Translations under genes and position numbers: made by a program
Origin: Nitrospinota bacterium
Lineage (GTDB): Bacteria; Nitrospinota; Nitrospinia; Nitrospinales; VA-1
NCBI GenBank assembly: GCA_009873635.1
Contig: WAHY01000014.1
Span: forward strand, 4,566-36,954
Length of the DNA: 32,389 nt
Direction: 5' to 3'
Notes under the pieces: generated by a model
Seen by the model: the letters and a program-made list of their open reading frames with translations, nothing else
Database searches by the model: none
Told to the model about the DNA's origin: nothing
Shown here: positions 1 to 32,389 of the stretch, one piece after another
Numbering within the stretch: the first letter of the stretch is position 1
How the letters are laid out: each line of letters begins with the position of its first letter

Positions 1-1467
1 TCGGCAGCTTTTGATCTTTGGAAATGCTTTCAAAATTTCTTCTTTTGCTGGTATAGAACTGGGTTGAGATGGAGGGAGGTCTTTTTTACCATAACCCGGT
101 TCACCTTGAATTTTACTCGTTAGATCTATACCTAGCTTTGAACCGTACAGCATCTGGTCGGAAGCATGATTGAGAACATCCAGAACCCCTTCAGAGAAAA
201 ACAGGTCCGTATCAAAGTCAACAGAGCTGAGTAAAAGCTTTGACACTGCATCATAATCATGAACATCAACCTCTGGGTCGACAATAACGATGGTTTTAAC
301 AAAACTCATTTGTCCAAGTCCCCATAAGGCGCTCATGAGCCGTCTTGCCTGCATGGGATAATGCTTGTCGATAGAAACGATGACACAATTATGAAACACA
401 CCTTCGACCGGCATATCCATGTCTATAATTTCAGGGAGCTGGGTCTTGAGTAGAGGAAGAAAGATGCGTTCTGTAGCCCTGCCCAAATAGAAATCCTCCT
501 GGGGCGGTTTTCCCACGATAGTTGTCAGGTAGATTGGGTTTTTCCGGTGAGTGATCGCAGTGATATGAAAGACCGGATAATCTCCATCCTGAGAGTAATA
601 GCCAGTGTGGTCTCCAAAAGGGCCTTCCAATCTCATTTCTGAGGGATCAATATACCCTTCCAGAACAATCTCGGCATTGGCGGGTACTTCAAGGTCAACC
701 GTTTTACATTTAACCAGCGATACGCTTTGTTTTCGGATAAAGCCTGCCAAAAGGAACTCATCGATCCCATAGGGCAGGGGAGCAGAAGCTGAATAACAGG
801 ATGCCGGGTCTGCTCCAAGAGCGACCGCTACTTCCATTTTTTTGTTTAGCTTTTTATATTCATGGAAAAAATGGGCTCCGTCTTTATGGATGTGCCAGTG
901 CATGGCAGTTGTTTTAGAGTCATACACCTGCATGCGGTAGAGTCCCACATTCCTGACTTTATTGTCAGCACTCCTGTTGATCACAATGGGGAAAGTGATG
1001 AAACGTCCTGCATCTTCAGGCCAGCATTGCAGAACCGGTATCGCCCCCAGGTCAATATCGTTATCCATTAGGACAACTTCCTGGCAGGGTGGTTTTGTCG
1101 TGTTCGAAAGTTTTGGTGGAAACTGCGCTGCCTGCAAAAGCATGGGTAAAAGTTTAGCTTTGTCCAGCAGGGTAGAGGGAGGTGGAATTTTTATATAGCG
1201 TTCAATTCTTTTGGGAATGTCTTCAATGTTATGAACACCCAGTGCAAGGTTCATTCTTTTGATACTGCCAAAAGCGTTGATCAAGACCGGCATGGAGCTG
1301 CCTTCGACATTTTCAAACAGCAGGGCTTTCCCACCACCGGATTGCTTGGAAACACGGTCGGTGATTTCCGCAATTTCGAGGATCGGCGAAACAGGTTCAT
1401 TAATCCGCAGGAGTTCTCCTTCGCGTTCCAGGCGGGTTATGAATTCTCTTAATGAAGGGTAGTTCAT
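1..1467 (-). CDS. ubiD: UbiD-family (prenylated-FMN-dependent) decarboxylase, 3' end cut by window
   Basis: Translating the minus strand from the ATG at 1467 gives 489 uninterrupted codons to the window edge. The N-terminus (MNYPSLREFITRLEREGELL) and the internal motifs LEGPFGDHTGYYS, MHWHIHKDGAH, NVGLYRMQ and YLTTIVGKPPQEDFYLGRA are classic UbiD. The family decarboxylates aromatic or alpha,beta-unsaturated acids using prenylated FMN and Mn2+, usually 4-hydroxy-3-polyprenylbenzoate in ubiquinone synthesis or the equivalent step of menaquinone synthesis. Conserved Arg, His and Glu of the active site appear to be present. E. coli UbiD is just under 500 residues, so only a short tail should be missing. 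The flavin prenyltransferase UbiX is not in the window. Which quinone pathway it serves cannot be told from this sequence; family assignment is very secure. Confidence 0.93.
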   Translation of the reverse strand, partial: MNYPSLREFITRLEREGELLRINEPVSPILEIAEITDRVSKQSGGGKALLFENVEGSSMPVLINAFGSIKRMNLALGVHNIEDIPKRIERYIKIPPPSTLLDKAKLLPMLLQAAQFPPKLSNTTKPPCQEVVLMDNDIDLGAIPVLQCWPEDAGRFITFPIVINRSADNKVRNVGLYRMQVYDSKTTAMHWHIHKDGAHFFHEYKKLNKKMEVAVALGADPASCYSASAPLPYGIDEFLLAGFIRKQSVSLVKCKTVDLEVPANAEIVLEGYIDPSEMRLEGPFGDHTGYYSQDGDYPVFHITAITHRKNPIYLTTIVGKPPQEDFYLGRATERIFLPLLKTQLPEIIDMDMPVEGVFHNCVIVSIDKHYPMQARRLMSALWGLGQMSFVKTIVIVDPEVDVHDYDAVSKLLLSSVDFDTDLFFSEGVLDVLNHASDQMLYGSKLGIDLTSKIQGEPGYGKKDLPPSQPSSIPAKEEILKAFPKIKSCR

Positions 1468-1497
1468 AGGATTAAAATTAAATAAAAACGACCCTCT

Positions 1498-1526
1498 ATT
1501 ATATCCTATTCGCCTTTAAGGAAAGG
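1498..1526 (-). promoter_or_regulatory. candidate sigma-70 promoter for the ubiD-like gene
   Basis: On the minus strand a perfect TATAAT lies at 1503-1498, about 30 bases before the ubiD start codon. The hexamer 17 bases further upstream (CCTTTC) is a poor -35, so the assignment rests mainly on the -10 box. Confidence 0.35.
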
Positions 1527-1694
1527 AGAATATTTTCATATTGAAGAGTAACCCAGATTAAATAATGCCTGATAGTCCCGTTTATCGTTTTTCAGGCAGT
1601 TTTCATATGTTTATTATTGTTGAAAATTTTTATCCCCGCGGCAGATCGGATGCAACAAATTTAATAGCCAATCCTCTTGTGATAAAATGGCCGC

Positions 1695-2612
1695 ATGTTG
1701 CGATTTATATTCAGGCGAATTACGTTGGGCATACCGGTTTTGATCACGGTTGCTACACTTACATTTCTCATCATGCACTGGGTTCCTGGTGGTCCTTTTG
1801 ATACGGAAAAAATTCTTCCTCCGGAAATCATTGCCAACATAGAAGCTAAATATCACCTCGACAAACCTGTTCCCATACAATATCTCCTGTATATGAAGCA
1901 ATTGCTTCAAGGTGATCTGGGGCCATCTTATAAATATTTGGGAAGGGATGTTGCGGATATTATCTGCGATACGTTTCCTGTCTCTTTTACTTTGGGACTC
2001 TGTGCGGTTCTTGTGGTTCTGGGTCTCGGGGTGCCTGCAGGAATGATCTCTGCCTACTGGAAAAACTCTTTGCTGGATCGGTCTGTACTTCTTTTGGCGG
2101 CAATGGGAATTTCAGTTCCCAGTTTTGTTTTGGGGGCCGTATCGGTATGGATTTTTTCTCATAACTGGCACTGGTTTCCGCCGGCCTTATGGGAAGGGCC
2201 CAGGCATATGATTCTTCCTGCGTTTGCATTGGGGACAGGTTTTGCCGGTTATGTTGCAAGGTTGACTCGAACGACCATGCTGGATGTTTTGTCTTCGGAC
2301 TATATCCGCACCGCACGGGCCAAGGGTCTGACTGAAACGACAATTATGTTCAAACACGTTTTGATAAACTCGATCTATCCAATTGTTACAGTCATGGGCC
2401 CTTTAACTGCGGGTCTTATCACAGGTTCTTTTGTGATTGAATTTATTTTTTCTATTCCGGGAATGGGTCGCTTTTTTATAACTGCTGTGACCAACAGGGA
2501 CTATCCATTAATAATGGGAGTGACACTGGTTTACGCAATTTTGATTGTTATTGCAAACTTGATCGTAGATATGATTTACAGCTGGTTGGACCCAAGAGTG
2601 ACTTTGAAATAA
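1695..2612 (+). CDS. ABC transporter permease, DppB/OppB type
   Basis: 305-aa integral membrane protein of the dipeptide/oligopeptide/nickel importer permease family (BPD_transp_1), forming half of the inner-membrane channel. It opens with a first transmembrane helix followed by the typical WVPGGPFD segment, then about five further hydrophobic helices. The cytoplasmic coupling (EAA) loop is visible as DYIRTARAKGLTETTI, followed by NSIYPIVT. The C-terminus ending in SWLDPRV is characteristic of DppB/OppB. The partner permease starts one base after its stop codon, so the two are translated together. No Shine-Dalgarno site is obvious; the start was chosen because the protein then begins exactly as its family does. 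Substrate is unknown because the binding protein and ATPases are not in the window. Confidence 0.93.
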   Translation: MLRFIFRRITLGIPVLITVATLTFLIMHWVPGGPFDTEKILPPEIIANIEAKYHLDKPVPIQYLLYMKQLLQGDLGPSYKYLGRDVADIICDTFPVSFTLGLCAVLVVLGLGVPAGMISAYWKNSLLDRSVLLLAAMGISVPSFVLGAVSVWIFSHNWHWFPPALWEGPRHMILPAFALGTGFAGYVARLTRTTMLDVLSSDYIRTARAKGLTETTIMFKHVLINSIYPIVTVMGPLTAGLITGSFVIEFIFSIPGMGRFFITAVTNRDYPLIMGVTLVYAILIVIANLIVDMIYSWLDPRVTLK

Positions 2613-2613
2613 A

Positions 2614-3435
2614 ATGATGAGTCAATATTCCTTAACAGCAAAATTAAGCGCTGGTTTTTTGTTGATTGTTTCAACAACCGCTATTTTAGCTCCATGGGTG
2701 GCGCCTTATTCTTACGAGACACAGGATACGATGCAGACCCTGGCATTCCCGAGCCTTGATCACTGGATGGGAACAGACCGCCTGGGACGGGATCTGTTTT
2801 CCCGCATGATCTATGGGGCCAGGGTATCCTTATTTATTGGAGTGTTCACAACTTTGTTTGCGTTGTTAGTAGGAACAGTTTATGGCGCAATTTCAGCTTA
2901 TATTGGTGGTAAAACGGACAACCTGATGATGCGTCTGGTGGATGTGCTTTTTGCTCTGCCCGACTTGTTGATGATTATACTGATAACAGTATTGATGGGG
3001 AGAGGAGTTGCGGGAGTTTTTATTGCGTTGACGCTTGTGAGTTGGGTTACAGTTGCCAGGCTGGTCCGCGGAGAAGTTCTGAGGATCAAGGAATATCCCT
3101 ATGTGCAGGCAGCCCGTGCTCTGGGTGCAAGCCCTTTAAGGATACTCTTGCGGGAAATTCTCCCCAATATTCTGGGTGTTCTGGTAGTGACTCTGAGCTT
3201 TCGCATTCCTATGGCAATTCTGGCCGAGTCAACATTGAGTTTCATTGGATTGGGAATATCACCTCCATTCAGTAGTTGGGGGACACTTGCCAATGATGGT
3301 TGGACGGCTATAAAGTTTTATCCTCATCTCATTTTGTTTCCTTCTCTTGCAATTTTTTTGACTATTTTGTCGTTCAACTTTTTAGGAGATGGTCTGCGAG
3401 AGTTCCTCGACCCACGTTCTTCAAAGGGTAAATGA
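2614..3435 (+). CDS. ABC transporter permease, DppC/OppC type
   Basis: 273-aa partner of the preceding DppB-type permease. An N-terminal transmembrane helix is followed by the OppC signature HWMGTDRLGRDLFSRMIYGA, then five further helices. The EAA coupling loop reads YVQAARALGASPLRILLREI followed by LPN, which docks on the ABC ATPase in this family. The family's ending, GDGLREFLDPR, is present. Start is the first of two consecutive ATG codons, one base after the upstream stop; translational coupling is likely because no separate ribosome site is visible. The heterodimer would be inert without a periplasmic binding protein and one or two DppD/DppF-like ATPases, which must be encoded elsewhere. 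Peptides are the commonest substrate, but nickel or glycosides cannot be excluded. Confidence 0.93.
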   Translation: MMSQYSLTAKLSAGFLLIVSTTAILAPWVAPYSYETQDTMQTLAFPSLDHWMGTDRLGRDLFSRMIYGARVSLFIGVFTTLFALLVGTVYGAISAYIGGKTDNLMMRLVDVLFALPDLLMIILITVLMGRGVAGVFIALTLVSWVTVARLVRGEVLRIKEYPYVQAARALGASPLRILLREILPNILGVLVVTLSFRIPMAILAESTLSFIGLGISPPFSSWGTLANDGWTAIKFYPHLILFPSLAIFLTILSFNFLGDGLREFLDPRSSKGK

Positions 3436-3558
3436 TGACGACTCATTCCTACAAATTTAGAGCTCAAAATTATGGGGTGAAATGGCACTTTTTGCCAATC
3501 GGAAAATAACAATAATACAATAAAAAACAATAAGGTATATCGGTTTTCAAATATCACG

Positions 3559-3587
3559 TTGACAAGCCTTAAAAACCGTTATAGAGT
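3559..3587 (+). promoter_or_regulatory. candidate sigma-70 promoter
   Basis: A perfect TTGACA at 3559-3564 is followed after 17 bases by TAGAGT (4 of 6 matches); an overlapping TATAGA gives a 15-base spacer. It lies about 60 bases before the start of the two-gene hypothetical operon and in an AT-rich gap, so it probably drives that operon. Confidence 0.5.
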
Positions 3588-3646
3588 GGCCCCTTTTTAG
3601 GGTCAAAAGGCTAAATTCCTGTATCATTTTGTGTTAAAATTTTAGT

Positions 3647-3916
3647 ATGAGCCGGATCAAAGAAGATTTGATTTGCGAAATTATACGTTTATCCCAGACT
3701 AATCTGCTGGATAAGAAATGCGCAAATATGAGTTGTGATACTAAGGAGCAGGTGGCTGTGGATTGGATACGTAAGAATGCCGCAGACTACAGAGACGATT
3801 ATCACTCCAGATTAGAATCTTATTCTGCGTCCAAGCTGGGTGAGATTTTAAAAGACCTTACTGATACGGGTAAAGATTTGAATGATATTTTAGAAGAACC
3901 GGTTCATAGAGGTTAA
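3647..3916 (+). CDS. hypothetical protein (89 aa), first gene of a two-gene operon
   Basis: I do not recognise this protein. It is small, soluble, acidic to neutral and predicted mostly helical, with two cysteines (KKCANMSC) near residues 25-30 and no signal peptide or membrane segment. Its reality is supported by a good candidate promoter upstream, by codon use like its neighbours, and by its position two bases before the next gene, whose ribosome site (AGAGGT) lies in its last codons. The pairing suggests it works with the downstream DUF1566 protein, but nothing in the sequence shows how. No Shine-Dalgarno sequence precedes its own ATG. Confidence 0.6.
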   Translation: MSRIKEDLICEIIRLSQTNLLDKKCANMSCDTKEQVAVDWIRKNAADYRDDYHSRLESYSASKLGEILKDLTDTGKDLNDILEEPVHRG

Positions 3917-3918
3917 GT

Positions 3919-4662
3919 ATGTCAGAAGCTTTATCTCCCGCTGAAAAAGCAAAACTTGCAGCCGCCAAAAAAAAAGAGGCTGCAAAAAAAGCTGCCCCAG
4001 AATCAAAACCCTATGTCGACAATGGTGATGGGACCGTTACAGACCCCAACACGGGTTATATGTGGAAGAAGACGGATGCCTGGCTTGATATGAAAAAGTT
4101 TTATACCTGGCAAGATCATTGTCAGTATGTAGACTGGGTCAATTCGAATAAAGATAAATTTGGTGGTTACGATAATTGGCGGATTCCAACTAAGGCTGAA
4201 GCTTTAACTCTTTTCGATAAGACGGGCACTAAATCCCTGGTTGATAAAAATGGAACAAGCTATCCCATCGATTCTATTTTTGCGCCTGGTGGAGCATCCA
4301 ATACATGGATATCTGAGTGCTCCGATGAAAAGATCATCCGTATGGACTTAAAGATTGGTGTTGATACACCTTACCCCACAACTGAAGTTTGGTCGTCTAT
4401 GCGATTGATCCGTAAAGAGGGAGAAGCTCCACCCGCCAAGGCTGGAGGTGCTGAACCTGCACCGGTTGCTGAAAAAGCGAAACCAACTGAGGCTCCGGTA
4501 GAAGAAGCCAAGGCGGCACCTGCCGCTGCGCCTGCGGCACCCAAAGCTTCAGGAGGAACACCAAAACCAATCCCGAGAAAAGACTTCTCCTCAGAAGAAA
4601 GAGCAGCAATGCTTAAAAGGGCTAGAGCCCATGCTGCAGAGGTTAGAGCTCGCAAGGGTTAG
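3919..4662 (+). CDS. DUF1566 (Lcl C-terminal-like) protein with Ala/Pro/Lys-rich tail
   Basis: 247-aa protein in three parts. Residues 1-35 are a charged, helical Lys/Ala stretch with no signal peptide. Residues about 36-165 form a DUF1566 domain: it begins DNGDGTVTDPNTGYMWKK and contains the diagnostic GGYDNWRIPTKAEALTLFD and a closing WSSMRLIRK strand. DUF1566 domains have a C-type-lectin-like fold and are usually exported or surface-exposed, so the lack of an export signal is unusual. Residues about 167-247 are low complexity (EAPPAKAGGAEPAPVAEK and similar), ending in a basic helix. The gene is translationally coupled to the 89-aa protein upstream, and converges on the next minus-strand gene with three bases between stops. 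The biological role is unknown. Confidence 0.8.
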   Translation: MSEALSPAEKAKLAAAKKKEAAKKAAPESKPYVDNGDGTVTDPNTGYMWKKTDAWLDMKKFYTWQDHCQYVDWVNSNKDKFGGYDNWRIPTKAEALTLFDKTGTKSLVDKNGTSYPIDSIFAPGGASNTWISECSDEKIIRMDLKIGVDTPYPTTEVWSSMRLIRKEGEAPPAKAGGAEPAPVAEKAKPTEAPVEEAKAAPAAAPAAPKASGGTPKPIPRKDFSSEERAAMLKRARAHAAEVRARKG

Positions 4663-4665
4663 ACT

Positions 4666-4914
4666 TCATTGATCGCGTAGCCACTGCTTCACAACCATAC
4701 TGACCACTACCGGCTTCTTTTTCAGTAATTCAGTCGCTTTTTTGCGCTCTTCGTCTGTAAGGGTGGCTGGTTTTAACTTTTCTATTTTTCTTTGTGGTAC
4801 TTTTTTTAGTTTTGGTTTGTGTTTTTTAGTCCGGGTTTTATTTTGTCTAAAAATAAGCCATATAATTAACGCCAGAACCAAGGCAAAAGCTATCATGAAC
4901 AATATGAACTTCAT
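4666..4914 (-). CDS. small single-pass membrane protein with FliF-tail-like C-terminus
   Basis: 82-aa protein with one N-terminal transmembrane helix (residues about 2-23), a strongly basic linker (residues 24-50) and a C-terminal helix whose last 20 or so residues read LLKKKPVVVSMVVKQWLRDQ. That ending resembles the FliG-binding C-terminal tail of the flagellar MS-ring protein FliF (enterobacterial FliF, from memory, has DPRVVALVIRQW there). The gene starts two bases after the J-protein's stop codon, with a GAGG ribosome site inside the last J-protein codons, so it is the second gene of that operon. No other flagellar gene is visible. It may be a small adaptor that displays a FliF-like helix at the membrane, but function is unknown. 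Confidence 0.75.
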   Translation of the reverse strand: MKFILFMIAFALVLALIIWLIFRQNKTRTKKHKPKLKKVPQRKIEKLKPATLTDEERKKATELLKKKPVVVSMVVKQWLRDQ

Positions 4915-4916
4915 GC

Positions 4917-5822
4917 TTAATTGTCCTCGATATTGAATTTGATGATGAGGTCTCCACGCTTTTTCCCCCAGTTTATAGCCGAACCTTCTCCAGGTATACG
5001 TATCTCTTCTCCAATCAGTGTTTCTTCTTCCACTTGAATTGTTGTTTTGGAATTCAGTGTTTCGACTTCCAGCGGTCCCCCTTGTTCAGCTAGTTTGGAA
5101 GAGATGGTCACTTCATGGATGATATCGTCTTTGACACGTTTGAACCTGGGGTGAGGTTGAATGCAGACTTTTAAAAACAGGTCTCCGGGTGGACCTCCGT
5201 TTCGACCTTCCCCACCTTCCTTAATAAATGACAGGGTATATTGGTCGGCAACGCCAGGGGGAATTTTTACATCCAGGCTGACCGGGCGGACGACCAGTTG
5301 TTTTCCCTGACATTCCGGGCATTCATCACTTCCCTGAGTGCCTGTTCCCTCACATTCTTCACAGCGTACATATTTTTCGTATGAATAAGGAATCGTTCCC
5401 CCTAGCGCCGCAACAGGTAAAGGAACATCGACCATAAACTGAAGGTCAAAACCAGAGGTGGGCATATCCGGATCAATGGGTTCCGGTTCCTGGGCGAATG
5501 GTTCTTCATAACCTTGTTGCCGATCATCACGTCCAAAACCACCGGGAGGCTGATTCCAGTCCGGTTGATTTTTTGGACGACGTGGGGCTTTCTTCTTGTA
5601 GGAACGCTCTCGGTCATAAGCCTTCCGCTTTTTTGCATCAGTCAATACGTCGTAGGCTTCGGAGATGATTTTGAATTTATCCTCGGCCTCTTTGCTTCCC
5701 GAATTGGTATCGGGGTGGTATTTTTTCGCGAGTTCGCGGTATCGTTTCTTGATATCAGCTTTAGAGGTTTTCTGGGTGATGCCAAGAATTTTATAATAAT
5801 TTCTGGTTGTGGATTGAGGCAT
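4917..5822 (-). CDS. DnaJ-family co-chaperone with a reduced zinc region
   Basis: 301-aa J-protein. The J-domain occupies residues about 8-72 with HPD at 36-38, the motif that stimulates DnaK ATPase. Residues 73-120 form a Pro/Gly/Gln-rich linker in place of the usual G/F region. The beta-rich substrate-binding C-terminal domains follow (PLPVAALGGTIPYSYEKYVR through VADQYTLSFIKEGGEG). Unlike canonical DnaJ, which has four CxxCxGxG repeats, only two CxxC pairs are present (C154/C157 and C168/C171), enough for one zinc site. It is therefore intermediate between DnaJ and CbpA types. No dnaK or grpE is nearby, so it is probably an accessory co-chaperone rather than the main heat-shock DnaJ. A single-pass membrane protein follows in the same operon. 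Confidence 0.9.
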   Translation of the reverse strand: MPQSTTRNYYKILGITQKTSKADIKKRYRELAKKYHPDTNSGSKEAEDKFKIISEAYDVLTDAKKRKAYDRERSYKKKAPRRPKNQPDWNQPPGGFGRDDRQQGYEEPFAQEPEPIDPDMPTSGFDLQFMVDVPLPVAALGGTIPYSYEKYVRCEECEGTGTQGSDECPECQGKQLVVRPVSLDVKIPPGVADQYTLSFIKEGGEGRNGGPPGDLFLKVCIQPHPRFKRVKDDIIHEVTISSKLAEQGGPLEVETLNSKTTIQVEEETLIGEEIRIPGEGSAINWGKKRGDLIIKFNIEDN

Positions 5823-5934
5823 TGTTGGTGATCTTTTAGATTTTCAGCATGCTTGAATACATCCATTCTAACTTTTTGGACTCTTCAGTTCAATCAACTT
5901 GGCTCGAAGTGTGATTTAGGAGGATGTTTGAGCT

Positions 5935-6339
5935 TTACTGGGAAATAAGGTTGTTAAAAATATCGTCGCGGTCCTGACGGCTTTTAAACGGATAAAATTT
6001 TTCCTTTAAAGTTAATAAGAAAACTTCAGTATTTTTTATTCCGCTTTGTTGGGTACGAATTTTAATTTTTTTAGAACTCTTTTTTCCAACTTGTATTATG
6101 TTTTCGGGCTTGAAGGTTTCATCGCGGAACACACCTTTAAAGACTAGCTGATTTCCTTCAATACAAAGTGCCCCTGAATCTGTATACACCGGTTTTAATA
6201 CAAAACAATTATTTTTTCGATAAATTTGACATATAACAAAGTAAAAATTGGGGAATACATCTTTAGGTTTGAGTTTGTATATAAACAACCGATATAAATT
6301 ACGGGTAAAGTCAAACCACCTTATATTCGGGACTATCAA
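5935..6339 (-). CDS. hypothetical protein (134 aa), possible PH/GRAM-like beta domain
   Basis: I do not recognise this protein. It is basic and aromatic-rich with no clear signal peptide. The second half alternates short strands in the manner of a PH- or GRAM-type barrel (GALCIEGNQLVFKGVF ... EVFLLTLKEKFYPF), ending in a helix (SRQDRDDIFNNLIS); this resemblance is by eye only. The first 50 residues look less regular, so the start may lie downstream. The region is more AT-rich than its neighbours and borders gene remnants, so the ORF could be a young or decaying gene. It is separated by about 110 bases from the J-protein gene on the same strand. Confidence 0.4.
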   Translation of the reverse strand: MIVPNIRWFDFTRNLYRLFIYKLKPKDVFPNFYFVICQIYRKNNCFVLKPVYTDSGALCIEGNQLVFKGVFRDETFKPENIIQVGKKSSKKIKIRTQQSGIKNTEVFLLTLKEKFYPFKSRQDRDDIFNNLISQ

Positions 6340-6351
6340 ATGGTCCTTTAA

Positions 6352-6555
6352 ATATCACCGCAACAGTCAAAGATTACGAATTGGAGGATAGAAACGTCAG
6401 GTTTGAATGTAGTTGTAAAAGGAAGAGTTGGTGAATGGATTGAATTGGGTGGATTAAATCAGGGGCAAGATAGTCAGGATTTACAAATTGCCGGTAGAAA
6501 TAAGTCTAGGAAAGTTGATAAAAGGATCTTGTTTATAAAAGTAGAGGAACAGTGA
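6352..6555 (+). pseudogene. 5'-truncated remnant resembling the C-terminus of a secretin-like protein
   Basis: An open frame between stop codons at 6349-6351 and 6553-6555 lacks any ATG near its beginning but reads like protein: ISPQQSKITNW, then LNVVVKGRVGEWIELGGLN, a Gln/Ser/Lys-rich stretch, and a closing KRILFIKVEEQ. The pattern of a VVxGRxGEWIELGG strand, a polar hinge, then xxFIKVEE matches, from memory, the C-terminal end of short secretin-type proteins (type II/III secretion secretin-like family). The sequence that should precede ISPQQ is missing, with an in-frame stop directly upstream, so this is best read as the last piece of a gene whose 5' part has been lost. The family assignment is by recall and needs a profile search. 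Confidence 0.4.
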
Positions 6556-6760
6556 TCTAAATCCACCAGATAGGCTGGTCACCTGTCACATTAGAAAATA
6601 GAAAATGACTGCGGGAATAGAAGCTCCTGCTAAAGAAGCAACAACACTTTTGAATACAAACGAGTCCTGGGTATTTTCAGTGATGGGGTATGCTGTCTTA
6701 ACCTTTTCCATGGTTGTTTACCTTCCTAAATTGATTCAGAAAATATTTTTATTAATTCTA

Positions 6761-6907
6761 TTAACGGCAAGTTTTATGCCAAACTTTAGCCTCTGGGGAG
6801 GACCTATATAAGTCCTTTAAATATGTTGGTTTAGAAACTTCTTGGATTTTTTCCGCAAGTTCTATTTCTTTCAAATATGTCAATATATTGTCTGTTGCCT
6901 TGAACAT
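6761..6907 (-). CDS. possible 48-aa ORF or gene remnant
   Basis: Minus-strand frame starting at an ATG at 6907: it contains ATDNILTYLKEIELAEKIQE, a helix-like, charged stretch with protein-like composition, and ends HKTCR. The same frame stays open about 13 codons upstream of the ATG (PDKIHHVRLM), which hints at a truncated longer protein rather than a gene with a clean start. No ribosome site is visible. I do not recognise it. It overlaps a weak plus-strand ORF, and one or both may be chance. Confidence 0.2.
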   Translation of the reverse strand: MFKATDNILTYLKEIELAEKIQEVSKPTYLKDLYRSSPEAKVWHKTCR

Positions 6908-6945
6908 TAACCTGACGTGATGAATCTTATCTGGAAAATTAACTC

Positions 6946-7146
6946 ATGAAACAAAGGATAGGTGAAATTCTTGAGCCGGAGTCTAAAAGCGACTTTTTAA
7001 GCCGGGGTTTTAATATTTTCATTATTTCCCTGATTATTCTCAATGTCTTTGCGGTTTCTGTAGAAACAATGCAGGAACTTTCTAGTGGTTTTCTATGTTC
7101 GTTTTCACTCTTGAATATATTTTGCGCCTATGGACTTGTAACCTGA
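6946..7146 (+). pseudogene. 5' fragment of the voltage-gated potassium channel gene (frameshifted)
   Basis: Starts with MKQRIGEILEP and contains one clear transmembrane helix (FNIFIISLIILNVFAVSVET), which is what helix S1 of a Kv-type channel and its following ExT/S turn look like. After QELSSGF the frame runs into unrelated sequence and stops at 7144-7146. The rest of the channel (from helix S2) continues in another frame starting about 7095. The S1-S2 linker would also be about ten residues shorter than usual, so a small deletion with loss of frame fits better than a single extra base. Either the gene is inactivated, or the channel is made from the internal ATG without S1, or the base calls are wrong here. 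Confidence 0.6.
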
Positions 7147-7733
7147 AGCAGGAATATAGCAGTCCGATCATGGGGCGAATTCGATATATGCTCACCCCCG
7201 CAGCTATTATTGATTTGGTTGTCGTGATTCCTTTTTATCTCCCATTCTTTTTTGAGCTGGACTTGCGTTTTCTTCGGGTGCTCCGTTTATTCCGACTCTT
7301 TACCTTGTTCAAAATGGCCAGATATTCAAAATCTTTGCACTTGTTTAAATCGGTATTAAGGGATACGAGGCAAGAGTTGTTCATCGTTCTGGCTGTAACG
7401 ATGGGTATGCTTGTTTTTGCGTCGGGAGTTATATATTTCATCGAAAACAAAGCCCAACCTGATGCATTTTCAAGCATTCCCGCAGCCATGTGGTGGGCTG
7501 TTTCCACCATGACAACCGTAGGCTATGGAGATGTATATCCTGTTACAACGTTGGGAAAAATATTTGGAGGTTTTATTTCAATTTTAGGTCTGGGAACATT
7601 TGGACTTCCTGTCGGAATTATTGCTTATGGTTTCATTGAAGAGTTACAGAAACCAAAGACCAGACCCATGAAGTGTCCTCATTGTGATAAACCGTTTGAT
7701 GCCCCGATGGATAGAAGAAATCGCCCCCGCTAG
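7095..7733 (+). CDS. voltage-gated potassium channel (Kv-type), lacking S1 in this frame
   Basis: 212 codons covering helices S2 to S6 of an inner-membrane, voltage-sensing K+ channel. S2 is MFVFTLEYILRLW; S3 includes PAAIIDLVVVIPFYL; S4 is the arginine ladder RFLRVLRLFRLFTLF; the pore helix and selectivity filter read MWWAVSTMTTVGYGDVYPVT; S6 follows with GFISILGLGTFGLPVGII. The TVGYGD filter marks it as potassium selective. The C-terminus ends in a short CPHCDKPFD zinc-ribbon-like tail. Helix S1 lies upstream in a different frame (see the fragment at 6946-7146), so the annotated start is internal and probably not the ancestral one. The next gene begins six bases after its stop. Confidence 0.85.
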   Translation: MFVFTLEYILRLWTCNLKQEYSSPIMGRIRYMLTPAAIIDLVVVIPFYLPFFFELDLRFLRVLRLFRLFTLFKMARYSKSLHLFKSVLRDTRQELFIVLAVTMGMLVFASGVIYFIENKAQPDAFSSIPAAMWWAVSTMTTVGYGDVYPVTTLGKIFGGFISILGLGTFGLPVGIIAYGFIEELQKPKTRPMKCPHCDKPFDAPMDRRNRPR

Positions 7734-7739
7734 AGTGCT

Positions 7740-8372
7740 GTGAAAAGTTTACGTGGTTTATTTCTAATTACTTTATGGGCGGTGTCGACATCAGCCGAAG
7801 ATGTGGTTAATCATGATATGGTTTATGTCCCATCGATCAATAAAACGCGAATTGAAGAGGGAAGACTCGGCTTTTATATCGACAGATATGAAGTGACGCA
7901 GAGAGAATATTTTAAAGTTATGCATCTGAATCCTTCTTATTTCAAAGGAGATGATCGTCCTGTAGAAAAAGTGACATGGAATCAGGCTGCTTCTTATTGC
8001 AAGAAGGTTGGGAAGCGTTTGCCGACAGAGCGCGAATGGGATATAGCTATTCGTGCTGGTTCAACCTCTTCCTTCTTCTGGGGAGATGGGCAACCAGATC
8101 ATTATGCCTGGCATAAGGGAAATGCTGATAAGCAAACCCATAATGTTGGGGAGAAAGAGCCTAACAATTTGGGACTCTATGACATGGCAGGTAATGTATG
8201 GGAATGGACTGGGAGTGATCATGAGAATGGGGGGAAGGTGGTTCGAGGGGGGTCATGGCGCAATGGAGTTGGAAGTTTGAAGTCCTCTCACAGAATATAC
8301 AGCCTGCCTATTCACAAGTTTCACTATGTTGGATTCAGGTGTGCAACCACTCGTTCAGGTTCTGGTCTTTGA
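7740..8372 (+). CDS. secreted FGE/SUMF1-fold protein, probably not a true formylglycine enzyme
   Basis: 210 aa starting at GTG; residues 1-19 form a signal peptide (MKSLRGLFLITLWAVSTSA, cleavage after ASA-like SA/ED), so the protein acts outside the inner membrane. The remainder is a compact FGE-sulfatase (SUMF1) domain: FYIDRYEVTQREYFKVM, RPVEKVTWNQAASYCKKVGKRLPTE beginning and WGDG, NNLGLYDMAGNVWEWT, VVRGGSWRN and YVGFRCA. The paired active-site cysteines that copper-dependent formylglycine-generating enzymes carry just before the final strand are absent (the segment reads SSHRIYSLPIHKFHYVGFRC). It is therefore more likely one of the many FGE-like or lectin-like relatives. It follows the channel gene by six bases and may share its transcript. 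Confidence 0.85.
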   Translation: MKSLRGLFLITLWAVSTSAEDVVNHDMVYVPSINKTRIEEGRLGFYIDRYEVTQREYFKVMHLNPSYFKGDDRPVEKVTWNQAASYCKKVGKRLPTEREWDIAIRAGSTSSFFWGDGQPDHYAWHKGNADKQTHNVGEKEPNNLGLYDMAGNVWEWTGSDHENGGKVVRGGSWRNGVGSLKSSHRIYSLPIHKFHYVGFRCATTRSGSGL

Positions 8373-8443
8373 GCCTGGTTAGACCAATTTAGTTATCTTC
8401 TGTTTAAAATTTAGAAGTTGAAAACGGGTCGAGAAGACGATTC

Positions 8444-8916
8444 CTATTGATAGCTTTCGTTATGCATGGTTAACAAGGACTTTTGTTTATCTGGTGGGAG
8501 ATGTTTAAAATCTTCGTATGTATTACGTAGCAATTGTTTTGTTGTGTCGGGCAAGTTTTGAAATTTCTTGAATTGTTTACGAATCAGATTTTTCTGGTCT
8601 TTTGATATTTGTTTTCATGTCTGGAGTTTTTGTTTGAAGGCTTTTTTTGTTTCACACTCAATGCATTCCATTTTCTGGCTCCCGCGTTCAACCGATTTTG
8701 AGTTTCGGGCGAAAGCGTGTTCCACTTGTCCTGAAGAGATGCCAGAATTTGCTTTTCTCCTGGGCTCAAAGCATCCCATTCAATGCCACTTTCCTGGCAC
8801 CAGGCCAGGGTTTCTGAAAAAATCACAACTAATAGAAGCAAAGTTAGATTAATTATCTTCTTTCTGGTTTGCAAAACTTCCATCCTTCCACTTTTGTAAA
8901 AACTCAAGGTTTTCAT
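8444..8916 (-). pseudogene. DUF3106 protein with an apparent frameshift
   Basis: The first frame (stop at 8584) has a signal peptide (IINLTLLLLVVIFSETLAWC) and the repeating DUF3106 pattern (WDALSPGEKQILASLQDKW, NTLSPETQNRL, KWNALSVKQK), then degenerates. A second frame continues the same pattern to a stop at 8444: KNLIRKQFKKFQNLPDTTKQ and HLPPDKQKSLL. A single added base in the A5 run near 8589-8593 would join the two. The longest start (8916) overlaps the upstream gene by 68 bases with no ribosome site; a TTG a few codons after an internal GGAAGG, giving MQTRKKIINL, is more convincing. In many proteobacteria DUF3106 follows DUF3619 and an ECF sigma factor. Its job is unknown; a periplasmic location is inferred. 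Confidence 0.65.
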
Positions 8917-9217
8917 AAAATTCGAGAGAATCGCTGGAAAGCAGGATTTCCAGGTCTACCGGTTTTTCATCAATTTTGGTTGATAGTTTTGGCTTAAAGT
9001 AGACCAGTAAAATGAAAAGCAGTGCGGATATAAATGCTATGATGGGGAGGGTTGCCCAGTCCGGGAAACGGTTAGTTCCCTCCAAGGTGGACTCCATGGC
9101 ACGATGCCTTAACTGCATCAATTTTTCTCGGGTATCAGCATCAAGGTCTTTTATATCTCCTCTTAACTGACTACGGCTGAAATTCAGGTAGTCATCGGGA
9201 TCTTTTTTATCATTCAT
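8849..9217 (-). CDS. DUF3619-like single-pass membrane protein
   Basis: 122 aa: a soluble N-terminus (LDADTREKLMQLRHRAMES), one transmembrane helix (LPIIAFISALLFILLVYF, residues about 56-74) and an acidic C-terminus ending in LEILLSSDSLEFYENLEFLQ plus a short tail. This layout, and the LexYENLEFxxW ending, match the DUF3619 family, which commonly lies between an ECF sigma factor and a DUF3106 protein. Here a DUF3106 gene does follow with overlapping ends, but no sigma factor is upstream; the next gene is glgB on the other strand. Such proteins resemble membrane-anchored regulators, but activity has not been established and I infer nothing further. Confidence 0.65.
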   Translation of the reverse strand: MNDKKDPDDYLNFSRSQLRGDIKDLDADTREKLMQLRHRAMESTLEGTNRFPDWATLPIIAFISALLFILLVYFKPKLSTKIDEKPVDLEILLSSDSLEFYENLEFLQKWKDGSFANQKEDN

Positions 9218-9295
9218 AACGCCACCGTGATGCTATTATAAGGCTTTGTCATTCTAATCGACTGCAAATACTGAACCTTTATATTATCTGGAAAA

Positions 9296-11242
9296 ATGGT
9301 TCGAAGCGTGTCAAAAATTTCTTCAAAAACTGGTGTTGAAGCAGCAATGTCTTTTTCTCTGTTAACAAATGATGATTTGCATTTATTTAATGAGGGAAAT
9401 CATTTTCATCTTTATGAAAAGATGGGTGCTCACAGGGTTGAGGTAGACGGGGTTGCAGGAACTTACTTTTCAGTCTGGGCTCCCAATGCGAAATCCATCG
9501 ACGTGGTTGGCGATTTCAATGGATGGCAAAAGGGAAAACACCCATTGCGTCCTAAGCAACAGTCGGGAATTTGGGAAGGTTTCTTCGCTGGAGTTGAAAA
9601 AGGTAATATTTATAAGTATTTCATTAATTCCCATCAGAATAATTACAGGGTAGAAAAGGCTGACCCTTTCGCAAAATTTTGTGAAAAGTCCCCTAAGACT
9701 GGAAGTATTATCTGGGATACAGATTACTCATGGAGTGATCATGACTGGATGGATCAAGGACGCAAGAGGCATGACTTTCATAGCAGCCCTGTTTCCATTT
9801 ATGAAATGCATCTTGGTTCCTGGATGCGCAAGAATGAAAATGAATATCTCACCTACCTGGAACTGGCTCCTGTTTTGACAGACTACCTGAAAAAAATGCA
9901 TTTCACTCATGTCGAATTTCTTCCTGTTATGGAGCATCCCTTTTATGCTTCATGGGGATACCAGTGCACGGGATACTTTGCTCCGACAAGTCGTTATGGG
10001 ACACCTGAAGAATTCATGTTTCTTATCGATCATCTCCATCAAAACAATATTGGGGTAATCCTTGACTGGGTTCCATCTCATTTTGCAGTCGATGAATTTG
10101 CATTGGGATTGTTTGATGGAACTCATATATATGAGCACGCCGATGATCGGCAGGGATTTCATCCTGATTGGGGATCGCATATTTTTAATTATGGACGTAA
10201 TGAAATAGCAAGTTTCCTGATCAGTAACGCCTTTTACTGGATGGATGTATTTCACATAGACGGCCTGAGGGTTGACGCGGTAGCGTCTATGCTTTACCTG
10301 GATTATTCAAGAGAACATGGGGAATGGGTTCCAAATATTCATGGCGGAAGGGAAAACCTTGAGGCCATAGATTTTTTGCGTAAGTTTAATGAGCAAGTCT
10401 ATGGGGAGTTCCCTCATGCCCATACTATTGCTGAAGAGTCTACAGACTGGCCAATGGTTTCGAAACCTACGTATGTAGGGGGGTTGGGTTTTGGAATGAA
10501 ATGGGACATGGGTTGGATGCACGACACTTTGGAGTATATGAAAAAAGATCCGGTCCACAGAAAATTTCATCATGATCATTTAACATTTCGTATGTTGTAT
10601 GCTTATCATGAGAATTTCATTTTACCTTTGTCACATGATGAAGTGGTCCACGGTAAAAGTTCTCTGATTGGCCGTATGCCCGGGGATGACTGGCAAAAGT
10701 TTGCCAACTTGAGGCTTTTATTTGGGCATATGTTTGCCCAGCCCGGTAAAAAGCTTTTATTTATGGGGGGGGAGTTCGGTCAGTGGTCTGAATGGAACCA
10801 TGATCAAAGCCTTGATTGGCACCTTCTGGAATATCCTAATCATAAAGGAGTGCAACATTGGATTAAATGCCTCAATCAGCTTTATGTCAATGAGCCAGCT
10901 TTATTTGAAAATGAGTTTTCTCATGATGGATTTGAATGGATTGATTGTAGTGACTCTCAGCAGTGTATCCTTGTTCTGATTCGCAAAGGAAAGGATCCTG
11001 ATGATAAAATTATTATCGCTTTGAATTTTACTCCTGTTCCGCGGATGGATTATCGTATTGGAGTTCCTTGCGAAGGAACCTGGAAAGAGGTTCTCAATAG
11101 CGACGCCAAAGAGTTTGGAGGGGGAGGGGTCTGTAATCCGGAACCTGTTCAAAGTGAATCCCTGAGTTGGCATGGTCGCCATTGTTCAATAAATGTGGTC
11201 CTGCCTCCACTTGCGGCGATCTTTTTGAAATATCAGAAATGA
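9296..11242 (+). CDS. glgB: 1,4-alpha-glucan branching enzyme
   Basis: 648-aa cytoplasmic enzyme that creates alpha-1,6 branches in glycogen. Domains in order: a CBM48 module (YFSVWAPNAKSIDVVGDFNGW, about residues 55-135), the GH13 catalytic barrel (about 160-520) and an all-beta C-terminal domain. The catalytic residues can be placed: Asp327 (GLRVDAVASM), Glu380 (TIAEESTDWP) and Asp448 (LSHDEVVHGK), with the same spacing as E. coli D405/E458/D526. It lacks the extra N1 domain of the E. coli protein and so belongs to the short form. The start is uncertain: an internal ATG 17 codons later (MSFSLLTNDD) is an alternative, and neither has a strong ribosome site. First gene of a glgB-GH57-malQ operon. 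Confidence 0.96.
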   Translation: MVRSVSKISSKTGVEAAMSFSLLTNDDLHLFNEGNHFHLYEKMGAHRVEVDGVAGTYFSVWAPNAKSIDVVGDFNGWQKGKHPLRPKQQSGIWEGFFAGVEKGNIYKYFINSHQNNYRVEKADPFAKFCEKSPKTGSIIWDTDYSWSDHDWMDQGRKRHDFHSSPVSIYEMHLGSWMRKNENEYLTYLELAPVLTDYLKKMHFTHVEFLPVMEHPFYASWGYQCTGYFAPTSRYGTPEEFMFLIDHLHQNNIGVILDWVPSHFAVDEFALGLFDGTHIYEHADDRQGFHPDWGSHIFNYGRNEIASFLISNAFYWMDVFHIDGLRVDAVASMLYLDYSREHGEWVPNIHGGRENLEAIDFLRKFNEQVYGEFPHAHTIAEESTDWPMVSKPTYVGGLGFGMKWDMGWMHDTLEYMKKDPVHRKFHHDHLTFRMLYAYHENFILPLSHDEVVHGKSSLIGRMPGDDWQKFANLRLLFGHMFAQPGKKLLFMGGEFGQWSEWNHDQSLDWHLLEYPNHKGVQHWIKCLNQLYVNEPALFENEFSHDGFEWIDCSDSQQCILVLIRKGKDPDDKIIIALNFTPVPRMDYRIGVPCEGTWKEVLNSDAKEFGGGGVCNPEPVQSESLSWHGRHCSINVVLPPLAAIFLKYQK

Positions 11243-11285
11243 TTGTTATGTGCTCTGTAATTTCCCAGAAATAAACTCTGATTTT

Positions 11286-12764
11286 ATGAATAGGTACATT
11301 TGTATACACGGGCATTTTTATCAACCGCCCAGAGAAAACCCATGGTTGGATGCTATTCCCTTGCAGGACTCAGCACACCCTTTTCATGATTGGAACGAGC
11401 GTATTAACTCTGAGTGTTACGCTCCAAATACACAGGCTCGTATCCTTGATGAGAAAGGCGCGGTTATCGATAGAGTTAATAATTACTCGAGAATAAGTTT
11501 TGACTTTGGTCCGACTTTGTTGAGTTGGATGGAGTCGAAGTCCCCAGATACCTACCAGATGGTGCTGGAGGCAGATAAAATCAGCCAGCAAAACTTTTCA
11601 GGTCATGGTTCTGCGATGGCACAATGCTATTCTCACATGATCATGCCTTTGGCAAGCACTCGCGATAAATACACCCAGGTTTATTGGGGGATCAGGGATT
11701 TTGAATACCGTTTCAAACGTTTTCCCAGTGGAATGTGGCTTCCAGAAACGGCGGTGGATTTGGAAACACTTCAGATAATGGCGGATCTGGGGATTCGGTT
11801 TACAATTTTAGCCCCTCATCAAGCAGGAAAAATTATAACTTTTAAAGATAAGTCTGAGCCGCTGGATATTTATCGTCCTTACAAGGTAAAACTACAGCAG
11901 GGAAAATTTATCGATGTTTTCTTTTATAATGGCCCTTTATCCCGATCTTTGGCATTTGAAAATCTTCTGCGGGACGGCCAATGTTTTGCTGAAAAATTAT
12001 TGCTGACGGATAAGCGGGAAGAACCTCATTTGCTCAGTATCGCCACCGATGGGGAAACCTACGGTCATCATCATAAATTTGGTGATATGGCATTGGCCTT
12101 CGCTATCCAGTATATTGAGAGTCAGTCTGACGCACAGTTGACCAATTATGCAGAATATTTAGAAAAGTTCCCTGCTGAACAAGAGATTGAAATAAAGGAA
12201 AGGACTTCATGGAGTTGCTCCCACGGAGTTGCGCGCTGGGCTTTTCATTGCGGTTGTCAAACTGGCGGACACCCTGAGTGGAACCAGCATTGGAGAGCAC
12301 CACTCAGACATGCTCTAGACTGGTTACGATTCAGGTCTGATGCTATTTTTACTGATAAAGGCAAGGATTTGTTTAAAGATTCCTGGGAAGCAAAGAATCA
12401 ATATATCAATACCTTTTTGAGCTGGTTTGATAGAGGTTCTTTTCTGGATGAGCAATGCGGCAGAAGTTTGAATCATACCGAAAAGGACACTGCTATCAAA
12501 CTATTGGAAATGCAACGCCACTCAATGCTCATGTATACCAGTTGCGGATGGTTTTTTAACGATATATCTGGAATTGAAACCGAGCAGATTTTATTATACG
12601 CGGGAAGAGTTATTCAGTTTGCCGAGGAGCTTTCTGGGGATTCGTTAGAGCCTGACTTTGTGAAGTTACTTGAACTGGCAGTGAGCAATTTAAAGGGTAA
12701 GGCGAATGGAGGTCAAATTTATTCTAATATAGTCAAAACAGCCACGCTGGATCTCCCAGCCTGA
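11286..12764 (+). CDS. glycoside hydrolase family 57 protein with DUF3536
   Basis: 492 aa from this start. GH57 enzymes are retaining alpha-glucan amylases, glucanotransferases or branching enzymes. The family's conserved regions are visible: HGHFYQPPRENPWLDAIPLQ at the N-terminus, GMWLPETAVDLETLQ with the candidate nucleophile Glu154, and SIATDGETYGHHHKFGDMAL with candidate acid/base Asp255. The second half matches DUF3536, which accompanies this GH57 subgroup (CSHGVARWAFHCGC, HSMLMYTSCGWFFNDISGIE). I chose the ATG at 11286 because homologues begin MNRYICIHGHFYQP; an in-frame ATG 12 codons earlier, seven bases after glgB, is possible. Sitting between branching enzyme and amylomaltase, it most likely processes glycogen or maltodextrin, but exact specificity is unknown. 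Confidence 0.9.
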   Translation: MNRYICIHGHFYQPPRENPWLDAIPLQDSAHPFHDWNERINSECYAPNTQARILDEKGAVIDRVNNYSRISFDFGPTLLSWMESKSPDTYQMVLEADKISQQNFSGHGSAMAQCYSHMIMPLASTRDKYTQVYWGIRDFEYRFKRFPSGMWLPETAVDLETLQIMADLGIRFTILAPHQAGKIITFKDKSEPLDIYRPYKVKLQQGKFIDVFFYNGPLSRSLAFENLLRDGQCFAEKLLLTDKREEPHLLSIATDGETYGHHHKFGDMALAFAIQYIESQSDAQLTNYAEYLEKFPAEQEIEIKERTSWSCSHGVARWAFHCGCQTGGHPEWNQHWRAPLRHALDWLRFRSDAIFTDKGKDLFKDSWEAKNQYINTFLSWFDRGSFLDEQCGRSLNHTEKDTAIKLLEMQRHSMLMYTSCGWFFNDISGIETEQILLYAGRVIQFAEELSGDSLEPDFVKLLELAVSNLKGKANGGQIYSNIVKTATLDLPA

Positions 12765-12806
12765 AGTCCGGGGTTTATTTATTTAATATTAAGATCATAA
12801 ATATAT

Positions 12807-14303
12807 ATGTCACAGCAGAATAAATCTCGATGCAGTGGAATTCTTCTTCATATTACTTCTCTGCCATCAAAGTATGGTGTGGGAGATTTTGGGCCCTCAG
12901 CCTATGAGTTTGTTGATATGCTCAAGTTGTCAGGTCAGGCTATCTGGCAGATTCTTCCAATAAACCCTACGTCATTTGGAAACTCACCATATAGCTGTAC
13001 TTCAGCATTTGCGATCAACCCTTTGTTTGTCAGCCCGGAACTTATGCTTCGTGATGGATATCTGGAAGAAAGTGACTTGGAAGTTGATTTCGAGTGTTCT
13101 CCCCATAGGGTTCAATACTCTCCTGTTTTGGATTTTAAGATTCAGCTACTGACAAAAAGCTACACAAGATTTAGCAGACGTGTGGATAAAAATGAATTTG
13201 AAAAGTTTTGCGCTGCCCACTCTTATTGGCTGGAAGATTTCAGCCTTTTTTCTGTTCTCAAAAAATATTTCGATGGGCATTCCTGGGGTGAATGGCCACA
13301 GGGTATTAAAACAAGAAATACAGTTGAAAAGTATATTGCAAGATTGGGTGACCTTGTTGAGCAGGAAAAATATATTCAGTTTGTTTTGTTCAGACAATGG
13401 AATGAATTGCAGGAATATTGCAAGAAGAATGGCGTTCGTATATTTGGCGATGTAGCCCTTTACGTTAATCATGACAGTGCTGATGTCTGGGCAAATCCTG
13501 AGTTTTTTAAACTTGACCAGAACATGGAACCTGTTGTTGTTGCCGGGGTTCCACCTGACTACTTTAGTGAAACAGGACAACGATGGGGTAATCCCGTTTT
13601 TGATTGGGATACTCTTCGTGAGAATGATTTCCTTTGGTGGCTTGAAAGAATGAAGCATAACCTGAAATTGTTTGACCTGATTCGTATAGATCATTTTAGA
13701 GGTTTCCTCGCTGCCTGGGAGATACCCGCCAGCGATATAACCGCAGAAAATGGACGTTGGCAGCAATGCCCAGGAGTTGAGTTTTTCACAAGAATACAAA
13801 AGGAGTTTGAGTCCATTCCTGTTATTGCCGAGGACCTGGGTGTGATTACTGATGATGTTAAAGAGGCAATGACTCAGTTTGGGTTTCCTGGTATGAAAGT
13901 TTTAATTTTTGCTTTTGATGGGGATATGGAACAAAATCCTTATGCTCCAAATAATCATGTGAAGAACTGTTTTCTTTATACGGGAACGCATGATTGCAAT
14001 ACCATACGTGGTTGGTTTGATGGGGAACTGGGGAATGAAGGAAAAATCAATTTGGAAACAGCTTTGGAAAAACAGGTGGACTCTGGTCACGTTGCTGAGG
14101 AAATGATAACACTTGCAATGAGATCAATTGCCGATACGGTTGTTCTTCCACTCCAGGATGTGCTGGGACTGGGGAATGAGGCACGCATGAATCGCCCGGG
14201 AACTACTGAAAACAATTGGGAGTGGAGATTGCTTCCGGGGCAATGGTCAGAAGATGACGCGAAGAACCTTGCTGATATAACAAAAGCCCATGACAGGTAT
14301 TAA
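12807..14303 (+). CDS. malQ: 4-alpha-glucanotransferase (amylomaltase)
   Basis: 498-aa GH77 enzyme that transfers maltodextrin segments between glucan chains. The length matches the short bacterial/Thermus form rather than the longer E. coli MalQ. Recognisable motifs: LLHITSLPSKYGVGDFGPSA at the N-terminus, GDVALYVNHDSADVWANPE, FDLIRIDHFRGF with nucleophile Asp295, VIAEDLG with acid/base Glu342 and GTHDCNTIRGWF with Asp396, one or two residues from the Thermus aquaticus numbering (D293, E340, D395). It follows the GH57 gene after 42 bases and ends four bases from the stop of the convergent glgP, so plus- and minus-strand transcripts collide there. With GlgP it would recycle short dextrins produced during glycogen breakdown. 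Confidence 0.96.
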   Translation: MSQQNKSRCSGILLHITSLPSKYGVGDFGPSAYEFVDMLKLSGQAIWQILPINPTSFGNSPYSCTSAFAINPLFVSPELMLRDGYLEESDLEVDFECSPHRVQYSPVLDFKIQLLTKSYTRFSRRVDKNEFEKFCAAHSYWLEDFSLFSVLKKYFDGHSWGEWPQGIKTRNTVEKYIARLGDLVEQEKYIQFVLFRQWNELQEYCKKNGVRIFGDVALYVNHDSADVWANPEFFKLDQNMEPVVVAGVPPDYFSETGQRWGNPVFDWDTLRENDFLWWLERMKHNLKLFDLIRIDHFRGFLAAWEIPASDITAENGRWQQCPGVEFFTRIQKEFESIPVIAEDLGVITDDVKEAMTQFGFPGMKVLIFAFDGDMEQNPYAPNNHVKNCFLYTGTHDCNTIRGWFDGELGNEGKINLETALEKQVDSGHVAEEMITLAMRSIADTVVLPLQDVLGLGNEARMNRPGTTENNWEWRLLPGQWSEDDAKNLADITKAHDRY

Positions 14304-14307
14304 GAGT

Positions 14308-16773
14308 TTAGCTTTGTGGGGTAATGGGTACATTCCAAATTTGTTCAGCATACTGTCTTATTGATCGGTCGCTGGAAAACTTTCCCATCTGCGATACATT
14401 GATAATGGATTTTTTTGTCCATGTATCTAAATCTGCATAAGCATGGCTTATTTGGTCTTGAATGTCGCAGAACGACTGGAAATCTGCCAAAACCATATAA
14501 GGATCTCCATGGTCCAATAGATTCTCCAGAATGGGTTGGAACAGAGCTGGCTGTTGGCCTAAGAAATAACCTTTCCGAATCATGTCTAGTACTTCCCGAA
14601 GCTCCTGATTTTGCTCATAAATTTCTCTGGGGCGATAACCAGCTTGTTTTTTCTCCATGACTTCCTGGGCGTTCAAACCAAAGATGAAGATATTTTCTTT
14701 ACCCACTTCCTCCATGATTTCTATATTTGCACCATCCAGCGTTCCTACAGTTAAAGCCCCATTGAGAGATAGTTTCATGTTGCCAGTACCGGATGCTTCC
14801 ATGCCAGCGGTCGAAATTTGCACAGAAAGGTCTGAAGCGGGGATAATATTTTCCGCCAGAGTTACGGAGTAATTTGGTAGAAATAAAACTTTTAGTTTTC
14901 CACGTAAGCTCGTATCGCTATTGATAGTATCTGCAACACTGCTGATGAACTTAATGATTAGCTTGGCCATTGCATAACCGGGGGCGGCTTTACCTGAAAA
15001 CATAATGCTTCTTGATATTTTAAAGCTCTCCGGGTCTTTACGTATTCGATTATAAAGTGCGATGGCATGAAGTGCGCATAACACCTGTCTTTTATATTCA
15101 TGAATTCGCTTGATCTGTGTTTCAAAGAGGGAGTCTGGACTTATTTCAACACTTAAGTTCTTCTGAATGTATTTTGCCAGTTTCTTTTTATTATCGGATT
15201 TAATCTTCTTCCACCGATCAACTAGATGTGAATCGTCAATATGATCCTGCAGTTTTTTCAATTCTGTTAAATCCCTGACCCATGAGTCTCCTATATATTC
15301 TGTAATCAGTTTGGATAATTCTGGATTGCATCCTTTCAGCCAGCGACGGGGGGTGATGCCATTGGTTTTATTGTTAAACCGACCGGGAAACATTTCATGA
15401 AAGTCAGAAAAAACTTTATCCTTCAATATGCTTGAATGTAATTCCGCTACTCCGTTTGTGGAGTGACTTCCAATGATTGATAAATTTGCCATACGTATAT
15501 ATTTTGTATGGTTCTCTTCGATCAATGACATTCTATTCATCTTGCCCAGGTCGCCTGGATATTTTTCCTGAACCTGATCCATAAACTCCTGGTTGATTTG
15601 AAAGATAATGTCGAGATGTCTGGGTAAGACTCTTCCGAATAATTCTAATGACCACTTTTCCATGGCCTCCGGAAGTATGGTGTGGTTTGTGAACGCAAAT
15701 GTTTTGACAGTTGTCTCCCAGGCCTTGTCCCAGGAAAGTTTTTCGGAATCGACCAGAATGCGCATTAGTTCGGCAATCGCTAATGCGGGATGTGTATCAT
15801 TCAACTGGATGGCAACTTTGTTGCTAAACTCATCAAAGTTGGCGTGCCTTTTCTTATACCGCCGGATAATATCGCTTAGGGATGCTGAAACGAAAAAATA
15901 CTCCTGTTTAAATCGTAACTCTTTTCCTAATTGATTATGATCAGCCGGATACAATACTTTGGAAATGATTTCGCTCTCATGTTTATTTTGCACTGCTTGA
16001 AAATAATCTCCGGCCTGGAAATACTCCAAATCCAACTCTCGACTGGAACGTGCGCTCCATAAGCGAAGGTTGTTGACCGTGTTATTTTTATATCCCGGAA
16101 CAGGAATGTCATAAGCCATGGCCATGACATCCTGGGTGTCGATCCATTTATGCTCTTTTTCGCCTTGTGAATTTTGGCTTGTTTCTACACGGCCATAAAA
16201 CTTAACAGGGAACAGTGAGCGTGGACGTGGGATTTCCCAGGGGTTTCCCACCCGCAGCCAGTTGTCAGCTGTTTCGACCTGATAACCCTGGATAATTTTT
16301 TGATAAAAAATCCCAAACTCGTAGCGAATGCCATACCCATATCCTGGAATTCCCAGTGTGGCGATGGAGTCTAGAAAGCAGGCCGCAAGACGTCCAAGTC
16401 CTCCATTTCCCAGACCGGCTTCTACTTCAGATTCTTCCAATTCATTAATAATATGCCCCAACTCCTCCAAGGCCATTTTATATTCATCATAAATTCCAAG
16501 GTTGATCAGGTTGTTGGTCAGCAATCGACCAATCAAAAATTCCATGGAAAAGTAATACACCCTTTTCACGTTTTTTTCGTAATACGATTGCTGGGTCTGG
16601 AGCCATTTGTTGACCAGGTGATCCCGAACCGATAGAGCCAGGCTGATGAAATGGTCCACTTTTGTCGCTGAATATTTATCGTCGACCAGGGTGTACTTAA
16701 GGTGGTGTTTGAACCAGAGTTTGAGAGCTTCCCGGGTTATTCTCCCGGGTTCGTGTTTAATTTTTTCAATCAT
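14308..16773 (-). CDS. glgP: glycogen/maltodextrin phosphorylase
   Basis: 821-aa GT35 enzyme releasing glucose 1-phosphate from alpha-1,4-glucan ends. The pyridoxal-phosphate lysine is Lys667 in EASGTGNMKLSLNGALTVGT. Other family blocks: VYYFSMEFLIGRLLTNNLINL, EAGLGNGGLGRLAACFLDS, IQLNDTHPALAIAELMRIL, FNNKTNGITPRRWL and FETQIKRIHEYKRQVL. Length is normal for a full-length bacterial phosphorylase. It converges on malQ, so although it belongs functionally with glgB-GH57-malQ it is transcribed separately. The start fits the family (short N-terminus before ALKLWFKHHLKYTL). Whether it prefers glycogen or maltodextrin cannot be decided from the sequence. Confidence 0.97.
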   Translation of the reverse strand: MIEKIKHEPGRITREALKLWFKHHLKYTLVDDKYSATKVDHFISLALSVRDHLVNKWLQTQQSYYEKNVKRVYYFSMEFLIGRLLTNNLINLGIYDEYKMALEELGHIINELEESEVEAGLGNGGLGRLAACFLDSIATLGIPGYGYGIRYEFGIFYQKIIQGYQVETADNWLRVGNPWEIPRPRSLFPVKFYGRVETSQNSQGEKEHKWIDTQDVMAMAYDIPVPGYKNNTVNNLRLWSARSSRELDLEYFQAGDYFQAVQNKHESEIISKVLYPADHNQLGKELRFKQEYFFVSASLSDIIRRYKKRHANFDEFSNKVAIQLNDTHPALAIAELMRILVDSEKLSWDKAWETTVKTFAFTNHTILPEAMEKWSLELFGRVLPRHLDIIFQINQEFMDQVQEKYPGDLGKMNRMSLIEENHTKYIRMANLSIIGSHSTNGVAELHSSILKDKVFSDFHEMFPGRFNNKTNGITPRRWLKGCNPELSKLITEYIGDSWVRDLTELKKLQDHIDDSHLVDRWKKIKSDNKKKLAKYIQKNLSVEISPDSLFETQIKRIHEYKRQVLCALHAIALYNRIRKDPESFKISRSIMFSGKAAPGYAMAKLIIKFISSVADTINSDTSLRGKLKVLFLPNYSVTLAENIIPASDLSVQISTAGMEASGTGNMKLSLNGALTVGTLDGANIEIMEEVGKENIFIFGLNAQEVMEKKQAGYRPREIYEQNQELREVLDMIRKGYFLGQQPALFQPILENLLDHGDPYMVLADFQSFCDIQDQISHAYADLDTWTKKSIINVSQMGKFSSDRSIRQYAEQIWNVPITPQS

Positions 16774-16826
16774 GAAGAGAAAAAAGAAAAAATCTGTAGG
16801 GATTGAAGTTAAATTTTACAAACCAG

Positions 16827-16855
16827 AGTATAGCCCTATTTTTATGACAATTGTC
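16827..16855 (-). promoter_or_regulatory. candidate glgP promoter region with a 10-bp palindrome
   Basis: On the minus strand TATACT (16832-16827), about 55 bases before glgP, could serve as a -10 box. Directly upstream, at 16846-16855, lies the perfect palindrome GACAATTGTC, where a -35 element would be expected; no good -35 hexamer is seen. The arrangement suggests either an activator- or repressor-controlled promoter or chance. Confidence 0.3.
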
Positions 16856-16919
16856 GGAAATACTTTTTACCATACTATGCAGAGCCTTGCCAGCGACTTT
16901 GAGGTATTGGTTTTGATCT

Positions 16920-18506
16920 TTATTGACCTGCTTGAATTTTCTGGCGCTCCAGAGCGCGTAGTTTTCGTGCTTCTTTTTTATTTATTTTGGTTTTTGCCTT
17001 TTTCTCGGCCATCGGTTCTCCTTCCCAACCCACTTTTTCGAGAAAATCTTCATATCCGCCATGAAAGTATTCTGCGTTGCCTTTGTGGAAAATGATTAAA
17101 TTTTTGGCAAGGGTTTTGAGAATAAGTTCGGAATGGGTAACAATCACCAATGCACCTTGGTAATCATTGAGTTCTTCAATCAGGGATTCAATGGACTCTA
17201 CATCCAAATGATGAGAAGGTTCATCCAGCAGTAAAAGGTTTGTCGGGTGGGAGATAATTTTTCCTAACAAAACCCGGCTTCTCTCTCCTCCAGATAACAC
17301 GCTCACTTTCTTTTTACTTAAATCTCCATCAAACATCATAGCGCCGCAAATACTGTGAGCAGCTTGCAGGGAAAGATTCGGATTGGAACGCAAGATTTCA
17401 TCCAAGACCCTGTTTTTAGGTTCGAGCCGGTCAATATTTGTTTGACCAAAGTGCCCCGGACGGGTTGAAGGATGCCGGTTAATGGAACCTGAGGTAGGGG
17501 TCAACTCTTCTGCGAGGCAATTTAATAAAGTTGACTTTCCTTTTCCATTAGCTCCAATGATTCCTATACGGTCCTTCCGGCCAATAGAAAAGTTAAGTCC
17601 TGAGAATATATTGTTTACCGGGTTGCCATCGTATGAGAAAGACAGGTCCTTAATGTTCATGATAGTTTTTCCCGGACAGGGGAGGTGGTTAAACCTGAAG
17701 CCAAGGTTTTTCTCAGTTTCCAGTTTTTCCATGGTTCCCATTTTTTCCATCATCTTCAATCGAGACTGAGCCATGGAGGCTTTGGAAGCTTTAGCTCGAA
17801 ACCTGTCTACCAGCAATTGCATTTCCTTGCGCTTGTTCTCAAGGTTTTTACGGGTTTGTTCGTAGGTTTCCTCTTCTTGAATGATCATTTCATAGTATTT
17901 GATCGTGTCTCCCTTGACTTTTTTGGCTTGTTTACGATGCAAACCCAATGTGTGGGTGGTGACCTTATCCATAAAGTCACGATCATGTGTGATCAGTATC
18001 ATTTCCCCAGGCCATTTATTCAAATAGTCCTTGAGCCAGCGAAGCGATAGAATATCGAGATAGTTAGTAGGCTCATCAAGTAAAAGCATGTTGGGATCAG
18101 CTAATAACGCCTTGCAGAGATTAATTCTTACCTGGAATCCACCGCTGAAGGTGGTGGGATCTTTTTGGAAGTCTGCTTCGGAAAAGCCGAGTCCAGAAAG
18201 AATGATCTCGGCCTTATAATGATCCCACTGTTTTTCAGCCGGAAGGGCCGTAATACATTCTTCAAGCACAGTAGAATGAGTGAAATGGATGTGCTGGTCC
18301 AATGCTCCAACCCTGTATCCTTTAGGTGTTGAAAGTGTCCCAGAGTCCTGCCTTTCCTGCCCCAGAATCATTTTGAACAGAGTAGATTTTCCTGTCCCGT
18401 TTTTACCAACCAATCCAACCCGTTCTCCTTTATTGATGAGAAAAGACACATCTTCAAAAAGAACTTGCGGGCCAAAAGATTTTTGCAGATTGCTAGCTAT
18501 TACCAT
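16920..18506 (-). CDS. ABC-F family ATPase
   Basis: 528-aa cytoplasmic protein with two ABC domains in tandem and no membrane helices, as in ribosome-associated ABC-F proteins (Uup/YbiT/YheS/EttA group). First domain: Walker A GLVGKNGTGKST, signature FSGGFQVR, Walker B MLLLDEPTNYLD. Second domain: Walker A GIIGANGKGKST, signature LSGGERSR, Walker B LLLLDEPSHHLD. Between them is the helical linker rich in Lys, Arg and Met (residues about 215-270) that reaches into the ribosome in this family. The C-terminal 30 residues are very basic. ABC-F proteins rescue or regulate stalled ribosomes and some give antibiotic tolerance; nothing here points to resistance. A tRNA gene lies 80 bases upstream on the same strand. 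Confidence 0.93.
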   Translation of the reverse strand: MVIASNLQKSFGPQVLFEDVSFLINKGERVGLVGKNGTGKSTLFKMILGQERQDSGTLSTPKGYRVGALDQHIHFTHSTVLEECITALPAEKQWDHYKAEIILSGLGFSEADFQKDPTTFSGGFQVRINLCKALLADPNMLLLDEPTNYLDILSLRWLKDYLNKWPGEMILITHDRDFMDKVTTHTLGLHRKQAKKVKGDTIKYYEMIIQEEETYEQTRKNLENKRKEMQLLVDRFRAKASKASMAQSRLKMMEKMGTMEKLETEKNLGFRFNHLPCPGKTIMNIKDLSFSYDGNPVNNIFSGLNFSIGRKDRIGIIGANGKGKSTLLNCLAEELTPTSGSINRHPSTRPGHFGQTNIDRLEPKNRVLDEILRSNPNLSLQAAHSICGAMMFDGDLSKKKVSVLSGGERSRVLLGKIISHPTNLLLLDEPSHHLDVESIESLIEELNDYQGALVIVTHSELILKTLAKNLIIFHKGNAEYFHGGYEDFLEKVGWEGEPMAEKKAKTKINKKEARKLRALERQKIQAGQ

Positions 18507-18585
18507 TGCAGGCTTAAATACAAGTGGATTAACTTAAGAAATGTTTTAATAAGGTATTGAGTGAATCAGGGAGGGAACAGAAAAC

Positions 18586-18662
18586 TGGTCGGGATGAGAA
18601 GATTTGAACTTCCGACCCCCTACTCCCGAAGCAGGTGCGCTACCAGGCTGCGCTACATCCCG
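18586..18662 (-). tRNA. tRNA-Pro (anticodon CGG)
   Basis: Read on the minus strand the 77 bases fold into a normal cloverleaf. The acceptor stem pairs CGGGATG with CATCCCG, the D arm uses GCGC/GCGC, the anticodon stem pairs CCTGC with GTAGG around the loop TTCGGGA, giving anticodon CGG, and the T arm is GGAAG-TTCAAAT-CTTCT. The discriminator base is A and the 3' CCA is encoded. It starts seven bases after the stop codon of the radical SAM gene, so it is probably processed from that transcript. No clear terminator follows. Confidence 0.96.
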
Positions 18663-18669
18663 ACTGTTT

Positions 18670-19800
18670 TTAGCTTGTTTTATAAAAGAATTTCTTGAGG
18701 TGTTTCCAGATAATGATTGAACCGACACTATTTATAAGCGATTTTAACCAGGTGCTTCCACCCAGGCATTTCTGGCAGTGCGGGTGTATGACCTTGTTCT
18801 GTTGAAAACCTTCCACAGCATCAATAACCGGCTGGGTATTCATGATTTCTGTAATAGAGTTTTCAAATACGTTTCCCGCTTTGGTCTTGCCGTCATAATC
18901 CACACAGCAATAAATTAAATCCCCGCTGCAAAGAATCGCAAAATGGTCTGTCAATGCACTGCAATAACCGGTTTTAGAAGGAACCACTTTTTCTCCCTCA
19001 GTAAACGCGTTGCCCCAGGTATTTAAAATATAAGTTTCAAAGTGGATATTTGGTGCAACCTCAACCACGTTCCATTTGAATGCAGAGAGTTTGTCTATTT
19101 TTTTCTCAACTTCCTGCCGTTTCTCTTCATTGAGTGGCGGACATATTTTGTGTACTTCCCTGGCCCAGTAACGAAAGGTTTTGCGCAACTCTTTAGTGTT
19201 GTTGATGACACTCATGGTTCCTACATTCCAGTCTTCTCCCGGAACCTCGGTTTTGATAGAAGTATTCAGGAAATGAACCTTTATTTTTGGCGGCTTGGTT
19301 TGTTTCAGGCAACCCTCAATGAACTTCAAAATTCGATTGTGATATTCATCGAATTTCATCCGCCTGGATTTTCTGGTTTTGAAAGACTCTTCGTCGGGAG
19401 TTTGAAGTGAGATGTTCACCTGTGATGCGGTCACTTTTTCAAGCTTGATCGCCATCTCTTCGTCAAGGTATGTCCCATTAGTGGTGATTCCTGTTTTTAC
19501 ACCTGATTGAGCAGCATGGTCGAGAATTTCAAAGAACCGGGGATGCATGAAAGGTTCACCCATCACATGAAAGGTAATTTTCTCCGCCATGTTATATTCT
19601 GCGATCTCGTCAATGATTCCACAGACCCTTTCAAAGTCCATGTATTCATAATGACGGGTCATTTCCTGCTTGGGGCAAAATGTGCAGTCAAAATTGCAAA
19701 CATTGGTTAGCTCGATATGTATGCGCTGCAAGGGTAGCTGGACCAATTCGCCAAAGCGACCGGGAAATTTTTGAATGCCGGGTTGAACCTGGGTCAACAT
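18670..19800 (-). CDS. radical SAM protein with SPASM-type C-terminus
   Basis: 376 aa. The radical SAM cluster motif CNFDCTFC places the [4Fe-4S] ligands at C35, C39 and C42; HVMGEPFMHPRF supplies the GGE-like SAM contact and TTNGTYLD and QVNISLQT further barrel strands. The C-terminal third has the cysteine pattern of a SPASM auxiliary-cluster domain (GYCSALTDHFAILCSGDLIYCC, GNVFENSITEIMN and CQKC). Such proteins modify peptides, sugars or lipids by radical chemistry; the substrate here is unknown and no precursor peptide is apparent nearby. It lies 19 bases downstream of an FmdB-like zinc-ribbon gene and directly upstream of tRNA-Pro, all on one strand. Confidence 0.9.
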   Translation of the reverse strand: MLTQVQPGIQKFPGRFGELVQLPLQRIHIELTNVCNFDCTFCPKQEMTRHYEYMDFERVCGIIDEIAEYNMAEKITFHVMGEPFMHPRFFEILDHAAQSGVKTGITTNGTYLDEEMAIKLEKVTASQVNISLQTPDEESFKTRKSRRMKFDEYHNRILKFIEGCLKQTKPPKIKVHFLNTSIKTEVPGEDWNVGTMSVINNTKELRKTFRYWAREVHKICPPLNEEKRQEVEKKIDKLSAFKWNVVEVAPNIHFETYILNTWGNAFTEGEKVVPSKTGYCSALTDHFAILCSGDLIYCCVDYDGKTKAGNVFENSITEIMNTQPVIDAVEGFQQNKVIHPHCQKCLGGSTWLKSLINSVGSIIIWKHLKKFFYKTS

Positions 19801-19819
19801 GATTTGTTAATTGAGGGAG

Positions 19820-20011
19820 TTAATTATTGGTTTTCGAATAATTATAACGATCTATGCTTTCGCTCCAAAATGTGTTGTTGGTCACGTTGCGCGAAACCTT
19901 CTTTGACCCACATTCAGGACACGTTACTTTCTTTTTATCCACTTCTGAAATTTTCATTTCGACCACGAAATCTTTTTTGCATTTTTCGCAAGTATGATCG
20001 TAATTAGGCAT
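19820..20011 (-). CDS. FmdB-family zinc-ribbon protein
   Basis: 63 aa when started at the ATG at 20011, which has a strong GGAGA ribosome site eight bases upstream; the longer frame starting nine codons earlier lacks one. It begins MPNYDHTCEKCKKDF, the standard FmdB/CxxC_CxxC_SSSS opening, and has two zinc-binding pairs, C8/C11 and C31/C34 (VTCPECGSKKV). The family is widespread and of unclear function, often described as a regulatory protein. The tail (WSESIDRYNYSKTNN) is polar and probably flexible. It is the first gene of a likely operon with the radical SAM protein. Confidence 0.85.
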   Translation of the reverse strand: MPNYDHTCEKCKKDFVVEMKISEVDKKKVTCPECGSKKVSRNVTNNTFWSESIDRYNYSKTNN

Positions 20012-20086
20012 GGCTAAGTTCTCCTGATTTGCCTTCAATTAAAACTGACGGTGTTTCTCTTGAAGGCATTAAGAATACAATAGTTT

Positions 20087-20812
20087 CTAGTTCAAAGCAA
20101 TAAATCCGGCAAAGTTGTTCCATTTAAAAAACAGGTCTACGACCTTGAACCCGGCTTTTTTAATGAGACCTTGATTTTCCTCAACAGTTAGAGGGATGAG
20201 GACATTTTCCAATGCTTCCCGTTTGCGGGAAATTTCAAGGTTTGAATACCCTCGGTCCCGCTTGAACTGGTGATGAAAGTCTATGAATGTCCTGCCCAGT
20301 TCGGGAATTTCGCTCTTTATTTTTTCAATAAGAACGAGCGATCCTCCAGGAACCAGTCCATTAAAGATATTCTTTAACAGCGATACCCTGTTTTCCGGCA
20401 ATAAAAACTGAAGGGTGTAGTTCATCACCACCACAGATGCATTTTGGATGGGAACTTCCTCATTCAGATCCGCTTCATGGAATTTGCAAATAACGGGTGA
20501 CTGGCTGAGTTTTAATCTGGATTTCTCCAGCATGGCCGAAGAGTTGTCCACTCCATGTAATTCAATATTCTTATTTGTATCTATCAATTGTGCTAATTTT
20601 AAGAGAAGGGTTCCTGTAGAACACCCCAGGTCATAAACAGAAGTGTTTGGCTGGGCAAACTTTGCGCACCAATGCACTGCCAATGACTGGCATTCGTGAT
20701 ACATTGGTACACTTCGCTCCAACATATCATCAAATACGTTTGCCACAGATCCGTCGAACTCAAAACGACTGCCGACATTTTCCTTTTTAAATAATGTGTC
20801 TCTTTTGGAAAT
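20087..20812 (-). CDS. cmoA: carboxy-S-adenosyl-L-methionine synthase (CmoA-like), probable ATT start
   Basis: Rossmann-fold SAM enzyme that makes carboxy-SAM from SAM and prephenate for wobble-uridine tRNA modification (cmo5U) with CmoB. The family motifs are VANVFDDMLERSVPMY, VYDLGCSTGTLLLKLA, VVMNYTLQFLLPENR, and FIDFHHQFKRDRGYSNLEI. The first conventional start codon is GTG at 20746, which would cut off the conserved N-terminus. The frame continues upstream through SKRDTLFKKENVGSRFEFD, matching the E. coli opening MSHRDTLF, with no ATG, GTG or TTG. An ATT at 20812-20810 sits exactly where the homologous Met belongs, six bases after an AGG; from there the protein is 242 aa, close to the E. 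coli length. CmoB is not in the window. Confidence 0.85.
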   Translation of the reverse strand: MSKRDTLFKKENVGSRFEFDGSVANVFDDMLERSVPMYHECQSLAVHWCAKFAQPNTSVYDLGCSTGTLLLKLAQLIDTNKNIELHGVDNSSAMLEKSRLKLSQSPVICKFHEADLNEEVPIQNASVVVMNYTLQFLLPENRVSLLKNIFNGLVPGGSLVLIEKIKSEIPELGRTFIDFHHQFKRDRGYSNLEISRKREALENVLIPLTVEENQGLIKKAGFKVVDLFFKWNNFAGFIALN

Positions 20813-20831
20813 GATGCACCTGTTAAGAAAG

Positions 20832-20866
20832 GTAAAAAGAAAATCCCCTTCCGGAAAACCGGAAGA
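20832..20866 (-). terminator. intrinsic terminator of leuA
   Basis: On the minus strand, just after the leuA stop, CTTCCGG and CCGGAAG form a perfect 7-bp stem with a TTTT loop, followed by GGGGATTTTCTTTTT. This is a good rho-independent terminator and separates leuA from cmoA, whose own start lies about 20 bases further on. Confidence 0.8.
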
Positions 20867-20884
20867 GGAACAAAGAGTTATTAA

Positions 20885-22447
20885 TTACGGTCCTGGAAGT
20901 TCACTTCCTTCGACCGGGCCAGACTTGGTCTTTAAAAGAAGTTTGTTGATCGCATTCAAATAAGCCAATGCGCTGGCTTCAAGTGTATTAACACCGGCCC
21001 CTTTTCCCAGTATTTCCCTTTTTTCGTGCTTGACGCGAACGGTGACTTCTCCCTGCGCATCCTGCCCTTTTGTTTTAGCCATGACCTGGTAATCCAGGAG
21101 TTTGCAACTGAGGCCGGTGATTTTATCAATGGCATTATAAATTGCATCTACCGGACCATCGCCACTGGCACTGGCGGTATGTTCCTGTTTATCAATGCTA
21201 ACCAGGTTTACCATTGCCTCAGGAACCTTTCCAGATTCAAACTCACATTGCATGGAACCAAGTTCGTAAGTGTTTTGTTGTTCCACAGAAAATTTTTGTT
21301 TCTGAATGAGGGTGTGAAAGTCGTCTTCAAAAATTTCCTTTTTCTCGTCAGCAAGAACTTTGAACTCCTGAAACAGCCTGTCCAGTTCGTCCTGATCCAG
21401 CGTATATCCTAATTCCTGTACTTTACTTTGCAGGGCATTTCTTCCAGAGTGTTTACCCATGACCAGTTCAGATTCCTCGCCGCCAATATCTGCGGGATCC
21501 ATGATTTCAAAAGTATCTTTGCGTTTCAGAAAGCCATGCTGGTGAATGCCTGATTCATGTGCAAAAGCATTTTTCCCGACTATCGCCTTATTGCGTTGAA
21601 CAAAGAACCCCGTCAAGCTGCTCACAAGTTTACTGCAAGGCTGGATATGTTTGGTTTCGATACCTGTGTAGACAGAGTTGAAAAAATCCTTCCTGGTTCT
21701 TACAGCCATGACCACTTCTTCCATGGCTGCATTTCCGGCACGCTCACCAATACCGTTAATGGTGCATTCAATCTGCCTTGCACCAGCTTGCACAGCAGCA
21801 ATTGAATTGGCAACAGCCAGCCCAAGATCGTTATGGCAATGTACGCTGATAACAGCCTGATCTATATTCGGTACGTTGGATTTTAAGTGCCGGATGAGCT
21901 CGGCAAACTCTTCTGGGACGGTATATCCCACTGTATCTGGAATATTGACAGTTGTGGCACCGGCTGAAATGACTTCTCGCGTCACATCAACGAGAAAATC
22001 CTTTTCGGTTCGAGTTGCATCCATAGGAGAGAACTCAACGTCATCGAAATACTTGCGGGCAAATTGTATTGCCTTCACTCCCATTTCAATAATCTCTCCT
22101 TTTGCTTTTTCAACCATATGGTCTCGGTGTACTTTTGATGTAGATAGGAAAATATGAATTCTCGGAGATTCGGCGTTTTCCAGGGCTCTGGTTGTCGCTT
22201 CAATATCTTTTTCCAGTGCGCGTGAAAGTCCCGCGATTTTTGAGCCACGGATTTCTTCAGCGATTTGCTTTACCGATTCGAAGTCTCCTGGAGAAGCAAC
22301 CGGAAATCCTGCTTCGATAACATCTACTTTAAGCAAAGCTAGTTGCCGGGCGATCTCAAGTTTTTCCTTGATGTTCAAGCTGGCACCGGGGCATTGTTCC
22401 CCGTCTCTTAAAGTGGTGTCGAAGATGATGAGTTTCTCGGGTTGCAT
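20885..22447 (-). CDS. leuA: 2-isopropylmalate synthase
   Basis: 520 aa catalysing the first committed step of leucine synthesis, condensing acetyl-CoA with 2-ketoisovalerate. The TIM-barrel domain opens IIFDTTLRDGEQCPGASLN, carries the metal-binding SVHCHNDLGLAVANS and the GIGERAGNAAMEEVV glycine loop; the central NKAIVGKNAFAHESGIHQHG helix segment is typical. The last 120 or so residues (AMVNLVSIDKQEHTASASGDG onward) are the LeuA dimer regulatory domain, which gives leucine feedback inhibition in relatives. A TTG three codons upstream is in frame, but the ATG chosen here has AGGAGG ten bases before it, while the TTG is too close to that site. Ends in an intrinsic terminator. No leucine leader peptide was found. 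Confidence 0.96.
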   Translation of the reverse strand: MQPEKLIIFDTTLRDGEQCPGASLNIKEKLEIARQLALLKVDVIEAGFPVASPGDFESVKQIAEEIRGSKIAGLSRALEKDIEATTRALENAESPRIHIFLSTSKVHRDHMVEKAKGEIIEMGVKAIQFARKYFDDVEFSPMDATRTEKDFLVDVTREVISAGATTVNIPDTVGYTVPEEFAELIRHLKSNVPNIDQAVISVHCHNDLGLAVANSIAAVQAGARQIECTINGIGERAGNAAMEEVVMAVRTRKDFFNSVYTGIETKHIQPCSKLVSSLTGFFVQRNKAIVGKNAFAHESGIHQHGFLKRKDTFEIMDPADIGGEESELVMGKHSGRNALQSKVQELGYTLDQDELDRLFQEFKVLADEKKEIFEDDFHTLIQKQKFSVEQQNTYELGSMQCEFESGKVPEAMVNLVSIDKQEHTASASGDGPVDAIYNAIDKITGLSCKLLDYQVMAKTKGQDAQGEVTVRVKHEKREILGKGAGVNTLEASALAYLNAINKLLLKTKSGPVEGSELPGP

Positions 22448-22805
22448 GACTGACAAACCTCCTGATTAAATAAAGTATCATTCAATATTATAAGATGTAT
22501 CCAATTAAATACCAGAGCTGCTTTTCCCTGGATTCCAATTTGAATGTGAATAAGTTGGGAGCTATGTGAAACTGGTTAGGGGAGCCTGAAGCTCAGGGTG
22601 AAGACTCGCCCTTATAGCAGGGCCAAAAGTAGGCGTAGGTCCAGGCAAGAGCGTAAACTGAATTGTTTTTTAGAGTGGTAATACATTTTCTCAAGCCTGT
22701 TTAAATTTCGTAAGTAATAATTTATTCTAAACGAATTACCAACCAAATTACAAATATTAAAAACCACCGTTCTTTATGAAACTTATGAAAGCAAATAGAT
22801 AAGAG
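22448..22805 (-). other. intergenic region upstream of leuA
   Basis: About 350 bases with no gene. Closest to leuA are its AGGAGG ribosome site and a TATAAT box. Further away is a GC-richer patch (about 22575-22670) with two small perfect stems: CCTGA/TCAGG at 22585-22597 and GCCCT/AGGGC at 22608-22623. I could not match it to a T-box, riboswitch, 6S, SRP or tmRNA signature; the outer part near the CBS gene is plain AT-rich sequence. Confidence 0.5.
22487..22515 (-). promoter_or_regulatory. candidate leuA promoter
   Basis: Minus-strand TATAAT at 22492-22487, about 40 bases before the leuA ATG; the hexamer 17 bases upstream is CTGGTA (weak -35). The transcript would have a short leader, which argues against leader-peptide attenuation. 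Confidence 0.4.
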
Positions 22806-23453
22806 TTAATCTATAGCGTTTAACACCTTAAACCCGGCTTTCTCGATTTTTTTGACCAGCGGGGCTGTTTCGCATAAATCGAGTCGAAAGAAATACACCT
22901 GTTTCTTCTTGTTTTTTGCATAAGGGGCCATGCCAACGCTTATGATATTCAATCCCTGATCGTGGATGATTTTTGACACGGTTTCGAAATTTTTAGGTTC
23001 TTTGCCCATTATGACATCGACTCTTGAGCTGGAATGGATAATGCCCATCAGGTCGATGAACAACCCCAGCATATCAAGGATTGAGACGATGCCCACCAGC
23101 TTGTTTTTTTCTATTACGGGAAGCGAACCGATCTTATTTTTATAAATCAAGAGCGCTGCATCTTCCACATTTGTGTCAGGGGCTACGGTTTGTGGGTTGC
23201 GGGTCATATAGTCCGAGACTTTCATTTTCTTCGGGTCGAGGACCTTTATCTTTGTAGGGCCTGAGGACTTGGAGATAAATGCCCCGCGAATATCACTCTC
23301 AGTAATAATGCCTTCAAGGTTTTTGCTGTGGACTACCGGCAAATGGCGGATAGAGTTCTTGACCATTAATTCCTGAGCTTTAAAAAGAGTGTGATCAGAC
23401 TTAATAGTGATGACCTTGCGAGTCATTATTTCATCGACGATCATTAGAAACAT
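22806..23453 (-). CDS. CBS-pair plus ACT-like domain protein (AcuB-like)
   Basis: 215 aa with two CBS motifs and a C-terminal ACT-like fold, the same architecture and length as Bacillus AcuB. First CBS: VDEIMTRKVITIKSDHTLFK to GIITESDIRG. Second CBS: VSDYMTRNPQTVAPDTNVED to GIVSILDMLG. The ACT-like end runs from about residue 140 (FETVSKIIHDQGLNIISVGM) to KAGFKVLNAID. CBS pairs bind adenine nucleotides and regulate partners; ACT domains bind small ligands, often amino acids. Its place between leuA and gltB hints at a metabolic sensor role, but that is inference. An internal ATG at codon 4 (MIVDEIMTRK) is an equally plausible start. Confidence 0.88.
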   Translation of the reverse strand: MFLMIVDEIMTRKVITIKSDHTLFKAQELMVKNSIRHLPVVHSKNLEGIITESDIRGAFISKSSGPTKIKVLDPKKMKVSDYMTRNPQTVAPDTNVEDAALLIYKNKIGSLPVIEKNKLVGIVSILDMLGLFIDLMGIIHSSSRVDVIMGKEPKNFETVSKIIHDQGLNIISVGMAPYAKNKKKQVYFFRLDLCETAPLVKKIEKAGFKVLNAID

Positions 23454-23597
23454 AAATAGTTAATTAAACTTCTAACCTTGCGCCCTGAATAGATAAAAGT
23501 GCATGTTTTTGAATAGAGATTGAAGAATCTCGCCACTTTACCGGTTGTTTCAATTATAATATGCAGATGATCCTCTGATAGTCGAGTGTTGGTATGC

Positions 23598-23618
23598 AAG
23601 TGTAGGCCCTTTACACTT
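23598..23618. repeat. perfect inverted repeat, possible operator or enhancer site
   Basis: AAGTGTA (23598-23604), a 7-base spacer, and TACACTT (23612-23618). It lies about 110 bases upstream of the sigma-54-like element, a usual distance for an enhancer-binding protein. The half-sites do not match the NtrC consensus (GCACY/RGTGC), so the binding protein, if any, is unknown. Confidence 0.45.
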
Positions 23619-23729
23619 ATAGACGCCTAACCCTACAAAAATTGTTCAAAATATACTCTTTATTGTGTAAATTTTTTACTCTATGATGTTGGGTTCTTCT
23701 TTAGGGTTATCTAAATCAAGGGTTTGCTA

Positions 23730-23746
23730 TAGGCATGACTCTTGCT
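23730..23746 (+). promoter_or_regulatory. sigma-54-like promoter upstream of gltB
   Basis: The 17 bases TAGGCATGACTCTTGCT match the -24/-12 consensus YTGGCACGRNNNTTGCW at all but two defined positions. The essential GG (23732-23733) and GC (23744-23745) are ten bases apart as required. Transcription would start near 23757, leaving a leader of about 75 bases before gltB. Sigma-54 control fits a nitrogen-assimilation operon. Confidence 0.5.
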
Positions 23747-23832
23747 TTTATAACTCTTTCCGCATTGAAAATACTTGAACTTTCGGTGCTTTGGGGTTTT
23801 AAATTTATTTATAATTCAATGGTTTAACCAAT

Positions 23833-26800
23833 ATGCACGCTTTTCCAAAAAAACAGGGTCTTTACGATCCCGCTCTAGAAAAAGACAGTTGTGGAGTGGG
23901 CTTTGTCATGAATATGAAGGGGGAAAAGTCCCATGAAATCATAACCCAGGGGTTAGAGATCCTTAAGAAACTGGAGCACCGTGGGGCTTGTGGTGCAGAT
24001 TCTGCCACCGGTGATGGTGCCGGAATTCTTATCCAGATTCCGCATCGGTTTTTCCAGGAGCAATGCAAAAAGGCGGGTATTAATCTTCCTGAGGCCGGAC
24101 GCTATGCAGTAGGAAATGTGTTTCTCCCTGTTGGCGAAGACACGAAACAGGGCCAGGAAATCATGGAACGTGCAATTTTAACTGAGGGGATGGAGCTTCT
24201 CGGCTGGCGGGATGTTCCAGTTGATAACTCAACGATCGGAAAAACGGCCCGTTCTGTTGAGCCGGTTATAAAACAGGTTTTTGTTGGCGCCGGACCGGGT
24301 GTCGCAGACCAGTTGGCCTTTGAAAGAAGGCTTTATTGTGTTCGCAAGCGAACTGCCTGGGGAGTTCGACGTGCTGGGCTCAACGATAATAATGAAAATT
24401 TTTATGCCTGCAGCCTTTCAAGCAAGACCTTGATCTACAAAGGTCAGTTGATGGCACCGCAACTGGAGACCTATTACCTGGATCTACAGGATCCAAACAT
24501 GGTCTCTGCATTGGCGTTAGCTCATTCCCGATACAGTACCAACACGTTTCCCTCCTGGGGGCGAGCTCAGCCTTTTCGTTATATTGCGCACAATGGAGAA
24601 ATTAATACAGTTCGTGGAAACCAGAACTGGATGCGTGCCCGTGAATCGATGTTTGAGTCTCCTTTATTTGAAGACATCAACATGATTCTTCCAGTTATTG
24701 CTCCGGGTGGCAGTGACTCTGCGGATTTTGATCAGGCTTTGGAGATGCTGTTCCTTACAGGCCGGTCTCTGCCGCATGCCATGATGATGATGATTCCAGA
24801 ACCCTGGAGCGGTCATGAAACCATGGACGATGATAAACGTGGGTTCTATGAGTTTCACGCTTCCATGATGGAGCCTTGGGATGGTCCTGCCTCAATTGCT
24901 TTTACGGATGGGGAGACTTGCGGAGCAGTTTTGGACCGCAATGGCCTGCGTCCTTCCCGTTATTATGTCACGAAAGATGGACTGGTAATCATGGCTTCTG
25001 AAGTGGGAGTTGTTCCGGTTGAAGAAGCTAATATTGAATACAAGGGGCGGTTGCAACCGGGAAAAATGTTCCTGGTGGATATCAATGAAGGCCGCATCAT
25101 CTCAGATGAAGAGATCAAAGCTAAAGTTTCAACCCAGAAGCCTTATACAAAATGGGTTGAGGAGAATCAGGTCAATCTCAAAGACCTGCCTTCCACAAAC
25201 TATCAATTTAATCCTGAATATCAAACTGTTTTGAACAGGCAGGTGACCTTTGGTTATACCATTGAGGATTTGAAGTTTTTGCTTGCTCCTATGGTAGGGT
25301 CGGCTAACGAGGCCACCGGTTCAATGGGTAATGACACTCCTTTGGCTGTCTTATCACAAAAGCCTCAACTCCTCTTTAACTATTTCAAACAATTGTTTGC
25401 ACAGGTAACCAACCCTGCTATTGATTCAATACGCGAGGAACTGGTCATGTCTATGGAGGTAACTCTTGGAAAGGAGAGGAACCTGCTAGATGAGTCGCCA
25501 GAGCATTGCCGCAAACTAAAGGTTGAACATCCTATTCTCACCGGTCATGAAATGGATAAAATTCGCGGCCTTAATCAGACAGACCTGAATACAGAGGTGA
25601 TTCCAATTCTATTTCCGGCTTCAGAGGGACAAGCTGGACTGGAAAAAGCTATGGACAGGATATGCCAGCAGGCTTCCAGGGCGATTGAAAATGGTGCCAC
25701 GATATTGATTCTTTCTGATAAGGGAGTGGACAAAGATAATGTTCCTATTCCCAGCTTGCTTGCTACTGCAGGAGTGCATCATCATCTGCTTCGTGAAAGG
25801 ACACGCACAAAAGTAGGGGTGGTGGTTGAAACGGGTGAGGCCCGTGAAATGATGCATTTTGCATTGCTGATCGGTTTTGGAGCGGGTGCCATCTATCCTT
25901 ACCTTGCTTATGAAACTGTGGCCCAGATTGCCGATGAAGGTGTGTTTATTGAAAAGATTGCTACGGAAACAGCTGTTTCAAATTTTATTAAAGCTACGCG
26001 AAAAGGCCTTTTTAAAATTATTGCCAAGATGGGAATATCTACAATACAGAGTTATCGCGGAGCACAGGTATTTGAAGTGGTTGGTTTGAGTGAAAAAGTG
26101 GTGGATGGTTATTTTACAGGGACTCCTTCTCGTATCAGCGGAGCTGAACTGGATATTCTGGCTCAAGAATCTCTGATGCGCCACAAAAAGGGATTTGGTG
26201 AAGAAGTCATTTCAGCCCTGGAACTGGGAGGTCATTATCATTGGCGTCGTGGTGAAGAGAAGCACATGCTCAATCCCAATTCCATCGGGCTATTACAACA
26301 TGCAACACGATCGAATGATTACGCTACTTTTAAAAAGTTCTCACAGGAAGCCAATAACGAAAGCACACGTCAATGTACCCTGCGTGGATTGTTTGAGTTT
26401 AAAGAAACCAAGTCGATACCCATCGAAGAAGTGGAGTCGTTGGAAGAAATCACTAAACGATTTTGCACGGGTGCTATGTCGATTGGGTCCATATCCCGTG
26501 AGGCGCACGAAACCCTTGCGATTGCTATGAACCGGTTGGGTGGAAGGAGCAATACCGGAGAAGGGGGAGAGGATAGTGCCCGTTATACTCCCGATTCAAA
26601 TGGTGACTCACGTCGCAGTAAAATCAAGCAGGTGGCCTCAGGACGTTTTGGGGTGAACAGTTACTACCTGACCAATGCAGATGAAATGCAGATCAAAATT
26701 GCTCAAGGCGCCAAGCCTGGGGAAGGGGGGCAGCTGCCGGGACATAAGGTCAGTGAATACATAGCCAAGCTTCGCCACTCGACACCGGGTGTGGGCTTAA

Positions 26801-28353
26801 TCTCACCGCCTCCTCATCATGACATTTATTCGATCGAGGATCTGCAACAGTTAATTTTTGATTTACATAACGCTAATCCGGACGCAAGAGTCAGCGTCAA
26901 GTTGGTTGCGGAAGCGGGTGTAGGAACCATTGCGGCGGGAGTTTCAAAAGCCCATGCTGAAGGGGTATTGATTGCCGGTCACGATGGGGGAACCGGGGCT
27001 TCACCGCAAACTTCCATAAAACATGCCGGGTTGCCCTGGGAACTCGGGCTTTCTGAAACTCAGCAAATTCTCGTTCTTAATGATTTGCGTGGTCGAATTC
27101 GTGTCCAGGTTGATGGCCAGCTTAAAACAGGACGTGATGTTGTGATAGGAGGTATCCTGGGAGCCGATGAGTTTGGTTTCTCGACTACGGCACTGGTGAC
27201 GATGGGGTGTATTCTGATGCGCAAATGCCATCTTAATACCTGTTCGGTAGGGATAGCCACCCAGGATCCGGTCCTTCGCGAAAAGTTCAATGGCAAACCT
27301 GACTATGTCGTAAATTTCTTTCGATTTATTGCGCAGGAAGTGAGAGAGATTATGGCTGAATTAGGGATACGTAAGTTTAATGACCTGATAGGAAGAGTCG
27401 ATCTCCTTGAAGCGGGTTCCGCAACTGAGCATTGGAAAGCGCATGGTGTCGATGTCAGTCGTATTCTGCACAAGCCGGATGTGGGTAGTGATGTAGCAAT
27501 ACGTAATGTTTGCACCCAGGATTTGAGTGGTGACCTTGACAATGCTCTGGACCATCGCTTGATCAAGATGAGCCAGGCAGCGTTGGAGAATCAACAAAAA
27601 GTTCAAGAAGATATTTCCATTGTCAATACAGACCGGGCAACAGGTGCGATGCTCAGTTATCAAATCTCAAAAACATATGGTGAAGAAGGGCTCCCCTCCA
27701 ACACGATATGTTTGAACTTCAAAGGTTCGGCAGGACAGAGCTTTGGTGCTTTTCTGGCGCCTGGCGTGACATTTAATCTGGCAGGTGATGCCAATGATTA
27801 TGTTGGGAAAGGTCTTTCTGGCGGCAAGATTATTATTTATCCTCCAGAAGAGTCGACTCTGGTTCCGGAAGAAAATATTTTAATAGGTAATACCGTTCTA
27901 TACGGAGCTGTATCTGGAAAAGCTTTTTTCAGGGGTATTGGCGGGGAACGGTTTGCAGTCCGTAATAGCGGGGCCCATGCAGTGGTTGAAGGGGTAGGGG
28001 ATCATGGTTGCGAATATATGACTGGCGGAACCGTTGTGGTCCTCGGTGAAACAGGAAGAAATTTTGCTGCTGGTATGAGTGGTGGCCTGGCATTTGTGCT
28101 GGATCGCGATAACAGTTTTCCCATTCACTGCAATCAAAGCATTGTAGATTTGGTTCCTGTTGAAGAAGCTGAAGATATTGAGCTGTTGAAGGGTTTGATT
28201 GAAGAACACTTTCAGTACACTCAAAGTAGTGTTGCCAAAGAGGTGCTTGATGAGTGGGAGGCAACATTACCTAAATTCATCAAAGTTTATCCGATGGATT
28301 ACCGCCGGGTCGTGGAAGAACGTAAAAAACGAAATGAAATGTTGGTTGCCTGA
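23833..28353 (+). CDS. gltB: glutamate synthase, large subunit
   Basis: 1506 aa, normal length. Makes glutamate from glutamine and 2-oxoglutarate. The N-terminal class II glutamine amidotransferase begins after a 19-residue propeptide; Cys20 in EKDSCGVGFV is the nucleophile exposed by processing. The central domain is followed by the FMN-binding synthase barrel (SIGSISREAHETLA, GEGGEDSARY, GQLPGHKVSEYIAKLRHSTP, AGHDGGTGASP). The [3Fe-4S] ligands are in CILMRKCHLNTCSVG. A right-handed beta-helix domain closes the protein (NEN-type repeats such as GNTVLYGAVSGKAFFRGIGG). It is followed after 72 bases by gltD, its NAD(P)H-oxidising partner. The start is supported by the family's LYDPALEKDSCG opening. 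Confidence 0.98.
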   Translation: MHAFPKKQGLYDPALEKDSCGVGFVMNMKGEKSHEIITQGLEILKKLEHRGACGADSATGDGAGILIQIPHRFFQEQCKKAGINLPEAGRYAVGNVFLPVGEDTKQGQEIMERAILTEGMELLGWRDVPVDNSTIGKTARSVEPVIKQVFVGAGPGVADQLAFERRLYCVRKRTAWGVRRAGLNDNNENFYACSLSSKTLIYKGQLMAPQLETYYLDLQDPNMVSALALAHSRYSTNTFPSWGRAQPFRYIAHNGEINTVRGNQNWMRARESMFESPLFEDINMILPVIAPGGSDSADFDQALEMLFLTGRSLPHAMMMMIPEPWSGHETMDDDKRGFYEFHASMMEPWDGPASIAFTDGETCGAVLDRNGLRPSRYYVTKDGLVIMASEVGVVPVEEANIEYKGRLQPGKMFLVDINEGRIISDEEIKAKVSTQKPYTKWVEENQVNLKDLPSTNYQFNPEYQTVLNRQVTFGYTIEDLKFLLAPMVGSANEATGSMGNDTPLAVLSQKPQLLFNYFKQLFAQVTNPAIDSIREELVMSMEVTLGKERNLLDESPEHCRKLKVEHPILTGHEMDKIRGLNQTDLNTEVIPILFPASEGQAGLEKAMDRICQQASRAIENGATILILSDKGVDKDNVPIPSLLATAGVHHHLLRERTRTKVGVVVETGEAREMMHFALLIGFGAGAIYPYLAYETVAQIADEGVFIEKIATETAVSNFIKATRKGLFKIIAKMGISTIQSYRGAQVFEVVGLSEKVVDGYFTGTPSRISGAELDILAQESLMRHKKGFGEEVISALELGGHYHWRRGEEKHMLNPNSIGLLQHATRSNDYATFKKFSQEANNESTRQCTLRGLFEFKETKSIPIEEVESLEEITKRFCTGAMSIGSISREAHETLAIAMNRLGGRSNTGEGGEDSARYTPDSNGDSRRSKIKQVASGRFGVNSYYLTNADEMQIKIAQGAKPGEGGQLPGHKVSEYIAKLRHSTPGVGLISPPPHHDIYSIEDLQQLIFDLHNANPDARVSVKLVAEAGVGTIAAGVSKAHAEGVLIAGHDGGTGASPQTSIKHAGLPWELGLSETQQILVLNDLRGRIRVQVDGQLKTGRDVVIGGILGADEFGFSTTALVTMGCILMRKCHLNTCSVGIATQDPVLREKFNGKPDYVVNFFRFIAQEVREIMAELGIRKFNDLIGRVDLLEAGSATEHWKAHGVDVSRILHKPDVGSDVAIRNVCTQDLSGDLDNALDHRLIKMSQAALENQQKVQEDISIVNTDRATGAMLSYQISKTYGEEGLPSNTICLNFKGSAGQSFGAFLAPGVTFNLAGDANDYVGKGLSGGKIIIYPPEESTLVPEENILIGNTVLYGAVSGKAFFRGIGGERFAVRNSGAHAVVEGVGDHGCEYMTGGTVVVLGETGRNFAAGMSGGLAFVLDRDNSFPIHCNQSIVDLVPVEEAEDIELLKGLIEEHFQYTQSSVAKEVLDEWEATLPKFIKVYPMDYRRVVEERKKRNEMLVA

Positions 28354-28425
28354 TTCATTAATGCGGCAGACCGCTTGTAGTTGCTAATTACGAGGTTCTC
28401 CGCCAGAAAGGATATAAAAGCGTAA

Positions 28426-29913
28426 ATGGGTGCAATAAAAGGATTCATGGAGTATGAGCGGGAGACACCGCCAGGCCGTCCGGTTGAGGAAAGGCTGAAG
28501 GATCAAAAGGAGTGCTACGCTGACTTTTCTGAAGAAAAGTACAAGCAGCAAGGTGCACGTTGTATGGACTGTGGTGTTCCTTTCTGCCAAAGTGAATCTG
28601 GCTGTCCTTTGGGAAATCTGATTCCCGACTGGAACGATATGGTTTATCGAGGTCGTTACAGCGAGGCGGTTGAACTACTGCTGAAGACCAATAACTTTCC
28701 TGAGTTTACGGGACGGGTCTGTCCGGCTCCCTGTGAGGGGGCCTGTGTTCTGGGCATCACTGAGCCAGCGGTGACAATTTGTAACATTGAGGAGATGATC
28801 GCAGAGGTAGGCTTTGAAAAAGGTTTTATCAAGCCGAAGAAACCGGAATCTCGTACAGGGAAAAAAATAGCAGTGGTAGGTTCAGGTCCTGCCGGACTGG
28901 CCTGTGCGGAACAACTCAATTCCGCAGGGCATGAGGTTACGGTTTTTGAAAAAGAAGATCGTGTTGGTGGACTCTTGATGTATGGCATACCTCATTTCAA
29001 ACTGGATAAAGAGGTTGTTAAGCGTCGAATTAGGTTGATGGAAGAATCGGGAGTCATTTTTAAGACAGGAGTCAATGTAGGGGTTAATAAATCTGCCAAA
29101 GAATTGAAAAATGAATTTGACGTGGTGGTGCTTTGCGGCGGATCCCAGAAACCTCGTGACATTCAAGTACAAGGACGAGACCTGGATGGTATACATTTTG
29201 CCATGGATTTTCTCCCGCAACAGAACAAGAGGAATGAAGGGGATACGATTCCTGAAGATATTTCAATCACTGCAAAAGACAAGAATGTCTTGATCATTGG
29301 CGGTGGTGATACCGGATCAGATTGCCTGGGAACCTCGCTGCGACAAGGTGCTAAAAATGTTTACCAGTTTGAACTACTGCCGGAACCGCCACAAGCGAGG
29401 AGTGATGACAACCCATGGCCGCAATGGCCTAAAATATTCCGGGTTTCATCTTCTCATGAAGAGGCCAATGAACGGGAAGGTAAGGAAAAGATCACCGAGT
29501 ATTGTGTTTCTACAAAAAAGTTTTCCGGAAAGGATGGCAAGGTTTCCAAAATTCATGCTGTGAAAATTGAGTTTGGCGAACCAGATCCTGAAACAGGCCG
29601 ACCTCAACTACGGGAGGTACCTGGCTCTGAATTTGAACTGGAAGTCGAGCTTGTTCTGCTGGCGATGGGTTTTGTCCATCCTATCCATGAAGGCATGCTT
29701 GATGAGTTGGGGATGGACTTGGATGCACGGGGAAATGTGGCCTGTGACAATAAGAAAATGACCAGTGTAGATGGAGTTTTTGTGGCAGGGGATATGACAA
29801 GGGGGCAATCACTGGTCGTTTGGGCTATTGCTGAAGGTAGAGAAGCTGCAAGATCGGTAGACCTTTATCTCATGGGTGAGACCCAGCTTCCTCACAGTCA
29901 GTTTTTAAAATAA
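28426..29913 (+). CDS. gltD: glutamate synthase, small (NADPH) subunit
   Basis: 495 aa flavoprotein that passes electrons from NAD(P)H through FAD and two [4Fe-4S] clusters to GltB. The cluster cysteines lie in CMDCGVPFCQSESGCPLGN and GRVCPAPCEGACV near the N-terminus. The FAD-binding GxGxxG is VVGSGPAGLACAEQL; the NAD(P)H-binding one is IIGGGDTGSDCLG; the late FAD contact is VFVAGDMTRGQSLVVWAI. Starts with the family's MGAIKGFMEYERE. A short GC hairpin (GCGG-CAGA-CCGC) lies in the 72-base gap after gltB but is too weak to call a terminator, so the pair is probably one operon. A strong terminator follows. Confidence 0.97.
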   Translation: MGAIKGFMEYERETPPGRPVEERLKDQKECYADFSEEKYKQQGARCMDCGVPFCQSESGCPLGNLIPDWNDMVYRGRYSEAVELLLKTNNFPEFTGRVCPAPCEGACVLGITEPAVTICNIEEMIAEVGFEKGFIKPKKPESRTGKKIAVVGSGPAGLACAEQLNSAGHEVTVFEKEDRVGGLLMYGIPHFKLDKEVVKRRIRLMEESGVIFKTGVNVGVNKSAKELKNEFDVVVLCGGSQKPRDIQVQGRDLDGIHFAMDFLPQQNKRNEGDTIPEDISITAKDKNVLIIGGGDTGSDCLGTSLRQGAKNVYQFELLPEPPQARSDDNPWPQWPKIFRVSSSHEEANEREGKEKITEYCVSTKKFSGKDGKVSKIHAVKIEFGEPDPETGRPQLREVPGSEFELEVELVLLAMGFVHPIHEGMLDELGMDLDARGNVACDNKKMTSVDGVFVAGDMTRGQSLVVWAIAEGREAARSVDLYLMGETQLPHSQFLK

Positions 29914-29930
29914 GCATTAGGAATAAAGAG

Positions 29931-29964
29931 AAAGGGGACTGCCCTTGACAAAACAGTCCCCTTT
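29931..29964. terminator. bidirectional intrinsic terminator between gltD and htrA
   Basis: AAAGGGGACTG (29931-29941) and CAGTCCCCTTT (29954-29964) form a perfect 11-bp stem around a 12-base loop. The stem itself supplies A and T tracts on both sides, suiting termination of the convergent gltD (+) and htrA (-) transcripts. Confidence 0.85.
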
Positions 29965-29998
29965 CGGAGGTTCGCCTGCTGTTTGCAAGCTCGGGGAA

Positions 29999-31138
29999 TT
30001 ATGCTGGCTTTTCTTCTTTCATGGGTTCAATTTTAACTTCCAGAACCCTGGCTTCACCTTCTCGAATTAATTCGACCTTGACAGTTTTTCCCGGTTTGAT
30101 GGAAGCAACCTGTTTAGGAAGTGTTTCCATGGACATGATTTCAACACCATCAAAACGGGTGATGACATCACCTCGTTTCAACCCACCTTGAGCGGCAGGA
30201 CCATTGGGTACGATATCGTTAACCAGTGCTCCCATAGTATCCTTAAGCTTGAAAGACTCTTTCAGTTCCGGAGTGATTTTCTGGATCATAACCCCAAGCC
30301 AGCCACGTGTAACACTGCCTTTCTGTTTTAGTTCGTCCAGAATATCTTTTGCCATGTTAATGGGTAAGGCAAAACCAATGCCTACATTTCCACCGCTTCC
30401 GGAAAAGATTGCGGTGTTAATACCGATGACATCACCATTCATGTTAAGCAACGGGCCACCACTGTTGCCGGGGTTGATTGAGGCATCAGTTTGAATGAAC
30501 TCGTCATAAGGTCCGGCACCTATGTTCCTGCCTTTGGCGCTGACAACTCCTGTGGTCACGGTATGGTCCAGACCAAAGGGGTTACCGATAGCTACCACCC
30601 ATTCACCTACATCTACTTGTTCAGAATTGCCCAGGGTCAAGTAGGGGAAGGATGTGTTTTCACCATACTCCTGTACAATTTTGATCAGCGCAATGTCCGT
30701 TTTGGGGTCAGAGCCTATAAGTTTGGCTTTATATTCTTTTTCATTTTGAAGTGTTACTTTTATTTTGTCGGCACCTTCCACAACATGGTTGTTGGTAAGG
30801 ATATAGCCTTCATGGTCAATGATGAATCCTGAGCCAGTTCCACCTTCTGGTGCTGGTGGGCGAGGACTTCGTCCCCTAAATGGAGGAGCAAACTGTCCGA
30901 AGGGCCCATTTCCTTTTGCAGGTTGAATCTTTGTTTTTGATGTAACGAACACCACCGCGGGGTTTTTCTTTTTCGCGATGTCGACAATCAAGTTGGTGCC
31001 TACAGGATTAACTTTGGTGCTTAATCCGAAAGCAGGGTCCGCTGTTGGAAAACCTGATGTTCCAATTCCGTAAGAAAGCGGCAGGACCATCAAAATAAAC
31101 ATCGCAAAGACTATCGGAAATTTTAATTTTTGTTTCAT
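29999..31138 (-). CDS. HtrA/DegP-type periplasmic serine protease with one PDZ domain
   Basis: 379 aa. An N-terminal hydrophobic stretch (residues 6-25) is a signal peptide or anchor, so it acts in the periplasm. The trypsin-like domain carries the catalytic triad His118 (LTNNHVV), Asp148 (DPKTDIALIK) and Ser226 (INPGNSGGPL). A single PDZ domain follows (TRGWLGVMIQKITPE to VELIREGEARVLEVKIEP); DegP has two, so this is closer to DegS or one-PDZ HtrA proteins. Residues about 73-100 form a Gly/Pro/Phe-rich linker. A GGAGG ribosome site lies nine bases before the ATG, and a promoter candidate further upstream. Its role is envelope protein quality control by family; specific substrates are unknown. 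Confidence 0.95.
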   Translation of the reverse strand: MKQKLKFPIVFAMFILMVLPLSYGIGTSGFPTADPAFGLSTKVNPVGTNLIVDIAKKKNPAVVFVTSKTKIQPAKGNGPFGQFAPPFRGRSPRPPAPEGGTGSGFIIDHEGYILTNNHVVEGADKIKVTLQNEKEYKAKLIGSDPKTDIALIKIVQEYGENTSFPYLTLGNSEQVDVGEWVVAIGNPFGLDHTVTTGVVSAKGRNIGAGPYDEFIQTDASINPGNSGGPLLNMNGDVIGINTAIFSGSGGNVGIGFALPINMAKDILDELKQKGSVTRGWLGVMIQKITPELKESFKLKDTMGALVNDIVPNGPAAQGGLKRGDVITRFDGVEIMSMETLPKQVASIKPGKTVKVELIREGEARVLEVKIEPMKEEKPA

Positions 31139-31165
31139 GCTGAGTATCCTCCAACTCTATTTTTA

Positions 31166-31194
31166 AGCATAATGGTGCATTCGTGATTGATCAA
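31166..31194 (-). promoter_or_regulatory. candidate sigma-70 promoter for htrA
   Basis: On the minus strand TTGATC (31194-31189), a 17-base spacer, then TATGCT (31171-31166), each matching four of six consensus bases. It lies about 30 bases before the htrA ATG. No sigma-E-like or CpxR-like motif was seen. Confidence 0.45.
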
Positions 31195-31342
31195 TATTCT
31201 TGAAATAAGGATAAAGCTTGAAAATTAAATGTCCATTAATATGAAATTAAAAATCCTTAATGTTGTTTCAATGGTTTGATTGCCAGGAAGGCGATTTGAT
31301 CGCCATGAAGTATAAAATATTGGAGGTTGGTGGGTCTGAAGT

Positions 31343-32389
31343 TCAGGGTCTTTCAAACCAGTAGAGAATGCGTTTACTTTTTGAGATTTCTTGAGAACTG
31401 ATAATCCTGCATTTGCTTTCTAAAATATTACGGAAGGTGTGTTCATTATAATCTGTAAAGATGTCTTTCCTCAGGTTAAGCATTAACTTGAGGTTGGGGT
31501 CATCTTTAGGGATGAACTCGACGACACCGCGTGGAGCAATATTTATAAGCCAGTCGATAAACTTATCTAATGGAATATTGCGCCCTATGGCAAGGTGGTG
31601 CTCAAAGGCCAGGGCTAGAACGGCATCGGCATTTATTCTGTTCAACAGACCTTTCCTTTCCTGTGAATTCCATCCTTGATCCGGACTGGGGTTTGCCGCG
31701 TCAAAAAATAAAGGCAAGAAGTTTAAGTTGTTTTTCTCCGCCCGTTCGAACGATTTTTCCAATGCTGACTGATCGAAATCGAAGCCGACGACATGTTGGG
31801 CTCCTGCATTCAAGGCCAGTTCAGAGTATTCTCCGGTGTTGCAGCCAAGGTCCCAAACTGTTTCAGGCTCGGTTTTTTGAATGAAGTTGGTGATGAAGTT
31901 ATGTTTTTGTGTGACCTCATCACTTTCGTAACAGTGTATGGAGTCATAGTTACCCCACGTAGTGTTAGAAGAGGAAAGAGGCTTTAACTTATCAATCCAG
32001 GAGTAGAGTTGTTTGAAAATTCTGGACAGGGTTTCACGTGGAAGGTTTTGATTAATATTTGATAAAGAATCAGTTTTTTCAGATCTTGCAAGATTGTTCA
32101 ATCTTGATGGAAGGGCTACATGCAGAAAGAAATTTTTGGAAATCTTTTTATACCAGGGTACCATTCTGCAGAATTCATCAGACGGTATTCCTTCCAAATT
32201 TCCTCGATACCAGGCATTGTGGGTGACTCCCAATAGAGATCTTAGTAAGAGTGGGTTCAGGAACTGTTCGCAAAACTGCTGGTGACCTTCCCAAACCTGT
32301 CCTTCCTGATAGGGTTGAATTGAGAGACTATCGATAAAAACTGGTTTTGAGCCTTTGAATTGAATGTTATAAGCACTTGCATCGGAGAA
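31343..32389 (-). CDS. class I SAM-dependent methyltransferase, 5' end beyond window
   Basis: The frame stays open from the right edge, 349 codons to a stop at 31343. The most upstream apparent start (TTG at 32233) is internal, because protein-like sequence continues above it: DASAYNIQFKGSKPVFID, then EGHQQFCEQFLNPLLLRSLL. The methyltransferase core is VWDLGCNTGEYSELALNAG (SAM-binding motif I), GFDFDQSALEKSFERAE (acidic loop), and ADAVLALAFEHHLAIGRNIP. The part before the core contains DAS-x-x-N and FID elements reminiscent of a kinase/phosphotransferase catalytic loop. Substrate is unknown. Assigned from motifs; family confidence is high, function open. Confidence 0.85.
   Translation of the reverse strand, partial: FSDASAYNIQFKGSKPVFIDSLSIQPYQEGQVWEGHQQFCEQFLNPLLLRSLLGVTHNAWYRGNLEGIPSDEFCRMVPWYKKISKNFFLHVALPSRLNNLARSEKTDSLSNINQNLPRETLSRIFKQLYSWIDKLKPLSSSNTTWGNYDSIHCYESDEVTQKHNFITNFIQKTEPETVWDLGCNTGEYSELALNAGAQHVVGFDFDQSALEKSFERAEKNNLNFLPLFFDAANPSPDQGWNSQERKGLLNRINADAVLALAFEHHLAIGRNIPLDKFIDWLINIAPRGVVEFIPKDDPNLKLMLNLRKDIFTDYNEHTFRNILESKCRIISSQEISKSKRILYWFERP

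Follow-up and report, generated by a model that had tools for sequence, protein, structure and literature searches.

The cmoA locus raises a simple question: at which codon does translation begin when the reading frame offers no ATG, GTG, or TTG ahead of the conserved N-terminus? The window (the whole stretch of DNA analyzed, 32,389 nt) comes from a group of marine nitrite-oxidizing bacteria, and the preliminary description, made from the window sequence alone, had proposed that its cmoA starts at AUU. To our knowledge, AUU or AUC starts have been documented for only a few bacterial genes. Gene finders restricted to ATG, GTG, and TTG miss such starts, and in this case the true start of cmoA would stay hidden.

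The cmoA locus

The cmoA reading frame (20087..20812, minus strand) encodes a protein of 241 amino acids of the carboxy-SAM synthase family, with solved relatives 1im8, 4gek, and 4iwn. The protein was identified as CmoA by TIGR00740 (248.8 bits, cut-off 193.3); its score with the second CmoA model, NF011995, is below the cut-off (195.7 vs 285). Upstream on the minus strand lies leuA, encoding 2-isopropylmalate synthase (20885..22456, minus strand; NF002086 and TIGR00973 over cut-off), the gene order being leuA, then cmoA. Going upstream, the cmoA frame meets its nearest stop at the leuA stop codon itself (20887-20885), 72 nt before the ATT. The frame is open from this stop; as had been described, no ATG, GTG, or TTG precedes the conserved N-terminus, and the first standard start codon is the GTG at 20746 (20744..20746, minus strand), initiation at which would lose 22 residues.

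At the position of the initial Met the window has ATT (20810..20812, minus strand), the minus strand reading AAC AGG TGC ATC ATT TCC AAA AGA GAC ACA TTA TTT with the ATT at 20812-20810. The SKRDTLF opening encoded from there aligns with SHRDTLF of the solved CmoA 4gek, and the protein and its relatives match this structure from residue 2 onward. The AGG noted earlier six bases upstream of the ATT (20821-20819) belongs to a Shine-Dalgarno-like AGGTG (20817..20821, minus strand), a 5-nt match located 4 nt before the ATT; its duplex energy is -7.8 kcal/mol, a standard anti-Shine-Dalgarno tail being assumed for this and all other matches. Directly before the ATT there is an ATC (20813..20815, minus strand), a possible second weak start; in this tandem, it is the ATT that occupies the conserved position. 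No match to the window DNA was found in the plasmid records searched, and no promoter was found near cmoA, as the region 20600-22700 contains one sigma-70-like match (22422-22393) vs 2.9 expected.

Conservation of the start codon

A search for the cmoA family gave matches at E <= 0.001 in 40 of 46 genomes, some of them merely weak methyltransferase matches. In the window's genus (Nitrospina sp. LS_NOB clade), cmoA is present in 15 of 16 genomes, the window's own included; G014 of this genus, which is 74% complete, had no cmoA match. The codon at the start position is ATC in 11 and ATT in 4 of these 15 genes, the window's own counted. In genus g6, six of nine genomes yielded a full-length cmoA, five with ATT and one with ATC. 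Taken together, the 21 genes (below, the ATY rows) have ATC in 12 cases, ATT in nine, and no other codon. Isoleucine codons inside the same genes include 131 ATT, 111 ATC, and 66 ATA, and the start is never ATA. The 18 named loci of both genera also have ATT or ATC, being largely from the same genomes and adding no species. The presence of ATT or ATC at this position throughout two genera is not a matter of chance.

The simplest objection is that the codon is really ATG, obscured by a sequencing or assembly error or lost by a private mutation, and the window does come from a draft assembly in 54 contigs. The preliminary description had asked whether relatives carry ATG at this position. None of the 20 relatives in both genera does; as all of them have ATT or ATC in independent assemblies, the ATT in the window is not a sequencing error. 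With this possibility refuted, we consider its remaining probability negligible.

In a cmoA tree of 50 rows with midpoint rooting, the 21 ATY rows form one side of a single branch with support 100/98, a grouping matched by none of 500 label shuffles. All 29 outgroup rows have a standard in-frame start, at most 10 codons away in 25 of them, and further named cmoA loci from many groups have a standard start in 61 of 62 cases among the matches listed. The exception is L151 from Hufsiella arboris (Bacteroidota), where the cmoA frame lacks ATG, GTG, and TTG from the last stop up to the region of the conserved start; several ATT codons occur in it, and the gene may have an AUU start of its own or contain a base error. 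As a separate observation, in L023, L066, and L067 (genus g7) and L026 (g9) the nearest standard start of cmoA is 22-24 codons upstream of the usual place, and these CmoA proteins may carry an N-terminal extension.

Onset of selection and candidate starts

We compared selection on both sides of the ATY codon in 20 of the 21 rows, leaving out L014 where one codon is missing. The pN/pS ratio, 0.90-0.92 in the 24 codons before the ATY, falls to 0.24 over codons 1-8 after it and is 0.31 over codons 1-21. The upstream codons were counted unaligned, by distance from the ATY, and indels bias this value towards 1, so it reflects the absence of shared coding constraint rather than a measured rate. Protein-level selection on cmoA thus begins at the ATY codon.

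These data bear on the possibility that translation starts downstream, at GTG 20746 (codon 23) or at the ATG of codon 30, leaving the 22 conserved residues unmade. No standard start codon comes earlier in the frame than the GTG, and the ATG is present in all 21 rows. On the other hand, codons 1-21 are under protein-level selection and the N-terminus matches the solved CmoA. As to whether relatives begin at the GTG, a point also raised in the preliminary description, GTG is kept in just 10 of the 21 rows, the other 11 having another valine codon (GTA in seven, GTT and GTC in two each). The partial retention of the GTG, together with selection on the codons before it, rules it out as the start, and we regard any downstream start as very improbable.

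Translation could also start at another upstream codon, standard or not, that varies by species. An upstream in-frame GTG, TTG, or ATG occurs in five rows (L002, L007, L011, L013, L031); in the other 16, the window included, the stretch from the last stop to the ATY contains no standard start. The candidates include a GTG three codons upstream in L011 and L013, overlapping the Shine-Dalgarno match, TTG eight codons upstream in L031 and 12 in L002, TTG and ATG 12 to 24 codons upstream in L007, a CTG in L004, and the ATC beside the ATT in the window. An ATC or ATT codon immediately precedes the start in three of the 21 rows (L001, L009, L012), as the same tandem ATC-ATT in L009 and as ATT-ATT in L012. 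However, no candidate position is common to the clade, the codons before the ATY show no protein-level selection, and L014 and L015 have no upstream codon within one base of ATG at all. We therefore hold an upstream start to be improbable, if somewhat less so than a downstream one.

A Shine-Dalgarno match of 3-6 nt precedes the ATY in all 21 rows at a spacing of 4-10 nt, being weak in four (L006, L016, L017, L031). The comparison thus shows three things: the ATY codon itself, the fact that it is conserved, and protein-level selection setting in at this point. As far as can be judged from sequence, the non-standard start of cmoA appears to be real, error and a simple wrong choice of start being excluded.

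Position of cmoA relative to leuA

In the window, leuA and cmoA are separated by a terminator-like hairpin with a T-rich tail (20844..20869, minus strand). By the strict definition, such a hairpin precedes cmoA in 11 of the 21 ATY rows vs none of 21 control stretches inside cmoA. Stem-loops below -12 kcal/mol precede cmoA in 17 of the 21 rows, vs counts of 3, 2, and 4 of 21 for the three controls taken inside cmoA; some of the 17 lack the T-rich tail, and 15 of them end 24-35 nt before the cmoA start. Terminator-like sites as such are not in excess in the scanned stretch of the window (three vs 2.6 by chance).

In 18 of the 21 ATY rows the leuA stop was recognized, 33-214 nt before the ATY and at least 69 nt before it in 17. 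The 16 other rows of the family contain the strict hairpin once. The leuA stop was recognized in 12 of them; the aligned cmoA codon follows it at 17-27 nt in 10, and at 68 and 73 nt in two g7 rows. Because the leuA stop is far and the hairpin present in the ATY clade, and the stop is close in other rows, cmoA of this clade appears to have moved away from leuA, mostly to behind a hairpin, and to have a weak start. The ancestral cmoA probably had a standard start close behind leuA. The hairpin is not a general mark of weak starts: this idea was rejected, as four of six rows of genus g14 combine a terminator-like hairpin with an ATG start of cmoA.

infC, initiator tRNA, and other AUY starts

The classic gene with an AUU start is infC, to which cmoA had been likened in the preliminary description. 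We found infC in 39 of 41 genomes and read 30 of its loci. In the window's genus, 13 of the 14 loci carry ATT at the expected position, the fourteenth (L058) being cut at the sequence end, and in 11 it is the first codon after a stop; L051 has, in addition, an in-frame TTG three codons upstream. The likeness therefore fits: the lineage uses AUU where it is expected, and our approach recovers it. In other genera of the order, infC apparently begins with ATA (L046, L059, L062) or ATC (L065) where the window's genus has ATT.

An altered initiator tRNA was considered and rejected. The pattern GGGCTNNNAACCC has four matches in the window's own genome vs two for the reversed control pattern, and one of the matching loci was called by ARAGORN as a tRNA, namely tRNA-Met with anticodon CAU. 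No unusual initiator tRNA was seen in this genome, which is estimated to be 95% complete.

We also surveyed AUY starts by comparing 832,389 bases (the window and 40 stretches of G000) with 759,461 bases of G012, likewise taken as 40 stretches; this sample amounts to about 30% of each genome, and short extensions are missed in it. Filtering by third-position differences and identity retained 195 ortholog genes (186 with a stricter cut), 16 of which have at least eight aligned codons ahead of the first standard start of both genomes. Judged by eye, strong conservation before the standard start is confined to infC, cmoA, and a tlyA-like gene among the sampled orthologs. The tlyA-like gene is a case of frameshift, not of start choice, and the remaining 13 were taken, also by eye, for conserved leaders or chance. 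Hence infC and cmoA appear to be the sole clear cases of conserved coding before any standard start in this sample.

The TlyA-family rRNA methyltransferase gene deserves a separate description. It lies in the window's genome outside the window (L207:13908-14639, plus strand; TIGR00478 211.6 bits, cut-off 185.8), begins in one frame, and passes into the -1 frame after nine consecutive A. In relatives it is found at loci L271-L283 and L289-L305. Of 30 loci read in the family, the start motif was found in 27; a shift is needed in 26 of these 27 (25 with A9, one with A10), the gene of L302 reading straight through in frame. In the window's genus, the shift is at A9 in all 12 readable loci. The pattern resembles programmed frameshifting, or slippage during transcription, that has been conserved.

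Absence of recognizable CmoB

CmoB is the usual partner of CmoA, though not part of the definition of CmoA, and the known use of carboxy-SAM is tRNA wobble modification. No CmoB (TIGR00452) over cut-off was found in the 41 Nitrospinota-related genomes, including the window's own, vs one of 14 control genomes; the best match is partial (44.3 bits vs cut-off 275). The acceptor of carboxy-SAM may differ from the known one, or a very divergent CmoB may have been missed.

Discussion

We consider it very probable that cmoA has a conserved AUU/AUC start in both the LS_NOB clade and its sister genus, a start which would be read by fMet-tRNA, be restrained by IF3, and keep CmoA low. The ordinary fMet-tRNA with anticodon CAU would start at AUU or AUC with two bases paired and a mismatch at the third, helped by the Shine-Dalgarno sequence. 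IF3 would reject most of these attempts, and CmoA would be made at a low, IF3-dependent rate, so that the start codon would keep the protein scarce. The stem-loop between leuA and cmoA, often terminator-like, would lower cmoA mRNA in the same way as the start codon would lower translation, and we infer that lowering CmoA is the purpose of both. Repression of non-standard starts by IF3 and autoregulation of infC are described in PMC5472188, as is a lower yield from AUU and AUA starts of Staphylococcus aureus in PMC13009471. In vitro, according to PMC10158994, more IF3 brought the proportion of full-length product down to 31.1% when AUU was decoded by CAU.

Alternatively, the AUU/AUC start might have no regulatory meaning, having drifted in and persisted since little CmoA is needed. 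The single origin of the ATY codon in the cmoA tree fits this, and the demand for CmoA may indeed be low because no CmoB was found over cut-off in the 41 genomes. Yet synonymous sites are strongly diverged (pS 0.5-0.8), so that there was time enough to return to a standard codon, and none of the 21 rows has done so. By comparison, PMC5622118 gives 202 changes of GUG to AUG in 5,080 cases and 43 of UUG to AUG in 2,468 between close relatives; it also gives one switch to AUU among 61,358 reconstructed ancestral AUG starts. We find drift a doubtful explanation, though one that keeps some weight. Because ATT and ATC have been exchanged across two genera with no return to a standard codon, the data suggest that weak initiation itself is selected in cmoA.

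A more far-reaching version of regulated weak initiation, which we put forward tentatively and think rather unlikely, makes cmoA a second IF3-controlled gene beside infC. The AUU/AUC start, together with a leaky terminator unlinking the gene from leuA, would let CmoA and the carboxy-SAM pool follow the levels of initiation factors, and carboxy-SAM, with no recognizable CmoB present, would maybe serve a purpose different from the known tRNA wobble modification. In any case, cmoA makes it possible to test IF3-dependent control in a gene besides infC, and further starts of this kind can be sought by contrasting selection on the two sides of a codon.

We found no report of an AUY start of cmoA in the open-access literature on cmoA, Nitrospina, and non-standard start codons, to which the search was confined. 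The new elements are the gene and the lineage, how deeply the start is conserved, and the absence of a recognizable CmoB as the usual partner; the kind of start is already known from infC, pcnB, sigR, and ccpN, and cmoA would belong with the genes having conserved non-standard starts of the infC type.

Like cmoA, infC has an AUN start (AUU, AUC, AUA) conserved across species, and the window's genus uses ATT for it. Unlike infC, cmoA encodes no initiation factor, and it could therefore be a target of IF3 rather than part of an autoregulatory loop. The pcnB gene of E. coli, reportedly limited by its AUU start in the work of Binns and Masters from 2002, resembles cmoA in being an ordinary enzyme gene; cmoA differs in gene and lineage, in the occurrence of both AUU and AUC, and in conservation spanning two genera.

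In Streptomyces, according to PMC5472188, sigR starts with GTC in 32 of 34 cases and with GTT in two, conserved in the genus, and has a misleading GTG inside the ribosome-binding site. It thus shares with cmoA a conserved non-standard start with a pyrimidine in the third position, and the misleading GTG resembles that of cmoA in L011 and L013. In contrast to cmoA, the sigR codon is GTC and not AUY, and repression by IF3 was demonstrated by experiment there, whereas for cmoA it is predicted. Finally, ccpN (AUA) and cvfC1 (AUU) of S. aureus have conserved AUN starts that lower protein yield, as described in PMC13009471; they are like cmoA in the conserved start, which would lower yield there too, except that their extended Shine-Dalgarno pairing contrasts with the 3-6 nt match of cmoA, weak in four of 21 rows.
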